Shown: piece by piece, positions 1-64,000 of the stretch
Numbering within the stretch: the first letter of the stretch is position 1
Layout: each line of letters opens with the position of its first letter
Notes under the pieces: model-generated
Databases searched by the model: none
What the model was told of the DNA's origin: nothing
What the model saw: the letters and a program-made list of their open reading frames with translations, nothing else
Position numbers and translations under genes: made by a program
Assembly (NCBI GenBank): GCA_021199855.1
Contig: JAJQHD010000036.1
Span: 62,001 to 126,000, forward strand
Length of the DNA stretch: 64,000 nucleotides
Origin: Oscillospiraceae bacterium
Lineage (GTDB): Bacteria > Bacillota > Clostridia > Oscillospirales > Ruminococcaceae
Direction: 5' to 3'

Positions 1-3000
1 ATCCGCCTGTCTGGGTCATGATAATGGCGAGATGGTCGGTGTCGTACTTTCCGGAGAGCACCGCCTCCATAATCTGCCCGACAACGGTAATCGACGGGAA
101 GCAGGCGTCGTTGTTGACAAACTTCAAGCCCATATCGATAGCCGAGCGGTTGTCGTTGTCAAGGACAACTAGGTTATAGCCATGCTTCTTCGCTACCGGT
201 TCTATTATGTCGAAGTGAATCGGGCTCATCTGTGGTGCGATGATGGTGTAGCCTTCTTCGCGCATCTTCTTCGTGAATGTAGCTCGATTGTATGCGGCAG
301 TTCTGGGAACAGCCTTGATTCCGCTTCTGTCACGCTGGTTCATTGCTGAAAGAAGACTTCTGATTCTTATTCTTGCGGCGCCAAGATTGGAGACTTCGTC
401 TATTTTAAGAACAGTGTAGAGCTTGTTCGAGCCGTTGAGGATTTCCTGAACCTGGTCAGTAGTGACGGCGTCGAGTCCGCAGCCGAACGAGTTAAGCTGG
501 ATAAGCTCCAGATCGTCCCGGTTTCTTATGTACTCAGCGGCGGCATAGAGCCTTGAATGGAACACCCATTGGTCGTTAGATCTGAGCGGGCTGTCGGTCA
601 TAAAGTCGTTCGGGAGGCTGTCCTCAGTGAGAACTGCCAGCCCATACGAGGCAATCATCTCGGGGATTCCGTGGTTGATTTCCGGGTCGACGTGATAGGG
701 TCTGCCCGCAAGCATGATTCCCTTGCGGTGGTTGTCCTCCATCCATTTTAAGATTTCAGCGCCTTTGTCTCGGATGTCAGCCTTCGCCTTGTGCTGTTCC
801 TCCCAAGCCTCTTGGACGGCGGCTCTTACTTCCTTTTCGGAAATATTCCACTCTTCCTTGCAGACCGCAACCAACCTGTCAGCGGCGGTCTTCTCACTTG
901 TGAAGGCAATGAACGGACGAATAAGCCGGACGTCGCCGTCGATAACACCCTCGACGTTGTTCTTTAAATTCTCGGGATAGGAGATAACGATTGGGCAGTT
1001 GTAGTGATTCTGCGCCGTCTTCGACTCCATGTGTTCGTAGAAGACGCAGGGGTGGAAGATGGTCTTGATGCCGTGATCTATCAGCCACTGGACGTGCCCG
1101 TGCGAGAGCTTCGCCGGGTAACATTCTGACTCTGAGGGAATACTCTCCATTCCGAGCTCGTAAATCTTGTGACTCGATTTCGGCGACAATTCGACTCTGA
1201 ATCCGAGCTTTGTAAAGAAGGTCGCCCAGAACGGATAGTTTTCGTAGATGTTAAGTACTCTCGGGATTCCGATAACGCCACGTGTCGGGTTTTCAAGCGG
1301 CTCATAGCCGAAAATCCTCTCGTACTTATATTCCATCATGTTGGGACCCTTGTCGGTACTGGCGGTGTTCCCAAGTCCCTTTTCACAGCGGTTTCCGGTG
1401 ATGTGCCGCCTGCCGCCCGAGAAAGTGTTTATAGTGAGCATACAGCTGTTCGAGCATCCACGGCAGTGGGTGGTCGCAGTCTTGTATGTAAGATTCTCGA
1501 TTTCGGAAATCGGAAGCATCGAGCTCTCGCCGCCATCGTATCTGTCCTTAGCGATAAGAGCCGCACCGAATGCACCCATGATTCCCGCAATGTCGGGGCA
1601 GATTGCGTCCGCACCGGAAATCTTCTCGAAGGCTCTGAGAACCGCCTTGTTCATGAATGTTCCGCCCTGAACTACTACACTGGAACCGAGTTCCTGTGCG
1701 CTCGAAAGCTTAATAACCTTGAACAGAGCATTTTTGATGACTGAGTAGGCGAGTCCCGCTGAGATGTCCTCGACAGTTGCGCCTTCTTTTTGCGCCTGCT
1801 TTACATTCGAGTTCATGAAGACGGTGCATCTTGTTCCCAAATCAATCGGGTGCTTCGCATAAAGTGCCTTCTCGGCAAATTCCTGGGCGGTATACCCGAG
1901 GGATTGTGCAAAATTCTCGATAAACGAGCCGCAACCGGAAGAGCAGGCTTCGTTGAGTAAAATCGTGTCAACCGAGCCGTCTTTAAGCTTTATGCACTTC
2001 ATGTCCTGTCCGCCGATGTCCAGAACGCAGTCGACGTCCGGGTTAAAGAACGCAGCAGCGGTGGTGTGAGCGATGGTTTCGACTTCGCCGTCGTCGAGGT
2101 TGAAGGCGGATTTAAGGAGCGATTCGCCGTAGCCGGTCGAGCAGGCTCTGACAATCTTAGCGCCCTCCGGCATGTGCTTACCCATGTCTGAGACAGCCTC
2201 AATCGAGCTCTTGACGGGCGAGCCCTGGTTTGATGTATAGTATGAATAGAGGAGCTGACCATCTTCGCCAATGAGGGCGATTTTCGTCGTGGTCGAGCCG
2301 GCATCTATTCCTAAGTAGCAATTTCCTCTGTAGTCTTCAAGCTTTTCTTTCTTGACTACCGCTTTTGCATGTCTGTCGGTGAATTCTTTGAAATCCTCTT
2401 CGTCCTTGAATAGCGGGTCGAGTCTTTTAAGCTCGAATGCCATTTCGATTCCGGATTTGAGTCTTTCTATCAAAACGTCCGGGTCGGTGAGGACTTCGTC
2501 GCCTGCTTCAAGAGCCGCTCCCATAGCGGCAAACAAGTGCGAATTGTCCGGGTCGACGACGTTTTCGGGGGTGAGCTTCAAGGTCCTTATAAATGCCTTT
2601 TTTAGCTCCGGAAGGAAGTGCAAAGGTCCTCCTAAGAACGCCACGCATCCTCTTATCGGCTTTCCGCAGGCAAGACCGGAGATGGTCTGTGTAACAACCG
2701 CCTGGAAGATGGAAGCCGCCAAATCCTCCTTCGCCGCACCTTCGTTTATGAGAGGCTGGATGTCCGTTTTTGCGAAAACTCCGCACCTTGCGGCAATAGG
2801 GTATAGTCTCTGATAATTTGCGGCAAGATTATTAAGACCCTCCGCATCGGTTTGCAGAAGCGCCGCCATCTGGTCTATAAACGAGCCGGTTCCTCCGGCG
2901 CAGACGCCGTTCATTCTCTCCTCGAGTTCGCCCTTGAAGTAGATAATCTTTGCATCCTCGCCGCCAAGCTCGATTGCAACATCGGTCTGTGGAGCTATGA

Positions 3001-3271
3001 GTTCAAGAGCCGAAGCAACCGCCGCAACCTCCTGAACGAAGCCGATATTAAGTGCCTTGCCGAGATTTATTGAGCCGGAACCGGTAATTTTGAGCCGAAG
3101 TTTGAAATCGCCAAGTCTTTCTTTCGCCTCAGTCAAAAGCTCACTCATTGCAGGCTGAATCCGTGCCTGATGGCGACGGTATTCGCCGAAAATTATTTTA
3201 TTGTCATCATCCAAAATGACCAGTTTTATGGTCGTGCTGCCAATGTCTATTCCTGCACGATAGATATTCAT
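1..3271 (-). CDS. 2-hydroxyacyl-CoA dehydratase activase-like protein (double BcrAD/BadFG ATPase plus DUF2229), C-terminus cut off
   Basis: An open frame runs without a stop from ATG at 3271 to the window edge, giving about 1090 residues of an unfinished protein. Two ASKHA-type ATPase modules are visible. The first opens with GIDIGSTTIK near residue 8 and has CAGGTGSFIDQ near 122. The second opens with GIDAGSTTTKIA near 318 and has SSGCGSFIENF near 439. A third region from about 660 (GVIGIPRVLNIYENYPFW) matches DUF2229, which usually follows in this family. Members of about 1400 residues are typical, so roughly 300 are missing. Related activases use ATP hydrolysis and a [4Fe-4S] cluster to inject an electron into 2-hydroxyacyl-CoA dehydratases. 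No dehydratase subunit lies in view, so the substrate is unknown. A GGAGGAG site about ten bases upstream supports this start. Confidence 0.85.
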   Translation of the reverse strand, partial: MNIYRAGIDIGSTTIKLVILDDDNKIIFGEYRRHQARIQPAMSELLTEAKERLGDFKLRLKITGSGSINLGKALNIGFVQEVAAVASALELIAPQTDVAIELGGEDAKIIYFKGELEERMNGVCAGGTGSFIDQMAALLQTDAEGLNNLAANYQRLYPIAARCGVFAKTDIQPLINEGAAKEDLAASIFQAVVTQTISGLACGKPIRGCVAFLGGPLHFLPELKKAFIRTLKLTPENVVDPDNSHLFAAMGAALEAGDEVLTDPDVLIERLKSGIEMAFELKRLDPLFKDEEDFKEFTDRHAKAVVKKEKLEDYRGNCYLGIDAGSTTTKIALIGEDGQLLYSYYTSNQGSPVKSSIEAVSDMGKHMPEGAKIVRACSTGYGESLLKSAFNLDDGEVETIAHTTAAAFFNPDVDCVLDIGGQDMKCIKLKDGSVDTILLNEACSSGCGSFIENFAQSLGYTAQEFAEKALYAKHPIDLGTRCTVFMNSNVKQAQKEGATVEDISAGLAYSVIKNALFKVIKLSSAQELGSSVVVQGGTFMNKAVLRAFEKISGADAICPDIAGIMGAFGAALIAKDRYDGGESSMLPISEIENLTYKTATTHCRGCSNSCMLTINTFSGGRRHITGNRCEKGLGNTASTDKGPNMMEYKYERIFGYEPLENPTRGVIGIPRVLNIYENYPFWATFFTKLGFRVELSPKSSHKIYELGMESIPSESECYPAKLSHGHVQWLIDHGIKTIFHPCVFYEHMESKTAQNHYNCPIVISYPENLKNNVEGVIDGDVRLIRPFIAFTSEKTAADRLVAVCKEEWNISEKEVRAAVQEAWEEQHKAKADIRDKGAEILKWMEDNHRKGIMLAGRPYHVDPEINHGIPEMIASYGLAVLTEDSLPNDFMTDSPLRSNDQWVFHSRLYAAAEYIRNRDDLELIQLNSFGCGLDAVTTDQVQEILNGSNKLYTVLKIDEVSNLGAARIRIRSLLSAMNQRDRSGIKAVPRTAAYNRATFTKKMREEGYTIIAPQMSPIHFDIIEPVAKKHGYNLVVLDNDNRSAIDMGLKFVNNDACFPSITVVGQIMEAVLSGKYDTDHLAIIMTQTGG

Positions 3272-3377
3272 TTCCGTTGGACTCCTCCAATTCAAAATTA
3301 TTCTATATCACTCTAATAGGGCACGACCATTTGAAGGTGATGCCCAGTTTTTGCCAATATTCGATTGTAAGCAAGTT

Positions 3378-3575
3378 TTATTCGACGTTAGTTTTGTCAG
3401 GCATTACCAGAGCGCAGATAACGTAGATGATAATTCCGCCGAACAAAGCCAAAAGAACGGTAACCAAAGCCCAGATAACTCTGACGATAGTCGGGTCGAT
3501 GCCGAAATATTCCGCAATTCCAGCGCAAACGCCACAAAGCATCTTGTGCTCTCTGTCCTTACAAAGTTTTTTCAT
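3378..3575 (-). CDS. PspC-domain small membrane protein
   Basis: This 65-residue protein is essentially one PspC domain. It starts KKLCKDREHKMLCGVCAGIAE, the typical cytoplasmic segment, followed by YFGIDPTIVRVIWAL. One long hydrophobic helix (about residues 34-58) ends in ALVMPDKTNVE. PspC proteins are small inner-membrane partners of envelope-stress responses, and in Firmicutes they often stand alone. The gene has its own promoter at 3614-3642. The ribosome-binding site (GAAAGTGGG) is weak. No PspA or PspB neighbour is present, so a phage-shock role is only a family inference. Confidence 0.85.
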   Translation of the reverse strand: MKKLCKDREHKMLCGVCAGIAEYFGIDPTIVRVIWALVTVLLALFGGIIIYVICALVMPDKTNVE

Positions 3576-3613
3576 GAAAGATACCCACTTTCAAATCATA
3601 TTCTTGTATCAAT

Positions 3614-3642
3614 ATTATAGCACGATACGCTATGGAATGCAA
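3614..3642 (-). promoter_or_regulatory. Promoter of the PspC gene
   Basis: On the minus strand, TTGCAT (3637-3642) and TATAAT (3614-3619) are separated by exactly 17 bp. The initiation point would be about 30 bp upstream of the PspC start codon. The -35 box lies 9 bp from the family A repeat at 3652-3721. Confidence 0.7.
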
Positions 3643-3651
3643 GAGGAAAAA

Positions 3652-3721
3652 GTAGGGGCGGATATTATCCGCCCGAACCTATCGCAGGTGCCCGTAACGG
3701 GCGGATGATATCCGCCCCTAC
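3652..3721. repeat. Family A palindromic repeat, double copy (A1)
   Basis: Two palindromic units, 3652-3674 and 3699-3721, face each other around a 24-bp centre. Each has a GGGCGGAT..ATCCGCCC core, and the outer ends GTAGGGG and CCCCTAC are complementary. The element ends three bases from the carB stop codon. Related copies are at 30395-30421, 40123-40190 and 47048-47079. Confidence 0.85.
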
Positions 3722-3724
3722 AAA

Positions 3725-6700
3725 TCACGCATCAATCGTCGAAATCGGCGGAATCATATCTTCCAGAACATCCAAGAGAATCCTTACCGTATCGAGCGAC
3801 GTGAACGTCGTGACGCCGTTCTGAATCGCACAGCGTCTTATCTCGATGCCGTCCTCATAGTGGACGCCGGAAAGAACCGCACGGGTGTTGATGATGTAGC
3901 TGACATATCCAGCACGGATGGAATCGAGAATTTCGTCGCTTCCTTCACTGATCTTACCCTTGACTCGTGTGCGGATGCCATGCTGTTTTAAGAACTTCGC
4001 AGTTCCGGCAGTCGCTTCGATATTATAACCCAGGTTATAGAACCGCCTGATAAGCGGCAATGCCTCTTCCTTATCTTCATCTGCAACCGTCACGATAACT
4101 GTGCCGTACTCCTTCATCTTGATGCCGGAAGCCTGAAGCGCCTTGTAGACAGCACGGTTCAGCTTGTCGTCATAGCCGATAGCCTCGCCGGTCGACTTCA
4201 TTTCAGGAGACAGATAGGAATCCATGCCGGTGAGCTTCTCGAACGAGAACGCCGGAGCTTTTACATACCAGCGGTTCTTCTCCTTCGGAGTCATATCGGT
4301 GATGCCCTGCTCTTTAAGGCTGTGCCTGAGCATACACTTCGTCGCAACACTTACAAGATTTATGCCGGTTGATTTTGAGAGGAACGGCACACTTCTCGAA
4401 GCTCTCGGGTTTACCTCGATAACCGAGACGTTGTCATCCTTGTCGACAATGAACTGGATGTTGAAAAGTCCGACAATTCCGATGCCCAAGCCAAGTCGGG
4501 TTGTGTAATCGTTAATCGTATCTTTGACAGCCTTTGAAATGCTGAACGGCGGATAAACACTCATGCTGTCGCCCGAGTGGACGCCGGTTCTCTCAACCAG
4601 CTCCATAATTCCGGGGATAAAGACCTCTTCGCCGTCGCAGATAGCGTCGACCTCGACCTCCTTGCCCATGATGTACTTGTCAACGAGTACCGGCTTGTCG
4701 ACATCGACTTCAACGGCGTTTTTGAGATAGTGCCTGAGCATTTCCTCAGTCGCAACAATCTCCATAGCTCTTCCGCCGAGAACGAACGACGGTCTGACAA
4801 GAACGGGGTACCCGATTCTCTCAGCCACTTTAACTCCGTCTTCGATATTTGTGACGGCATCGCCGGTCGGGTTCGGAATTCCGAGTGAACGGATAACAGC
4901 GTCGAAAGCGTCACGGTTCTCAGCCTTTTCGATGGCGTCGCAGTCGGTTCCGATAATCTTGACTCCACGCTTCGTAAGAGGAGCCGCAAGGTTGACAGCG
5001 GTCTGTCCTCCCAGAGTTGCGATAACGCCAACCGGATTCTCGTGGTGGACGACGTTCATGACGTCCTCAACCGTCAGCGACTCGAAATAGAGCTTGTCCG
5101 CAGTGGTGTAATCTGTGGAAACCGTTTCCGGGTTGTTGTTTATGACGATAGCCTCATAGCCGGCATCACGGATGGTCTTGATGGCGTGAACGGTCGAATA
5201 GTCGAACTCGACGCCCTGACCGATTCGGATTGGTCCGGAACCGAGGACGATAATTTTCTTTCTGTCCGAGACAATCGACTCTTCCTCGTCCTCATAAGTA
5301 GAATAGAAGTAGGGAACGTAGCTGTCAAACTCGCTGGCGCAGGTGTCTATCATCTTGTATACGGGATAAATGCCTGCATTGCAACGCTCTTCGTAGACTT
5401 CGTCTTCCGTTGTCTTCCAGAGCTCCGCAATGTATGAGTCGGAAAAGCCCATCTTCTTCGCTTCCTTCAGAAGCGTAATCGAACGGGGAGAGGCTTCGAG
5501 TTCTTTCTCAAAATCAACGATATTCTTTATCTTGTCAAGGAAGAACATGTCGATTCCGGTGATATTGCATATTCTCGAATGGTCTACTCCCATCCACATG
5601 AGCTGTGAAATGGCGTAGATTCTGTCGTCGGTGCCCTCACGGATGTAGGCAAGTAATTCGTCGGTTGTCATGTGCTCCGAATCGAATTTCGCCATGTGGA
5701 TGTGGTTCTTGCCGTCTTCAAGCGAACGAATTGCTTTGAGAAGGCTCTCCTCCATTGTTCTTCCAACGCTCATAACTTCTCCCGTCGCTTTCATCTGAGT
5801 TGAAAGGACGTTTGAAGCGCTTGCGAACTTGTCAAATGGGAACCGTGGCATCTTCGTGACGACGTAGTCAAGAGACGGCTCAAAGCAGGCAGGAGTGTTG
5901 ACGAGCTGAATCTCGTCGAGGTTCATTCCAACCGCAATCTTCGCCGAGACTCTCGCAATCGGATATCCACTTGCCTTTGAAGCGAGCGCCGAAGAACGGG
6001 AAACTCTCGGGTTGACTTCGATAACGTAATATCTGAACGACTGCGGGTCTAAAGCAAACTGTACGTTGCATCCGCCCTTTACTTTCAGGGCACGGATAAT
6101 CTTTAAGGCACTGTTACGGAGCATATGGTACTCTTTGTTAGTAAGAGTCTGGCTCGGTGCAACGACGATAGAGTCGCCGGTGTGGATTCCGACCGGGTCG
6201 AGGTTCTCCATGTTACATACTGTAATTGCAGTGTCGTTTGCGTCCCGCATGACCTCGTACTCAATCTCTTTGTAGCCCTTTATGCTCTTTTCAACCAAGA
6301 CCTGATGAACGGGGGAGAGTGCCAGAGCATTCTTCATCATAACCTTCATCTCTTCGGGGTTGTTGACGAATCCTCCGCCGGTGCCTCCGAGAGTGAATGC
6401 AGGTCTCAAAATAACCGGATAGCCGATATCCTCAGCCGCCTTCAAGCCTTCTTCGATTGAATAAGTAATTTCGGAAGGAACAACCGGCTCGCCGATGCTC
6501 TCGCAGAGCTCCTTGAAGCGCTCTCTGTCCTCGGCACATTCGATACTGTCGGCATCAGTTCCCAAAAGCTCAATCTCGCACTCCTGCAACACGCCCTTTT
6601 TGGAGAGTTGCATCGCAAGGTTGAGTCCCGTCTGTCCGCCGATTCCGGGGACGATGGCGTCGGGTCTTTCATAGCGGCAGATTCGTGCCAGATATTCAAG

Positions 6701-6910
6701 AGTAAGCGGCTCCATATATACTTTATCGGCGATGGAGGTGTCAGTCATGATGGTGGCGGGGTTCGAGTTTGCTAAGATGACCTCGTAGCCCTCTTCCTTG
6801 AGCGCAAGACATGCCTGAGTTCCGGCATAGTCAAATTCGGCGGCTTGTCCGATAACTATAGGACCGGAGCCGATAACCAAAACTTTCTTAATATCAGTTC
6901 TCTTCGGCAT
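3725..6910 (-). CDS. carB: Carbamoyl-phosphate synthase large subunit
   Basis: CarB makes carbamoyl phosphate from bicarbonate, ATP and ammonia channelled from CarA, feeding pyrimidine and arginine synthesis. The 1061-residue length is normal. Two homologous halves are clear: the first opens with [20 protein letters not shown], the second with [20 protein letters not shown] near residue 555. Each carries an ATP-grasp domain with [12 protein letters not shown] and [13 protein letters not shown] motifs. The C-terminal MGS-like allosteric domain occupies roughly residues 930-1061. The start overlaps the end of carA by 17 bp, which indicates translational coupling. It is the last gene of the long same-strand nucleotide-synthesis run. 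Confidence 0.98.
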
Positions 6911-7997
6911 TACTCTTCGCCTCCTTCATGTAATCCAGGAACTTGTCAAACAGATATCCTGAATCCTCAGGTCCCGGAGCGCTCTCCGGGTGATACTGAA
7001 CACTGAAAACCTTGTCTTCTTTACACTCAACGCCTTCTATCGTGTTGTCAAGGAGATTGATGTGCGTGACTTCAAGACCGGTGCCCGCAAGGCTTTCCGG
7101 GTCGACGGCGTAGCTGTGATTCTGTGAAGTTATTTCGAGCTTTCCAGTAGCCAGATTCTTTACAGGGTGGTTTCCGCCACGGTGACCGAACTTCAGCTTA
7201 TAGGTCTTCGCACCGTAGGCAAGAGAAATTACCTGGTGTCCGAGACAAATTCCGAAAATCGGGTACTTGCCACGAAGTCCCTTGACAAGCTCGACGGCAG
7301 ACTTAACATCCTCCGGGTCGCCGGGACCGTTTGAAAGGAAGACTCCGTCCGGTTTCATGAAAATGACCTCTTCGGCAGTGATGTCGTAGGGGACAATGGT
7401 TACGTTGCAACCCTTACGGTTTAGGGAGCGAACAATGTTGAGTTTGATTCCACAGTCGAGTGCAACGACGTTATACTGAGGATTCGATGTTCTCGAATAC
7501 CAACGCTTCTTGGTGCTTACTCTCGAAACGGCATCGTGGGGAACAGGTGTATTTTTAATGATTTCAAGACCCTCTTCAAGGATTGTAGAAATATTTGTAA
7601 TAAGAGCTCTTCTTGAACCGTAGTCACGGATACTGCGGGTAAGTTTACGGGTGTCAACTCCGCTGATGCCGGGGATATTGTTCTCTTCTAAGAGCTCCGA
7701 AAGTGTCTTTATATAACGGAAATTCGACGGCATGTCATTGTAATCTCTCACGACCAAAGCACCGATTGACGGGTACTTCGTCTCGAAGTCGTCGTCGTTA
7801 ATTCCGTAGCTTCCGATAATTGGATATGTCATAACGACCATCTGATCGGTATAGGACGGGTCGGAAACTATCTCCTGATAGCCTACCATAGAAGTGTTGA
7901 ATACAAGCTCCAGAACTCGCTCGTCCGAGCTTCCGAAACCATAACCTAAGTATTCGCTTCCGTCCTCCGTAATTATCTTGCGGTCATACTCTTTCAT
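6894..7997 (-). CDS. carA: Carbamoyl-phosphate synthase small subunit (glutaminase)
   Basis: CarA releases ammonia from glutamine for CarB. The 367-residue protein has the CPSase small-chain domain at the N-terminus ([16 protein letters not shown], then [16 protein letters not shown]). A class I glutamine amidotransferase domain follows. The nucleophilic cysteine lies in [15 protein letters not shown] near residue 250 and the His/Glu pair in [11 protein letters not shown] near 335. The nearest Shine-Dalgarno (AAGGAGG) is 13 bases from the ATG, longer than usual, but no better start exists. A hairpin lies just upstream at 8031-8060. Confidence 0.98.
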
Positions 7998-8030
7998 CTT
8001 TTAGAGTTTGCCTCCTTATGTTTCAGTTAG

Positions 8031-8060
8031 GCGTTTACCGGCAATAAAGCCGATAAACGC
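8031..8060 (-). promoter_or_regulatory. Hairpin in the purA-carA intergenic region
   Basis: GCGTTTACCGGC at 8031-8042 can pair with GCCGATAAACGC at 8049-8060 around a six-base loop, with a two-base mismatch inside the stem. On the minus strand there is no U-run after it, so it is not a standard terminator. It ends about 33 bases before the carA start. Its role is unknown; processing or stabilisation between two cistrons is one option. Confidence 0.45.
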
Positions 8061-8073
8061 TTGCTGTGATTTA

Positions 8074-9342
8074 TCAGAACATTGTAATATATTCGTCTCT
8101 TTCCGCACCTACGGAAACGTACTTAATCGGGCAACCTACTGCGTGCTCGATGAGGCGGATGTAGTTGAGGGCGTCTTCAGGTAAATCTTCCTTCTTGCGG
8201 CACTTTGAAACGTCGCCGAAGCCTTTGACATATTCGACAACCGGCTTTGCACGCTCCAGCCTGTCACCGGTCGGAAATTCGTCGGTGATTTCGCCGTCAA
8301 CCTCATAGTGAACGCAAACCGGAATCTTATCCATATAGGAAAGAATGTCGAGCTTGGTAAGAACGAGATAATCAGCTCCCTGAACTCTTACGCCATACTT
8401 TGAAGCGGGAACGTCAAACGGTCCGACTCTGCGGGGTCTACCGGTAGCGGCACCGTATTCTCCACCTGCGGCTCTTAAAGCTTCTGCTTCTTCGCCAAAC
8501 ATTTCGCATGTGAACGGTCCTTCGCCGACGCATGTAGAATATGCCTTCATGATACCAATCGAGCAGTCAAGCTTTCTTCCGGGAATTCCTGCCCCAATAG
8601 GTGCATAGTGAGCAAGGGTCTGGGAAGAAGAAGTGTAGGGATAAATTCCGTAGTCGATGTCTCTCAGAGCTCCCAGCTGTGCCTCAAACATGATGTTCTT
8701 TCCGTCATCCGCCGCCTTCTCCAAGTATGAAGAAACGTCGGTGATATACGGCAAGATTTCGTTGCCATACTTTTTGAGCCATGCAAGAATCTCATCGGCA
8801 CTTATGAGCTCGTGACCGTAGCCCTTGAAGGTTAAGTTCTTCCACTCGACGATGTCCCTTACTTTTTCAGCGAGGGTGTCGGGGTTCTGCAAATCGCTCA
8901 TTCTAAGACTCTTCTTCATGTACTTGTCCGCGTAGACGGGAGCAATGCCACGACGGGTTGAACCGAATTTCTTGTCGGCAAGGCGCTCCTCCTCCATGAT
9001 GTCGAGCTCCTTGTGATAGGGCAGGCATATGGTGGCTTTGTCGCTGATTTTAAGATTTTCGGGGCTGATTTCAATCCCTTTTTCTCTAAGGGATGCGATT
9101 TCGTGGCAAAGGTGCTGAAGGTCTACGACCATTCCTCCGCCCATGACGTTGACAGCCGTCTCGTGGAAGATGCCGGATGGCAGAAGATTCAGAACGAAGT
9201 TTCCTCTTTCGTTGATGACGGTGTGTCCTGCGTTGTTGCCGCCCTGATAGCGGCAGATGATGTCGAAGTCCTTCGACAGAAGGTCAACCATTCTGCCCTT
9301 GCCTTCGTCGCCCCAGTTGATTCCAACTATTGCTGTAAGCAT
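8074..9342 (-). CDS. purA: Adenylosuccinate synthetase
   Basis: PurA condenses IMP with aspartate using GTP, the first step from IMP to AMP. The 422-residue product has the signature GINWGDEGKGRMVDLLS at residues 7-23, GGNNAGHT near 35, and the IMP/GTP-binding segments ARGIAP-like STRRGIAPVYADK and TGRPRRVGPFDVPASKYGVR. Length and motif order fit the family. It sits directly after purB, which catalyses the next step, so the complete IMP-to-AMP branch is adjacent. Confidence 0.98.
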   Translation of the reverse strand: MLTAIVGINWGDEGKGRMVDLLSKDFDIICRYQGGNNAGHTVINERGNFVLNLLPSGIFHETAVNVMGGGMVVDLQHLCHEIASLREKGIEISPENLKISDKATICLPYHKELDIMEEERLADKKFGSTRRGIAPVYADKYMKKSLRMSDLQNPDTLAEKVRDIVEWKNLTFKGYGHELISADEILAWLKKYGNEILPYITDVSSYLEKAADDGKNIMFEAQLGALRDIDYGIYPYTSSSQTLAHYAPIGAGIPGRKLDCSIGIMKAYSTCVGEGPFTCEMFGEEAEALRAAGGEYGAATGRPRRVGPFDVPASKYGVRVQGADYLVLTKLDILSYMDKIPVCVHYEVDGEITDEFPTGDRLERAKPVVEYVKGFGDVSKCRKKEDLPEDALNYIRLIEHAVGCPIKYVSVGAERDEYITMF

Positions 9343-9391
9343 ATGCCTTGTCCTTTCTATTATAAAGCTTTTGCTGATTTTGCGCCAGATG

Positions 9392-10816
9392 TCAGACGTT
9401 AATTGTAACGTCGTCGGCTTTTTCTCCTTCGTTCGGAAGAATCTCAGTTCTTACGTACTGAACATACTCCTCCGCCTGGTCTTCGGCAAGACCAGTAAAG
9501 CCGCCTTTATCTATAATACTCTGGATTTCTTCCCGTGTCAACCCAAAAATCGGGTCAGCGGCAATTCTCGAGATAAGATTTCCGTCTCCGCCTTCCTTGA
9601 TGTCGGTCGCCGCGGCTACAGAGTGAGTTCTGATTGCTTCGTGAAGGGTCTGGCGGTCGCCGCCCTTCTTGACACAGTACATGAGAATATTCTCGGTCGC
9701 CATGAAGGGAAGCTCAGCCTGCAAGTGTCTTGCTATAATCTTCGGATAGACTTTCAAGCCACTGATGATGTTTATGTAAAGGCTCAGGATTCCGTCGACT
9801 GCCAGGAAGGCTTCCGGAATACTGATTCTGCGGTTCGCCGAGTCGTCAAGTGTTCTCTCAAACCACTGCTCACTCGCAGTGAGTGCAGGGTTAAGGGCAT
9901 CGACGGTTACGTATCTTGCAAGTGACGCAATTCTTTCCGAGCGCATCGGATTTCTCTTATAAGCCATTGCGGAGGAGCCGACCTGTCCCGCTTCAAACGG
10001 TTCGTCAACTTCTTTTAAGTGCGAAAGAAGCCGGATGTCGTTCGAGAACTTGTGGGCGCTCTGAGCGATTCCCGAAAGAACCGACAGCGAGTAGTAGTCG
10101 ACCTTTCTTGTGTAGGTCTGACCGCTTACTGAATATGCCGCCTCAAAGCCCATTTTCTCTGCGATGAGCTTTTCGAGTTTACGAACTTTATCTTTATCTC
10201 CTCCGAAGAGTTCAAGGAAGCTGGCACCGGTTCCGGTAGTTCCTCTGCAACCTAAAAGTTTTAAGTTAGAAAGGGTGAAGTCGAGCCTCTCCAAATCCAT
10301 AACCAAGTCCTGAAGCCAGAGAGTAGCACGCTTTCCAAGAGTAGTAGGCTGTGCCGCCTGGAAGTGGGTGTAGGCAAGGCAGGGAAGGTCTTTATACTTC
10401 TCTGCAAAGTCGCAAAGAGCAGAAATCGCAGTCACGAGCAGGCTTCTGATTCTGAGGAGCGCATCTCTCTGCAAAATAATATCGGTGTTGTCTCCGACAT
10501 AGCAACTGGTAGCTCCCAGGTGGATTATAGGCTTTGCCTTCGGGCAGACCAAGCCATAGGCATAGATGTGCGCCATTACATCGTGACGGACGACCTTTTC
10601 TCTTGCCGCCGCCGCCTCATAGTCGATGTCGTAGATATGCTCCTTCATTTCGGCAATCTGTTCATCCGAAATGTCGAGTCCAAGCTCTTTTTCACTTTCA
10701 GCAAGAGCAATCCAGAGCTTTCTCCAGGTTGAGAACTTCGTGTCGTCGGAGAAAATCTTCTGCATTTTCTCGCCGGCATATCGCTTGCAAAGCGGATTTT
10801 CATATTTATCAGTCAT
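9392..10816 (-). CDS. purB: Adenylosuccinate lyase
   Basis: PurB splits SAICAR to AICAR and adenylosuccinate to AMP, releasing fumarate each time. The 474-residue protein belongs to the fumarase/aspartase superfamily. It shows the conserved loop GSSAMAYKRNPMRSERI near residue 285, which holds the catalytic serine region, and HLGATSCYVGDNTD near 100. It lies 14 bp after purC and 49 bp before purA, consistent with one transcript. SAICAR, its substrate, is the product of the purC gene immediately upstream. Confidence 0.97.
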   Translation of the reverse strand: MTDKYENPLCKRYAGEKMQKIFSDDTKFSTWRKLWIALAESEKELGLDISDEQIAEMKEHIYDIDYEAAAAREKVVRHDVMAHIYAYGLVCPKAKPIIHLGATSCYVGDNTDIILQRDALLRIRSLLVTAISALCDFAEKYKDLPCLAYTHFQAAQPTTLGKRATLWLQDLVMDLERLDFTLSNLKLLGCRGTTGTGASFLELFGGDKDKVRKLEKLIAEKMGFEAAYSVSGQTYTRKVDYYSLSVLSGIAQSAHKFSNDIRLLSHLKEVDEPFEAGQVGSSAMAYKRNPMRSERIASLARYVTVDALNPALTASEQWFERTLDDSANRRISIPEAFLAVDGILSLYINIISGLKVYPKIIARHLQAELPFMATENILMYCVKKGGDRQTLHEAIRTHSVAAATDIKEGGDGNLISRIAADPIFGLTREEIQSIIDKGGFTGLAEDQAEEYVQYVRTEILPNEGEKADDVTINV

Positions 10817-10830
10817 TATTCCCTCCGAAA

Positions 10831-11532
10831 TCAGATGGCATTTTCAAGTCTTGCTAAAACGTCTCTGTAGCCGTCGAGGACGTTGCCCAAATCTCTGCGG
10901 AAGCGGTCCTTGTCGAGCTTTTCGTTGGTCTCAGCGTCCCAGAGTCTGCAGGAGTCGGGGGAGATTTCGTCGCACAAAAGAAGTTCGCCGTCAACTCTGC
11001 CGAATTCGAGCTTGAAGTCGATGAGCTTGATGCCGCACTTTAAGAAGAGTTCGGTCATGAGCTCGTCAACCTTCAGGGAAACCGCTTTGAGCTCGTCAAG
11101 CTCTGCCTGAGTAGCAACGCCGAGTGCTGTAATCTGGCAGTCGTTGATCATCGGATCTCCCAACTCGTCGCTCTTCAAACTGAATTCTGTAACGGTGTTA
11201 AGGAGCTTTGTTCCCTCCGGAACGCCGTACTTCTTCGAAAAGCTACCTGCCGCAACATTTCTTACAATAACCTCAACCATAACGATGTCAGCCTTCTTGA
11301 CTAAAACCTCAGTCTCATTCAAGACCTTGATAAGATGAGTCTTGACGCCGTTCTTTGCAAGATACTCGAAAATGAGGTTAGAAATCTTTGCGTTGAGGAT
11401 TCCCTTGCCCGGCAAATCTTCCTTCTTGACGCCGTTTCCAGCGGTTGCGGTGTCCTTGTACTTGATAATGCAAGTACCCGGCTCGGTGCCCTCGTAAACG
11501 ATTTTCGACTTTCCTTCATAAAGCTTGTCCAT
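10831..11532 (-). CDS. purC: Phosphoribosylaminoimidazole-succinocarboxamide (SAICAR) synthase
   Basis: PurC joins aspartate to CAIR with ATP in purine synthesis. The 233-residue length is typical for the bacterial stand-alone enzyme. Visible motifs include LYEGKSKIVYEG at the N-terminus, LPGKGILNAKIS, the VEVIVRNVAAGSF segment and LIDFKLEFGR, and LLCDEISPDSCRLWD near the C-terminus. A strong AGGAGG site precedes the ATG. It sits 33 bp after purF. Confidence 0.97.
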   Translation of the reverse strand: MDKLYEGKSKIVYEGTEPGTCIIKYKDTATAGNGVKKEDLPGKGILNAKISNLIFEYLAKNGVKTHLIKVLNETEVLVKKADIVMVEVIVRNVAAGSFSKKYGVPEGTKLLNTVTEFSLKSDELGDPMINDCQITALGVATQAELDELKAVSLKVDELMTELFLKCGIKLIDFKLEFGRVDGELLLCDEISPDSCRLWDAETNEKLDKDRFRRDLGNVLDGYRDVLARLENAI

Positions 11533-11565
11533 GATAATGTCCTCCTAAAAGTGTTTGAATTTATA

Positions 11566-13017
11566 TTATTTTGATTTGTGAACTCTTGATTTCTGAGGCT
11601 TCGTTTCTGAAAGTTTCCCTTCAAAGCGACCTTTGTCGGTGTGAGCAGGAATCCCTGTCGGGTACTCCCCGGTGAAGCAGGAGGTGCAGATGTTTTCGCT
11701 CTCCGCAAGAAGCTTTAAATCCTCCGTCGGGAGATACCCGAGACTGTCCGCACCGATTATTTCAGCAATCTCATCAACCGTGTGACTGCAAGCGATGAGT
11801 CCGTCCTCTGAGTCGATATCCGTGCCGTAGTAGCAGGGATTCAAAAACGGCGGAGATGAAATCCTGACGTGAACCTCTTTCGCACCGGCATTTCTTAAAA
11901 GCTTTACTATCTGCGCACTGGTAGTTCCTCTGACGATTGAGTCGTCAATCATGATGACGCGCTTGCCCGTGACTGCCTCGCTTATCGGGCTCAGCTTGAT
12001 TCTCACCTGGTCGAGTCTGTCACTCTGAGTCGGCGAGATAAACGTCCGTCCGACGTACTTATTTTTGATGAAGCCGAGTTCATATGGAATCCCGGATTCA
12101 ATCGAGTAGCCTAAAGCCGCATCAAGTCCCGAATCGGGAACGCCGATGACGACGTCCGCCTCTACCGGGTGGCTCTTCGCCAGCAGTTCACCGGCTTTTC
12201 TTCTTGCCGCATGAACCGAAACGCCGTTAATTACGGAATCGGAACGGGCAAAGTAGATATACTCGAAAACGCAGAGCCTTTCCGGCTTCCTTCCGCAGTG
12301 GTCCTTTATCGAGTGAATCCCGTTTTCGTCGAACACGACAATCTCGCCAGGGAGAATGTCCCTCACAAACTCCGCACCAACTGCCGCCAGAGCACAGCTT
12401 TCGGACGTCACAATATAGCATCCGTCTTGGGTTTTGCCATAGCAAAGAGGGCGGAAACCGTGTGCATCACGCATGGCAATCAGCTTCGTCGCCGACATGA
12501 AGACTAAAGAATATGCACCCTCCAAACGCCAAGCGGCGCGGTTCACTGCTTCCTCAATCGAGGGTGCAGTCAATCGCTCCTGCGTGACAATATAAGCTAT
12601 GGTTTCGGTGTCGCTGGTGGTGTGGAATATGGCGCCGGAGAGTTCAAGGCGAGCCCTGAGCTCATAGGCGTTGGTTAAGTTTCCGTTGTGCGCAAGAGCA
12701 AGCCTGCCCTTGCAGTGGTTTACTTCAATAGGCTGGCAGTTCTGCCGGTTAGTACTGCCGGTGGTGCCGTAACGAACGTGCCCGACTGCCATCTGTCCCG
12801 ACGGAAGCGAAGCAATAGCTTCTTTTGTGAACACTTCGCCCACGAGTCCCAAGTCCTTGTGGGAATAGAAAAGCCCGTCGTCGCAAACGACCATTCCGCA
12901 GCTTTCCTGACCCCGGTGTTGCAGAGCATACAACCCATAGTAAACCATATCCGAGAGCCGCCTGGTATCCGGAGCGTAAACTCCAAAAATCCCGCACTCC
13001 TCGTGAATTTCATTCAT
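11566..13017 (-). CDS. purF: Amidophosphoribosyltransferase
   Basis: PurF transfers glutamine amide nitrogen to PRPP, the committed step of purine synthesis. ATG at 13017 is chosen because an AAAGGG site lies nine bases upstream; the frame also extends to a TTG nine bases earlier. The product is 483 residues. It has a seven-residue propeptide and then the nucleophile Cys8 of CGIFGVYAP, exposed after cleavage as in Bacillus-type PurF. The PRPP loop VIMIDDSIVRGTTS is near residue 357. The C-terminal CTSCFTGEYPTG near 444 provides likely [4Fe-4S] ligands of the oxygen-sensitive class. Confidence 0.97.
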   Translation of the reverse strand: MNEIHEECGIFGVYAPDTRRLSDMVYYGLYALQHRGQESCGMVVCDDGLFYSHKDLGLVGEVFTKEAIASLPSGQMAVGHVRYGTTGSTNRQNCQPIEVNHCKGRLALAHNGNLTNAYELRARLELSGAIFHTTSDTETIAYIVTQERLTAPSIEEAVNRAAWRLEGAYSLVFMSATKLIAMRDAHGFRPLCYGKTQDGCYIVTSESCALAAVGAEFVRDILPGEIVVFDENGIHSIKDHCGRKPERLCVFEYIYFARSDSVINGVSVHAARRKAGELLAKSHPVEADVVIGVPDSGLDAALGYSIESGIPYELGFIKNKYVGRTFISPTQSDRLDQVRIKLSPISEAVTGKRVIMIDDSIVRGTTSAQIVKLLRNAGAKEVHVRISSPPFLNPCYYGTDIDSEDGLIACSHTVDEIAEIIGADSLGYLPTEDLKLLAESENICTSCFTGEYPTGIPAHTDKGRFEGKLSETKPQKSRVHKSK

Positions 13018-13046
13018 TCTTATCAACCCTTTGTCAATGCAATCAT

Positions 13047-13092
13047 GGCTCCCCTTAATAAGGGGAGCTGTCAGCGAAGCTGACTGAGAGGT
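13047..13092 (+). repeat. Family B element, half copy (B1)
   Basis: GGCTCCCCTTA..TAAGGGGAGC forms a perfect hairpin at about 13047-13068. A second hairpin, GTCAGCgaaGCTGAC, follows, and the terminal motif GACTGAGAGGT ends at 13092, one base before the pyrG stop codon. It equals the right half of the complete elements at 51788-51927 and 53496-53607. It fills almost the whole gap between pyrG and purF and could attenuate read-through. Confidence 0.8.
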
Positions 13093-14706
13093 TCATCCTT
13101 TATGCTTCATAGCAGCTTCTACAAAGCCTTTAAATAGCGGATGTGCCTTGTTCGGTCTCGACTTGAATTCCGGATGATACTGAACTCCGACGAAGAACGG
13201 TCTGTCTGTGAGTTCAACCGTCTCGACAAGTCTTCCGTCTGGCGAAAGTCCCGAAAGTGTGAGACCGTGAGAAGTGAGAACTTCTCTGTAGTCGTTGTTG
13301 AATTCGTAACGGTGGCGGTGTCTCTCGTGGATGAGCTCCTCGCCGTAGCATCTTTCCATTGTAGTGCCCTTCTGGACGACGCAGGGATAGCTTCCGAGAC
13401 GAAGCGTTCCGCCCTTGTCGATGTCGACGCTCTGTCCGGGCATGAAGTCGATGACTTTGTTCTTGCAGAGCTCGTCGAACTCGCCAGAGTTGGCATCCGT
13501 GATTCCTGCGACGTTTCTTGCATACTCCATAACCGCAATCTGCATACCGAGGCAGATTCCGAAGTAGGGGACATTGTTCTCCCTTGCATATTTGGCGGCG
13601 AGAACCATTCCCTCAATGCCTCTGTTTCCGAATCCGCCGGGAACTATAATCCCGTCGACGTGGCTTAAAGTCTCTTCGTATGTCGATTCAGTCAGAGTTT
13701 CCGAATCAATCCATGTGATGTTGACATAGCTTCCGAGTGCGAATCCGGCGTGCCGGAGGGCTTCAGCAACTGAGAGATAAGCGTCGTGGAGCTGTATGTA
13801 CTTCCCGACAAGACCGATGTTTACTTCTCCCGAACGGTTCTTAATCATATCGAGCATAGCGAGCCAATCTGACAAATCCGGCTCTGGAGCATCGATGTGG
13901 AGCTCTCTTAAAACGACAGAGGAGAAGTTCGCCTTTTCAAGCATTGTAGGAGCTTCGTAGATGCTAGGTAAAGTGATGTTTTCTATAACGCAGTCCGGCT
14001 TGACGTTGCAGAACATCGAAATCTTCTTGAAGATGGACTCTTCAAGCGGCTCATCGCATCTGAGAACTATGATATTCGGGTTTATTCCCATTCCCTGAAG
14101 CTCCTTGACGGAGTGCTGTGTGGGCTTTGACTTGTGCTCGTCAGAGCCACGCAAAAACGGCACCAGTGTGACATGAATGAAAAGGCTGTTCTCCCATCCT
14201 ACTTCGAGGGAAATCTGTCTTGCAGCTTCGATAAAAGGCTGTGATTCAATGTCGCCGATGGTGCCGCCGATTTCGGTGATGACAATGTCCGCCTGTGTCT
14301 TCTTGCCGACACGGTAGACAAAATCTTTTATTTCATTTGTAATATGGGGGATGACTTGAACGGTCGAACCGAGATACTCGCCCCGACGCTCCTTGTTGAG
14401 TATGTTCCAGTACACCTTTCCCGTTGTGAGATTTGAATACTTGTTCAAATCCTCGTCTATAAATCTTTCATAGTGCCCGAGGTCAAGGTCTGTTTCCGCA
14501 CCGTCTTCGGTGACGTAAACCTCCCCGTGCTGATAGGGACTCATTGTCCCTGGGTCGACGTTGATGTACGGGTCAAGCTTCTGAGCCGCCACCTTCAACC
14601 CTCTTGCCTTCAGCAGTCGTCCCAGAGATGCGGCGGTAATTCCCTTGCCGAGCCCCGAAACGACACCTCCGGTTACGAAAATGTACTTAGTATTCGCTAC
14701 TGACAT
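13093..14706 (-). CDS. pyrG: CTP synthase
   Basis: PyrG aminates UTP to CTP using glutamine and ATP. The 537 residues divide into the synthetase domain ([20 protein letters not shown] at residues 10-29, [19 protein letters not shown] near 50-70) and a class I amidotransferase domain from about 300. The latter has [15 protein letters not shown], nucleophile near residue 382, and [12 protein letters not shown] near the end. Its AAGGAGG site sits inside the last codons of the ANTAR gene and the two genes abut, so it is probably translated from the same message as the nitrogen-assimilation genes. Confidence 0.98.
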
Positions 14707-15312
14707 TTACATATCCTCCTTGCCATTCTGTTCGTATTCTCTGATGATATCCCCTGCGGCGACTTTCTTTGTGACACAAGTGTCCATCGCTAGCTTCTCG
14801 ATATATCTATGAGCTTCAGATTCGCTCATTTCGCACTTTGTAATGAGTAAGAGCTTTGCCTGGTTGACAAGTCTGATTTCCGCCATCTTCTCTTCAAATG
14901 TCGGGCTCTTTCGCTCCATTCGCCTGAGTCTTTCCCGGGTGCCCCGAAGTATCAGAAGCGACTGCTGGATGAGCGGAACGCTCACCGGCTTCGGAATGGT
15001 CAGGACTCCATAGGGCATCAGCATTTCACTGATTTCCGGAAAATGCTCCGTCCCGGCGAAGAGTATAACTCCCGCACCAGAACTCTGACTGAGGTCAATA
15101 GCAAACCGCTTTCCGAACTCGTCCGACAGGGGAGAATTGATCATCACGATGTCGTAATCCCGTTCCAGAACCATTCTTTTTGCGGAACTGACGTCAGATG
15201 CCGTCGAAACGGGGGAGTACACATTAGTAGGAAGAAGCCTTTTTATAACGCCGGAAAATTTTTCGGAGGACGATACAACTAAAACGCTGTAGACCTTCTC
15301 TTTGAGTTCCAT
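14707..15312 (-). CDS. ANTAR-domain RNA-binding antiterminator with pseudo-receiver
   Basis: The 201-residue protein starts at ATG 15312, seven bases after GGAGGT. Residues about 10-120 look like a response-regulator receiver (VLVVSSSEKFSGVIKRLL, YDIVMINSPLSDEFGKR, GVLTIPKPVS). The usual phospho-acceptor aspartate position reads Asn in MINSPL, so it may not be phosphorylated. Residues about 140-195 (FEEKMAEIRLVNQAKLLL, SESEAHRYIEKLAMD) match ANTAR, the three-helix domain that binds paired hexaloop RNA hairpins to block terminators. It sits between glnA and pyrG. A fitting target lies at 21602-21667, ahead of the first gene of this run. Confidence 0.85.
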   Translation of the reverse strand: MELKEKVYSVLVVSSSEKFSGVIKRLLPTNVYSPVSTASDVSSAKRMVLERDYDIVMINSPLSDEFGKRFAIDLSQSSGAGVILFAGTEHFPEISEMLMPYGVLTIPKPVSVPLIQQSLLILRGTRERLRRMERKSPTFEEKMAEIRLVNQAKLLLITKCEMSESEAHRYIEKLAMDTCVTKKVAAGDIIREYEQNGKEDM

Positions 15313-15357
15313 TTTCACGACCTCCGGCATTTTAATGGCGTTATAAAGAGCTGATGG

Positions 15358-16566
15358 TTACCTTGAAGAGTAGTCGTCAATAATCGACTGCGGAATTGAA
15401 GCCTTGACAAAGTCGGAGTTTCGTGCCGCTGAAACGGCTTCCCCGATTGTTCTCGGCAAAGTCTCAAACTTTGAAAGCTCCTTCGGTGTCGCCTTGAAGA
15501 GGTTTATGCCTGTCGGCTCACAGAGTGGAAGCCTGTTCTTTATTCCGTCTTCCATAGCTTTCATGAGAAGAAGTAGTGCGAGATAAGGATTGCACATCGG
15601 GTCGGGAGACCGAAGCTCTGCACGCTTGTATTCACGCTTAGTAGCGGGAATCCTTATGAGCTGGGAGCGGTTCTGCTCCGACCAGGATATATAGAGCGGT
15701 GCCTTGTTGACACCGAATCTTTTGTATGAATCGGGCTGAGAATTTAAAAACAGCGTAATTTCGGAAATATGTTTTAAAATGCCGGCAGTTGCATATGGCA
15801 AAACGTCCTCGCCGTTATAGACAGCGGAGATATTTATGTGCATACCGTTGCCGGGAAGATTCGGAAGCGGCTTCGGCGAGAAGTCGGCGTAAAGTCCGTT
15901 TCTTGCGGCAATGGTCTTTACAACTGAGCGGAATGTAGTCGCATGGTCTGCGGCGGTAAGGGCGTCAGAATAACGAAAATCAATTTTATTCTGACTCGGA
16001 CCTTCTTCGTGGTGGGAGGACTCCGGGACGATTCCCATCTGTTCAAGCGTTAAGCATATTTCGCGCCGGACGTTCTCGCCCTTATCCTCGGGAGCTATGT
16101 CCATATACCCTGCTTGGTCGTATGGAATCTTTGTAGGCTCGCCGTCTTCGTCACGCTTGAAGAGATAAAACTCCGTTTCGGGACCGAAATTGAAGTCGAA
16201 TCCCTCGGATTTCAGATCCTCCGCAGTCTTTTTGAGAAGGCTTCTTGTGTCCGCTTCAAAGACCGTTTTGTCAGGATTGCAAACGGTGCAAAACATTCTT
16301 ACAACTCTTCCGTGCTCCGGACGCCATGGGAGAATTGAAATCTCCGACGGGTCGGGGATGAGGAGCATATCAGAATGGCTTTCCTCACCGAATCCGGCAA
16401 TAGCCGAAGCATCGATTGAGATACCCTGCTCAAAAGCGCGTCTCATTTCGTTCGGCATGATGGAAATGTTCTTGGGCGTTCCGAAAACATCGCAGAACGC
16501 CAGGCGGATGAACTTGACATCCTCTTCCTCAATATACTGGAGAATTTCGTCGGGAGTATAGCTCAT
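15358..16566 (-). CDS. glnA: Glutamine synthetase, short class I type
   Basis: It makes glutamine from glutamate, ammonia and ATP. ATG 16566 is preferred over an in-frame ATG five codons upstream because AAAGGACGG fits only the former. The product is 402 residues, shorter than the usual 440-470 of GSI. Recognisable sites are FGPETEFYLF near residue 130, HHEEGPSQNKIDFRY near 190, GNGMHINIS near 245, NRSQLIRIP and RAELRSPDPMCNPYLA. In GMHINIS the common second histidine (HxH) reads Asn. At the position of the adenylylation tyrosine of enteric enzymes the sequence is NLF, so that control is unlikely. It follows the glutamate synthase genes and precedes the ANTAR gene. Confidence 0.93.
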   Translation of the reverse strand: MSYTPDEILQYIEEEDVKFIRLAFCDVFGTPKNISIMPNEMRRAFEQGISIDASAIAGFGEESHSDMLLIPDPSEISILPWRPEHGRVVRMFCTVCNPDKTVFEADTRSLLKKTAEDLKSEGFDFNFGPETEFYLFKRDEDGEPTKIPYDQAGYMDIAPEDKGENVRREICLTLEQMGIVPESSHHEEGPSQNKIDFRYSDALTAADHATTFRSVVKTIAARNGLYADFSPKPLPNLPGNGMHINISAVYNGEDVLPYATAGILKHISEITLFLNSQPDSYKRFGVNKAPLYISWSEQNRSQLIRIPATKREYKRAELRSPDPMCNPYLALLLLMKAMEDGIKNRLPLCEPTGINLFKATPKELSKFETLPRTIGEAVSAARNSDFVKASIPQSIIDDYSSR

Positions 16567-16590
16567 TTTGCACCGTCCTTTCATGCTGAA

Positions 16591-17307
16591 TCAGTTATTA
16601 ACGTACAATTGCTTGTAAGGGTTCTTCGAGTTGGGAGTTACAACCGTAAACTTGGAGCCTATAATCTCCATTAAATCCGCGCCGAAATAGGTGCAGTAGT
16701 TCTTGAGGTACGGCATAATCTCCGCCATGTCCTCATCCGTCGCTTCATTTACATTGACCTGAGCCGGGAACTTGAGCCCGTCGGCAGTCCTTAGATACAG
16801 CTTTCCACCGTGCATTCCCGTTCCGGGGAAGTTTCCGACAATCGGCAGGTCGCCCTTGTTGAGCCCCAAAACTATAATCAAGCCGCCAGCCTGATATTCG
16901 CCTAAAAAGCTTCCGGTTCTTCCGCCGATGACCATAACCGGTCTTTTTTCCTTGTACTGCTTCATGTGGATTCCTGCACGGTAGCCGGCACTGTCCCTTA
17001 CGTAAATCTCGCCGCCACGCATCGTATATCCGACAGCGTCGCCGACGTGACCGTGGATTATAATCTTGCCGTCGTTCATTGTGTCGCCGACTGCGTCCTG
17101 GGCGTTGCCGTTGACGGTGATTTCGCCGCCGTTGAGATATGCTCCGAGAGCATTTCCGGGAGTGCCGTCAATCGTGATTTCCCGGTAGGACATACCGGCA
17201 CCTATGAACCGTTGACTCAAGCAACCGGTTAAGTGACAGCTCTCACCCTGAGAACGGATCAGGGAATTTATTTCGCTGAATCCCAAGCCTGAAACATCTA
17301 TCAACAT
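16591..17307 (-). CDS. Glutamate synthase GXGXG-domain subunit (GltB domain 3 as a separate protein)
   Basis: The 238-residue protein is a right-handed beta-helix with repeated G-x-x-x-G turns (GNALGAYLNGGEITVNG, DAVGDTMNDGKIIIHG, DAVGYTMRGGEIYVRD). This is the fold of the C-terminal domain of glutamate synthase large subunits. As a separate polypeptide it is typical of archaeal-type split GOGAT, where it is thought to be structural, supporting the FMN domain. ATG 17307 is chosen for its GGAGGTG site; it begins one base after the stop of the upstream FAD oxidoreductase. Neighbours carry the remaining GOGAT domains. Confidence 0.9.
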   Translation of the reverse strand: MLIDVSGLGFSEINSLIRSQGESCHLTGCLSQRFIGAGMSYREITIDGTPGNALGAYLNGGEITVNGNAQDAVGDTMNDGKIIIHGHVGDAVGYTMRGGEIYVRDSAGYRAGIHMKQYKEKRPVMVIGGRTGSFLGEYQAGGLIIVLGLNKGDLPIVGNFPGTGMHGGKLYLRTADGLKFPAQVNVNEATDEDMAEIMPYLKNYCTYFGADLMEIIGSKFTVVTPNSKNPYKQLYVNN

Positions 17308-17308
17308 A

Positions 17309-18544
17309 TTATACCACACCTCCAAGAGAATTTCTACAGTATTCTTGACCAAAAGAAAAGATATTTGGAGCTGATTTTATGGTATCAAAGTCAATAGAGC
17401 TAAGAGAAATACCGTTTCTTATCAAATTTGTATAAATTCCGGCACGGGTCGTATCGCCCGCCAGAATGAACCCTACAAGTCGGTCGTCCTTCGTAAAGAG
17501 CTTCTTTATGTGAGAGTCCGACTTTTCTTCATAGAGTTCGCCATCCTGAGTTCCGGCACTCATAACGTGGAGTCCGAAGAACCCGATTGCATTCATGGGA
17601 ATACCGTTGTCGAAGGTGACGTCAGCGCCAGCCATATTCTCTCCAGCACAGTGACCCTGCATATAGGCGTTCGGCATGATTGCCATGACCTTGACGTTTC
17701 CGGATGAGTAGTCCATAGATTCTGCGCAGTCTCCTGCAGCGTAAATATCGGAAAGCGAAGTCGCCATGTGGTTGTCAACCGTGATTCCACGACCACATTC
17801 GCCACCAGCGTCCTTCACAAGAGAGATATTCGCTTTTACACCGACTGCCAATACCAGAACGTCGAACTTGACCTCCGCTCCGCTCTTCATATAGGCAACA
17901 TTTCCGTCGAACTTGGTGGCGGTGTCGGAAAGCATCAGCTTCAAACCGTTGTCTTCAAGGCACTTTTTCATCATTTCAGCAGTTTCGGCATCTAAGATAC
18001 TCGGCATAACCCTGTCTGCAAGGTCGCATACGGTGATGGATTTTACTCTTCCGTAAAGACCTTCGGCACACTTAAGCCCGATAAGTCCGGCGCCGACGAT
18101 GAAGACGTCGCTGTCCTCCGAAATTGCACTTTCAAGATTCTGTGCGTCATCAAGAGTCATGAACGGGAACTTCTGGGGGACTGTCTCGAGCCCTTCAAAA
18201 GGCGGCACGAGCGGTCTTGAACCAGTGGCAACACAGATGCTGTCGTAGGCGACTTTTTCGCCATTACTGAGAACTACTGATTTTGAATCGGTGTCAATCT
18301 TCTCGGCACTCTCGCCATAGATAACCTTGACGCCATTTTTGTCATAGAAATCGTCGGGACGATAGCTCATTCTCTCCGGAACAGCCTTGCCTTCGAGATA
18401 ATATGAGATAAGCGGACGGCAATAGGCGGGGTGGTTTTCAGCCGAAATAACGGTGATAGAGCCATCCAAATCGTGAGCTCTTATGCCCTCGATACAGCCG
18501 ACAGCGGCGGTTCCGTTGCCGATGATAACATATTTCTTTGCCAT
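17309..18544 (-). CDS. NAD(P)H-dependent FAD oxidoreductase of the split glutamate synthase cluster
   Basis: This 411-residue flavoprotein begins AKKYVIIGNGTAAVGC, an FAD dinucleotide-binding fold. It has a central NAD(P)-binding motif VFIVGAGLIGLKCAEGL near residue 147 and the FAD-closing motif DIYAAGDCAE near 275. It resembles the rubredoxin-reductase/NirB N-terminal group more than the GltD beta subunit. ATG 18544, with GAGGTGAG upstream, was chosen over an ATG 18 codons earlier. Being packed between the ferredoxin gene and the GXGXG gene, it probably passes electrons from NAD(P)H via ferredoxin clusters to the FMN subunit; this is inferred from context. Confidence 0.88.
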   Translation of the reverse strand: MAKKYVIIGNGTAAVGCIEGIRAHDLDGSITVISAENHPAYCRPLISYYLEGKAVPERMSYRPDDFYDKNGVKVIYGESAEKIDTDSKSVVLSNGEKVAYDSICVATGSRPLVPPFEGLETVPQKFPFMTLDDAQNLESAISEDSDVFIVGAGLIGLKCAEGLYGRVKSITVCDLADRVMPSILDAETAEMMKKCLEDNGLKLMLSDTATKFDGNVAYMKSGAEVKFDVLVLAVGVKANISLVKDAGGECGRGITVDNHMATSLSDIYAAGDCAESMDYSSGNVKVMAIMPNAYMQGHCAGENMAGADVTFDNGIPMNAIGFFGLHVMSAGTQDGELYEEKSDSHIKKLFTKDDRLVGFILAGDTTRAGIYTNLIRNGISLSSIDFDTIKSAPNIFSFGQEYCRNSLGGVV

Positions 18545-18549
18545 TTCGC

Positions 18550-18987
18550 TCACCTCTCTTCGTAAACAATCGCATTGTTCGGGCAACCGGCAACACATGC
18601 AGGCGCACCCGATGAGTTTTTAAGGCAGAGTTCGCACTTCTGAACTGCTCCGTCGCCGTCCTGAATAACGGCTCCGTATGGGCATACGAGGACACAGGTA
18701 AGGCAACCGACGCATCTTGATTTGTCGATTTCGACCATGCCATCGGGAGTCTTTGAAAGTGCTCCCGAAATACAGCTCTTTATGCATATCGGGTCTTCGC
18801 AGTGACGGCAGGAGATTGCGAAAGTAATCTTGTCGTCGCCTTCAACCCTGATTCTCGGGTATATTTTCTGACCCTTCAGTTTAGCCATATTTTTGAGTCC
18901 CGAGTTTGCAAAAGCGCAGTTATACTCGCAGAGATGGCACCCGAGGCACCATTTTTCGTTTACATAAACTCTTTTCATATCCGTCAC
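18550..18987 (-). CDS. Multi-cluster 4Fe-4S ferredoxin (electron-transfer subunit)
   Basis: The 145-residue protein carries four cysteine groups: CLGCHLCEYNC (residues about 14-24), CRHCEDPICIKSC (60-72), CVGCLTCVLVC (91-101) and CELCLKNSSGAPACVAGC (118-135). This is the pattern of HycB/CooF-like subunits with up to four [4Fe-4S] clusters. Its ATG overlaps the stop of the upstream FMN/Fe-S glutamate synthase gene by four bases, and its stop is five bases before the flavoprotein start. It is therefore a good candidate for the wire between flavoprotein and synthase. It has no membrane segment or signal peptide. Confidence 0.9.
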   Translation of the reverse strand: MTDMKRVYVNEKWCLGCHLCEYNCAFANSGLKNMAKLKGQKIYPRIRVEGDDKITFAISCRHCEDPICIKSCISGALSKTPDGMVEIDKSRCVGCLTCVLVCPYGAVIQDGDGAVQKCELCLKNSSGAPACVAGCPNNAIVYEER

Positions 18988-20489
18988 TCCCCCGCATGTG
19001 AGATACCAAGTATCTCTAACTCTTTTTCGTTAAGACCCATTCCTCTGAGCATAAGCCTGTTTCCTCTGAGAGCTTCAATCGAGTTTATACCCATTCCGCC
19101 CATGAGCTCCATAATCTCGTGCCGCCATGCGTTCATGAGATTTATAAGCCTCTGTGAGCCGATGTCCGGGTTGAGATGCTTGACGAGCTCCGGCTTCTGG
19201 GTTGCAATTCCCCAGTTGCAGTTGCCGGTGTGACAAGTGCGGCAGAGATGACATCCAAGCGCCAGAAGTGCGGCAGTCGCAACATAGCAGGCATCAGCGC
19301 CGAGAGCAACAGCCTTTACAACATCCGAAGCCGAGCGGATACTTCCTCCGACAACCAGTGATACGTTGTTTCTTATACCTTCGTCACGGAGTCTCTGGTC
19401 GACTGCGGCAAGCGCAAGCTCAATCGGAATACCGACGTTGTCTCTGATTCTTGTCGGAGCCGCACCGGTTCCTCCTCTGAAGCCGTCGATTGCGATTATG
19501 TCGGCACCGCTTCTTGCGATACCGCTTGCAATAGCCGCTATATTATGTACAGCCGCTACTTTTACAATAACCGGCTTTGTGTATTGTGTCGCTTCTTTAA
19601 GAGAGTAGACCAGCTGTCTCAAATCCTCGATGGAGTAGATATCGTGGTGCGGGGCAGGGGAGATGGCGTCCGAGCCCTCGGGAATCATTCTCGTCCTCGA
19701 AACGTCGCCGACAATCTTCTTGCCGGGAAGATGTCCGCCGATACCAGGCTTTGCGCCCTGACCCATTTTGATTTCGATTGCGGCACCTGCGCTGAGGTAA
19801 TCCTCATGAACGCCGAAACGTCCCGAAGCAACCTGAACGATGGTATTCGCACCATATTTGTAGAAGTCCTCGTGAAGTCCGCCCTCACCGGTGTTGTAGT
19901 AGATACCCAAATTTTCTGCGGCTCTTGCAAGGCTCTCGTGTGCGTTGTAGCTGATGGAGCCGTAGCTCATCGCCGAGAACATTACCGGCATCGAGAGCTC
20001 AAGCTGGGGAGCCAGGTCTGTCTTCAAGCTTCCGTCGGGATTTCTTTCCGGCATTGTTGGCTTCTTGCCTAAGAATACTTTAGTCTCCATCGGCTCTCTT
20101 AACGGGTCGATTGGAGGATTCGTAACCTGCGAAGCATTTATCAGAATCTTGTCCCAGTAAACAGGGAGCGGCTTCGGGTTGCCCATCGAAGAAAGAAGAA
20201 CTCCTCCGCTTCCAGCCTGCTTGTAGATTTCATAGATTGTGTCCTGTTGCCAGTTGGCGTTTTCGCGCAGCGCGCAGTCGTTCTTGACGATTTTAAGAGC
20301 CCTTGTCGGGCAGAGCGCCACGCATCTCTGGCAGTCAACGCACTTTGTCTCGTCCGCCATCATCGTGCCGGTTTCCGGGTCAAAGCTGTGGACGCCGTTT
20401 GCACACTGACGCTCACAGACCCTGCACGCAATACAGCGGTTGGGATTTCTTACAACCTCAAATTCGGGGTTAACATAATTTATAGCCAT
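18984..20489 (-). CDS. Glutamate synthase FMN/Fe-S subunit, archaeal type (GltB domain 2 with N-terminal ferredoxin)
   Basis: The 501-residue protein combines an N-terminal two-cluster ferredoxin (CIACRVCERQC near 19-29, CVDCQRCVALC near 50-60) with the FMN-binding glutamate synthase domain. The latter includes NTGEGGLHEDFYKYG near 190, KPGIGGHLPGKKI near 235 and IDGFRGGTGAAP near 335. The CHLCRTCHTGNC motif near 425 would hold the [3Fe-4S] centre. It reduces 2-oxoglutarate plus ammonia to glutamate. Ammonia should come from the amidotransferase subunit encoded immediately upstream, whose stop codon overlaps this ATG by one base. Confidence 0.95.
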   Translation of the reverse strand: MAINYVNPEFEVVRNPNRCIACRVCERQCANGVHSFDPETGTMMADETKCVDCQRCVALCPTRALKIVKNDCALRENANWQQDTIYEIYKQAGSGGVLLSSMGNPKPLPVYWDKILINASQVTNPPIDPLREPMETKVFLGKKPTMPERNPDGSLKTDLAPQLELSMPVMFSAMSYGSISYNAHESLARAAENLGIYYNTGEGGLHEDFYKYGANTIVQVASGRFGVHEDYLSAGAAIEIKMGQGAKPGIGGHLPGKKIVGDVSRTRMIPEGSDAISPAPHHDIYSIEDLRQLVYSLKEATQYTKPVIVKVAAVHNIAAIASGIARSGADIIAIDGFRGGTGAAPTRIRDNVGIPIELALAAVDQRLRDEGIRNNVSLVVGGSIRSASDVVKAVALGADACYVATAALLALGCHLCRTCHTGNCNWGIATQKPELVKHLNPDIGSQRLINLMNAWRHEIMELMGGMGINSIEALRGNRLMLRGMGLNEKELEILGISHAGE

Positions 20490-21580
20490 CAGTATTTCCC
20501 TTCTTTCACCTTAACTATAATCGGCTCTCCGCCGGCAGGAGCATACACATTTGTAGCGTCCGGAGCAATTGCCCTTATCGCCGATTCCTCACTCGCAACG
20601 AAGACCAAATCGTCCTTTTCGGCTGTGACCATAGACCGAAGCTTCAGTCTGTCATTAAGTGCCATAAGTCCGCCCTCAAAGCCCAAAACTATCGAGAAGG
20701 GACCTGTAACCAAGAGACTTGAGTAAACAGTTCTTAAGTAGCTGAGCTTCTTGCGTTCTTCTTCCGGCTTATTCTCAATAGTAGACCAGAAGGGAGCGGC
20801 AATAACTGATGCAGTCTCCTCAAGAGTCAGACCCTGCCTTCTCAGAAGATAGTCCGCAATGTATGTGATAACTTCTGTATCAGTCTGAAGTGTGCACTTG
20901 TAGCCGTACATCTCGATATATCGACGGTTTGCATCGTAGGAAGAAATCTCGCCGTTGTGGACGATTGTGTAATCCAAGAGCGCAAACGGGTGAGCACCGC
21001 CCCACCAGCCGGGAGTGTTTGTAGGATATCTTCCGTGAGCCGTCCAGCAGTAGCCCTCATATTCATCCAATCTATAGAAATATCCGACATCTTCCGGGAA
21101 TCCGACCGCCTTGAATACGCCCATATTCTTTCCCGAAGAAAATACGTAGGCGCCATTAATCTGGGAGTTGATCTTCATGACCGTCTCCGCAACATACTCT
21201 TTTTCGTCGACGTGAAGTCTTGAAAGAACCGAGGACATCGGAGCCACGAAGTATCTCCAGATAAGCGGAACATCGGTGATTTTCAGGGTCTTCCTTATCG
21301 GAATACTCTCTGACTTGATAATCTCGAACCCATCCTTGAGTAAATTCTCGCATGTCATTCTGACGTTGTTGTCGTTGTAGAAAATATGCAGTGCGTAGAA
21401 TTCCTTATATTCCGGATAAATACCGTATGCCGCAAATCCGCCTCCCAAGCCGTTTGAGCGGTCGTGCATCGGTATCATGCTTTTTATGATGGCGTCTCCG
21501 CTCATCTTCCTGCCTTCACGCGAGATAACTGCGGAAATGGCACAGCCCGAAGGTATGCGTACCTGACCTTCTAACTTCAT
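20489..21580 (-). CDS. Glutamate synthase amidotransferase subunit (class II, GltB domain 1)
   Basis: ATG 21580 is supported by AAAGGAAGAG; the frame extends six codons further up without a better site. The 363-residue product has GCAISAVISREG at residues 12-23, so the presumed nucleophile is Cys13 and a 12-residue leader must be removed. MHDRSNGLGGGFAAYG follows. WTAHGRYPTNTPGWWGGAHPF near 185 and TIVHNGEISSYDANRRY near 210 are typical class II signatures, and TDTEVITYIADY completes the domain. It should hydrolyse glutamine and hand ammonia to the FMN subunit. It is the first gene of the nitrogen cluster, directly behind the hexaloop/terminator leader. Confidence 0.92.
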   Translation of the reverse strand: MKLEGQVRIPSGCAISAVISREGRKMSGDAIIKSMIPMHDRSNGLGGGFAAYGIYPEYKEFYALHIFYNDNNVRMTCENLLKDGFEIIKSESIPIRKTLKITDVPLIWRYFVAPMSSVLSRLHVDEKEYVAETVMKINSQINGAYVFSSGKNMGVFKAVGFPEDVGYFYRLDEYEGYCWTAHGRYPTNTPGWWGGAHPFALLDYTIVHNGEISSYDANRRYIEMYGYKCTLQTDTEVITYIADYLLRRQGLTLEETASVIAAPFWSTIENKPEEERKKLSYLRTVYSSLLVTGPFSIVLGFEGGLMALNDRLKLRSMVTAEKDDLVFVASEESAIRAIAPDATNVYAPAGGEPIIVKVKEGKY

Positions 21581-21601
21581 GACTTCTCTTCCTTTCATCT
21601 A

Positions 21602-21667
21602 AGAAAAAAGCAAAGGCGTTACTTCAAAAAGGGTATACTATCCCCTGTATGAACGCCTTTGCTCATT
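21602..21667 (-). promoter_or_regulatory. Leader with intrinsic terminator and dual hexaloop antiterminator (probable ANTAR target)
   Basis: On the minus strand, AGCAAAGGCGTT (21652-21663) pairs perfectly with AACGCCTTTGCT (21609-21620), and a T-run follows at 21602-21608: an intrinsic terminator ahead of the glutamate synthase genes. Alternatively the 5' arm folds as P1: ATGAGC and GTTCAT (21661-21666 with 21649-21654) close a six-base loop AAAGGC. After two bases comes P2 (21630-21646), where AGGGG and U-A-CCCU close the loop AUAGUA with one bulged A. Both loops have A at position 1 and G at position 4, the reported ANTAR recognition rule. P1 and the terminator cannot coexist. The cognate ANTAR protein is probably the one at 14707-15312. 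Confidence 0.72.
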
Positions 21668-21674
21668 ACAAGAA

Positions 21675-21703
21675 ATTATATCATGTTAAAGTCAAAGTGT
21701 CAA
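21675..21703 (-). promoter_or_regulatory. Promoter of the glutamate synthase/glutamine synthetase run
   Basis: Perfect consensus boxes on the minus strand: TTGACA (21698-21703) and TATAAT (21675-21680), 17 bp apart. Initiation near 21668-21666 would place hairpin P1 at the very 5' end of the message. With a consensus promoter, control must act mostly after initiation, which fits the terminator in the leader. Confidence 0.85.
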
Positions 21704-21748
21704 GTTTTGACGCGTTTTAAATTTTACCAAAATGCGCGCAAAATCCTG

Positions 21749-21777
21749 TTGCTATTTTGATTATTATATGCTACAAT
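21749..21777 (+). promoter_or_regulatory. Promoter of the acyltransferase gene
   Basis: TTGCTA (21749-21754) and TACAAT (21772-21777) lie 17 bp apart on the plus strand, about 70 bp upstream of the acyltransferase start. It is divergent from the glutamate synthase promoter, with 45 bp between the two -35 boxes. Confidence 0.6.
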
Positions 21778-21848
21778 AACTTACTGAGAGGACATATTAG
21801 TGTAAGTGTCCTCCACACGCGGACAGTCGTTGGTGGTGAAAATATAAA

Positions 21849-23021
21849 ATGGCATCAGAAAAAAATAAATCGAAGAAAATGGGCAAGCCGGCATGGGGAA
21901 TATATCATCTTTACCTTTATATTTCTGCCCTTATATTCAGAATCAAGGGCGTTCATATGGCTATCGACCGCACCGGCATCCAGGAAATAGAGGAGCCGTC
22001 GCTGATTCTGGCGCCGCATATCTCCTTAAAAGACCATATTATAGTCGGACTGACTCTTCTGCCGCACAGACCGACGTTTGTTCTGAGCGAGCACTTCATG
22101 TACTCTTCGGTAATAGGCTGGGTAATCCGCAAATTCGGTCACACCATCACAAAGAAGATGTTCTGCCCCGACACCGGAACCATCCGAGGAATCCTGAGAG
22201 CCAAAAACGAGGGCAATATAATCGTCCTGTTCCCGGAAGGCAGACTGAATGCTGTAGCACATTCACAGAAGGTGACAAAGGGCACTCCTGAACTTGTGAA
22301 GAAGCTCGGGCTTCCCGTCTACACAATAACCGGAAACGGCTCGGCACTCGTCTTCCCGAAGTGGGGCAAGAGGTACCGCAAGGGCGATATAAAGGTTGAG
22401 ACTGCACAGCTTTTCTCAGCTCAGGAAGTAGCAAAATTATCAGTTGCTGAGATATCCGAAAAGATCGACAAAGTCATCTTCCACGATGATGAGTATGTGA
22501 TGAAAGGTCATCACTATAAGACCAGCAAAACCGCCGAAGGTCTCGACTCCATTTTGTATAAGTGTCCCCAGTGCGGTGAGGAGTTCCAAATCAAAGCCGA
22601 GGGCAATGAAGTCTGGTGCGAAACCTGCGGATTCAGGACAACACTTTCGGATGATTACAGATTTGATAACGAGTATGTCCGTTCCGTGAATGCGTGGTAC
22701 TATCTCCAACGGGGACTGCTTCCGCTTGACACAGTCATGGAGGACGATATCAAGATAGGCGCCGTGAACAAGCACGGGCATATGGATATGGAAGCTGGAG
22801 AAGCGCACCTCAGGGTGGACATGGAGAACTTCGACCTGGTCGGAACAGTCTACGGCGAGCCGGTCGAGCTCCACAAGAAGACTCCTGACATTGGCGGCGC
22901 ACCGTACACACCGAACGGCTGGTTCAATCTCTACTATGAAAAGAGACTCTTCTATCTCGTCCCGCCGGATAAGAGAAGAATCGTGAAATACGTCAATATT
23001 ATAGATGCGGCAAGCAAATAA
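21849..23021 (+). CDS. Lysophospholipid acyltransferase-family protein with C-terminal zinc ribbon
   Basis: The 390-residue protein has a PlsC-type domain: the HxxxxD motif in HISLKDH near residue 57, the FPEGRLN motif near residue 128 and an N-terminal hydrophobic stretch (HLYLYISALIF). After about residue 230 it carries a C4 zinc ribbon (CPQCGEEF, then CETCGF). About 120 further residues, including GWFNLYYEKRLFYLVPP, are not recognised. PlsC enzymes acylate lysophosphatidate in membrane lipid synthesis. The extra ribbon suggests a specialised member rather than the housekeeping enzyme. The GGTGGTG site is loose; an alternative ATG lies ten codons in. A YitT protein follows 16 bp later. Confidence 0.8.
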   Translation: MASEKNKSKKMGKPAWGIYHLYLYISALIFRIKGVHMAIDRTGIQEIEEPSLILAPHISLKDHIIVGLTLLPHRPTFVLSEHFMYSSVIGWVIRKFGHTITKKMFCPDTGTIRGILRAKNEGNIIVLFPEGRLNAVAHSQKVTKGTPELVKKLGLPVYTITGNGSALVFPKWGKRYRKGDIKVETAQLFSAQEVAKLSVAEISEKIDKVIFHDDEYVMKGHHYKTSKTAEGLDSILYKCPQCGEEFQIKAEGNEVWCETCGFRTTLSDDYRFDNEYVRSVNAWYYLQRGLLPLDTVMEDDIKIGAVNKHGHMDMEAGEAHLRVDMENFDLVGTVYGEPVELHKKTPDIGGAPYTPNGWFNLYYEKRLFYLVPPDKRRIVKYVNIIDAASK

Positions 23022-23037
23022 GAAAGGCAGATAAAAA

Positions 23038-23943
23038 ATGTCATTCGTCACAGTATTGAGAAAAATCTGGAGTTACGTCTTTATAGTTTTATTGGCGAGC
23101 GCCTGCGCCCTCGTCTATGTCCTGTTCATCTTCCCGAACAGCTTTGCGCCGTCGGGTGTCAACGGTATCGCAACCATGATTCAGTACGTCTTGGGAATCA
23201 ACGTCGGCTATCTCTCGCTCATAATCAACATTCCTCTCATAATAATAGTGTTCTTCTACGTTGACAAGCAGTTTGCCGTCCGGACTCTTGTCTACATATC
23301 CACCTTCTCGGTAATGCTCATCGTCCTGCAGTCGTCTTATGTCGACCTTTCAAGATTTATCTATCAGACCGACACCGGCACGAGCACTATCTTAGGACCT
23401 GTTGTCTCGGGAATCCTGAATGGCGGAATCTTAGGCTATGCGATGATGTCGAACTGCTGTTCCGGAGGAACCGACCTCATCGCTGTCATCATCCACAAGA
23501 AGCACCCGGCATATAACCTTGCGTGGGTAATGTTTGCTCTCAATACCGTAGTTGCCCTGTCCTCATATTTCGTCTATGACTATAAGATTGAGCCGGTGCT
23601 CCTCTGCATCGTCTACAGCTACTTCTCAAGCACCCTAAGTGACAGAATCCTCCGCGGCAACCGCGAGGCGGTTCAGTTTGAGATAATCACCAACTTCCCG
23701 AACGAGATTTCCGAGGAGATAATCACCAAGCTCGGTCACTCCGCAACGATAATCGACGCCAAGGGCGGCTATACCCACGAAAAGAAGAGCGTCCTCATCT
23801 GCGTAGTCAATAAAGACCAGCTCGTCTCCCTCAAGAATATAGTGGAACAGTACCCCGGGTCATTTGCCACCATGTCCACAGTCTCCGGCACCGTCGGCTA
23901 CTTCAAGTCAAGAAGAAAAGTGCCTGACGCGGTGGATGAGTAA
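23038..23943 (+). CDS. YitT family membrane protein (DUF161/DUF2179)
   Basis: The 301-residue protein has about five to six membrane segments in residues 10-200 (for example VFIVLLASACALVYVLFIF and GYLSLIINIPLIIIVFFYV). The family signature SNCCSGGTDLIAVIIHKK is near residue 140. A soluble C-terminal DUF2179 domain follows (EIITNFPNEISEEIITKLG). YitT proteins are common in Firmicutes, and their transported or sensed molecule is not established. It lies 16 bp after the acyltransferase and probably shares its transcript, with a GAAAGGCAG site before the ATG. Confidence 0.92.
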   Translation: MSFVTVLRKIWSYVFIVLLASACALVYVLFIFPNSFAPSGVNGIATMIQYVLGINVGYLSLIINIPLIIIVFFYVDKQFAVRTLVYISTFSVMLIVLQSSYVDLSRFIYQTDTGTSTILGPVVSGILNGGILGYAMMSNCCSGGTDLIAVIIHKKHPAYNLAWVMFALNTVVALSSYFVYDYKIEPVLLCIVYSYFSSTLSDRILRGNREAVQFEIITNFPNEISEEIITKLGHSATIIDAKGGYTHEKKSVLICVVNKDQLVSLKNIVEQYPGSFATMSTVSGTVGYFKSRRKVPDAVDE

Positions 23944-23944
23944 T

Positions 23945-23979
23945 AATTCGGAATTCGCAATTCGCAATTCGCAATTCGG
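23945..23979. repeat. Short tandem heptanucleotide repeat
   Basis: Five consecutive seven-base units, AATTCGG, three of AATTCGC, then AATTCGG, followed by a partial sixth. They lie between the YitT stop codon and the ribosome-binding site of the small ORF at 24001. The unit is short enough to arise by slippage. It carries no spacers and is not CRISPR. Confidence 0.85.
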
Positions 23980-24000
23980 AATTATGATGGAGGAATCGTT

Positions 24001-24165
24001 ATGTATACCCAAAAAGGAAATTCTGAAGAGATAGTGCAAGCAAGAGCTTTGTTTGCTTTCAGCAGTATGCGCGCTCGGGCGGCTGAGGCTGGCTATATGA
24101 CAGAAGAGGAGATAGAAGAAGAGATACAAGCGGCGAGAAAAGCTATAGCATCTCAGAAATCTTGA
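24001..24165 (+). CDS. Small 54-residue acidic/alanine-rich protein, antitoxin-like
   Basis: An ATG with an excellent GATGGAGG site seven bases upstream opens a 54-codon frame ending in TGA at 24163. The N-terminal half is rich in small and Arg residues (RALFAFSSMRARAAEAG). The C-terminal half is a charged amphipathic helix (MTEEEIEEEIQAARKAIAS). Short ends of the form T-x-E-E-I-x-x-E-I-x-x-A-R are common in small antitoxins of Firmicutes, but no PIN, RelE or other toxin gene lies next to it, so this is only a resemblance. A clear terminator follows at 24202-24227. Confidence 0.55.
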   Translation: MYTQKGNSEEIVQARALFAFSSMRARAAEAGYMTEEEIEEEIQAARKAIASQKS

Positions 24166-24201
24166 AAGATTGTGCCTCTCAAAAATTCAATTTTCCCAAT
24201 C

Positions 24202-24227
24202 AAAGGCGGCTAATTGTCGCCTTTTTT
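24202..24227 (+). terminator. Intrinsic terminator after the small ORF
   Basis: AAAGGCG (24202-24208) pairs with CGCCTTT (24218-24224) around a nine-base loop, and a six-base T-run closes it. It separates the acyltransferase/YitT group from the aconitase operon. Confidence 0.85.
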
Positions 24228-24279
24228 GCAAATTTTTGATGTCCGATTCGGCAAAATATCCAAATATTGAAGAGTGGTA

Positions 24280-24308
24280 TTGACAGCGACCGTTTACTGT
24301 ATTAAAAT
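24280..24308 (+). promoter_or_regulatory. Promoter of the aconitase-isocitrate dehydrogenase operon
   Basis: TTGACA (24280-24285) and TAAAAT (24303-24308) are 17 bp apart, about 30 bp before the aconitase ATG. The leader is short and carries no obvious RNA structure. Confidence 0.8.
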
Positions 24309-24338
24309 AAACCTAACACTTTATAAAGGGGCGATAGC

Positions 24339-26270
24339 ATGGGCTATACCGTAGCTGAAAAAATTTTGAAGGCTCACCTTGTTGACGGTGAGTTCATTAA
24401 AGGTTCCGAAATCGGAATCAGGATTGACCAGACTCTTACTCAGGATGCCACCGGCACGATGGCTTATATTGAGCTTGAAGCGATGGAAATTCCGTCGGTC
24501 AAGACCGAGAAAAGCGTCGCTTATGTCGACCACAACACTCTGCAGTCCGGCTTTGAGAACGCCGACGACCATCTGTTTATCGGTTCGGTCGCCAAAAAGC
24601 GTGGAATTTCGTTCTCCCGTCCGGGCAACGGCATCTGTCATCAGGTTCACCTTGAACGCTTCGGAATCCCGGGGAAGACCTTGATTGGCTCCGACTCCCA
24701 CACTCCCACCTGCGGAGGTCTTGGTATGCTCGCAATCGGTGCGGGAGGACTCGATGTTGCAGTCGCAATGGGCGGCGGTCCGCTCTATATCACTTATCCC
24801 AAAATGGTGAAAGTCGAGCTCACCGGCAAACTCAGCCCTTGGGTTTCTGCCAAGGATGTTATTCTGGAAGTTCTGAGACGCCTCACTGTCAAGGGCGGTG
24901 TCGGAAAGATTATCGAATACACCGGCGAGGGCGTCAAGACCCTCAGCGTTCCCGAGCGTGCAACCATCACCAACATGGGCGCCGAGCTCGGAGCAACAAC
25001 CAGCATCTTCCCGTCAGACGAGAAGACCTATGAATTCATGAAAGCTCAGCACAGAGAAGCTGATTGGGTCGAGCTCAAAGCCGACCCTGACGCAGTTTAC
25101 GACGAAGAACTCGTGATAGATCTCAGTACTCTCGAACCACTGGCGGCTTGCCCTCATTCTCCTGACAACGTAAAACCCGTCAGTGAGCTTGCGGGGATGA
25201 AGATTAATCAGGTCTGCATCGGCTCCTGCATAAACTCTTCGTTCGTCGACATGATGAAGGTCGCATATATCCTCAAGGGCAAGACCGTTCATCCGGACGT
25301 TTCACTTTCAATCGCTCCCGGCTCAAAGCAGGTTCTCAACATGCTTTCAAAGGGCGAGTATCTTTCGGATATGATAGACTGCGGCGCAAGAATTCTTGAA
25401 TCCGCCTGCGGTCCCTGCATTGGCATGGGTCAGTCGCCCAACTCTGCTGGCGTTTCGCTCAGAACATTCAATCGTAACTTCTTAGGGCGTAGCGGCACCA
25501 AGGACGCACAGGTTTATCTTATCTCTCCCGAAACTGCCGCCGCTTCAGCTCTTACTGGCGTTCTCACCGACCCGAGAACATTAGGCGACATGCCCGAATT
25601 TAAAATGCCCGAGGAGTTCGTAATTAATGACAACATGGTCGAGCTTCCGGCAAATCCCGAAGAAGCTCCGGCAGTAGAGATAAAACGCGGACCGAACATC
25701 AAGGGCTACCCGAAGACTTCGCCACTTCCCGATTCCATCGAAGCCGAGTGCTCGCTTAAAGTCGGCGACAATATCACGACAGACCACATTATGCCTGCCG
25801 GGTCGAAGATTCTGCCGCTTAGGTCGAACATCCCCGAAATCTCGAAGCACTGCTTTGAGGTTGTCGACACCGAGTTCCCGGCACGTGCTTTGTCTTTAGG
25901 CACAAGCATCATCGTCGGCGGCTCTAACTACGGTCAGGGCTCTTCAAGAGAGCACGCCGCACTGGCTCCTCTCTACCTCGGAATCAAGGCAGTAGTCGTC
26001 CAGTCGTTCGCCAGAATCCACAAGGCTAATCTAATAAATGCCGGAATCCTGCCTCTTACTTTTGAGACAGAATCCGACTACGAAAAAATCTCTCAGGGCG
26101 ACAAGCTCTGCCTCACAGGTCTTAAAGAAGCCGTTTCCACCGGCGACACCGCCACGCTCAAAAATCTCACCAATGGCGAGAGTATTGTCCTGAAGATCGA
26201 GCTTTCTGCCCGTGACAGGGAAATTATCCTCGCCGGCGGTCTTCTCGATTACACGAAATCTAAACTCTGA
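24339..26270 (+). CDS. acnA: Aconitate hydratase
   Basis: It isomerises citrate to isocitrate. The 643-residue length matches the mitochondrial-like/Clostridial short aconitase group rather than the 900-residue AcnA. Sequence marks are DHNTLQSGFENADDH near residue 68, GSDSHTPTCGGLGMLAIG near 119, and the cluster cysteines in IGSCINSS near 292 and ACGPCIGMG near 355. The C-terminal swivel domain includes GDNITTDHIMPAG near 480 and GGSNYGQGSSREHAALAP near 530. RBS AAGGGGCG precedes the ATG. Isocitrate dehydrogenase follows after 24 bp; together they make 2-oxoglutarate for the GS/GOGAT genes nearby. Confidence 0.95.
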   Translation: MGYTVAEKILKAHLVDGEFIKGSEIGIRIDQTLTQDATGTMAYIELEAMEIPSVKTEKSVAYVDHNTLQSGFENADDHLFIGSVAKKRGISFSRPGNGICHQVHLERFGIPGKTLIGSDSHTPTCGGLGMLAIGAGGLDVAVAMGGGPLYITYPKMVKVELTGKLSPWVSAKDVILEVLRRLTVKGGVGKIIEYTGEGVKTLSVPERATITNMGAELGATTSIFPSDEKTYEFMKAQHREADWVELKADPDAVYDEELVIDLSTLEPLAACPHSPDNVKPVSELAGMKINQVCIGSCINSSFVDMMKVAYILKGKTVHPDVSLSIAPGSKQVLNMLSKGEYLSDMIDCGARILESACGPCIGMGQSPNSAGVSLRTFNRNFLGRSGTKDAQVYLISPETAAASALTGVLTDPRTLGDMPEFKMPEEFVINDNMVELPANPEEAPAVEIKRGPNIKGYPKTSPLPDSIEAECSLKVGDNITTDHIMPAGSKILPLRSNIPEISKHCFEVVDTEFPARALSLGTSIIVGGSNYGQGSSREHAALAPLYLGIKAVVVQSFARIHKANLINAGILPLTFETESDYEKISQGDKLCLTGLKEAVSTGDTATLKNLTNGESIVLKIELSARDREIILAGGLLDYTKSKL

Positions 26271-26294
26271 TTCAACACAGGGAGGTCAAAGAAA

Positions 26295-27500
26295 ATGGCA
26301 AAAATTCAGATGAAAACGCCGCTTGTCGAAATGGACGGCGACGAGATGACAAGGGTTGTCTGGCAGATGATTAAGGACGAGCTTATCGCCCCGTTCGTCG
26401 ACCTGAAAACCGAATATTACGATTTAGGATTAGTTCATAGGAACGAGACTGATGATAGAGTGACGGTAGAAAGTGCCGAGGCAACGAAGAAATATGGCGT
26501 CGCAGTCAAGTGTGCCACCATCACTCCGAATGCCGCAAGGGTAGAGGAGTACCATCTTAAAGAGATGTGGAAGTCCCCGAACGGCACCATCCGTGCCATC
26601 CTCGACGGCACCGTCTTCAGAACCCCGATAATCGTCAAGGGCATCACTCCCTTCATCCCAACATGGACGAAGCCGATTACGATTGCCCGTCACGCCTATG
26701 GCGACATCTACAAGAACACTGAGCTCGCCGTTCCCCAGGGCTCAAAAGCCGAGCTTGTTGTGACCGACGAAAACGGCAACGAGACAAGAGCTCTTATCCA
26801 CGACTTTAAGTCCAGCGCTGGAATCATTCAGGGTGTCCACAATCTTGACAGCTCAATCAAGAGCTTTGCCAGGTCCTGCCTCTCCTATGCCCTCGACACC
26901 CATCAGGACGTCTGGTTTGCGGCGAAGGACACCATATCCAAAACCTACGACCACCACTTCAAGGACATCTTCGCGGAGATTTACGAGTCCGAATATAAGG
27001 AGAAGTTTGAGGCGGCAGGCATCGAGTACTTCTACACCCTCATCGACGACGTTGTCGCCAGAATCGTCCGTTCAAACGGCGGCGTAATCTGGGCTTGCAA
27101 GAACTACGACGGCGACGTCATGAGCGACATGGTTGCCACAGCCTACGGAAGCCTTGGTCTTATGACTTCTGTCCTCGTCTCTCCCGACGGAGTCTATGAG
27201 TATGAAGCCGCTCACGGTACAGTCCAGCGTCACTATTATAGGTACCTGAAAGGCGAGCGCACCTCGACCAACCCGGTAGCAACCATCTTTGCCTGGTCGG
27301 GCGCTCTCCGCAAGCGTGGCGAACTCGACGAAATCCCGGAACTCTGCGACTACGCCGATAAATTGGAGAAGGCGACCATCTCGACCATCGAATCCGGCAT
27401 AATGACCGGCGACATGGCGGCACTCTCGACTCTTGAGAACAAGCAGTCTGTCTCGACAGAAGAGTTTATTGGGGCGATAGCGCAGGCGCTCCGTGCCTGA
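26295..27500 (+). CDS. icd: Isocitrate dehydrogenase (NADP+), eukaryotic-like subfamily
   Basis: It oxidatively decarboxylates isocitrate to 2-oxoglutarate, almost certainly with NADP. The 401 residues begin [18 protein letters not shown] and contain [16 protein letters not shown] near 94, [19 protein letters not shown] near 126, the metal-binding [13 protein letters not shown] near 270 and [14 protein letters not shown] near 305. This is the pattern of the homodimeric eukaryotic-like IDH II subfamily, different from the Icd of Escherichia coli. It is co-transcribed with aconitase. No citrate synthase is in view. Confidence 0.95.
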
Positions 27501-27567
27501 CCGCCTCCCTTCGTGTCACTACGACTTGCCTTCGGCAAGTCGGCAAGTTCGGCGAAGCCGAACTTGC

Positions 27568-27753
27568 ACCTCTCAGTCAGCCTGCGGAAGTTCGCTTGCG
27601 AACTTCTAGACAGCTCCCCTTATCAAGGGGAGCCTTTTTTGTATTCTTTGAGAGCTTTCGAGAGAAGACTACTGGGCTCCCCTTTTTAAGGGGAGCGCAT
27701 AAGTTCGCAAGCGAACTTAGAGAGATTTGCTTCGCAAACTCCGACTGAGAGGT
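27568..27753. repeat. Family B composite palindromic element (B2)
   Basis: The 186-bp element is bounded by ACCTCTCAGTC (27568-27578) and its complement GACTGAGAGGT (27743-27753). Each half has the GGCTCCCCTT/AAGGGGAGCC hairpin. The positions that read GTCAGCgaaGCTGAC in other copies here hold different palindromes: GAAGTTCGCTTGCGAACTTC on the left, AAGTTCGCAAGCGAACTT and TTTGCTTCGCAAA on the right. More palindromes flank it: CGACTTGCCttcgGCAAGTCG region at 27520-27542, GCAAGTTCGGC/GCCGAACTTGC at 27543-27567, and CGCCCTTCGGGCT complement at 27759-27772. This fills the gap between icd and the secreted protein. Confidence 0.8.
27613..27640 (+). terminator. Terminator supplied by the B2 repeat
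   Basis: GCTCCCCTT (27613-27621) pairs with AAGGGGAGC (27625-27633) around a three-base loop and is followed by six T residues. It would terminate the aconitase-isocitrate dehydrogenase transcript, so the repeat has a plausible host function here. Confidence 0.75.
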
Positions 27754-27797
27754 TGGCGAGCCCGAAGGGCGAAATTTTCATTTCCTCCCAAATTCTC

Positions 27798-27826
27798 TTG
27801 ACATAAAGCCAAAAATATGTTATAAT
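27798..27826 (+). promoter_or_regulatory. Promoter of the secreted repeat protein, with leader hairpin
   Basis: TTGACA (27798-27803) and TATAAT (27821-27826) are perfect and 17 bp apart. The leader then forms an 11-bp hairpin, AGTGCGCACTT (27847-27857) with AAGTGTGCGCT (27868-27878), ending about 14 bases before the GGAGG site. This may stabilise the message. Confidence 0.85.
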
Positions 27827-27901
27827 TAAATGAGAAGATTAAAATAAGTGCGCACTTACTTTTTCGGAAGTGTGCGCTGGCAAATCTTATGGAGGTATTT
27901 T

Positions 27902-30373
27902 ATGAAGAGAACAAAGAAATTATTTAGCCTTGTCCTGGCAGTCGTCCTCTGCGTCTGCACATTCACGACATCACTAACTGCAACCGAGCCGATTTCGACA
28001 TCGGGTTTGACTAAGAATCTGGAAATTAGTAGTAAATTGACCGGCACCAAAGTTTATACTTATACAGATGGGGATGCAAATTCTATTGGCATCTATATAA
28101 CTCAGAGTGGTTCTGTCAATTTAGGCGTAAACAGCAAAACGAACAAATCTTCCCAGGTATCTAGCTACGCATATGGAGTATACATTGAAGACGGCGGTTC
28201 TGCGATCATTTCAGGTGGAACCTTTTCCTCCAACAACTGCGGTATATACGTTGCTGGTTCGAATTCTATGCTATCAGTTTCAGGAGCAACTGTAATCAGC
28301 GGTAACTCCTATACTTCCGGCAGTGAAACTGTCAACTGTAACGTATATCTTGACGACGGTGCTCTCATCACTCTTCGTGAGCTGAGCAGTGGGGCAAGTA
28401 TCGGTGTTACTACCAACACCAAGCCTACTCAAGATAGCCCGGTTCAGATTACAACTGCTGAAACAAGTACAACGTACTATAAGACCGCTTTGAGCTATTT
28501 ATTCTCGGATGATCCAAACTATGAGATTCGTATTAACGAGACTGGCGGGTATCTTGAACTCTGTGTTCCTGCTGAATATGATGTAACCATAGATGAGGAT
28601 ATTGAAAACGGTAGCGTCACTGTCAGTTCATCATCTGCCCGCTCAGGTGCAACCATCACTGTCACTCCGGCTGCCGCTGAGGGCTATGAGCTCGACAAGG
28701 TAACATATACCTATAACAACGGCACGGATGACGTAGAGAAAACTATTACTGCTGATAGCTATGGGATTTATAGCTTCACCATGCCCGCTTATGATGTAAC
28801 TGTCAGTGCAACATTCAGCAAGACGGTTGTGGTAACCGAACCGATTGATTCGTCGGGGTTGAGCGTATGGGGCAGTATCGGAGGCAATCTCGGAAGCGCT
28901 TATGGCTCATCTACGATAACTTCGAGCGCTTACGAAAAAATCGGTATATATGAGTATGGCTCAGGAAACATGAGCTTGGGCTCAGCGTGCACCATTTCCG
29001 GCTGGGTATATGGCATATATGCTACCGGTAACAGCACATTGACTATCACCGGAGGAAACTATACCGGCAACTACGTTGGAATTTACATAGGCAGTAACGT
29101 GACCTTTAATCTGTCCGGCGCGCCCGTAATCAGCGGAAATTCTTATACTTCCGGCACTGATACGGTGGACTGCAATCTGTATCTCGATGACGGTGCTCTC
29201 ATCACTCTCGGTGAGCTGACTGATGGCGCAAGTATCAGTGTTACTACCACCATCAGGCCTACTACAGGAAACCCGGTTCAGCTTACAACTGCTGAGACAA
29301 CTACAGAGTACTACAAGACCGCTTTGAGCTATTTCTCCTCGGACGATCCGGACTATGAGGTTCGCATTAATGAGGAGGGTGGGTATCTTGAACTCTGTGT
29401 TGCTGATTACGATGTAACTACAGATCAGAATATTGAGAACGGTAGCGTCACTGTCAGTCCTGAGTCTGCCGTCGCAGGAGAAATCGTCACCGTCACTCCG
29501 ACTGCCGCCTTGGGCTATGAGGTCGATGCAGTAACATATACCTATAATGACGGTACGGAAAACATAACGGGAACTATTTTTGCTGATAGTTATGGGATTT
29601 ATAGCTTCACTATGCCCGCTTATGCTGTAACTGTAAATGCTACGTTCAAGCAGTCGGTCTATCCGATAACTGGAGAAGGTGATGAAAACGGCACGGTTAC
29701 AGTAAGCCCTGAGTCTTCTGTTGCAGGAGAAATCGTCACCGTCACTCCGACTGCCGCCTTGGGCTATGAGGTCGATGCAGTAACATATACCTATAACGAT
29801 GGCACGGATGACTTCACGGAAACTATTACTGCTGATAGCTATGGGATTTATAGCTTCACTATGCCTTACTATGCCACAACTGTAAATGCCACGTTCAAGA
29901 AATCGATCTATTCGGTATCAGCATCAAGCGTTAAAAATGGCACAGTGACAGTCAGCACTGAAAATGCTTCGATGGGAGATGAAGTCACCATAACCGCCAT
30001 CGGCGAAAGGCTGTATGCAGTAGAATCGGTCACTGTCCTTGATGAGTCCGGAAATCCTGTCTCTGTCACCGACAACGGTGATGGCACGTATACGTTCACA
30101 ATGCCGGCAGGCAACGTCACCATTTCAGTCACATTCTATAAGTATGCCGCCAGCTTCAGTGGAATCATCTATATCGATGAGCTTTATCACGGCATCTTCA
30201 TCAACGGAAGTCTTGCGACATTCCTGCACACAGTTGACGCAAACGGCTACTGCACCGTCTGCGGCGAATATATCGGCATAGAGGAAGCTGGTGAGACAGA
30301 AGCTGAGCCTGTCGAAGAAACAGTAGAAATCGATGAGCCGGTTGAAGGAACGGACATTGAGATTGAGGAATAA
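27902..30373 (+). CDS. Secreted repeat protein with InlB-type beta repeats
   Basis: ATG 27902 is chosen because GGAGG lies six bases upstream. The 823-residue product opens with a signal peptide (KRTKKLFSLVLAVVLCVCTF), cleaved after about residue 30. Two copies of a Gly/Ser/Thr-rich module of about 180 residues follow, resembling beta-helix right-handed repeats (ISGGTFSSNNCGIYV; ITGGNYTGNYVGIYI). About four divergent InlB-type beta repeats come next, each ending Y-x-F-T-M-P-x-Y-x-V-T-V-x-A-T-F. Near residue 780 a small HTVDANGYCTVCGEYIG motif occurs, and the protein ends in a Glu-rich tail. No sortase motif or membrane anchor is visible. A cell-surface or secreted binding role is inferred; the ligand is unknown. 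Confidence 0.75.
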   Translation: MKRTKKLFSLVLAVVLCVCTFTTSLTATEPISTSGLTKNLEISSKLTGTKVYTYTDGDANSIGIYITQSGSVNLGVNSKTNKSSQVSSYAYGVYIEDGGSAIISGGTFSSNNCGIYVAGSNSMLSVSGATVISGNSYTSGSETVNCNVYLDDGALITLRELSSGASIGVTTNTKPTQDSPVQITTAETSTTYYKTALSYLFSDDPNYEIRINETGGYLELCVPAEYDVTIDEDIENGSVTVSSSSARSGATITVTPAAAEGYELDKVTYTYNNGTDDVEKTITADSYGIYSFTMPAYDVTVSATFSKTVVVTEPIDSSGLSVWGSIGGNLGSAYGSSTITSSAYEKIGIYEYGSGNMSLGSACTISGWVYGIYATGNSTLTITGGNYTGNYVGIYIGSNVTFNLSGAPVISGNSYTSGTDTVDCNLYLDDGALITLGELTDGASISVTTTIRPTTGNPVQLTTAETTTEYYKTALSYFSSDDPDYEVRINEEGGYLELCVADYDVTTDQNIENGSVTVSPESAVAGEIVTVTPTAALGYEVDAVTYTYNDGTENITGTIFADSYGIYSFTMPAYAVTVNATFKQSVYPITGEGDENGTVTVSPESSVAGEIVTVTPTAALGYEVDAVTYTYNDGTDDFTETITADSYGIYSFTMPYYATTVNATFKKSIYSVSASSVKNGTVTVSTENASMGDEVTITAIGERLYAVESVTVLDESGNPVSVTDNGDGTYTFTMPAGNVTISVTFYKYAASFSGIIYIDELYHGIFINGSLATFLHTVDANGYCTVCGEYIGIEEAGETEAEPVEETVEIDEPVEGTDIEIEE

Positions 30374-30394
30374 ATACAGATTTTGATAGAATCA

Positions 30395-30421
30395 GTAGGG
30401 GCGGATATTATCCGCTCCTAC
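30395..30421. repeat. Family A palindromic repeat, single copy (A2)
   Basis: One 27-bp palindrome, GTAGGGGCGGAT..ATCCGCTCCTAC, perfect except for one pair. It starts 21 bp after the secreted-protein stop codon and ends three bases before the -35 box of the GH3 promoter. It could act as a hairpin at the end of the upstream message. Confidence 0.8.
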
Positions 30422-30424
30422 TTC

Positions 30425-30453
30425 TTGACACCATCCCAGAAATCCATTATAAT
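30425..30453 (+). promoter_or_regulatory. Promoter of the GH3 gene
   Basis: TTGACA (30425-30430) and TATAAT (30448-30453) with a 17-bp spacer, about 35 bp upstream of the GH3 start codon. Confidence 0.85.
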
Positions 30454-30488
30454 ATCCCTATCAGCTTGACTACATTAGGAGGACAACT

Positions 30489-32588
30489 ATGGACATTTAC
30501 AAGGACAAAACAAAGTCACCAGAAGAAAGAGCTAAAGATTTGGTTTCCAGGCTCACTGTATGGGAAAAGTGCGAACAGCTTAAGTTCGGGGCTCCGGCTG
30601 TCGAGAGACTGGGGATTCCTGCCTATAACTGGTGGTGCGAGGGTCTTCACGGCACTGCCCGTGCAGGCGTCGCAACCATGTTCCCGCAGGCAATCGGGAT
30701 GGCGGCTTCTTTCGATGAGGAGCTCCTGGGCGATATCTCGGAAGTCATTTCAACCGAGACAAGAGCCAAGTATAACGAGTATTCAAAGCTCGGCGACAGG
30801 GACATCTACAAGGGACTGACTCTCTGGTCTCCCAACATCAACATTTTCAGAGACCCCCGCTGGGGCAGAGGTCACGAGACTTATGGCGAGGACCCATACC
30901 TCACATCCCGTTTAGGCTGTGCTTTCGTAAAGGGCATCCAGGGCGATGGAGAATATCTCCGTGCCGCCGCATGTGCCAAGCACTTTGCCGTCCATTCGGG
31001 ACCGGAGGATTTGCGGCACGAGTTCAATGCAGTTGCGGACAAGAAGGATTTGGAGGAGACTTACCTCCCGGCGTTCGAGGCTCTTGTAAAAGAAGCGGAT
31101 GTCGAGGGCGTAATGGGCGCATATAACAGAACCAACGGCGAGCCCTGCTGTGGCAGTGAATTCCTGAAGTCGACACTCGACGAATGGGGCTTCGACGGCT
31201 ACTTCACCTCCGACTGCTGGGCAATCCAGGACTTCCACCAGCACCACCACGTGACCGAAACTCCCGAGGAGTCTGCGGCATTGGCACTCAAAAACGGCTG
31301 TGACGTCAACTGCGGAAGCGCCTATATTCATCTCTACAAAGCCTATCAGGATGGACTTGTCACCGAAGAGGAGATCACCACCGCCTGCGAGCATCTCTTC
31401 AGAACCCGGTTCCGCCTTGGCATGTTCGACGAGACAGAATTCGACAGCTTGGGCTACATGGATGTAGAGACCCCCGAGCACCTTGCAGTCAGCAGACGTG
31501 CGGCAGAATCGGCTTGCGTTCTTTTAAAGAACGACGGAATCCTTCCGCTTGATGCTTCAAAGATTAATACAATTGGCGTCATAGGACCGAACGCCCAGAA
31601 TATCGGCGCACTTCGTGGCAACTACTACGGCACAGCTTCGAGATACGAAACAATCCTTATGGGAATCCAGGACGCCTTCCCCGGAAGAGTTCTCTTCTCT
31701 GAAGGCTCACACATGATAAGAGACAAGGTCGAAGTTCTCGCATTCCCGGACGACAGAATCGCTGAGGCACAGGCAATCGCCGCCCACAGCGACGTCGTCG
31801 TTCTCTGTCTGGGACTCGACGAAAGCCTTGAAGGCGAGGAAGGCGACGCAAGTAACACCTATGCTTCCGGAGATAAGAAGGATTTACGGCTTCCCAAGTC
31901 CCAGAAACACCTTCTCCACGCAGTTCTTTCTCTCGGCAAGCCCACAATTGTAATTCTTGCAAGCGGCTCGTCACTTAACATCGAAGACGACAGACCGAAT
32001 GCACTCCTGCAGGCGTTCTATCCCGGTTCAGAGGGCGGCAAGGCAGTTGCGGACATACTCTTCGGCAAGGTTTCTCCTTCCGGAAAGCTTCCCGTAACAT
32101 TCTATAAGTCTGTCGACGGTATGCCCGAGTTCACCGACTACTGTATGAGAAACAGAACTTATCGCTACGAGGATTTGTCAAAAGATAATGTCCTCTATCC
32201 CTTCGGCTTCGGTTTGACTTATTCTGATATCAAAGTTACCGATGTCAAGACCACTGTAGATGAGGAAGCAGTCCATGCAGAGGTAACTCTCACGAACTCT
32301 TCAGTTTCCGGTTCGGACGCTTTGCAGGTCTACTTCAAGTCGAGCTCCCCGGACGCCGTCAGGAACCAGGCTCTCTGCGCATTCAAGAAAGTCACACTCT
32401 CTGAGGGTGAGACTAAGACGGTTTTCATCGACATCCCGCTTCAAAATCTCACCGTTGTTGATAACGACGGCAGGAGATATCTCGATAAAGAAGCCGAGAC
32501 AACCCTCTACTTCGGAACCTCTCAGCCGGACGATTTGAGCGTTTCGCTCACCGGCAAGACTCCCGTAGCAATTAAGATTTCTCTGTAA
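30489..32588 (+). CDS. Glycoside hydrolase family 3, probable beta-xylosidase or beta-glucosidase
   Basis: The 699-residue enzyme has the GH3 N-terminal barrel: WWCEGLHGTARAGVATMFPQ near residue 48, the WGRGHETYGEDPYL segment near 125, KHFAVHSGPEDLRHEFNA near 165. The catalytic nucleophile is Asp in FTSDCWAIQDF near 241. The C-terminal alpha/beta sandwich follows (VGVIGPNAQNIGALRGNYYG-like region near 360), then a fibronectin type III-like domain after about 600. WWCEGLHG and PDALRHEF-like motifs are commonest in xylosidase-type GH3. There is no signal peptide, so it should act in the cytoplasm on imported oligosaccharides. The GH43 gene next door supports xylan or arabinoxylan fragments as substrates. 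Confidence 0.9.
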   Translation: MDIYKDKTKSPEERAKDLVSRLTVWEKCEQLKFGAPAVERLGIPAYNWWCEGLHGTARAGVATMFPQAIGMAASFDEELLGDISEVISTETRAKYNEYSKLGDRDIYKGLTLWSPNINIFRDPRWGRGHETYGEDPYLTSRLGCAFVKGIQGDGEYLRAAACAKHFAVHSGPEDLRHEFNAVADKKDLEETYLPAFEALVKEADVEGVMGAYNRTNGEPCCGSEFLKSTLDEWGFDGYFTSDCWAIQDFHQHHHVTETPEESAALALKNGCDVNCGSAYIHLYKAYQDGLVTEEEITTACEHLFRTRFRLGMFDETEFDSLGYMDVETPEHLAVSRRAAESACVLLKNDGILPLDASKINTIGVIGPNAQNIGALRGNYYGTASRYETILMGIQDAFPGRVLFSEGSHMIRDKVEVLAFPDDRIAEAQAIAAHSDVVVLCLGLDESLEGEEGDASNTYASGDKKDLRLPKSQKHLLHAVLSLGKPTIVILASGSSLNIEDDRPNALLQAFYPGSEGGKAVADILFGKVSPSGKLPVTFYKSVDGMPEFTDYCMRNRTYRYEDLSKDNVLYPFGFGLTYSDIKVTDVKTTVDEEAVHAEVTLTNSSVSGSDALQVYFKSSSPDAVRNQALCAFKKVTLSEGETKTVFIDIPLQNLTVVDNDGRRYLDKEAETTLYFGTSQPDDLSVSLTGKTPVAIKISL

Positions 32589-32602
32589 TCAGGATTTACA
32601 AT

Positions 32603-32627
32603 AAGGCGTACCGCTCTGGTGCGCCTT
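32603..32627 (+). terminator. Terminator after the GH3 gene
   Basis: AAGGCGTACC (32603-32612) pairs with GGTGCGCCTT (32618-32627), with one G-T pair and a five-base loop. A short T-rich tail (TTATT, TTT) follows. The tail is weaker than usual. Confidence 0.65.
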
Positions 32628-32663
32628 TATTCGTTTCGGTCAATAATATCTCAGCTTTTATCA

Positions 32664-32692
32664 TTGACTGAGCGCGGATTTTAAGGTAAACT
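32664..32692 (+). promoter_or_regulatory. Promoter of the GH43 gene
   Basis: TTGACT (32664-32669) and TAAACT (32687-32692), 17-bp spacer, about 30 bp before the GH43 start. The -10 box is imperfect. It indicates that GH43 is a separate unit from the GH3 gene. Confidence 0.6.
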
Positions 32693-32722
32693 TGAATAAA
32701 ACATTTACTTGGAGATGATATT

Positions 32723-34174
32723 ATGATAAGAGGATTCAACCCCGTTATAAATTGTGACATGCCTGACCCGGACGTAATCAGAGTCGGCGACACCTACTAC
32801 ATGTGCTCAACCACCATGTACTATATGCCCGGAGGAGCCCTGCTTTGCTCATACGACCTCATCAACTGGGAATTCTGCTCCCATATTTATGAGACTCTTG
32901 AAGATACGCCGAGGGAGAACCTCGACGGCGAGAATCACGCCTATGCAAACGGCATGTGGGCGCCGTGCATAAGATACCACGACGGCAGATTCTACGTCAT
33001 TTTTATAGCCAACGACACCCGGAAGACCTACTGCTTCACCGCAGAGAACCCGGAAGGACCGTGGCAGAAGAGCTATATCGACGGCTTCTATCACGACTGC
33101 TCTGTCCTCTTTGACGACGACGGCAGGGTTTACATCATGTATGGGCAGAGAAATATCCGTGTAACCGAGCTTAAACCGGATTTGTCGGGACCGCTCGAAG
33201 GCGGCTTTGACAAGATAGTCATCCGTGACGCTCCGGGCGATTTCCTGGGCTACGAGGGCTCGCATTTCTATAAAATTAACGGCAAATACTACGCCTTCTT
33301 CATCCATGCGGCTCAGGACGAATGGCGGAGAATTGAAGCCGCATATATGGCAGATAGCCTCGATGGCGAGTGGGTCGGCGGCGATGTAATCGACCACAAG
33401 CTTCCCGACACCAACGGCGTTGCACAGGGCGGAATCGTCGACACTCCCGACGGCAGATGGTTCGGAGTCATTTTCGCCGACCACGGAGCAGTCGGAAGGA
33501 TTCCGAACCTGGTTCCCATGCACTTTGACGAAACCGGTTTCCCGGTCTTTGACACCCCGTCAGAAATTGTCGAAAACATTTCAACCCGACCGGATTATGA
33601 GTACTCGCCGATATTTGCCTCGGACGACTTTACGAGTGAAAAACTCAATCAGGCATGGGAATTCAACCACAACCCGAAGCCGGAATACTATTCCACCGGC
33701 AACGGCAGGTTTACTCTGACAACCGAAAAATTGTCGAACAGTGTCGAATTTGCCCGGAACACTCTCACACAGCGTGCGAAATATCCCGGGTGCGAAGCAC
33801 ACGTAACTCTTGACGCAAGCGGACTTAATGACGGCGACACCGCCGGACTCACCATGCTTCAGTATCAGTACGGAATTATCGGGCTTACGAAAGAGCAGGG
33901 AAGGCTATATCTCATCATGAAGTCGAGAGAGAAAACCTGCGCAAAAATCCCATTCGGTGAGAAAGCCACCATCGGCGTCAAAGGCAAATTCTCGCTTAAC
34001 CATAGCGAAGTGAGCTTCATGTACTTAAAAGACGGCGAGTGGACAGAATTCGGCGAGGCGGTTTATCCCACTTTTGATTTAAGGCACTTCGTCGGCTGTC
34101 GGATTGGGCTGTTTGCATATTCGGTCGAAAAAACAGGTGGGGTTGCCGAATTTTCGCATTTTGTCTATCTTTAA
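32723..34174 (+). CDS. Glycoside hydrolase family 43 with C-terminal beta-sandwich, probable beta-xylosidase/arabinofuranosidase
   Basis: The 483-residue protein begins with the five-bladed propeller. The presumed catalytic base Asp is in DMPDPDVIRVGDTYYM near residue 15, the pKa-modulating Asp is in HDCSVLFDDDGRVY near 131, and the acid Glu is in GYEGSHFYK near 184. From about residue 295 (FASDDFTSEKLNQAWEFNH) a concanavalin-like domain follows, as in many GH43 xylosidases, where it helps shape the substrate pocket. No signal peptide is present, so a cytoplasmic role is expected. It pairs functionally with the GH3 enzyme just upstream. Confidence 0.9.
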   Translation: MIRGFNPVINCDMPDPDVIRVGDTYYMCSTTMYYMPGGALLCSYDLINWEFCSHIYETLEDTPRENLDGENHAYANGMWAPCIRYHDGRFYVIFIANDTRKTYCFTAENPEGPWQKSYIDGFYHDCSVLFDDDGRVYIMYGQRNIRVTELKPDLSGPLEGGFDKIVIRDAPGDFLGYEGSHFYKINGKYYAFFIHAAQDEWRRIEAAYMADSLDGEWVGGDVIDHKLPDTNGVAQGGIVDTPDGRWFGVIFADHGAVGRIPNLVPMHFDETGFPVFDTPSEIVENISTRPDYEYSPIFASDDFTSEKLNQAWEFNHNPKPEYYSTGNGRFTLTTEKLSNSVEFARNTLTQRAKYPGCEAHVTLDASGLNDGDTAGLTMLQYQYGIIGLTKEQGRLYLIMKSREKTCAKIPFGEKATIGVKGKFSLNHSEVSFMYLKDGEWTEFGEAVYPTFDLRHFVGCRIGLFAYSVEKTGGVAEFSHFVYL

Positions 34175-34219
34175 AACGCGTGGGTACAAAAAGTCGTTCG
34201 TTCTTTTGAAAAAACTGTT

Positions 34220-34261
34220 GAAACCGTGGAATTTGGCAAATCGGCTTGATAAAACGGTTTC
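34220..34261. promoter_or_regulatory. Inverted repeat overlapping the adhE promoter (candidate operator)
   Basis: GAAACCGT (34220-34227) and its complement ACGGTTTC (34254-34261) are separated by 26 bp. The right arm lies inside the spacer between the -35 and -10 boxes of adhE, so a protein bound here would block polymerase. It does not match the Rex consensus TTGTTAANNNNTTAACAA. Confidence 0.4.
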
Positions 34262-34274
34262 GGTTTGCTATAAT
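34246..34274 (+). promoter_or_regulatory. Promoter of adhE
   Basis: TTGATA (34246-34251) and TATAAT (34269-34274), 17-bp spacer, about 75 bp before the adhE start. Confidence 0.8.
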
Positions 34275-34350
34275 GATAGGCGTAAAAATATAATTCTACC
34301 GCAAGATGAGCGAAGCTCTGATTGCGAAAATACAATAGGAGGTATTTACC

Positions 34351-37002
34351 GTGAAGGCAACATCGGCAAAAACCGAAAGAACTCCCATCGAAAGCGTTGA
34401 AGCCCTTGAGGCGGCGATTGCGCGTGTAAGAAAGGCTCAGGAGATTTTTGCAACCTACACTCAGGAGCAGGTCGATAAGATTTTCCTTGCCGCCGCTACC
34501 GCCGCAAATCAGGCTAGACTTCCTTTAGCTAAGATGGCAGTCGAAGAGACCGGAATGGGCGTTGTTGAGGATAAGGTTATCAAGAACAATTACGCCGCTG
34601 AGCATATCTACAATGCTTATAAGAACACCAAAACCTGCGGAGTTATCGAGGAGGACAAGGCTTACGGCACAAAGAAGATAGCGGAGCCAATAGGAGTCGT
34701 TGCGGCAGTTATCCCCACGACCAACCCGACATCCACTGCAATTTTCAAGTGCTTGATTTGCTTGAAGACAAGAAATGCAATCATCATAAGCCCTCACCCG
34801 AGAGCAAAGAAGTGCACTGCTGAAGCTGCAAGGATAATTCTCGAAGCCGCAGTAAAGGCTGGAGCACCCGAGGGAATCATCGAGTGGATTGACACTCCTA
34901 CCCTTGACATGACAACGCTTCTCATGAAGGAAGCTGACATCATCCTTGCAACTGGTGGACCGGGCATGGTCAAGTCGGCATACTCTTCCGGAAAGCCAGC
35001 ATTGGGCGTAGGTGCCGGAAACACTCCTGCAATTATCGACAGCACCGCCGACATCAAGCTCGCAGTAAGCTCGATTATCCATTCAAAGACCTTCGACAAC
35101 GGCATGATTTGCGCTTCCGAGCAGTCTGTAATCGTTCTTGACGACATCTACGACGAAGTCAGAAAAGAGTTCGCCTACAGAGGTTGCTACTTCCTTAACG
35201 ATGAAGAGAAGGATAAAGTCAGAAGCACAATCATCATCAACGGCTCTGTAAATGCCAAGATTGTCGGTCAGCCGGCTCCTAAGATTGCGGAAATCTGCGG
35301 AATCACCGTTCCCGAGGGCACAAAGATTCTTATCGGTGAGGTTGAGTCTGTAGATATTTCCGAAGAATTCGCTCACGAAAAGCTTTCCCCGGTACTCGCA
35401 ATGTATCACGCCGAGAGCTTTGATGACGCAATAGGAAAGGCTGAGCATTTAATCGCCGACGGTGGTTTCGGACATACTTCGTCAGTATACCTCGACGCAG
35501 TCACCGAGCGCGAGAAGATTGACAGATTCGCAAGCACGATGAAGACCTGCAGAATCCTCGTCAACACTCCCGCATCCCACGGTGGTATCGGAGACTTATA
35601 CAACTTCAAGCTTTCGCCGTCACTGACACTCGGTTGCGGCTCATGGGGCGGAAACAGCGTAAGTGAAAACGTAGGTGTAAAGCACCTTATCAATATCAAG
35701 ACAGTTGCTGAGAGGAGAGAGAATATGCTTTGGTTCCGTGCACCTGAGAAGGTCTACACCAAGAAGGGTTGCCTGCCGGTAGCTTTGGATGAGCTCAAGT
35801 ACGTCATGGGCAAGAAGCGTTGCTTCATCGTAACCGACTCCTTCCTCTATCACAGCGGCGTTACAAAGTCGATTACTGACAAACTCGACGAACTCGGAAT
35901 CGCTCACACCACATTCTTTGATGTCGAGCCCGACCCGACTCTCGCAAGCACCAAGGCTGGTGCCGCAGCAATGACCTCCTTCCAGCCCGACTGCATCATC
36001 GCAATCGGTGGCGGTTCAGCTATGGACGCAGGAAAGATCATGTGGGTTCTCTATGAGCACCCGGATGCCGACTTCATGGACATGGCTATGAGATTCATCG
36101 ACATCCGTAAGCGTGTCTACACCTTCCCGAAGATGGGCGAAAAGGCTTACTTCATCGCAGTCCCGACGTCCGCCGGTACCGGTTCTGAGGTTACTCCGTT
36201 CGCAGTCATCACTGATGAGTCTACCGGAATCAAGTATCCGTTAGCTGACTATCAGTTACTTCCGAACATGGCAATCGTTGATATTGACTTCCATATGACC
36301 GCACCGAAGGGCTTGACTGCCGCAAGCGGCATCGATGCTGTAACCCACGCACTTGAAGCTTATGTTTCTGTCATGGCTACTGACTACACCGACAGCCTTG
36401 CAATCGGAGCTCTGAAGACTATATTCGAGTACCTGCCTCGTGCTTATGACAACGGTCTTACCGACGAGGAAGCTCGTGAGAAGATGGCAAATGCCGCAAC
36501 TATGGCAGGTATGGCGTTCGCTAACGCATTCCTAGGCATCAGCCACTCTTTGGCTCACAAGCTCGGTGCATATCACCACATCGCGCACGGCGTTGCAAAT
36601 GCGCTCGTCATCGAGGACGTTATGAGATATAACGCAAGCGAAGCTCCCCAGAAGATGGGAACCTTCTCACAGTACGACCACCCGAACGCTTTGCACAGAT
36701 ATGCAGAGATTGCGGACGCTCTGAACCTCGGCGGAAATACGGACGAAGAGAAGCTTGAAAACCTCATCTCCGCTGTTCACGAGCTCAAGCACCGTGTCGG
36801 AATCAAGGACACCATCCGGGAATACGGCGTCGACGAAAAGAAGTTCCTTGAAACTTTAGATGAGATGACCGAGTGCGCATTCGACGACCAGTGCACCGGT
36901 GCAAACCCGAGATACCCGTTAATCAGTGAACTCAAACAGATTTATCTTGACGCATACTACGGCGGAACTTTCACAGAGAAAGCAATGCCCGAGTGCAAGT
37001 AA
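34351..37002 (+). CDS. adhE: Bifunctional acetaldehyde-CoA/alcohol dehydrogenase
   Basis: AdhE reduces acetyl-CoA to acetaldehyde and then ethanol with two NADH, a main redox outlet in anaerobes. The GTG start is set by AGGAGGT seven bases upstream. The 883 residues divide into an aldehyde dehydrogenase half with the catalytic Cys254 in FDNGMICASEQ, and an iron-dependent alcohol dehydrogenase half from about 460. The second half shows GGGSAMDAGKIMW near 553 and the metal-site segment ISHSLAHKLGAYHHIAHG near 730. Full length and both active sites are intact. A kinase-fold gene follows 18 bp later on the same strand. Confidence 0.97.
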   Translation: MKATSAKTERTPIESVEALEAAIARVRKAQEIFATYTQEQVDKIFLAAATAANQARLPLAKMAVEETGMGVVEDKVIKNNYAAEHIYNAYKNTKTCGVIEEDKAYGTKKIAEPIGVVAAVIPTTNPTSTAIFKCLICLKTRNAIIISPHPRAKKCTAEAARIILEAAVKAGAPEGIIEWIDTPTLDMTTLLMKEADIILATGGPGMVKSAYSSGKPALGVGAGNTPAIIDSTADIKLAVSSIIHSKTFDNGMICASEQSVIVLDDIYDEVRKEFAYRGCYFLNDEEKDKVRSTIIINGSVNAKIVGQPAPKIAEICGITVPEGTKILIGEVESVDISEEFAHEKLSPVLAMYHAESFDDAIGKAEHLIADGGFGHTSSVYLDAVTEREKIDRFASTMKTCRILVNTPASHGGIGDLYNFKLSPSLTLGCGSWGGNSVSENVGVKHLINIKTVAERRENMLWFRAPEKVYTKKGCLPVALDELKYVMGKKRCFIVTDSFLYHSGVTKSITDKLDELGIAHTTFFDVEPDPTLASTKAGAAAMTSFQPDCIIAIGGGSAMDAGKIMWVLYEHPDADFMDMAMRFIDIRKRVYTFPKMGEKAYFIAVPTSAGTGSEVTPFAVITDESTGIKYPLADYQLLPNMAIVDIDFHMTAPKGLTAASGIDAVTHALEAYVSVMATDYTDSLAIGALKTIFEYLPRAYDNGLTDEEAREKMANAATMAGMAFANAFLGISHSLAHKLGAYHHIAHGVANALVIEDVMRYNASEAPQKMGTFSQYDHPNALHRYAEIADALNLGGNTDEEKLENLISAVHELKHRVGIKDTIREYGVDEKKFLETLDEMTECAFDDQCTGANPRYPLISELKQIYLDAYYGGTFTEKAMPECK

Positions 37003-37020
37003 CAGGGAGGAGTGACGATA

Positions 37021-37770
37021 ATGAATCTTGACAATGTTGTTTCCGTAAGAAAGACAAAAACAATCTACCGTGACGGCGACCGTTGCATCAAAATGTTCGA
37101 GCCCGGCTACTCAAAGGCTGACATCTTGAACGAAGCTTTGAACCAGGCAAGAGTAGAGGAGACCGGCTTTGACATCCCCGCAATCATCGAGGTTACCACT
37201 CAGGACGGACAGTGGGCAATCGTAAGTGAATTCATCGAGGGCGAGACCTTGCAGGATTTGATGGACGAGCATCCTGAGAAGATGGACGAGTATCTTGAAC
37301 TCTTCGTCGATTTGCAGATTAAGATGCACTCTCTGAAGAGCCCGAGCCTCAACAAGCTCAAAGACAAGATGAACCGCAAAATGGGCGAAGCCAACATCGA
37401 CGCTACTACCCGTTACGAGCTGAGAATGAGGCTTGAGTCGATGCCGAACCACGACAAGCTCTGCCACGGCGACTTCAGACCCAGTAATATAATCATCGAC
37501 AAGGACGGCGTTCCGCACGTTATCGACTGGTCTCATGCCACTCAGGGCAACGCTTCCGCAGATGTTGCGAGAACCTACCTTCTCTTCTGCCTGAAGGGCA
37601 ACATGCCTCTTGCAAAGAAATATCTCAATCTCTTCTGCAAGAAGTCAAACACTGCCCGCCAGTACGTCGAGAAGTGGATGCCCATCGTCGCCGCTTCCCA
37701 GTCGGTCAAGGGCAACGAAGCAGAGCGTGAGTTCCTGCTTTCTTGGGTAAACGTAGTCGAATACGAGTAA
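37021..37770 (+). CDS. Aminoglycoside/choline phosphotransferase-fold kinase
   Basis: ATG 37021 is preferred over a GTG nine bases earlier because GGGAGGAG would abut the GTG. The 249-residue protein shows the APH-type catalytic loop LCHGDFRPSNIIID near residue 144 and the metal-binding VIDWSHA near 164. VSEFIEGETLQDLM near 67 is the hinge region of this fold. Family members phosphorylate aminoglycosides, choline, homoserine, fructosamines and other small molecules, so the substrate cannot be read from sequence. It sits 18 bp after adhE with no promoter between, so it is probably co-transcribed; the functional link is unclear. Confidence 0.75.
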   Translation: MNLDNVVSVRKTKTIYRDGDRCIKMFEPGYSKADILNEALNQARVEETGFDIPAIIEVTTQDGQWAIVSEFIEGETLQDLMDEHPEKMDEYLELFVDLQIKMHSLKSPSLNKLKDKMNRKMGEANIDATTRYELRMRLESMPNHDKLCHGDFRPSNIIIDKDGVPHVIDWSHATQGNASADVARTYLLFCLKGNMPLAKKYLNLFCKKSNTARQYVEKWMPIVAASQSVKGNEAEREFLLSWVNVVEYE

Positions 37771-37792
37771 TTCGTAAATCTGCAATAAAAAC

Positions 37793-37821
37793 AGCGCATC
37801 GGGAAACCGGTGCGCTTTTTT
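37793..37821. terminator. Bidirectional terminator between the kinase and tmk genes
   Basis: AGCGCATCGG (37793-37802) pairs with CCGGTGCGCT (37807-37816) around a GAAA loop. Six T residues follow on the plus strand, and on the minus strand the hairpin is followed by GTTTTTATT. It serves the two converging genes. Confidence 0.9.
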
Positions 37822-37822
37822 G

Positions 37823-38431
37823 TTATCTTATTGCTTCGTAAACTCTTTCGGCAATCTCGTCTGGGTCGCCAACGGCGTTTACTATTTTTATATTGTGGTC
37901 GGGAAGCCTTGAAAAGACTTCAAAGTACTTTTGGCGGGTTCTCTCAATCGTTTCCCGCTTCTCGTAAATCTCTCTCGAAGCCCTGCCGTTTTCGATCCTA
38001 CTGTCGCAGACGTCGGATGGAACATCTAAGAATATGCAGACGTCCGGCTTGATAATGTCAGGACAATCGAGATTTGCCTTCATCACCCAATCCAAATCCG
38101 TGTCCATGCCCTGATAGGCGAACGACGAATAGTAGTAGCGGTCTGTGATAACCGTGACTCCACTTTCAAGCATATACTTGATTCCGACACTAGGCGACTG
38201 GCAGTGGGCGATTCGATCTGATAAAAACAGCCCCGCAAGCTCGGCAGGAGTTCTTTTGGTCAGCCCCGAAAGTGCGTCTCTTATCAGCCCTCCGGTCGTG
38301 AACTGCGTCGGTTCGCTCGTAAGATATACCTTGGTGCCTTCAGCTTCGAGCCTTGAAGCAAGCATAGCAATCTGTGTGCCTTTTCCGGAGCCGTCCAAGC
38401 CTTCAACGGCAATAAAAAGCGGCTTTTTCAT
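37823..38431 (-). CDS. tmk: Thymidylate kinase
   Basis: It phosphorylates dTMP to dTDP. The 202-residue length is typical. The P-loop FIAVEGLDGSGKGTQ is at residues 6-20, the DRYYYSSFAYQG motif (DR(Y/F) signature) is near residue 94, and a lid-region segment rich in Arg (RIENGRASREIYEKRETIERTRQKY) is near 148. It has its own promoter on the minus strand and is a single-gene unit. Confidence 0.93.
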   Translation of the reverse strand: MKKPLFIAVEGLDGSGKGTQIAMLASRLEAEGTKVYLTSEPTQFTTGGLIRDALSGLTKRTPAELAGLFLSDRIAHCQSPSVGIKYMLESGVTVITDRYYYSSFAYQGMDTDLDWVMKANLDCPDIIKPDVCIFLDVPSDVCDSRIENGRASREIYEKRETIERTRQKYFEVFSRLPDHNIKIVNAVGDPDEIAERVYEAIR

Positions 38432-38467
38432 ATGAAAATCAGTCCTTGTAGAGATATTCTATCGGAT

Positions 38468-38496
38468 ATTATAACGACTTTTCGGCATCAAGTCAA
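38468..38496 (-). promoter_or_regulatory. Promoter of tmk
   Basis: On the minus strand, TTGACT (38491-38496) and TATAAT (38468-38473) with a 17-bp spacer, about 37 bp upstream of the tmk start. Confidence 0.8.
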
Positions 38497-38539
38497 GGGC
38501 GATGGCTCTTTCTTCTTAAAAATTGGCACAAATCCTGTA

Positions 38540-38568
38540 TTGAACTTTTCTCTGAGATATGTTATACT
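38540..38568 (+). promoter_or_regulatory. Promoter of the hydrogenase gene
   Basis: TTGAAC (38540-38545) and TATACT (38563-38568), 17-bp spacer, about 36 bp before the hydrogenase ATG. Confidence 0.7.
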
Positions 38569-38603
38569 TTTTTCCGAGAGAGATACGAAAAGAGGTTTTC
38601 AAA

Positions 38604-40118
38604 ATGGCTATGAGAGGAATATATAACTCGGTTACGGATATAAGAAGAAAGGCCTTCACCGAGGTTGCAAGACTGGCGTATGAAGGCGGAGATTATGCCG
38701 AAAAGATAACGGAGCTCCCCTACAAAATAGTCCCGGGAAGCGAAGCTGTTTACCGTGAATCAATATTTCTGGAGAGAGCTATAGTTGAGGAAAGACTCCG
38801 GCTCGCCATCGGTCTGCCTTTGCGACCCATCGACCAGCACGAATCGGTTGCCGACGGAATCGATGCTTCTGCGATTTCCGAGAAATACTACGACCCACCG
38901 CTTGTAAACATCATCAAGTTCGCCTGCAACGCCTGCCCCGAGTCTCATTATCACGTCACCGACTGCTGTCAAGGGTGTCTTGCTCACCCTTGCAAGGAAG
39001 TCTGCCCGAAGCACGCTATCGAGATTATCCACGGCAAGTCGGTAATAGACCAGTCTAAGTGCATCAAGTGCGGCAAGTGCGCATCCATCTGCCCTTACGG
39101 CGCTATAAATAAAATGGAGAGACCCTGTGCCTCCGCCTGCGGAATGGACGCCATCCATTCGGACGAGCAGGGAAGAGCACAGATTGACTATGACAAGTGC
39201 GTTTCATGCGGCATGTGCCTTGTTAACTGCCCGTTCGGCGCGATTGTAGATAAAGGTCAGATATTCCAGCTTATCCACGCCATCAAATCTGGCAAGGAAG
39301 TCATAGCGATAGTGGCTCCTGCATTCGTCGGTCAGTTCGGACCTAAAGCAACCCCCGAAAAACTCACAGCGGCTATGAAGAAATTAGGCTTTGCCGGAGT
39401 AACCGAAGTCGCAATCGGTGCCGACCTGTGCGCTATAGATGAAGCAAAGGACTTCGTCGAGAATGTCCCCGCAAATCAGCCGTTTATGGCGACATCCTGC
39501 TGTCCGTCCTGGTCGGTAATGGCGAAAAAGCTCTTCCCCGAGTTTGCGGGATATATTTCGATGGCACTTACGCCGATGGTTCTGACAGCCAGAATGGTAA
39601 AGAGTGAGCACCCGGACGCCTGCATCGCCTTCATCGGTCCCTGCGCCGCAAAGAAGCTCGAAGCTTCGAGACGAAGCATCAGAAGCGATGTCGACTTTGT
39701 TCTCACTTTTGAAGAACTGATGGGCATGTTCGAGGCGAAGGAAATCAATTTCGATGAGATTACCCCTAACGAGGAAGTGCCGCTTAATGAAGGCACCGCA
39801 GACGGCAGAATCTTCGCCGTTTCCGGAGGTGTCATCAAGGCTGTTACCGATGTCATCCACGAACTCGAACCCGACCGTGAGGTCAAAACCGCATCGGCAC
39901 AGGGCTTGAAAGAGTGCCGGAAGCTCCTCCAGATGGCGAAAGCCGGCAAATATAACGGTTATCTTTTGGAAGGAATGGCTTGCCCCGGAGGCTGTGTAGC
40001 CGGAGCCGGAACTCTTCAGCCTGTAGAGAAGTCGAGCTCCACCGTAAACAAGTATGCGGCTGGTGCGGATAAGAAGAATGCGCTTGAAACCACACATGAT
40101 TTCGAAATCACGGAATAA
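38604..40118 (+). CDS. Monomeric [FeFe] hydrogenase, probably group B
   Basis: ATG 38604 follows AAAAGAGG by eight bases. The 504-residue protein has an N-terminal Fe-S region: CNACPESHYHVTDCCQGCLAHPC, CIKCGKCASIC near residue 153 and CVSCGMCLVNC near 203. The H-cluster domain shows all three signatures: TSCCPSW near 296, FIGPCAAKKLE near 345 and EGMACPGGCVAGAGTL near 455. The GPC..KK form of the second motif and the modular layout fit the group B enzymes common in Clostridia. It would release H2 from ferredoxin electrons or take part in redox sensing; direction cannot be told. No HydEFG maturases or partner subunits are nearby. Confidence 0.9.
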   Translation: MAMRGIYNSVTDIRRKAFTEVARLAYEGGDYAEKITELPYKIVPGSEAVYRESIFLERAIVEERLRLAIGLPLRPIDQHESVADGIDASAISEKYYDPPLVNIIKFACNACPESHYHVTDCCQGCLAHPCKEVCPKHAIEIIHGKSVIDQSKCIKCGKCASICPYGAINKMERPCASACGMDAIHSDEQGRAQIDYDKCVSCGMCLVNCPFGAIVDKGQIFQLIHAIKSGKEVIAIVAPAFVGQFGPKATPEKLTAAMKKLGFAGVTEVAIGADLCAIDEAKDFVENVPANQPFMATSCCPSWSVMAKKLFPEFAGYISMALTPMVLTARMVKSEHPDACIAFIGPCAAKKLEASRRSIRSDVDFVLTFEELMGMFEAKEINFDEITPNEEVPLNEGTADGRIFAVSGGVIKAVTDVIHELEPDREVKTASAQGLKECRKLLQMAKAGKYNGYLLEGMACPGGCVAGAGTLQPVEKSSSTVNKYAAGADKKNALETTHDFEITE

Positions 40119-40122
40119 TCTT

Positions 40123-40190
40123 GTAGGGGCGGATATCATCCGCCCGTGCTTATCGTCGATGGTTTTCGGGCGGATAATATCCGCCCCTAC
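40123..40190. repeat. Family A palindromic repeat, double copy (A3)
   Basis: Two units, 40123-40145 and 40168-40190, face each other around a 22-bp centre; each has a GGGCGGAT..ATCCGCCC core. The outer ends are GTAGGGG and CCCCTAC. It starts four bases after the hydrogenase stop codon and ends 20 bp before the -35 box of the trp promoter. Confidence 0.85.
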
Positions 40191-40210
40191 AGAAATATTT
40201 AAAAAACCTC

Positions 40211-40239
40211 TTGACAAATCCATTTCAATAGCGTATAAT
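40211..40239 (+). promoter_or_regulatory. Promoter of the trp operon
   Basis: Perfect TTGACA (40211-40216) and TATAAT (40234-40239) with a 17-bp spacer. The Trp T-box leader begins immediately downstream. Confidence 0.9.
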
Positions 40240-40245
40240 AATTAC

Positions 40246-40601
40246 CAGATAATCACTTTAAACCGATGAAGCGGAGATAACGGCAGGTGGCTTCCCGAAG
40301 GGAAGTGTATGCGCTGACAGAGAGCGAGGACATTCGATAAGCCGATGGCTATATCGAAGAAGGCTGGGAGCCTCGTAGAATTGCAGCTTGTCAAATGGAC
40401 CGCCGAGGGCATGGTCAAAGGGTGGGTGTCAGGATTGGCACAGTCTGAGTATTCCATGACGTTATGCGTGCGTGAAGCGTAAGGAGTATGTTGGTACTCT
40501 CATAAGGGTATTTCTCTATCGCGAGAAATAAATCAAGGTGGCACCGCGGGAATAGCAGATTTCTCGTCCTTGGTCTTTAAAAAGATCAAGGGCGATTTTT
40601 G
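40246..40601 (+). promoter_or_regulatory. T-box leader, tryptophan specifier
   Basis: The T-box sequence AAGGTGGCACCGCGG is at 40535-40549. A terminator stem runs from 40565 to 40594, with a T-run at 40596-40600. Upstream, the AGAGAG element near 40320 and the segment TCAAATGGACC near 40391 resemble the specifier loop, with codon TGG at 40396-40398 followed by A. Uncharged tRNA-Trp would pair with this codon and the T-box to prevent termination. trpE starts 31 bases after the T-run. Confidence 0.9.
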
Positions 40602-40631
40602 TTATATTTTTGAAAATTGGAGTTGATATTA

Positions 40632-42095
40632 TTGCCTAATCCAAACTATGATGAGGCTAAAAGGCTTGCTGAAGGCATGAGCGTTGTTCCGCTGTCGGAG
40701 GAGATTTATTCCGACCTCCGGACACCGATTCAGACGCTGAAAATTCTAAAGAAAATGAGTGTGAAATATTATCTTCTTGAGAGCGTCGAGGGCGGCGACA
40801 AATGGGGAAGATACTCCTACCTGGGCTTCGACCCGGCTTTGGAAGTCAGAGGCAAGGGTGAAGATATCGAGATAATCTCGAACGTGACAATCAAGCAAAA
40901 GTCAAAAGACCCGAATTCGATTCTGCGTGATATCTTGTCCCAGTACAAGAGCCCGAAGGTCGAGGGCTTGCCACCGTTCACGGGCGGTTTCGTCGGGTAT
41001 TTCTCCTATAACTATATAAGATACGCCGAGCCGACGCTGAATCTCAATTTAAGAGATGACGGCAACTTCTACGATTTTGATTTGCTTCTCTTTGATAAAG
41101 TCATCTGTTTCGACAGACTGCGGCAGAAGATAATCGTCATCAACAACATCAAGACCGACAATTTTGAGGAGAACTACAACCGCGGAGTGATGGAGCTCGA
41201 CCAGCTTTGCACTCTCTTAACGAAAGAGCCCTCCTATTCCGAAGAGTACGCCGGAATCAAGGGCGAATTCAAGCCGCTGTTCTCAAAAGATGAGTACTGC
41301 GGGATGGTTCGCAAAACCAAAGAGTACATCCGTGAAGGCGACATCTTCCAGGCGGTCATCTCGAACCGCCTTGAAGCGGAGTTTGAGGGAAGCTTACTCA
41401 ACACCTACCGAGTGTTACGAACCATCAATCCTTCGCCCTACATGTTCTACATGAAGTACGACGATTGCGAGCTGGCGGGTGCTTCTCCCGAGACGATAGT
41501 TTCAATCTCGGACGGCACGGTTTCCACCTTCCCAATAGCTGGAACAAGAAAGCGTGGCAAGACCGAAGCTGAGGACAACGAACTCATCTCCGGACTTCTT
41601 TCGGATGAGAAGGAGCTCAGCGAACACAACATGCTCGTTGACCTTGGAAGAAACGACATCGGAAAAGTAAGCGAGTACGGCACCGTCCACGTCGAGGGCT
41701 ACAAGGAAATTCTCAAGTATTCGCATGTAATCCACATAGCCTCAACCGTTCGTGGAAAACTGAGAGATGGCTTGGATCAGTTCGATGCATTGTCTGCTGT
41801 TCTTCCAGCCGGCACACTCTCGGGAGCTCCGAAATACCGTGCCTGCGAGATAATTTCCGAGCTCGAAGGAGTCAACCGCGGAGTTTACGGCGGAGCAGTC
41901 GGATATATCGACTTCAAGGGCAATATGGATATGTGCATAGCAATAAGAATGGCGAGTAAGAAAAACGGCAAGGTCTACGTTCAGGCGGGAGCTGGAATCG
42001 TTTACGACAGCGTTCCCGAGAGCGAATATCAGGAGTGCATCAACAAGGCTTCGGCTATGGCGGAAGCAATCAAGCGCACTTCCGAAGTGAGATAG
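40632..42095 (+). CDS. trpE: Anthranilate synthase component I
   Basis: TrpE converts chorismate to anthranilate using ammonia from TrpG. A TTG start at 40632 is chosen because GGAG lies nine bases upstream; another TTG five codons earlier has no such site. The 487-residue protein has the N-terminal LLES motif (YYLLESVEGGDKWGRYSYLG near residue 45), involved in tryptophan feedback binding. The catalytic chorismate domain follows: PSPYMFYMKYDD, GASPETIV, PIAGTRKRGKTEAED near 302, and AGAGIVYDSVPESEYQE near 455. It is the first gene of a complete trpEGDCFBA operon under T-box control. Confidence 0.96.
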   Translation: MPNPNYDEAKRLAEGMSVVPLSEEIYSDLRTPIQTLKILKKMSVKYYLLESVEGGDKWGRYSYLGFDPALEVRGKGEDIEIISNVTIKQKSKDPNSILRDILSQYKSPKVEGLPPFTGGFVGYFSYNYIRYAEPTLNLNLRDDGNFYDFDLLLFDKVICFDRLRQKIIVINNIKTDNFEENYNRGVMELDQLCTLLTKEPSYSEEYAGIKGEFKPLFSKDEYCGMVRKTKEYIREGDIFQAVISNRLEAEFEGSLLNTYRVLRTINPSPYMFYMKYDDCELAGASPETIVSISDGTVSTFPIAGTRKRGKTEAEDNELISGLLSDEKELSEHNMLVDLGRNDIGKVSEYGTVHVEGYKEILKYSHVIHIASTVRGKLRDGLDQFDALSAVLPAGTLSGAPKYRACEIISELEGVNRGVYGGAVGYIDFKGNMDMCIAIRMASKKNGKVYVQAGAGIVYDSVPESEYQECINKASAMAEAIKRTSEVR

Positions 42096-42106
42096 GAGGC
42101 GGTTTA

Positions 42107-42682
42107 ATGGTACTTCTTATAGACAACTACGACAGCTTCACCTATAATCTTGTGCAGTTAATCGGTCAGTTCGACCCGGACATAAAAGTCGTCAGAAACG
42201 ACGCCATCACAGTCTCAGAAATAGAGAAGCTTAATCCGGATAGAATCGTAATCTCTCCCGGACCCGGAAAACCTAAAGACGCAGGAATCTGCGAAGAGGT
42301 TATAGAAAAGCTTAACGGCAAATATCCGATTTTGGGCGTGTGCCTTGGACATCAGGCAATATGCGAGGTCTACGGCGCAACCGTCACTTACGCCCCGACC
42401 CTTATGCACGGTAAGCAGAGCGACATCCACATAGCAAGCGGAAGCGAGATTTTCCGGGGACTTCCCCCGATAATCCAGGCGGCGAGATACCATTCCCTTG
42501 CGGCGGACAAATACACCATTCCCGACACCCTCCGCATAATCGCAGAGTCGGACGACGGCACGGTAATGGCAGTGGAGCATGAGAGTGCTCCCACATTCGG
42601 AATTCAGTTCCATCCCGAGTCAATAATGACCCCGATGGGCAAAGAAATCATAGAAAACTTTTTAAAAACGGAGGTATATTAA
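42107..42682 (+). CDS. trpG: Anthranilate synthase component II (glutamine amidotransferase)
   Basis: TrpG supplies ammonia to TrpE. ATG 42107 follows AGGAGG by seven bases. The 191-residue class I amidotransferase starts LLIDNYDSFTYNL and has the nucleophile in LGVCLGHQAICEVYG near residue 79. The His-Glu pair is in FGIQFHPESIMTP near 170. The oxyanion strand region SPGPGKPKDAG is present near 50. The gene is separate from trpD, unlike enteric bacteria, and could also serve PabB, as in Bacillus. Confidence 0.96.
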   Translation: MVLLIDNYDSFTYNLVQLIGQFDPDIKVVRNDAITVSEIEKLNPDRIVISPGPGKPKDAGICEEVIEKLNGKYPILGVCLGHQAICEVYGATVTYAPTLMHGKQSDIHIASGSEIFRGLPPIIQAARYHSLAADKYTIPDTLRIIAESDDGTVMAVEHESAPTFGIQFHPESIMTPMGKEIIENFLKTEVY

Positions 42683-42683
42683 C

Positions 42684-43706
42684 ATGGAAAGAATCCAGGA
42701 AATGATTGCAAAGGTAGTCGAGAGAGAAGACCTTACATTTGACGAGATGAAAGCCGTTTTCGACGACATAATGGAGGGCAAGACCACCAACGCACAGATG
42801 GGCACATTTTTGGCGGCACTCAGAATGAAGGGCGAGACAATAGATGAGATAACCGCCTGCGCAACGGTCTTACGTGAAAAGAGCCTCCCGATGGACACCG
42901 GAGACATGGACGTTCTGGACATAGTCGGCACCGGCGGAGATGCGGCATATACAATCAACATCTCGACCATTTCGGCATTCGTAATCGGTGCCGGCGGAGT
43001 CAAAATCGGAAAGCACGGTAACCGCAGTATGTCTTCAAAGTGCGGAAGCGTCGACTGCCTCGAACGTCTCGGCGTAAACGTCAACCTGACGCCTGAGAAG
43101 AATCTCGATTTACTCAACAAGATGGGCATGTGCTTCATGTTCGCACAGACCTATCACTCAGCCATGAGATATGCCGCACCGGTAAGACGTGAAATCGGAA
43201 TCAGAAATATCTTCAATGTTTTGGGACCACTCGCAAACCCAGCAAAGGCTAAATTGCAGGTACTCGGCGTATACGATGAAAAGCTCGTAACTCTGCTTTC
43301 TGAGGTTCTTATAAAGCTTGGAATCAAGAGAGCTATGGTCGTCCACGGTCACGACGGACTCGACGAAGCCACCATCTGCGACACAACCACTATCAGCGAA
43401 ATCAACAACGGCAGAGCAGTCAGCTTCTTCCTGAGCCCCGAGCAGGTCGGTCTTCAAAGAGCCGAACCGGGCGCACTCCGTGGCGGCACTCCAGAGGAGA
43501 ACGCAGAGACCGCAAGACGAATCCTCAAAGGCGAGGAGAGAGGACCAAAGCGTGACGCAGTTCTTCTCAACAGTGCCTTGGGTCTCTACATCGGCGGCGC
43601 AAACGGAACTCTTAAAGATTGCGTGGCGCTGGCAGGAAATCTCATCGATACCGGAAAGGCTTATGCGAAATTAGAAGAGCTCATCAAGCTTTCAAACGAG
43701 GAATAA
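42684..43706 (+). CDS. trpD: Anthranilate phosphoribosyltransferase
   Basis: It attaches the phosphoribosyl group from PRPP to anthranilate. The 340-residue length is normal. The glycine-rich PRPP motif DIVGTGGDAAYTINIST is near residue 77, KHGNRSMSSKCGSVDCLE near 107, and the second metal site GLDEA near 224. Its ATG is two bases after the trpG stop, with GGAGG inside the trpG end, indicating coupling. Confidence 0.97.
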   Translation: MERIQEMIAKVVEREDLTFDEMKAVFDDIMEGKTTNAQMGTFLAALRMKGETIDEITACATVLREKSLPMDTGDMDVLDIVGTGGDAAYTINISTISAFVIGAGGVKIGKHGNRSMSSKCGSVDCLERLGVNVNLTPEKNLDLLNKMGMCFMFAQTYHSAMRYAAPVRREIGIRNIFNVLGPLANPAKAKLQVLGVYDEKLVTLLSEVLIKLGIKRAMVVHGHDGLDEATICDTTTISEINNGRAVSFFLSPEQVGLQRAEPGALRGGTPEENAETARRILKGEERGPKRDAVLLNSALGLYIGGANGTLKDCVALAGNLIDTGKAYAKLEELIKLSNEE

Positions 43707-43708
43707 AG

Positions 43709-44482
43709 ATGATTTTAGAAGATATTGCCCGCTCAACAGTCAAGCGGGTCGAAAAAAGCAAGCTTGAAAATCCTGAGATAGTGGAGCAGGCGCTTTCTAT
43801 AAAGAAAGAAAAGCCATTCTATCTCGAAGAGAAGCTCCGTGAACCGGGAATCTCGTTTATCTGCGAGGTCAAGCGTGCTTCGCCTTCAAAAGGGCTGATT
43901 GCTCCCGACTTCCCGTATACTGAGATTGCCCGGGACTACGAAAAAGCCGGTGCAGACGCCATCAGCGTTCTCACCGAGCCGGAGTACTTCATGGGTAGCA
44001 ACCAATATCTGAGCGAAATTCGCCAGGAGGTCTCAATTCCGATATTAAGAAAAGATTTCACCGTCGACGAGTACCAGATTTACGAGGCACTCACCATTGG
44101 TGCTGACGCCGTCCTCCTCATATGCGCACTTTTGGACACCAAAACGCTCAGGAAGTATATCGCCATTGCCGACAAGCTCGGGTTGTCTTGCATAGTAGAG
44201 GCTCATGATGAAACCGAGGTCAAATCCGCACTTTCTGCGGGAGCAAGAATCGTCGGCGTCAACAACCGGAACCTGAAAGATTTCACCGCCGACATCACCA
44301 ATTCCGCCCGGCTCCGCAAGCTCGTGCCTTCGGACATTATCTTCATTTCCGAAAGCGGAATCAAGACGAGGGACGACGTGAAGAAGCTTGAAGACGAAAA
44401 CGTCAACGCCGTCCTCATCGGCGAGACCTTCATGCGGAGCGAGAACAAAGCGGCTATGCTTCGGGAATTGCGAGGATTATGA
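43709..44482 (+). CDS. trpC: Indole-3-glycerol phosphate synthase
   Basis: It closes the indole ring from CdRP with loss of CO2. ATG 43709 is two bases after the trpD stop, with GAGGAA upstream. The 257-residue barrel shows FICEVKRASPSKGLIAPDF near residue 51 (catalytic Lys), ISVLTEPEYFMGS near 86, ILRKDFTVDEYQIYEA near 112, GVNNRNLKDF near 183 and ISESGIKTRDDV near 210. It is monofunctional, with TrpF encoded separately. Confidence 0.97.
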   Translation: MILEDIARSTVKRVEKSKLENPEIVEQALSIKKEKPFYLEEKLREPGISFICEVKRASPSKGLIAPDFPYTEIARDYEKAGADAISVLTEPEYFMGSNQYLSEIRQEVSIPILRKDFTVDEYQIYEALTIGADAVLLICALLDTKTLRKYIAIADKLGLSCIVEAHDETEVKSALSAGARIVGVNNRNLKDFTADITNSARLRKLVPSDIIFISESGIKTRDDVKKLEDENVNAVLIGETFMRSENKAAMLRELRGL

Positions 44483-45102
44483 TGCCGGTAAAGCTTAAAA
44501 TCTGCGGATTAAAAAGGCGCGAGGATGCCGAGTATTTGAACGAATTCAAGCCTGATTTCGCCGGGTTCGTCTTTGCCGGGGCGAAGCGCAAAATCGACTT
44601 CGAGACGGCGAAAATGCTTCGTGAAATTCTCGACCCGAAAATTAAGACCGTCGGAGTATTCGTAAACGAAGATATCGGCTTCATCCAGAGGCTTGCCGAC
44701 AACCGGATAATCGACTTCGTCCAGCTTCATGGCGATGAGGACAACGGCTATATCGCAAAGTTGCGTTCGGTCTGCAACCTGCCGATAATCAAAGCCCAGA
44801 GAATCGCAAGCCGGGAAGATATCAAGCCGTTCGACGCCGATTACTACTTGTTCGACACCAAGAGAGCGGGCGAATACGGCGGCACCGGAGAAAGCTTCAA
44901 TTGGAGCGTTCTTACGGATATTGAAAAGCCGTTCTTCCTGGCGGGAGGAATAAATCTCGGGAACTTGGACGATGCGCTGAAAATCGCAACCGAAAAGTCT
45001 GCGTTCGCCCTCGACATTTCAAGCGGAGTCGAGACGGACGGATTCAAGGATAAACAAAAGATTCAAGAAACAGTCAGGAGAGTGAGAAATTATGAGCACT
45101 AA
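44479..45102 (+). CDS. trpF: Phosphoribosylanthranilate isomerase
   Basis: It isomerises PRA to CdRP. The ATG overlaps the trpC stop codon (ATGA), and a second in-frame ATG follows immediately. The 207-residue barrel opens with [16 protein letters not shown] (catalytic Cys9), then [20 protein letters not shown] near residue 88 and [12 protein letters not shown] near 154, where the general acid Asp is usually found further on in ALDISSGVE. Its 3' end overlaps trpB by 11 bp. Confidence 0.95.
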
Positions 45103-46291
45103 TCCAAACAGCAAGGGCAGATTCGGCATCCACGGCGGACAGTACGTCCCCGAAACGCTGATGAACGCCGTCAACGAGCTCGAAGAAGCTTATAACTACT
45201 ATAAAAACGACCCAGAGTTCAACCGGGAACTCGACCGCCTTATGCGTGAATACGCAGGACGTCCGTCGCTTCTTTACTATGCCAAGAAGATGACTAAAGA
45301 CCTGGGCGGAGCGAAAATCTACTTAAAGCGTGAGGACCTCAACCACACCGGTGCGCACAAAATCAATAATGTTCTCGGTCAGGTTCTTCTTGCCAAGAAG
45401 ATGGGCAAGACCCGTGTCATCGCCGAGACCGGAGCCGGTCAGCACGGAGTCGCAACCGCAACCGTCGCCGCACTTATGGATATGGAGCGCGAAGTCTACA
45501 TGGGCGCCATCGACTGCGAAAGACAGGCTCTGAACGTCTACCGCATGAAGCTTCTTGGAGCAAAAGTCCATCCCGTAGAGAGTGGCACCAGAGTCCTGAA
45601 AGACGCTGTAAACGAAACCATGCGTGAATGGACAAACCGTGTCAGCGACACCCACTATGTTTTGGGAAGCGTCATGGGTCCGCACCCGTTCCCGACGATT
45701 GTCAGAGACTTCCAGAGCATCATCAGCCGTGAAGCAAGAGCCCAGATACTTGAAAAAGAGGGCAAGCTCCCGGCGGCAGTTCTTGCATGTGTCGGAGGCG
45801 GAAGCAACTCCATGGGCATGTTCTATCACTTCATCCCGGATGAGGGTGTCCGCCTTATCGGTTGTGAAGCGGCAGGAAAGGGAATAGATACCGACAAACA
45901 CGCCGCCACTATGGCAAAAGGCAAATTAGGCATCTTCCACGGTATGAAGTCCTACTTCTGCCAGAACGAATACGGTCAGATTGACGAGGTCTACTCTATC
46001 TCAGCAGGTCTTGACTACCCCGGAATCAGTCCCGAGCACGCTAACTTAAAAGACACTGGCAGAGCCGAATATGTCCCGATAACAGACGACGAGGCGGTCG
46101 ACGCCTTTGAGTATCTTTCGAGGACAGAGGGCATCATCCCCGCAATCGAGAGCTCTCACGCCGTTGCATATGCAATGAAGATTGCGAAGGATTTCAGTCC
46201 GGACGACAGCATCATCATCTGCCTTTCCGGCAGAGGAGACAAGGACGTTGCGGCAATCGCCCGCTACAGAGGAGTTGATATTTATGAGTAG
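45092..46291 (+). CDS. trpB: Tryptophan synthase beta chain
   Basis: It joins indole and serine using PLP. The 399 residues include the PLP lysine in [15 protein letters not shown] near residue 90, [16 protein letters not shown] near 112, the phosphate loop [15 protein letters not shown] near 233, and the C-terminal [10 protein letters not shown] near 378. This is the TrpB1 type that works with TrpA. The start lies inside trpF, and GTCAGGAGAGTG gives the ribosome-binding site. Confidence 0.98.
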
Positions 46292-47051
46292 AATCGCAAG
46301 CCTCAAAGGCAAAAAGTGCTTTGTCGGATTCCTCACCGGCGGCGACCCTAATCTCGACAAGACCTACGACTATATTTTAGACATGGCTGAAGCCGGAGCA
46401 GACCTCATCGAAATAGGCGTCCCGTTCTCCGACCCGATTGCCGAGGGAACGGTGATTCAGGAGGCAAATATAAGAGCATTGAGTGTCGGAACGACCACCG
46501 ACGGCATCTTCGACTGTGTCGAAAAAGTCAGAAAGAAGACCGAAGTGCCGCTGGTTCTCCTGACATATGCAAACCCCGTCTACACCTACGGCAAGGACAG
46601 ATTTTTCGGAAAATGCGAGGAAGTCGGCATCGACGGCGTAATTGTCCCGGATGTCCCGTTTGAAGAGAAAGCTGAGTTTTCGGAAGAAGCCAAAGCCCAC
46701 CACATCGACATCATCTCGATGATAGCTCCGACCAGCGACGAGCGCATCACAAAAATCGCCTCCGAAGCTCAGGGTTTCCTCTACATCGTCTCCTCAATGG
46801 GCGTCACCGGCGTCCGAGAGAAGATTACGACCGATGTCAAGTCGATAGTCGAGAAAGCCAAATCCGCCACCGACATCCCCGTTTTCATTGGCTTCGGAAT
46901 CAGCACCCCCGAGCAGGTTCACGAATACACCACCTACGCCGACGGCACAATCGTCGGCAGTGCGATAGTGAAAATTATCGCAAAGAATGGCGAGAATGCT
47001 TCGGAGGAGCTCAGAAGTTACGTAAAAGCTATGAAAGAGGGAACGATGTAG
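46284..47051 (+). CDS. trpA: Tryptophan synthase alpha chain
   Basis: It cleaves indole-3-glycerol phosphate and channels indole to TrpB. ATG 46284 overlaps the trpB end by eight bases and has GAGGAG upstream. The 255-residue barrel shows [17 protein letters not shown] near residue 15, the catalytic Glu in [15 protein letters not shown] near 45, [15 protein letters not shown] near 118 and [10 protein letters not shown] near 205. The stop codon TAG lies within a family A repeat, which may have trimmed or rewritten the gene end. Confidence 0.97.
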
Positions 47052-47079
47052 GTTTCGGGCGGATAATATCCGCCCCTAC
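47048..47079. repeat. Family A palindromic repeat, contracted copy (A4)
   Basis: GGGCGGATAATATCCGCCCC at 47057-47076 plus CTAC to 47079 equals the right unit of A3, with the same GGTTT-CGGGC approach. The left unit is reduced to GTAGG at 47048-47052, which supplies the trpA stop codon. Confidence 0.8.
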
Positions 47080-47145
47080 ATTTATTAGCCAGCCAAATAG
47101 CATTAAAATATTCACATCTCACGCAAACATCCCTTCACGAAAACA

Positions 47146-47184
47146 AAATGCGGTCTGGTGCATGAAAGTGCTCTCGACCGCTTT
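47146..47184 (+). terminator. Weak terminator-like hairpin downstream of trpA
   Basis: GCGGTC (47150-47155) can pair with GACCGC (47176-47181), flanked by A-rich and T-rich ends (AAA and TTT). The loop is 20 bases, so strength is doubtful. The surrounding gap 47080-47234 shows no gene with a ribosome-binding site. Confidence 0.3.
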
Positions 47185-47234
47185 GTTATGCAATCTGCAC
47201 AACTTTCATCAGCGTTTCTTGTATAAAATGACGA

Positions 47235-47263
47235 TTGAAATCGAATGTGAAAAGGTGTATAAT
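47235..47263 (+). promoter_or_regulatory. Promoter of the solute-binding lipoprotein, with long structured leader
   Basis: TTGAAA (47235-47240) and TATAAT (47258-47263), 17-bp spacer. The leader of about 145 bases holds two hairpins: ATGAAATCC/GGATTTCAT with a four-base loop at 47332-47353, and TTAGAG/CTCTAA with a four-A loop at 47375-47390. Neither has a full T-run. They may stabilise the message of this probably abundant protein. Confidence 0.7.
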
Positions 47264-47414
47264 CAACATATCCTAAAATGCTCATTTTTCAATATTAAAG
47301 GCGACAATTTTTTAAGGTTGAAAATGGTTGTATGAAATCCCCGCGGATTTCATTTTCGCGTTTTCGGGATGACTTTAGAGAAAACTCTAATGCAAAATTT
47401 ATTGGAGGTGCTTT

Positions 47415-48869
47415 ATGAAGAAAATTATTGCATTACTTCTCGCGGGAATCATGATAGTCGCCCTTGTTGGTTGCGGCAGTTCCTCAAGAGAAGTAGTACA
47501 GCTGACCTTCGCCACCCAGGATGCCGAGGCTATTCTTGCAGCTGCAGGTATTATGCTTCCTGATGTCGAAGAGACAGAGGCGGCAGGAACCACCGTCCAG
47601 TGGTTTGCCTGGTACGACGATATGCAGAACTATTCAGACGATGAGATTATCAATTCCGGTTACTGGACCTTCCAGGAGAAGTACGGTTGCTCCGTAACAT
47701 GGGTTGAGTGCACTTGGGACACAAGATTTGATGAGCTTGCTACTCATATCTTAGCTTCCACTTCTCCCGACTTCTATCCCGGACATGATGACATTTTCCC
47801 GTCCAAGTGTATCAAGGGTATGTTCGTCCCTGTTGACGACTACATAGACTATGATGACGCTCTCTGGGCGGCAGAGAAGGATTACGCCTACACCTACTAT
47901 TCAATCAAGGACAGACCTTATGTTATCGTATACGACAACACCTTCAACAATGTCTGCGCTTATAACAGAAGAGTTATGGAAGAGTACGGCTATGACGATC
48001 CCGCCGAGCTCTACTACAACAACGAGTGGACATGGGATACCTTCTATGAGATGTGCATCGACTTTACCGATGAGGCTGAAAACAGATATGCTCTTGACGG
48101 CTGGTACTATGGTCTGGCTCTCATGCATTCCTGCGGCGAGACAATAGTCCAGTATGACACCGAGAATCAGCAGTTTGTATCGAATCTTGACTCTGCGGCT
48201 ATCGAGCGTGCGGCTAACCTTCTTTACGAACTTTCCAAGAACAACTGCCTCTATCCTGTATGGGACAACGGTTGGACTATCAGAAACAGCGTTGAAGGCG
48301 GCGGCATGAACGAAGGACTTTGCCTCTTCTATCTCGGCGGCACTTGGATGTTCACCGGCTCTGTCAGCACCATCAGCCCTGTCTGGGGCGACATGGAGGA
48401 CGGCGAGCTCATGTTTGTTCCGCTTCCTCGTGACGATGACGGCGACGGCAACTACTACACCGAGTCCATCCCGACCGGCTACTGCATCATCCAGGGCTCT
48501 ACCAATCCTGAGGGCGTTGCACTCCTCTCCGCCTGCATGAGATTCAAGGTTCTCGACCCGACAGTTGTCAACATCGACAGACTCCAGCTTGAGGAGACCT
48601 ACCTCTGGACTGAAGAAATGCTTGATATGTACGATGAGTGCTATGATCTTGCAACCGCTACCCACGTTATAGTTACCTATGGCGAAGGCTATGGCGACAA
48701 GCTCTACTCAGTAGTTGACTCTCTTGAAAGATTCGCAACTTCCTCCGATGCCTCCACATGGGCACAGATGAAGGAATCCTACTCCGAGCAGATTGAGTAC
48801 TACGTCAACCAGCTCAACGAGCAGATTGCGGCATACGACCCGTACTCGATGAACGATTACGACGGCTGA
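47415..48869 (+). CDS. Extracellular solute-binding lipoprotein (family 1-like)
   Basis: The 484-residue protein begins with a lipoprotein signal (KKIIALLLAGIMIVALVGC), with lipidation at Cys20. The mature part has the two-lobed sugar-binding look: VQWFAWYDDMQNY, WTFQEKYGCSVTWVEC, SPDFYPGHDDIF, the hinge-region ALMHSCGE and a GLCLFYLGGTWMF segment near residue 300. It is acidic and rich in Trp/Tyr, as in carbohydrate-binding proteins. RBS is TTGGAGGTG. No permease or ATPase gene adjoins, and a terminator follows directly, so it is an orphan component or signal-sensing partner. The ligand is unknown. Confidence 0.85.
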   Translation: MKKIIALLLAGIMIVALVGCGSSSREVVQLTFATQDAEAILAAAGIMLPDVEETEAAGTTVQWFAWYDDMQNYSDDEIINSGYWTFQEKYGCSVTWVECTWDTRFDELATHILASTSPDFYPGHDDIFPSKCIKGMFVPVDDYIDYDDALWAAEKDYAYTYYSIKDRPYVIVYDNTFNNVCAYNRRVMEEYGYDDPAELYYNNEWTWDTFYEMCIDFTDEAENRYALDGWYYGLALMHSCGETIVQYDTENQQFVSNLDSAAIERAANLLYELSKNNCLYPVWDNGWTIRNSVEGGGMNEGLCLFYLGGTWMFTGSVSTISPVWGDMEDGELMFVPLPRDDDGDGNYYTESIPTGYCIIQGSTNPEGVALLSACMRFKVLDPTVVNIDRLQLEETYLWTEEMLDMYDECYDLATATHVIVTYGEGYGDKLYSVVDSLERFATSSDASTWAQMKESYSEQIEYYVNQLNEQIAAYDPYSMNDYDG

Positions 48870-48887
48870 TAGCCCTGAGTAAATAAG

Positions 48888-48917
48888 AAAGCCGCTCTGA
48901 TATCGGGGCGGCTTTTT
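48888..48917 (+). terminator. Terminator after the lipoprotein gene
   Basis: AAAGCCGC (48888-48895) pairs with GCGGCTTT (48908-48915) with a 12-base loop and a T-run to 48917. Confidence 0.85.
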
Positions 48918-48953
48918 GCAGTCTGTTATACCGGCTGACTTCTCAGCGGTGTG

Positions 48954-49607
48954 TTATATAAGCTTTGTGTAATCCTCAATTATGAGATCGCAGATTCCAC
49001 GCATCTTTTCCCAGTCATCTTTTGAATGTTCCTCAAGAACACCGACGGTGTACATGTTTGCGGCTTTTGCGCCAACACATCCTAAGTAGATGTCCTCAAA
49101 AACAGCGCATGAAGAGGGATCGGCGACTCCGGCTTTTTCGGCGGCTAGTAAATAGACGTCGGGGAAGCCCTTTTTGCGCTTGACTTCGTCCGTGGTGACG
49201 AAAACGTCAAATAGGTCGAGGACTCCGTGCCTCTCAAGGCAGGGCTTGAACAGCTCCGGTCGGGAAGCAGTGGCAAGTGCAATCTTCACGCCACTCTGAT
49301 GGAGCTTCGTTATGAACTCCTTTGCTCCGGCGACCATATCAATCACATTTGCATAATCATATCTGAGCTCTTCGAGCCACTCGTTCATAACGACTTCCTT
49401 CGGGTCGGTGACGCCGCACTCGGCTATAACATAATCCGCCGCCTGGGAGAAATTAAGCGTCGAAACCCTGTCGTAGAAATCATCCGGAATCGGCAGGTTT
49501 CTTCTCTTCATGAAATTGATATCGACCTCCCGCCAGGCACTTATAGACTCAACCAGAGTCCCGTCAAGGTCGAAAATAGCACATCTGATGTCTTTGTAGA
49601 AATTCAT
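48954..49607 (-). CDS. HAD-superfamily hydrolase, beta-phosphoglucomutase-like
   Basis: ATG 49607 follows AAGGAGG by six bases. The 217-residue protein has HAD motif I FDLDGTLVES near residue 11, motif II in LATASRPELF near 110, the Lys region KRKKGFPDVYLLAA near 145 and motif IV CAVFEDIYLG near 168. The cap lies between residues about 20 and 85. Substrates of this subgroup are sugar phosphates or similar monophosphates and cannot be fixed from sequence. It is a single-gene unit divergent from recG. Confidence 0.85.
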   Translation of the reverse strand: MNFYKDIRCAIFDLDGTLVESISAWREVDINFMKRRNLPIPDDFYDRVSTLNFSQAADYVIAECGVTDPKEVVMNEWLEELRYDYANVIDMVAGAKEFITKLHQSGVKIALATASRPELFKPCLERHGVLDLFDVFVTTDEVKRKKGFPDVYLLAAEKAGVADPSSCAVFEDIYLGCVGAKAANMYTVGVLEEHSKDDWEKMRGICDLIIEDYTKLI

Positions 49608-49646
49608 AACTATCCTCCTTACGTGTGCAATGATTGTCATATTTAA

Positions 49647-49675
49647 ATTTTACCCTATTTCGCACAAATTGTCAA
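49647..49675 (-). promoter_or_regulatory. Promoter of the HAD hydrolase gene
   Basis: On the minus strand, TTGACA (49670-49675) and TAAAAT (49647-49652) with a 17-bp spacer. It lies back to back with the recG promoter. Confidence 0.75.
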
Positions 49676-49683
49676 CTCGCACC

Positions 49684-49712
49684 TTGCAAAATCTGTGTGA
49701 ATTTTATATAAT
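49684..49712 (+). promoter_or_regulatory. Promoter of recG
   Basis: TTGCAA (49684-49689) and TATAAT (49707-49712) with a 17-bp spacer, 28 bp before the recG ATG. Only eight bases separate its -35 box from that of the divergent HAD gene, so the two promoters may exclude each other. Confidence 0.75.
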
Positions 49713-49740
49713 AGGTTCAGAAATTCCCGGAGGTGATATA

Positions 49741-51753
49741 ATGAAGCTCGATGACGATATCAAATATTTGAAGGGCGTAGGATCGAAGCGTGCCGAGATT
49801 TTTGCAAAGATGGATATCCACACGGTGCGGGACTTATTGTATCACTTGCCGAGAAGCTACACCGATTTCTCGTCACCCGTGTCTATTGAAGAAGCGGTTT
49901 TAGACGAAGTCAATATCCTCCGGTGCCGGTGTGCCGGCAAGCACTCCTATCAGTATACTCGCCGTGGGATGCAAATATTCCAGCTTACCTTCACCGACGG
50001 CAAGGACGACATTTTCGTCACCCTCTTCAATCAAGGCTACCTCTATGACAAGCTCAGAATCGGCGAGGACTATTTCCTCATCGGGAAAGTCACCGGCACC
50101 CTCACCGAGCGTGCAATGTCGGGTCCAGAAATTGTCGAAATGTCAAAAGCCGACACCATCCGTCCGGTTTATCCACTTACCGAGGGTATGACCGAGAATA
50201 TTTTAAGAAACTGCATGAAGAATGCCCTCACATGTTTGGACACCGAAACTTGTGAGGTTATGCCCGAAGCTGTCATAAAAAAAGCCGGTCTTATGAAGAC
50301 CGACGATGCACTCCGATATATTCACTTTCCGAGAAACCAATCGGATGTAATTCCCGCTCGGAAACGCCTTGCCTTCGACGAGCTGACGACCCTGCAACTG
50401 GGGATGTTGTCCTTAAAAGACCGCAACCGCACTCTGACACCCTACGTGATGAAGAGCTATTCTATGGACAAGTTCTATAAATCCCTTCCGTTCGAGCCCA
50501 CAAATGCACAGAGAAAAGCAATCTCCGAATGTGTTTCGGATATGTCATGGGATGTCCCGATGAACCGCCTGATTATGGGCGATGTCGGCTCGGGAAAGAC
50601 GGTAGTTGCGGCGGCATGTTGCCTTCTTTGCCACATGAACGGCACCCAGTCCTGCCTTATGGCACCGACCGAAGTTTTAGCCGACCAGCACGCAGAAACC
50701 CTCTCGAAGTTCCTGGAGCCGCTTGGCGTGAAAGTTGCGCTTCTGAAGGGCTCGATGTCCACAAAAGAAAAAAATCAGGTCCGCAAGGGTCTTGCCACCG
50801 GCGAATACAGCGTCGCCGTCGGCACACATGCGCTCTTCCAGAAAGCAACCGAGTTCAATAATCTCGCACTTGTTATCACCGACGAACAGCACCGTTTCGG
50901 CGTCAACCAGCGTGACGCCCTTGCCGGCAAGGGCATAAATCCTCACCGCCTTGTAATGAGTGCAACCCCGATTCCGAGGACTCTCGCCCTCATGATTTAC
51001 GGTGAGCTCGATATCTCTGTCCTTGATGAAATGCCGAAGGGAAGATTGAAAATAGAAACCTACGCCGTCACCGGAAAACTCAGGCAACGTGCCTATAACT
51101 TCGTGAAAAGCCTTCTGAATCAGGGCAGGCAGGCATACATCATCTGCCCCGCCATCGATGAGGAAGAGGGTATGCAGAGCGTTCTTGAATATGCCGAGAG
51201 AATCAAGTCGGCAGATTTCAAGGATTACACCGTCGGCGTTCTTCACGGAAAGATGAAATCCGCCGAGAAAGAGCAAGTCATGGAGAGCTTCAAAAACGGC
51301 GAGATACAGGTTCTTGTCTCGACGACGGTTGTCGAAGTCGGCGTCGACGTTCCGAATGCGGCTGTCATGCTGATTGAGAATGCCGACAGGTTCGGTCTCA
51401 GCCAGCTCCACCAGCTCCGTGGGCGAGTCGGCAGGGGAGAATACCAGTCCTACTGCATCTTAGTTACCGACAACGTGACCGAGACGTCAAAGAAGCGCCT
51501 CAAAGCCCTTTCGTCGACTTCCGACGGTTTTGAAATAAGCGAACTCGACCTTAATCTCCGAGGACCCGGCGACTTTTTCGGCGACCGTCAGCACGGTCTC
51601 CCATCATTTAAAATCGCCGACATCGCCGCCGACACCGATATCCTGAAACTCGCCCGGGAATCCGCCGAAGAGATTTATGCAAGCGGGTATCTGGAAACTG
51701 AGCAGGGGAAAGGGCTTAAGGTGAACGTCGAGAAACTTTGGGAGAATGCGTAA
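49741..51753 (+). CDS. recG: ATP-dependent DNA helicase RecG
   Basis: RecG remodels stalled forks and Holliday junctions. ATG 49741 follows CGGAGGTGATATA; an in-frame ATG far upstream lacks a site. The 670-residue protein has the N-terminal wedge domain with an OB fold (LKGVGSKRAEIFAKM at the start). The helicase core follows: Walker A MGDVGSGKTVVAA near residue 282, DEQH in VITDEQHRFGVNQR near 378, SATPIPRT near 407, and the RecG-typical LHQLRGRVGRGEYQSYC near 560. Length and motif order are normal. Confidence 0.97.
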   Translation: MKLDDDIKYLKGVGSKRAEIFAKMDIHTVRDLLYHLPRSYTDFSSPVSIEEAVLDEVNILRCRCAGKHSYQYTRRGMQIFQLTFTDGKDDIFVTLFNQGYLYDKLRIGEDYFLIGKVTGTLTERAMSGPEIVEMSKADTIRPVYPLTEGMTENILRNCMKNALTCLDTETCEVMPEAVIKKAGLMKTDDALRYIHFPRNQSDVIPARKRLAFDELTTLQLGMLSLKDRNRTLTPYVMKSYSMDKFYKSLPFEPTNAQRKAISECVSDMSWDVPMNRLIMGDVGSGKTVVAAACCLLCHMNGTQSCLMAPTEVLADQHAETLSKFLEPLGVKVALLKGSMSTKEKNQVRKGLATGEYSVAVGTHALFQKATEFNNLALVITDEQHRFGVNQRDALAGKGINPHRLVMSATPIPRTLALMIYGELDISVLDEMPKGRLKIETYAVTGKLRQRAYNFVKSLLNQGRQAYIICPAIDEEEGMQSVLEYAERIKSADFKDYTVGVLHGKMKSAEKEQVMESFKNGEIQVLVSTTVVEVGVDVPNAAVMLIENADRFGLSQLHQLRGRVGRGEYQSYCILVTDNVTETSKKRLKALSSTSDGFEISELDLNLRGPGDFFGDRQHGLPSFKIADIAADTDILKLARESAEEIYASGYLETEQGKGLKVNVEKLWENA

Positions 51754-51787
51754 TTGTCGGCTTCGCCGACGCCGCCCTGCGGGCGGC

Positions 51788-51927
51788 ACCTCTCAGTCGC
51801 CCTTCGGGCGCCAGCTCCCGAAGTTCGCTTGCGAACTTCATGACAGAGGGAGCCTTTTGTATTCTCGGATAGGTAGTTATTGGCTCCCCTTACTAAGAGG
51901 AGCTGTCAGCGAAGCTGACTGAGAGGT
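51788..51927. repeat. Family B composite palindromic element (B3)
   Basis: The 140-bp element is bounded by ACCTCTCAGTC (51788-51798) and GACTGAGAGGT (51917-51927). The left half carries the palindromes GCCCttcGGGC and GAAGTTCGCTTGCGAACTTC; the right half carries GGCTCCCCTTA/TAAGaGGAGC and GTCAGCgaaGCTGAC. The central stretch TTTTGTATTCTCGGATAGG is shared with B2 and B4. Extra palindromes lie outside: GTCGGCttcGCCGAC at 51756-51770, GCCGCC/GGCGGC at 51771-51787 and GTCGCC/GGCGAC at 51949-51963. Confidence 0.8.
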
Positions 51928-51966
51928 GCGCCGACCGAAGGGAGGCACGTCGCCGTCAGGCGACAA

Positions 51967-52530
51967 TCACACCTTTTCCAACTTCTCCCCTAATCCTTTC
52001 CTAACCCTATGTAGCATACTCTTCACCCCAGCCTCGGTCATTCCGAGGCTTTTTGCTATCTCCCCGAGCGTGTCCGAGTAGAAATACCTCATCACAAACG
52101 CCACCCGGGCGTCTTTTTTGAGAGTGTAGAGATACGTCTCAATCGCTTCGGCAAGAAGCTTCACGTCGAGCTCCTCTTCGGGAGTTGAACCGCCTGTCAC
52201 GCAGTCTTCAAGCTCCGAGAGCGACACCGCATACTCAGAGCCCTTGCGCTTTTCACGGTTGCGGCGACGGAAGATGTCTATCGAATATTGCCGGGTAATC
52301 TTCCCAAGATATGTAGACAGTATGCTCGGTCTCTGCTCCGGCATCGAGTTCCACGCCTTCAGGTACGTCTCGTTGACGCTCTCCTCGCTGTCCTGCATGT
52401 CGTTGAGCACAGAATAGGCAATCTTCATGAGATACTTCTCGTACTTCTCCTGTGTAATCCTGATAGCCTCCTCGTTTCTGTCCCAGTACAGATTAACTAT
52501 AGCTTCGTCAGTAGTAATGATGTTTTCCAT
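51967..52530 (-). CDS. Sigma-70 family (ECF-like) RNA polymerase sigma factor
   Basis: The 187-residue protein has region 2 at residues about 25-90 (EKYLMKIAYSVLNDMQDSEE, NETYLKAWNSMP, TYLGKITRQYSIDIFRRRN) and region 4 at about 130-185 (RYFYSDTLGEIAKSLGMTE, VKSMLHRVRKGLGEKL, a helix-turn-helix). No region 3 is present, as in ECF factors. A GGGGGA site precedes the ATG. The membrane protein gene directly upstream, 20 bp away, is the likely partner. The pair lies between repeat elements B3 and B4. Confidence 0.9.
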   Translation of the reverse strand: MENIITTDEAIVNLYWDRNEEAIRITQEKYEKYLMKIAYSVLNDMQDSEESVNETYLKAWNSMPEQRPSILSTYLGKITRQYSIDIFRRRNREKRKGSEYAVSLSELEDCVTGGSTPEEELDVKLLAEAIETYLYTLKKDARVAFVMRYFYSDTLGEIAKSLGMTEAGVKSMLHRVRKGLGEKLEKV

Positions 52531-52550
52531 GGTTTGTCCCCCAAATATTT

Positions 52551-53441
52551 TTAATAGTCACCGTTGATGTAGTCGGTTAGCTTCGCCGTAATCGCCTGCC
52601 GGGCGGCATTGCTCAGATAGACCTCGTCGAACTTCGGCAGAATTTCTGCAATATCCTCCTGCGTGATGCCCTCGGCGATATAGTCGTCAATCGAGTGGCA
52701 GTAAATCCAGTACAGCGAGTAGATATTCTCGCCCTTGACAATAGTCGTATCCGCCGCAAAATAAGCCGCAATCGCCTCGTTGTCACGGGACAGCAGAAGG
52801 TCGATTTCTTCGTCGGTGAAGTCCCATTCGTAACCTCCACGCATATTTACAAGAATTTCTCTTACAGTTTCGTCGGGAATTTCGAAGTATAAGATGAACG
52901 AATACAGGTTTGCCATTTCAGCTACAGAAGTGTAGGTCAGATTTATGGATGCATGTTCCCTGATCCATTCCGTAGCCACATCCCAACCGATGTAATCGAG
53001 ATAAATAAATTCAGTGCTTATAGACCCTATTTTGTCTCTACTGGTTGTTTCGATGAACTCATAGTTTGAATCCCCGCCACCGTTTACATTCACTTCCGGC
53101 ATGACTTCGTAATTTCCATCCCAGACGGAGTCGTCCTCGTATGTGGGCGTAGTATCAGGCTCGATTACGTCTTCCGTTATCGGCTCTTCTTCCTCGATTA
53201 CGGGCTCGTCCACTATGATGGGTTCCTCCGTGACTTCCGGCTCTATTGGCTCCACGGGCAACTCGACATCTCTTCGGAGATATGCGACCCCCGTCAGGAC
53301 AACCACCGCCACACAGGCGGCAATCGCCACGAATCGGATGGCGGCTTTGTTCGCTCGCCTCCTGCCCCGCAAGGCATCCGCTTCTGTGAGGATTTTGTCG
53401 CTGAACATGCCGATGGCGTCGCTTAATTTTTCAACATTCAT
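52551..53441 (-). CDS. Single-pass membrane protein, probable anti-sigma factor
   Basis: The 296-residue protein has a short cytoplasmic head (residues 1-32, EKLSDAIGMFSDKILTEADALRGRRRANK), one membrane helix (AAIRFVAIAACVAVVVLTGVAYL, 33-55) and a large outer part. The outer part begins with a Pro/Glu-rich linker (about 60-105) and continues with an unrecognised acidic domain. This topology fits an anti-sigma factor that holds the sigma factor at the membrane until an outside signal. It lacks the HxxxCxxC zinc anti-sigma motif, so the assignment rests on topology and gene context. It precedes the sigma gene, the reverse of the usual order. RBS is GAGGTG. Confidence 0.6.
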   Translation of the reverse strand: MNVEKLSDAIGMFSDKILTEADALRGRRRANKAAIRFVAIAACVAVVVLTGVAYLRRDVELPVEPIEPEVTEEPIIVDEPVIEEEEPITEDVIEPDTTPTYEDDSVWDGNYEVMPEVNVNGGGDSNYEFIETTSRDKIGSISTEFIYLDYIGWDVATEWIREHASINLTYTSVAEMANLYSFILYFEIPDETVREILVNMRGGYEWDFTDEEIDLLLSRDNEAIAAYFAADTTIVKGENIYSLYWIYCHSIDDYIAEGITQEDIAEILPKFDEVYLSNAARQAITAKLTDYINGDY

Positions 53442-53495
53442 ATTTTCACCTCATTCAAAGTTTGGCAGGAGCACGCCGCTCCCGTTGGTCGCGGC

Positions 53496-53607
53496 ACCTC
53501 TCAGTCGCACTTCGTGCGCCAGCTCCCCTAAATTAAGGGAGCCTTATTGCGCTCTATGATAGGTTGCTATTGGCTCCCCTTACTAAGGGGAGCTGTCAGC
53601 GAAGCTG
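53496..53607. repeat. Family B composite palindromic element (B4)
   Basis: The 112-bp element is bounded by ACCTCTCAGTC (53496-53506) and GACTGAGAGGT (53597-53607). Left half: GCACttcGTGC palindrome plus AGCTCCCCTAA/TTAAGGGAGCC. Right half: GGCTCCCCTTA/TAAGGGGAGC and GTCAGCgaaGCTGAC. The centre reads GATAGGTTGCTATTGG, like B3. This and the following terminator fill the 265-bp gap upstream of the membrane protein gene. Confidence 0.85.
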
Positions 53608-53657
53608 ACTGAGAGGTTCTCCTACCAACTATCCCGCCAAAACTCCCCGAAAGTTTC

Positions 53658-53691
53658 AAAAAATCCCCCGATCTTTTTGCGACCGGGGGAT
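53658..53691 (-). terminator. Terminator after pduL
   Basis: On the minus strand, ATCCCCCG (from 53684-53691) pairs with CGGGGGAT (from 53663-53670) with a 13-base loop and six T residues at about 53658-53663. Confidence 0.85.
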
Positions 53692-53706
53692 AATTCTTGA
53701 ATAAAA

Positions 53707-54282
53707 TCAGTCAACCTTGACAATTTCGCCGTAGAGCTCTCTCGGGGCTCCGATGGCGTTCGATTCGTCGGTGTCGATGTGCATGGCGGTGGCGTAATTT
53801 GAGCTTACTCTGCAAACGGTGTCTCCAAGGATTGCGCTTCTCTCGGGAGTGTCAACTCTTACCCAGACGTTGTCGCCGTTCTTGACGCCGAGGGTTTCGG
53901 CATCTTCGGGGGTGAGGTGGATGTGTCTCTTTGCAACGATGACGCCCTCAGTGATTTCAATCTCTCCGCAGGGACCAACCACCTTGCAGGGAGCTGAACC
54001 GGCGAGGTCGCCAGACTCTCTGATGGGAGCTGTGATGCCGATTGAGCGGGCATCTGTAGCGGAAAGCTCAACCTGAACCGCATTTCTGCAGGGACCGAGG
54101 ATTGAGACGTTCGGGAGCTCCTTTTTCGGACCTACGATGGTGACTCTCTGCTCGCTTGCGAACTGACCGGGCTGGGAAAGATCCTTCTTCTTCGTAAGGG
54201 TTGCGCCTACGCCGAAGAGAACCTCAAGAGCCTCTTGGGTTACGTGGACGTGATGTGCCGATGTTTCAACTATAAATTTCAT
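53707..54282 (-). CDS. pduL: Phosphate propanoyltransferase/phosphotransacetylase, PduL type
   Basis: PduL moves an acyl group between CoA and phosphate, so with acetate kinase it yields ATP from acetyl- or propionyl-CoA. The 191-residue protein carries two beta-barrel domains with the metal-binding histidines in SAHHVHVT near residue 10, AKRHIHLTPED near 118 and AMHIDTDESNA near 166. There is no N-terminal encapsulation peptide, and no microcompartment shell genes are near. It is therefore probably a free housekeeping Pta substitute, as in many Clostridia. It forms its own unit with promoter and terminator. Confidence 0.93.
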   Translation of the reverse strand: MKFIVETSAHHVHVTQEALEVLFGVGATLTKKKDLSQPGQFASEQRVTIVGPKKELPNVSILGPCRNAVQVELSATDARSIGITAPIRESGDLAGSAPCKVVGPCGEIEITEGVIVAKRHIHLTPEDAETLGVKNGDNVWVRVDTPERSAILGDTVCRVSSNYATAMHIDTDESNAIGAPRELYGEIVKVD

Positions 54283-54324
54283 TTCAGTGTCCTCCTATAT
54301 ATGGGATGATATTTTCCTTCTATA

Positions 54325-54353
54325 AGTTTACTCCCGAAACGGGAAAACGTCAA
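54325..54353 (-). promoter_or_regulatory. Promoter of pduL with a palindrome in the spacer
   Basis: On the minus strand, TTGACG (54348-54353) and TAAACT (54325-54330) are 17 bp apart. The spacer contains the palindrome TCCCGaaaCGGGA (54332-54344), a possible operator. The -35 box lies three bases past the yfhO stop codon. Confidence 0.6.
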
Positions 54354-54356
54354 GAG

Positions 54357-57176
54357 TTATTTCGTCTTTGCGAGAATTTTTTTGAAGATGAAGCCGCCCT
54401 TGAACTCAACTATGAAGATAATCGCAATAAGCGAGAAGCCCAAAATCGAGACGGCAATGCCGAGCTTGAAGTAGTCGGGGAAGAATCTCATGGTGACGGT
54501 GTGGGTGCCCTCAGAGACTTCAATGCCTATAAGCGAGTCGAGAACCTTTACCGGTTCAACCTCTTCGCCGTCGACGGTGATTGTCCAGCCGGATTCGTAG
54601 GGAATGGTCGTGAAGAGGATTCCGTCCTCGTCAGCAGTAACTGTGCCACTGAGGTAGGTGTCGGTGTACTCCTCGATAACCCACTCGTTCTCGCGGAGTT
54701 CGTCAAGATACTCCTCCATCGCGTCGACATCCAGCTCATAGAAGAGAACCTGTGAGAAGAGCGCTTCGCCATTGGCAAGAGTCATCCGAAGGTGCAGGGT
54801 CTCGCCTTCTTCATAGGTGCCGAGGTCTAGTATGCTGTAGTATTCACTCGTGAAGAAGTAGTCTAAGAAAGCATAGTTCGAGACGTCCCACGAGTCCGCT
54901 TTAATCCACATGTTGCACTGCCTCTGGTAGATGGTCGGGAAGAAGGCGTAAATCGGGTTGTCGCTTGAAACATTGATTGTGAAATCGATGTAGCTGTCGC
55001 TTCCTTCGACGACGGTCGAGTACCAGATGTGATCTCCCGTGGTGGCGGTCGAGACGTTGTAGGTCTCGGTGGTGTAGCTGTAGATACGGTTGAAGACGCG
55101 AATGGACTTGTCCCCTAAGAGTGCCTGAAGTAAGCTCTGCTGGTTTGCAATCGGGTCGTCAGAATCGAGCTCCAAATCCAGAATATCATAGTCCGCCATG
55201 TAGCCGATTGAGAGGGCATAGGGATTCTCGTAAACGGAGATGTCGGTTCCGGTGTCCTCAGCGGTCATGATGAGGTCGTAGCCTTCGTACGGCTCCTCAA
55301 GCCAGTTTTCATAGTTCTGGCGGTTAATTTCCTGCGGGTCGACTGTAGCTGTCAGGGCATCCGGCTTGTACATGAGGTACTTGATGCCGAGTAGCGAATC
55401 CGTCAGAACCGTCGCGCCGGTGTATTTCGTATAGTGTCCCTGCATTCCGAAGCCCAGAGACTTGAGAAGCGTCAGGACAGGCGAATTCATAGTGGAGCTC
55501 GAGTGCGAAATACCCTTGTAGCCCATTCCGATTGGGTCGTTGACGGTTCTCTTGAAAGTAGATTCCATGCGGTAAAGGCTGTCATCGTACTCTTCAACCT
55601 GGGCGACAACGCTTCTGCCATCTATAAAGTAGTCCTGATAGGAATCATAGGTCGAATAGACGACGTCATAATCGATTGAGTAAACGGTGTAAAGCGAATT
55701 CTCGAAAATCTCAAGGCAGACGAACACCGCCAGGACTATACACATAACTCGCGTCGGGTTCTTCTTGAAGAGAAATAGAAGTGTGCAGAAGACGACTATG
55801 CACAAAATCCCGAACCAGACGGTTTCAAACAAGTAGAATGTCTCGTACTCCTGCCGATATATCACAATCAGGACAACTACCCACGCAAACGCCGTCAGGC
55901 ATATCTCCTTGAAGGACACTCCCGACAGGTTCTCAAACGCTCGATAGGCGCAGATAATCATCATAAACGAGAAGGTGAAAGAGTAGCGGTAGGGAAGCCA
56001 GTTCGGAACCTGGAAGCCGTGCCATGCGATGTCGATTGTGGAGACATACATGCTCACAAAAATTGCGAACATCAGCGCCGCATTTGCGACTTTCTCTTTT
56101 ACGCTGATTTTCGTGTTCAGGAAGAAGAGCGGAATCAGGAGAATTATAACCGTTCCGCAGGCTATCATTGGCAGTCCTTCGGGTCTTACTGTGTCATACG
56201 AATTAGAGAATACTTTAGATAAGAACTCCAGAATATCAAACTGCGCAGTCGGGGTGAAGTCGGGGTCGGAGAAGTCAAGCTTTCCAAGGCTCAGAGAATA
56301 GTATGTCGGAATGAGAACAACCGCCGCCGCAAGAACAGATATAATCGCAGAAGCCGCAAATTTGAGTCCAGCCTTGAACCAGTGCGGAGCGATGGCGTGT
56401 CCCGGACGGGAGAAGACATAGTAAATAAAGTAGAGTGCGCAGAAGAAGCCAATCATGTACCCGATATAGAAGTGCGAGATAAACATGATTGTAAGCGGCA
56501 GAACGAATTCGAGCATCTTGCCATGGTCGACGAGCCGTTCAATTCCCAAAAGAATTATCGGAAGCCATATCATTCCGTCAATCCACATCGGGTTCATCAG
56601 CTCGACGACGATATATGTCATCAGGGCATAGCTTACAGAGAAGATGACCTGACAATAGGTGCTTGCGCCTTTAGATTTTCTGAGATAATAAGCAAACGCC
56701 AGACCACAGCAACCGATTTTTGCGAGCTCCATAATCTCGATTGCGCCGCACATCATCGTTCTGGGAAGTAAAATTATAATCCACATGAATGGGCTTGCGA
56801 GGTAGTATGCAAAGATTCCGAACATCTCGCCGCTCAGGTTTCGCGACCAGCTATACATCAGCGACCCGTCGCCCCAGATGGCGTCTCTCATGGCTTCATA
56901 GTATGAGACATACTGCCCGTTGAGATCTAAAACCAGTACTGAGTTTTCACCGAACGGGTGCACCCCGAAGCAGGCGTAGACGATATACATGATAGCAACC
57001 GGCAGGAAGAATATCAGAAGGTTCCAGCGGTTACGGTAGCACCATCTCCCGAACGGGTTATCGTAGAGAAGCCTCTGCCGGAGCTTTCTTTTTGCGGGGA
57101 TATCGGCTTCGGTAATCTCCGTTATTTCGGTGGTTTCGGAAGTTCCGGTTGTTACGCTTTCGTTTGTATCAGTCAT
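54357..57176 (-). CDS. yfhO: YfhO-family polytopic membrane protein (GT-C-like)
   Basis: The 939-residue protein has a cytoplasmic acidic N-terminus, about twelve membrane segments in the first 500 residues (for example LLIFFLPVAIMYIVYACFG) and a large outer domain (about 510-900). A last helix follows (LGIAVSILGFSLIAIIFIVEF). The motif VLVLDLNGQYVSYYEAMRDA near residue 80, with Asp, is typical of YfhO. In Bacillus, YfhO works with the glycosyltransferase CsbB and a GtcA-type flippase to decorate lipoteichoic acid. Here a CsbB-like gene directly precedes it and overlaps by eight bases, so the same role is likely. Confidence 0.9.
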   Translation of the reverse strand: MTDTNESVTTGTSETTEITEITEADIPAKRKLRQRLLYDNPFGRWCYRNRWNLLIFFLPVAIMYIVYACFGVHPFGENSVLVLDLNGQYVSYYEAMRDAIWGDGSLMYSWSRNLSGEMFGIFAYYLASPFMWIIILLPRTMMCGAIEIMELAKIGCCGLAFAYYLRKSKGASTYCQVIFSVSYALMTYIVVELMNPMWIDGMIWLPIILLGIERLVDHGKMLEFVLPLTIMFISHFYIGYMIGFFCALYFIYYVFSRPGHAIAPHWFKAGLKFAASAIISVLAAAVVLIPTYYSLSLGKLDFSDPDFTPTAQFDILEFLSKVFSNSYDTVRPEGLPMIACGTVIILLIPLFFLNTKISVKEKVANAALMFAIFVSMYVSTIDIAWHGFQVPNWLPYRYSFTFSFMMIICAYRAFENLSGVSFKEICLTAFAWVVVLIVIYRQEYETFYLFETVWFGILCIVVFCTLLFLFKKNPTRVMCIVLAVFVCLEIFENSLYTVYSIDYDVVYSTYDSYQDYFIDGRSVVAQVEEYDDSLYRMESTFKRTVNDPIGMGYKGISHSSSTMNSPVLTLLKSLGFGMQGHYTKYTGATVLTDSLLGIKYLMYKPDALTATVDPQEINRQNYENWLEEPYEGYDLIMTAEDTGTDISVYENPYALSIGYMADYDILDLELDSDDPIANQQSLLQALLGDKSIRVFNRIYSYTTETYNVSTATTGDHIWYSTVVEGSDSYIDFTINVSSDNPIYAFFPTIYQRQCNMWIKADSWDVSNYAFLDYFFTSEYYSILDLGTYEEGETLHLRMTLANGEALFSQVLFYELDVDAMEEYLDELRENEWVIEEYTDTYLSGTVTADEDGILFTTIPYESGWTITVDGEEVEPVKVLDSLIGIEVSEGTHTVTMRFFPDYFKLGIAVSILGFSLIAIIFIVEFKGGFIFKKILAKTK

Positions 57177-58089
57177 TTTGACCTCCCTGAGATTTGATAG
57201 TGTCGGAAATGATATATTTCGGTCGGTGCTTTATCTCTTCGTAAATCTGCGCAAGATAACGCCCGATAATTGACAGGCAGATAAGAATCAGTCCGCCGGT
57301 GAGAAGCAGTAGTATCTGCGAGCCGCCGAAGCTACCTAAGCTCACTCCACAGCACTTCAAGATAAACAGCACTACTGAGATTACAGAGATAATCCCGCCT
57401 AAAACTCCCGACAGATAAAGCGGAACTGATGTAAACGCCATAAGATTCTTCACGGCATACTTAATCAGCATTTTCGGCGTCCATTTTCTCTCGCCAAAAG
57501 CTCTTTCCTCAACGTCATAGGTGATGGTTTCGGACCCGAACCCAACCCAGCCGGAAAGTGCCCTAAAGAAAGTCGTTCTTTCCTGCATCGAAAGAATTGC
57601 GTCGATGACCTTTCTGTCAAGAAGCTTGAAGTCGGATGTGTTTGCCATATCGATTCCGGATGCCGAAGCAATCAGTTTATAAAACAGCTTCGAGAAGGCT
57701 TTGTAAATCCCGCTTTCTTTCCCTCGGGAGGACTTTTTGCCTTCGACAACCTGGGCGCCGTTCTGCCACATCTTATACATTTCGGGAATCACCTTCGGCG
57801 GGTGCTGTAAATCACAGTCTATCACGACAGCGCAGTCGCCCGAAGTGGCTTCAAGCCCAGCCCATATGGCGCTCTCTTTTCCAAAGTTGCGGGAGAACCG
57901 AAGTCCCAAAACCCTCGGGTCTTTTTCATGGGCAAGCATGATTTCACGCCAGGTGTTATCACGCGATCCGTCGTCCGAGAAAATCAGTTCAAAGTCGATA
58001 TTGCTCTCGTCAAGAACCAGAGAAATAACTTTGGCTGTGTTCTGAATATTTGGCTCCTCGTTGAATGAGGGTATTATGACTGAGAGCAT
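57169..58089 (-). CDS. Polyprenyl-phosphate glycosyltransferase family 2 (CsbB/DPM1-like)
   Basis: The 306-residue enzyme has a GT2 domain: IIPSFNEEPNIQ at the start, SDDGSRDNTW near residue 40, the DxD-type VIDCDLQHPP near 92 and a QxxRW-like segment. Two C-terminal membrane helices are near residues 225-245 and 262-285. Such enzymes load a sugar from a nucleotide donor onto undecaprenyl phosphate. The overlap with yfhO points to a CsbB-YfhO glycosylation pair acting across the membrane. The third component, a GtcA-like flippase, is not in view. Confidence 0.92.
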   Translation of the reverse strand: MLSVIIPSFNEEPNIQNTAKVISLVLDESNIDFELIFSDDGSRDNTWREIMLAHEKDPRVLGLRFSRNFGKESAIWAGLEATSGDCAVVIDCDLQHPPKVIPEMYKMWQNGAQVVEGKKSSRGKESGIYKAFSKLFYKLIASASGIDMANTSDFKLLDRKVIDAILSMQERTTFFRALSGWVGFGSETITYDVEERAFGERKWTPKMLIKYAVKNLMAFTSVPLYLSGVLGGIISVISVVLFILKCCGVSLGSFGGSQILLLLTGGLILICLSIIGRYLAQIYEEIKHRPKYIISDTIKSQGGQND

Positions 58090-58103
58090 GGCTCGCTCCT
58101 TTC

Positions 58104-58922
58104 TCAGTTGTTCGGATGACCGGCATAGAATTCTTCGGCTTTTCTTCTCTGCTCTTCCGGTAATAGTGAGATGTCCGGTCGCTTGCAGTTGTGCCAGACG
58201 TCGCCGTCCGGTTGCTTGAACATGTATTTATTCGTGGCTTCGAGTATTGCGACTATTTCGTCGTTCTGAAGCCTGTTCAAATAGTCGTGTGCGTCTTCAA
58301 GAGGACGTGAAAGTGCGATTCCTCCTCCGGGATAAGACCATGTGACATGTGTGTCCGAGCCGCCACTCATCGGAATATCATATGCCTTAGCATACATCTG
58401 AGCCCTCTTGTCAAATTCGGGGTCCCTGTGTGAAGCGTTAATCGCTTCGACTCCGTCAACCTTTCTAGGGAAAAGCCGAATCGTGTCGAGATATCCCGCT
58501 TCCCTGAACGGATGAGCGTGGACGACAAATCCGCCGCATGAGTGAACCAGGTCGCAGTAAGCAGGAAGCTCCATATAGTCAAGCTCCGGGTGGTCTAAAA
58601 GAAACTGCTTGTCAAGCCCGTATGTCAGAAGCTCGGTTCCTCTGTAGGCATATTCCCAGCCGAAGAAGACCTGTAAACCTATTTCGTCGCCTTTTTTCTT
58701 TGCGTCTTCATAACCCTGACAGAAGAGATGAATTTTCACATCCCACGGAAGCCTGCGGTCGACGGCAGTGTTTCCGCCGAAGAAGTGGTCTGTTACGAAC
58801 ATTCCCGTATATCCGCATCTTTTCATATTCTCCGCCTGCTCGGCACCGCTACAGCAGGAGCAAAGCGAGCCCTGAGAAGTGTGCAGGTGAGTTTCGTATT
58901 TGTATAATTCCAATTTTTCCAC
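58104..58922 (-). CDS. PHP-domain metal-dependent phosphoesterase
   Basis: The 272-residue protein shows the four PHP metal motifs: ETHLHTSQG near residue 10, VTDHFF near 44, VVHAHPF near 133 and GGSDTHVT near 190. An unusual CSCCSGAEQ stretch follows directly after the first motif. PHP proteins hydrolyse phosphate esters such as histidinol phosphate or nucleotides; this one fits no named enzyme. It is the first gene of the operon with the glycosyltransferase and YfhO, with a 14-bp gap. Alternative roles include trimming a sugar-phosphate in that pathway, which is inference from context. Confidence 0.8.
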   Translation of the reverse strand: MEKLELYKYETHLHTSQGSLCSCCSGAEQAENMKRCGYTGMFVTDHFFGGNTAVDRRLPWDVKIHLFCQGYEDAKKKGDEIGLQVFFGWEYAYRGTELLTYGLDKQFLLDHPELDYMELPAYCDLVHSCGGFVVHAHPFREAGYLDTIRLFPRKVDGVEAINASHRDPEFDKRAQMYAKAYDIPMSGGSDTHVTWSYPGGGIALSRPLEDAHDYLNRLQNDEIVAILEATNKYMFKQPDGDVWHNCKRPDISLLPEEQRRKAEEFYAGHPNN

Positions 58923-58948
58923 CCCAGTATTTAGTAATAACGCATTAT

Positions 58949-58977
58949 ATTATATCCCCTATTTCTCCCAAAGTCAA
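58949..58977 (-). promoter_or_regulatory. Promoter of the PHP-glycosyltransferase-YfhO operon
   Basis: On the minus strand, TTGACT (58972-58977) and TATAAT (58949-58954) are 17 bp apart, 26 bp before the PHP start codon. Confidence 0.8.
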
Positions 58978-59028
58978 TAATCGTATTCTCCGCTTGCAAG
59001 CCGGTTTTGAAAAAATCAAAAAAAGTGC

Positions 59029-59057
59029 TTGACAAATTCGTCGGTATCGGTTATTAT
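59029..59057 (+). promoter_or_regulatory. Promoter of the leuA-ilvBNC operon
   Basis: TTGACA (59029-59034) and TATTAT (59052-59057) are 17 bp apart on the plus strand; the T-box leader begins right after. Confidence 0.8.
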
Positions 59058-59064
59058 AGTTGAA

Positions 59065-59311
59065 AAGGCGTTGACGGGAACAAAGCCATCCACTTGGTTA
59101 TAAGAGAGCCGCCGGTCGGTGAAAGGCGGTAACGGGTCTTTGGTATAACTCATCCCTGAGCTTTCGGCTGAACGTGAAACTAGTAGGTTTGAACGGGTGC
59201 TCCCGTTAAAGGGCGGTCGTGTTGGTTGACACGAAATGAGAGGACACAGCTTTTAGCAAAGCGAGTCAAAAAGAGTGGTACCGCGGAGATATTATGACTT
59301 CGTCTCTTTTA
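59065..59311 (+). promoter_or_regulatory. T-box leader, leucine specifier
   Basis: The T-box AAGAGTGGTACCGCGG is at 59271-59286. The GAGAGCC start of Stem I lies near 59104. The specifier region TATAACTCATCC gives CTC at 59149-59151 followed by A, a leucine codon, matching leuA downstream. The terminator formed after the T-box (GGAGAT near 59285 with GTCTC at 59302, then TTTT) is short. Another hairpin, TTTGGGT/ACCCAAA, lies at about 59328-59359 before the leuA ribosome-binding site. Confidence 0.88.
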
Positions 59312-59373
59312 TCCTAAACGTAAGTTGTTTTGGGTGAAAGATTTTTTTATACCCAAACGCAGGAAGGAGTTTT

Positions 59374-61053
59374 ATGAAAGGTTACGAAAAGTACATCCGG
59401 CAGTATTTCCTGCCGAAAACCGTGACAAACGATTGGATTCAGAAGGATCACGTTGAGAAGGCACCGGTGTGGTGCAGTGTCGACTTGAGAGATGGCAATC
59501 AGGCTCTGGTAGTTCCTATGAGTCTGGAAGAAAAGCTTGAATTTTTCGACCTGCTCGTAAAAATCGGCTTCAAGGAAATCGAAATCGGTTTCCCTGCCGC
59601 AAGCGAGACGGAATATGAGCTCTGCCGTGCTCTTATCGAGAATAACCTGATTCCTGACGACGTCACGATTCAGGTTCTGACACAGTCACGTGAGCACATC
59701 ATCAAGAAGACATTTGAAGCTATCGACGGCGCAAAGAACGCAATAGTGCATCTATACAATTCAGTTTCGGTAGCGCAAAGGGAACAGGTCTTCAAGAAGA
59801 GCAAGGAAGAGATAAAAGAGATTGCCGTTTCGGGCGCAAAGCTATGCCTTGAATATAAGGAAAAGATGAGCGGCAATATCATGTTTGAGTATTCCCCCGA
59901 AAGCTTCACCGGGGCTGAGCCGGAATTCTCGCTTGAAGTATGCAACGCAGTTTCAGAGGTCTGGAAGCCGTCACCAGACAACAAAGTAATCTACAACTTC
60001 CCGGTAACGGTTTCACACTCGATGCCTCACGTTTATGCGAGCCAGATTGAATACATGTGCAAAAATCTCAACTACAGGGACGATATAGTGGTTTCTCTTC
60101 ACCCGCACAACGACAGAGGATGTGCCATCGCAGACAGCGAGATGGGACTTCTTGCAGGTGCTGACCGAATCGAAGGAACACTCTTCGGCAACGGCGAGAG
60201 AACCGGAAACGTCGACATCATCACATTGGCACTTAACATGTACTCCCAGGGCGTCGACCCGGAGCTCGACTTCTCCGATTTACCGGCAATTACCGAAGTA
60301 TACGAGAGAGTTACACGAATGCACGTCTATGAGAGACAGCCCTACTCTGGACAGCTCGTCTTTGCGGCATTCAGCGGTTCACATCAGGACGCTATTGCAA
60401 AGGGAATGAAGTACCGCGAAGAGCACAACTGCGGAGTATGGACAGTTCCGTATCTGCCAATCGACCCGACCGACGTCGGAAGAGTATACGAGGCGGACGT
60501 CATCAGAATCAACTCCCAGTCGGGAGGCGGAGGAATCGGATATGTTTTGGAGACAAGATACTCCCACATCCTGCCTCCGAAAATGCGTGCGGCGTTTGCC
60601 TATCACGTCAAGAGCATTTCCGACCACGCTCATAAGGAGCTCCAGCCGGACGAGGTCTACAAGATTTTCACCGACGATTTTGTCAACATCGAAACCCACT
60701 TAAAAGTCCCCGAAGCCCACTTCAAACAGGAGCCTGACGGCATCACCGCAACCGTAACGATGGAGATCGACGGTGAACGCAGGATCGAAACCGCATTCGG
60801 CAACGGCAGACTCGACGCAGTCAGCAATGCTATAAAAAATGCTTTGGGAGACATCTACATCTTAGATACATACACCGAGCACGCTCTTGAAGTGAGCTCT
60901 AACGCCAAGGCGGCTTCCTATGTCGGAATCAAGGACAAGGACGGCAAGCTTGAATGGGGTGCAGGAATCGACAGCGATATCATCGTCTCGTCAATCTATG
61001 CCTTAGTCAGCGCAGTGAACAGGCTTTTAGCACACTATAAAAATAATTCGTGA
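59374..61053 (+). CDS. leuA: 2-isopropylmalate synthase, LeuA2 type
   Basis: It condenses acetyl-CoA with 2-oxoisovalerate, the first step of leucine synthesis. AGGAAGGAG precedes the ATG. The 559-residue length and N-terminal KTVTNDWIQKDHVEKAPVWC fit the LeuA2 subfamily. The catalytic barrel shows the metal-binding SVDLRDGNQAL near residue 35, VSLHPHNDRGCAIADSE near 235 and NGERTGNVDII near 270. The C-terminal regulatory domain (about 430-555) would bind leucine. It is led by a Leu T-box and followed by ilvBNC. Confidence 0.96.
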   Translation: MKGYEKYIRQYFLPKTVTNDWIQKDHVEKAPVWCSVDLRDGNQALVVPMSLEEKLEFFDLLVKIGFKEIEIGFPAASETEYELCRALIENNLIPDDVTIQVLTQSREHIIKKTFEAIDGAKNAIVHLYNSVSVAQREQVFKKSKEEIKEIAVSGAKLCLEYKEKMSGNIMFEYSPESFTGAEPEFSLEVCNAVSEVWKPSPDNKVIYNFPVTVSHSMPHVYASQIEYMCKNLNYRDDIVVSLHPHNDRGCAIADSEMGLLAGADRIEGTLFGNGERTGNVDIITLALNMYSQGVDPELDFSDLPAITEVYERVTRMHVYERQPYSGQLVFAAFSGSHQDAIAKGMKYREEHNCGVWTVPYLPIDPTDVGRVYEADVIRINSQSGGGGIGYVLETRYSHILPPKMRAAFAYHVKSISDHAHKELQPDEVYKIFTDDFVNIETHLKVPEAHFKQEPDGITATVTMEIDGERRIETAFGNGRLDAVSNAIKNALGDIYILDTYTEHALEVSSNAKAASYVGIKDKDGKLEWGAGIDSDIIVSSIYALVSAVNRLLAHYKNNS

Positions 61054-61073
61054 ATGAGGAGGAATGGTCTTAT

Positions 61074-62750
61074 ATGAAATTAACAGGAGCACAGATTGTA
61101 GTAGAAACCCTGATTGAGCAGGGCGTAACCGATGTCTTCGGATATCCGGGCGGACAGGTTCTCAATATCTACGACGCCCTCTATGATGCCCAAGGCAGGA
61201 TAAACCACATCCTGACTGCTCACGAGCAGGGCGCATCCCATGCCGCAGACGGCTATTCAAGAGCCACCGGAAAGGTGGGAGTAGTAATCGCCACTTCGGG
61301 ACCGGGCGCCACCAACTTAGTCACCGGTATAGCGACGGCTATGCTCGACTCTGTCCCGATGGTAGCAATCACCGGAAACGTGCCGCAAAGCCTGATTGGA
61401 AGAGACAGCTTCCAGGAAATCGACATCACAGGCATCACCCTCCCGATTACAAAGCACAACTTCTTTGTCCATAACGTAAACCAACTCGCCGACCAGATTC
61501 GCCTTGCATTCAAGATTGCAAAGTCTGGTCGTCCCGGACCGGTTCTCATAGATATTCCGAAGGATATCCAGACGGCGGTTGCCGAGTATGAACCTCAGCC
61601 AATTGTCGAGAAGTTCCCGAACCCTGTTCCTCCGGAGGAGGATATTCAGGCGGCAATAAAGCTCCTGAATACTAAGTCCCGTCCGTATATACACATCGGC
61701 GGCGGTGTCATCGGCTCTAAAACATACGACATGGTAAGAGAACTCGCCGAAAAGATTGACGCAGTCATCGGTTGCTCGCTCATGGGTCTTGCCGCAATCC
61801 CGACCGATTACGAAAGATTTTTGGGCATGCAGGGTATGCACGGGCACTATGCCTCATCCGTTGCCAGCAACGATGCCGATGTAATAATCGCAATCGGCAC
61901 AAGATTCAGCGACAGAGCTACCGGCGACAAGTCGAGATTTGCTAAAGGCGCATCGATTATTCACATCGACCTCGACTTCGCCGAAATAAACAAGAACATT
62001 CCTGCAAATGTCGGCGTCTGCGGAGATATTTCAATCTCTTTAAGAAAGATTATCGACGGAGTTGAACCCCGGAAGAACCCCGACTGGATGGCGCACATCA
62101 AGGAACTCAAGCGCCTTGAAAAGTCCTATATGCATGAGGACAAGGGCTTGACGCCACACTTCGTCATGCAGACGATAAACGAAATCAAGGACGCCGATAC
62201 CATCATTGCAACCGACGTCGGTCAGCACCAGATGTGGGCTTGCCAGTACATCAACTTCCAGAAGCCCCGTAAGATTGTTTCAAGCGGCGGACTCGGAACG
62301 ATGGGCTTCGGAATGGGGGCCGCAATCGGCGCATGTGTCGGAACAGGGAACAAGACAGTATTAATCACCGGCGACGGAAGCTTCGGAATGAACTTAAACG
62401 AGCTTTGCACCGCAGTAAATACCCACGTTCCACTTACAATAGTTCTTATGAATAACGGCACCCTCGGAATGGTTCGTCAGTGGCAGACACTCTTCTATAA
62501 TCACCACTACTCGAACACGACACTTAATCGCCCGACCGACTTTGTGAAGCTTGCCGACGCATTCGGAGCAAAGGGAGTCATGTGCGACACTCCGGAGAAG
62601 TTCCGCAGAGAGTTCCAGAAGGCATACGACAGTGACTCTGTAACACTTATCGATTGCAGAATTGACATGGACGAGTTCGTTCTTCCCATGCTTCCTCCCG
62701 GAGGAGCAATCGAAGACATCATAGTTGACGCTAAGGCAAAGGAGGAGTAA
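61074..62750 (+). CDS. ilvB: Acetolactate synthase large subunit
   Basis: It condenses pyruvate to acetolactate (valine/leucine) or with 2-oxobutyrate (isoleucine). ATG 61074 is used because GAGGAGG lies upstream; an earlier ATG touching the leuA stop has no site. The 558 residues have the TPP-enzyme layout: catalytic Glu in LTAHEQGASHAADGY near 47, the central FAD/sugar-binding-like domain, and the TPP motif ITGDGSFGMNLNELCTA (GDGS) near 433. The C-terminal NNGTLGMVRQWQ is characteristic of anabolic AHAS. ilvN follows after two bases. Confidence 0.97.
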   Translation: MKLTGAQIVVETLIEQGVTDVFGYPGGQVLNIYDALYDAQGRINHILTAHEQGASHAADGYSRATGKVGVVIATSGPGATNLVTGIATAMLDSVPMVAITGNVPQSLIGRDSFQEIDITGITLPITKHNFFVHNVNQLADQIRLAFKIAKSGRPGPVLIDIPKDIQTAVAEYEPQPIVEKFPNPVPPEEDIQAAIKLLNTKSRPYIHIGGGVIGSKTYDMVRELAEKIDAVIGCSLMGLAAIPTDYERFLGMQGMHGHYASSVASNDADVIIAIGTRFSDRATGDKSRFAKGASIIHIDLDFAEINKNIPANVGVCGDISISLRKIIDGVEPRKNPDWMAHIKELKRLEKSYMHEDKGLTPHFVMQTINEIKDADTIIATDVGQHQMWACQYINFQKPRKIVSSGGLGTMGFGMGAAIGACVGTGNKTVLITGDGSFGMNLNELCTAVNTHVPLTIVLMNNGTLGMVRQWQTLFYNHHYSNTTLNRPTDFVKLADAFGAKGVMCDTPEKFRREFQKAYDSDSVTLIDCRIDMDEFVLPMLPPGGAIEDIIVDAKAKEE

Positions 62751-62752
62751 TC

Positions 62753-63280
62753 GTGGCTGACAGTTCAAGATTTGTTATAGCGGTATACGTAGAAAATAAG
62801 TTCGGCGTTCTTTCCCGTGTCACAAGCATGTTCACCCGCCGTGGCTTCAATATCGACTCACTTACAGTTGGCGTCACCGAATCTCCCGAGTACTCCCGTA
62901 TCACCATCACGATGAGTGGCGACGGCTATGCAAGAGACCAGATGATTAACCAGCTCCGCAAGCTCTTTAACGTCAAGAAAGTCGAGTATATCGAGGACGC
63001 AAAGGCACTTCAGCGCGAGCTGATGCTCGTAAAAGTCCGCAACGACCCCGAGAATCACCAGAGACTTCTCTCGGCACTTGACATATTCAAAGCGAAGATT
63101 GTTGACTATTCCGTGAACACACTCAGTATTGAGGTTACCGGAACCACCGACAAGCTCGACGCTTTCATCGAAATGGTAAGAGAGCTCGGCATCGTCGAAC
63201 TCTGCCGCACCGGTGTTGTAGCACTTCAGAAGGGCTCATCAAACATGCTCGAAGGGCTGAACCCGGAAGAATTTATCTGA
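62753..63280 (+). CDS. ilvN: Acetolactate synthase small (regulatory) subunit
   Basis: It stabilises IlvB and provides valine feedback inhibition. The GTG start is set by GGAGGAG, located at the end of ilvB. The 175 residues comprise an ACT domain (FVIAVYVENKFGVLSRVTSMFTRRGFNI, residues about 6-80) and the C-terminal ALS domain (RELMLVKVRNDPEN onwards). Length is typical. Confidence 0.97.
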   Translation: MADSSRFVIAVYVENKFGVLSRVTSMFTRRGFNIDSLTVGVTESPEYSRITITMSGDGYARDQMINQLRKLFNVKKVEYIEDAKALQRELMLVKVRNDPENHQRLLSALDIFKAKIVDYSVNTLSIEVTGTTDKLDAFIEMVRELGIVELCRTGVVALQKGSSNMLEGLNPEEFI

Positions 63281-63297
63281 CCCAAATGGCAAACTAA

Positions 63298-64000
<703 letters not shown>

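Follow-up and report, generated by a model that had tools for sequence, protein, structure and literature searches.

The leader of a split glutamate synthase (GOGAT) gene run in an Oscillospiraceae bacterium is probably a transcription attenuator with a single hexaloop hairpin at its 5' end, a predicted binding site for an ANTAR protein. The window analysed, a 64,000-nucleotide stretch of contig JAJQHD010000036.1, had earlier been described from its sequence alone; that sequence-only reading proposed a dual hexaloop antiterminator through which an ANTAR protein activates its own operon. The features of the leader and of the gene run are listed below, with window coordinates.

21675..21703, minus strand: sigma-70-type promoter, TTGACA-17 nt-TATAAT (12/12 consensus matches)
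21649..21666, minus strand: conserved hexaloop hairpin AUGAGC-AAAGGC-GUUCAU, proposed ANTAR-binding antiterminator, P2-like (genus leaders, other genera and families, covariation)
21630..21646, minus strand: variable apical hairpin of the terminator (P2 of the sequence-only reading, loop AUAGUA), not a conserved hexaloop (8/29 genus leaders; no loop preference in 130 non-duplicate leaders)
21604..21663, minus strand: intrinsic terminator, 12-bp stem and T-run, exclusive with the hexaloop hairpin (fold energies)
20489..21580, minus strand: glutamine amidotransferase (class II) subunit of the split glutamate synthase (Pfam GATase_2)
18984..20489, minus strand: glutamate synthase core subunit with ferredoxin-type Fe-S motifs (PF01645, 469 bits)
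18550..18987, minus strand: 4Fe-4S ferredoxin-like protein
17309..18598, minus strand: pyridine nucleotide-disulphide oxidoreductase
16591..17352, minus strand: GXGXG domain (GOGAT C-terminal) subunit
15358..16584, minus strand: glutamine synthetase (GS; PF00120, 289 bits)
14707..15330, minus strand: ANTAR protein with degenerate receiver domain, proposed antiterminator (PF03861)
13093..14706, minus strand: pyrG, CTP synthase (glutamine-hydrolysing)
11566..13026, minus strand: purF, amidophosphoribosyltransferase
10831..11532, minus strand: purC
9392..10816, minus strand: purB

The promoter upstream of the terminator, noted as a consensus one in the sequence-only reading, is perfect, and that reading was also right in placing a 12-bp terminator stem with a T-run before the first GOGAT gene and a hairpin with loop AAAGGC across the terminator arm. 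The 5' arm of the terminator (GCAAAGGCGUU, 21662-21652, minus strand) pairs with 21620-21610, and the T-run follows at 21609-21604. This fold had an energy of -26.0 kcal/mol (z -5.1), and none of 200 shuffled sequences was equally stable. The hexaloop hairpin and the terminator are mutually exclusive, since the loop and 3' arm of the former double as the 5' arm of the latter. When the two states were compared, as the earlier reading had suggested, the leader with the hexaloop hairpin forced reached -13.2 kcal/mol, so the hairpin would need a binder to win. On the minus strand of the window, ATGAGC-AAAGGC-GTTCAT starts eight bases downstream of the -10 box, and the earliest bases of the RNA should therefore form the hairpin. 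No Rfam model matched the leader at the gathering score or above; the sub-threshold matches were to miRNA, sRNA and organelle or snRNA models. Elsewhere in the window, a T-box leader (RF00230, 106.3 bits) was found at 59062-59310 on the plus strand. For the first gene, the ATG at 21580, which follows the ribosome-binding sequence AAAGGAAG, is the likelier start; the listed open reading frame start at 21598 lies ahead of AAAGGAAG.

Conservation was assessed in 31 genomes of the genus. The ANTAR gene, the first GOGAT gene (amidotransferase) and the 18-base motif (at most one mismatch) were each present in 29, and these were the same 29 genomes, with G005 and G028 lacking all three. Leaders were taken by gene and not by motif. 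The hairpin RUGA[G/A]C-AANGGC-GUUCAY, with 14 invariant columns, was kept in all 29 leaders, so that every one has a terminator-overlapping hairpin with an A1/G4 loop and a C-G closing pair. Among the 27 distinct rows of the alignment the outer pair was AU in 16, GC in nine and GU in two; this pair alone covaries, and 483 of 500 shuffles match that. The most stable fold was in every leader (29/29) the terminator that breaks the hairpin, the margin between the two folds being less than 2 kcal/mol in L047 and L048.

Beyond the genus, the motif was found in 42 of 197 family genomes at 48 places, compared to three places for the reversed pattern; 144 of the 197 genomes have ANTAR and 74 have a GOGAT gene of this type. 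Thirty of the family motif loci were inspected: 21 lie upstream of a GOGAT run, six upstream of GS or a GS-reaching run (L073, L075, L077, L088, L093 and L095) and one (L072) upstream of pyrG, while L089 and L099 look like chance. At named GOGAT loci, which include those of Ruminococcus albus 8, AR67 and Massiliimalia timonensis, the hairpin was visible by eye in 76 of 80 (exceptions L126, L140, L168 and L170), and some of the stems were compensated in full, AAGAGC/GCTCTT and CAGAGC/GCTCTG among them. At several family loci (L070, L085 and L087 among them) a weak glutamine-synthetase-like match (~23-31% identity) was also noted on the opposite strand, ~900-1500 bases upstream of the leader. 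The class list at one mismatch held 94 places against 21 reversed-pattern controls, and single matches therefore need inspection. Thirty class loci were examined in this way; a promoter and an overlapping terminator were seen by eye in 19, including L284, whose terminator 3' arm extends beyond the examined stretch. One of the others was at a contig end and ten were chance-like.

A total of 180 leaders were clustered by shared exact 60-mers into 156 non-duplicate leaders. An automatic rule for a hexaloop with an overlapping terminator was passed by 134 of these, compared to 134 of 1550 shuffles, and loops violating the A1/G4 rule passed in 18-51 of the 156. Because the rule selects on the loop, independent evidence on the loop comes from the genus set and not from the counts given by the rule. 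Within the 134, L168, L202, L224, L233 and L236 were judged to be chance and L129 was counted via a wrong site, and hairpins missed by the rule were visible by eye in L047, L058, L059, L160, L163, L197, L198 and L237. For covariation, four of 63 distinct hairpins were omitted as chance picks and L129 was added. In the resulting 60 distinct hairpins, 91.4% of cells pair, failures are confined to the two outer pairs, and the closing pair is C-G in 59, in a set picked partly by loop. Five of the six pairs change on both sides, a number reached by 42 of 500 shuffles. The covariation score was 0.324 compared to 0.245 in shuffles, none of 500 reaching 0.324. Judged from these alignments, stem covariation appears modest overall.

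The presence of an ANTAR gene in the same run, also claimed from the sequence alone, was confirmed by profile (PF03861, 46.1 bits against a cut-off of 27.3), and it was the sole ANTAR match detected in the genome. NCBIfam gave no match for this protein, and 15 other members of the group were without a specific ANTAR family. The ANTAR domain keeps a Met that, by spacing, would match Met172 of EutV; where spacing would place EutV Tyr164, His is present in 78 of 78 relatives and Phe in Rv1626. The receiver domain scored 26.5 bits, below its 30.2 cut-off. Asn occupies the position aligned with the phospho-acceptor Asp of Rv1626, the phospho-accepting Asp being kept in three of 78 aligned ANTAR proteins, and the motif around N-x-P-L-x-D-E-x-G is largely kept among the 78. 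With the phospho-acceptor replaced, a kinase is an unlikely input to the protein. The persistent GS-ANTAR neighbourhood makes the adjacent GS the first candidate for its partner or sensor.

The hexaloop and the ANTAR gene also go together across genomes. Of 291 class genomes, 145 have ANTAR and 34 have the exact motif; ANTAR was found in 30 of those 34 compared to 115 of the 257 others (p 9e-7). For the one-mismatch motif in the family the association was weaker, at 37 of 42 genomes with the motif compared to 107 of 155 without it (p 0.017). As the genomes are related, these p-values overstate independence. In G001 and G004, the GS-ANTAR pair and GOGAT occupy separate loci, both of which carry the hairpin and a terminator. 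GS and ANTAR both belong to the run at 38 of 71 family GOGAT loci, and the rule detected the hexaloop at 37 of these; the exception, L197, has the hairpin but fails the T-run part of the rule. Ten loci have ANTAR without GS, and two of these passed, both weak, distant from the gene and chance-like. The other 23 fall in neither group, many being cut by contig ends. A second type of split-GOGAT run was also observed (L224, L229, L230, L233, L234, L241-L244 and L246), in which a diverged ANTAR gene closely follows the GXGXG gene, GS is not adjacent and the leader has no convincing hexaloop.

The run in the window continues past ANTAR into pyrG-purF-purC-purB with short gaps. A terminator scan between these genes found none above chance; as the scan also misses the long-loop terminator of the leader itself, their co-transcription is judged from spacing. 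In other genomes, downstream genes were named by a profile above its curated cut-off or by tblastn. Those preceded by the motif include GOGAT runs, GS, carA (L255, L266), pyrG (L072, L311), guaA (L308), asnB (L288), glmS (L306), purC (L281, L284) and purA (L265, L280). Below the profile cut-off were an amt-like transporter (L273), a murT-like gene (L312), a large GS-like protein (L314) and a glutamate synthase large subunit truncated at the end of the stretch (L321). The genes at L292, L293 and L310 resemble asnB at their start, and those at L313 and L324 resemble glmS. By these assignments, most of the motif-preceded genes would make or spend glutamine. A single-hexaloop leader was also found at dapF (L320, G316), which does not encode a glutamine enzyme.

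In the proposed mechanism, RNA polymerase would start ~0-3 bases from the hairpin AUGAGC-AAAGGC-GUUCAU, as judged from the promoter. If no binder is present, G4, G5 and C6 of the loop and the 3' arm would pair with the downstream terminator arm, so that transcription would stop at the T-run. The active ANTAR protein, whose gene is the seventh in the run, would bind the hexaloop as it emerges, keep the hairpin and so block the terminator. The polymerase would then transcribe GOGAT, GS, ANTAR and probably pyrG-purF-purC-purB, which would amount to positive autoregulation. We infer that the ANTAR protein binds the loop of the leader and that one loop suffices. The signal may be low glutamine or low nitrogen, and the receiver without a phospho-acceptor suggests that it acts free of phosphorylation. 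Antitermination of its own operon by the ANTAR protein, as put forward in the sequence-only reading, is supported by the loop conservation and stem covariation, by the co-occurrence and by the second site at unlinked GS-ANTAR genes; the dual anatomy attached to it is not.

According to that anatomy, AAAGGC (as P1) and AUAGUA (as P2) form a true dual-hexaloop element bound by one ANTAR dimer, which we regard as highly improbable. Both loops in the window do carry A1 and G4, two bases apart, and an A1/G4 loop with a bulge (AUAGUA or AUAGUC) occupies the second-loop place in eight of the 29 genus leaders, all from the closest relatives; in the other 21, however, it is missing there. Other A1/G4 candidates lie elsewhere downstream of the hairpin in L032, L037, L042, L043 and L049, and in the remaining genus leaders the second-loop place is a hairpin of differing sequence and loop size at the terminator tip. 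In the window, the AUAGUA loop closes solely via a G-U pair with a bulged A; folded alone, its hairpin gave a z of -0.60, with 52 of 200 shuffles as stable. Within 45 bases 3' of the hairpin, six of 130 non-duplicate leaders have a bulge-free A1/G4 hexaloop, and shuffles give 6.9. Allowing one bulge raises the count to 37; shuffles then give 21.4, and other loop rules 22-38. At the second-loop place a hairpin is favoured and an A1/G4 loop is not. The second hairpin moreover survives within the terminator fold and is therefore not exclusive with the terminator. Of the two loops whose A1 and G4 the sequence-only reading expected homologous leaders to keep, the first is thus kept in all 29 and the second is not. 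The leaders do not conform to a dual hexaloop in the sense of two hexaloop hairpins with A1 and G4 in both and a short linker, and such an element inside the leader was rejected, since A1/G4 loops at the second place were about as frequent as in shuffles or as loops of other types. A run of the dual-loop detector around ten strong class ANTAR matches of unknown site type, meant as a positive control, found no dual motif and so does not add to this case.

An upstream canonical P1 was likewise rejected. In the 130 leaders, all with a recognisable promoter, the median gap from -10 box to hairpin was eight bases, and fewer than 14 bases separate the predicted start from the hairpin in 112, leaving too little room. 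An A1/G4 loop lies upstream in one of the 18 leaders with more room. The 5'-terminal position of the hairpin therefore leaves most leaders no place for a further hexaloop upstream; this position, which the sequence-only reading had called unusual, is real but common. The labels in that reading were swapped relative to the published motif, as the hairpin overlapping the terminator in eut is described as P2 (PMC8934654); by analogy, the conserved leader hairpin corresponds to the canonical P2. Two loops could also be supplied in trans, if one ANTAR dimer joined the single hexaloops of two transcripts, or the leader and another RNA. The loops in the EutV crystal belong to different RNA molecules (PMC8934654) and some genomes have two to four sites, yet the genome analysed and 26 others of the genus have one site, or one plus a chance-like match, and the EutV authors judged bridging unlikely on timing (PMC8934654). 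We consider it improbable here. Finally, a factor other than the ANTAR protein could read the hairpin, as an attenuator or 5'-end element, with the ANTAR link mere genomic proximity. In keeping with this, no ANTAR domain was found in four exact-motif class genomes (G267, G437, G491, G508) and two family genomes (G108, G065), where a profile of this ANTAR group gave nothing in the first five and receiver-type matches only in G065; these are drafts of 70-170 contigs, and the GOGAT contig of G065 ends early. Also, 107 of the 144 family genomes with ANTAR are without the motif at one mismatch, partly because the motif diverges. Set against this, the loop and closing pair fit the published ANTAR preference, most exact-motif class genomes (30/34) have ANTAR, the motif goes along with GS-ANTAR when unlinked, and the rule found no hexaloop in eight of the ten operons with ANTAR but without GS, the other two being chance-like. 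Such a factor therefore seems very unlikely, and a single hexaloop recognised by the ANTAR protein remains the preferred reading.

The closest parallel is EutV and the eut leaders of Enterococcus faecalis (PMC3369931, PMC8934654), in which an A1/G4 hexaloop hairpin also overlaps the 5' arm of the terminator, the protein has the same REC-ANTAR architecture and the genes are nitrogen-related. However, eut needs an upstream P1 at a set distance, whereas the present leaders lack a conserved P1 and mostly leave too little space for it, and the Asp on which EutV is phosphorylated is replaced in the protein described here. Deletion of P1 in eut abolishes induction, and an altered linker drastically reduces it (PMC3369931). 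NasR binds one hairpin ~12-fold more weakly than two, and its SELEX gives a closing C-G pair, as in the leader hairpin (PMC7496416). The published surveys of ANTAR RNAs consulted demand two stem-loops (PMC3369931, PMC8164766). Nitrogen-gene control by ANTAR has likewise been reported for glutamate synthase substrates in Desulfotomaculum reducens and a nitrogen regulon in D. acetoxidans (PMC3369931); the covariance model behind those sites has two hairpins, and leaders with one hexaloop would probably be missed by it. As described in PMC8934654, the EutV dimer cannot bind both loops simultaneously, and the minimal target was redefined as one hexaloop. That paper raises the question of why two hairpins are needed by a dimer that binds them singly, expects single sites in settings where ongoing transcription imposes no time limit, and calls for work on single hexaloops. 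Its precedents for one hexaloop as an ANTAR target, an extra loop in EutX RNA and Mycobacterium tuberculosis RNAs that are not always dual, differ in acting by sequestration or in overlapping ribosome-binding sites and 5'-UTRs; its discussion does not mention a single hexaloop overlapping a terminator.

In gene content, Clo1313_2030-2036 of Clostridium thermocellum is similar, with GATase, Fd-GOGAT, Fe-S and annotated GS genes and an ANTAR regulator at the end of the run; an antiterminator role was proposed for this cluster and for NitR of C. acetobutylicum, with no RNA element described in that account (PMC4676874). AmiR of Pseudomonas aeruginosa (1qo0), which matches the ANTAR protein of the window at E 4e-4, is also a pseudo-receiver ANTAR protein controlled by a protein partner, AmiC, and not by phosphorylation (PMC8934654). 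The partner and signal differ, and the amiE leader is described as a dual hexaloop (PMC3369931). ANTAR antitermination is thus already known as a mode of control; no description of its single-hexaloop, terminator-linked, 5'-end form over a glutamine gene set was found in titles and abstracts of the open-access literature on ANTAR RNAs, NitR and Ruminococcus albus nitrogen metabolism.

These leaders seem to be naturally occurring terminator sites with a single hexaloop, so the question of why there are two hairpins becomes directly testable. More tentatively, the leaders may belong to a class-wide glutamine regulon, with one 5'-terminal hexaloop per leader and a pseudo-receiver ANTAR protein gated by glutamine-bound GS and not by a kinase, in which glutamine synthesis and many glutamine-amidotransferase pathways would be switched on together. 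The protein would bind the hexaloop as the earliest RNA structure to emerge from the polymerase. If this were true, one hexaloop would suffice for antitermination within the time that transcription allows, contrary to the two-loop requirement. The leaders suggest how many Clostridia may coordinate their use of glutamine, through an RNA and a kinase-independent ANTAR protein.
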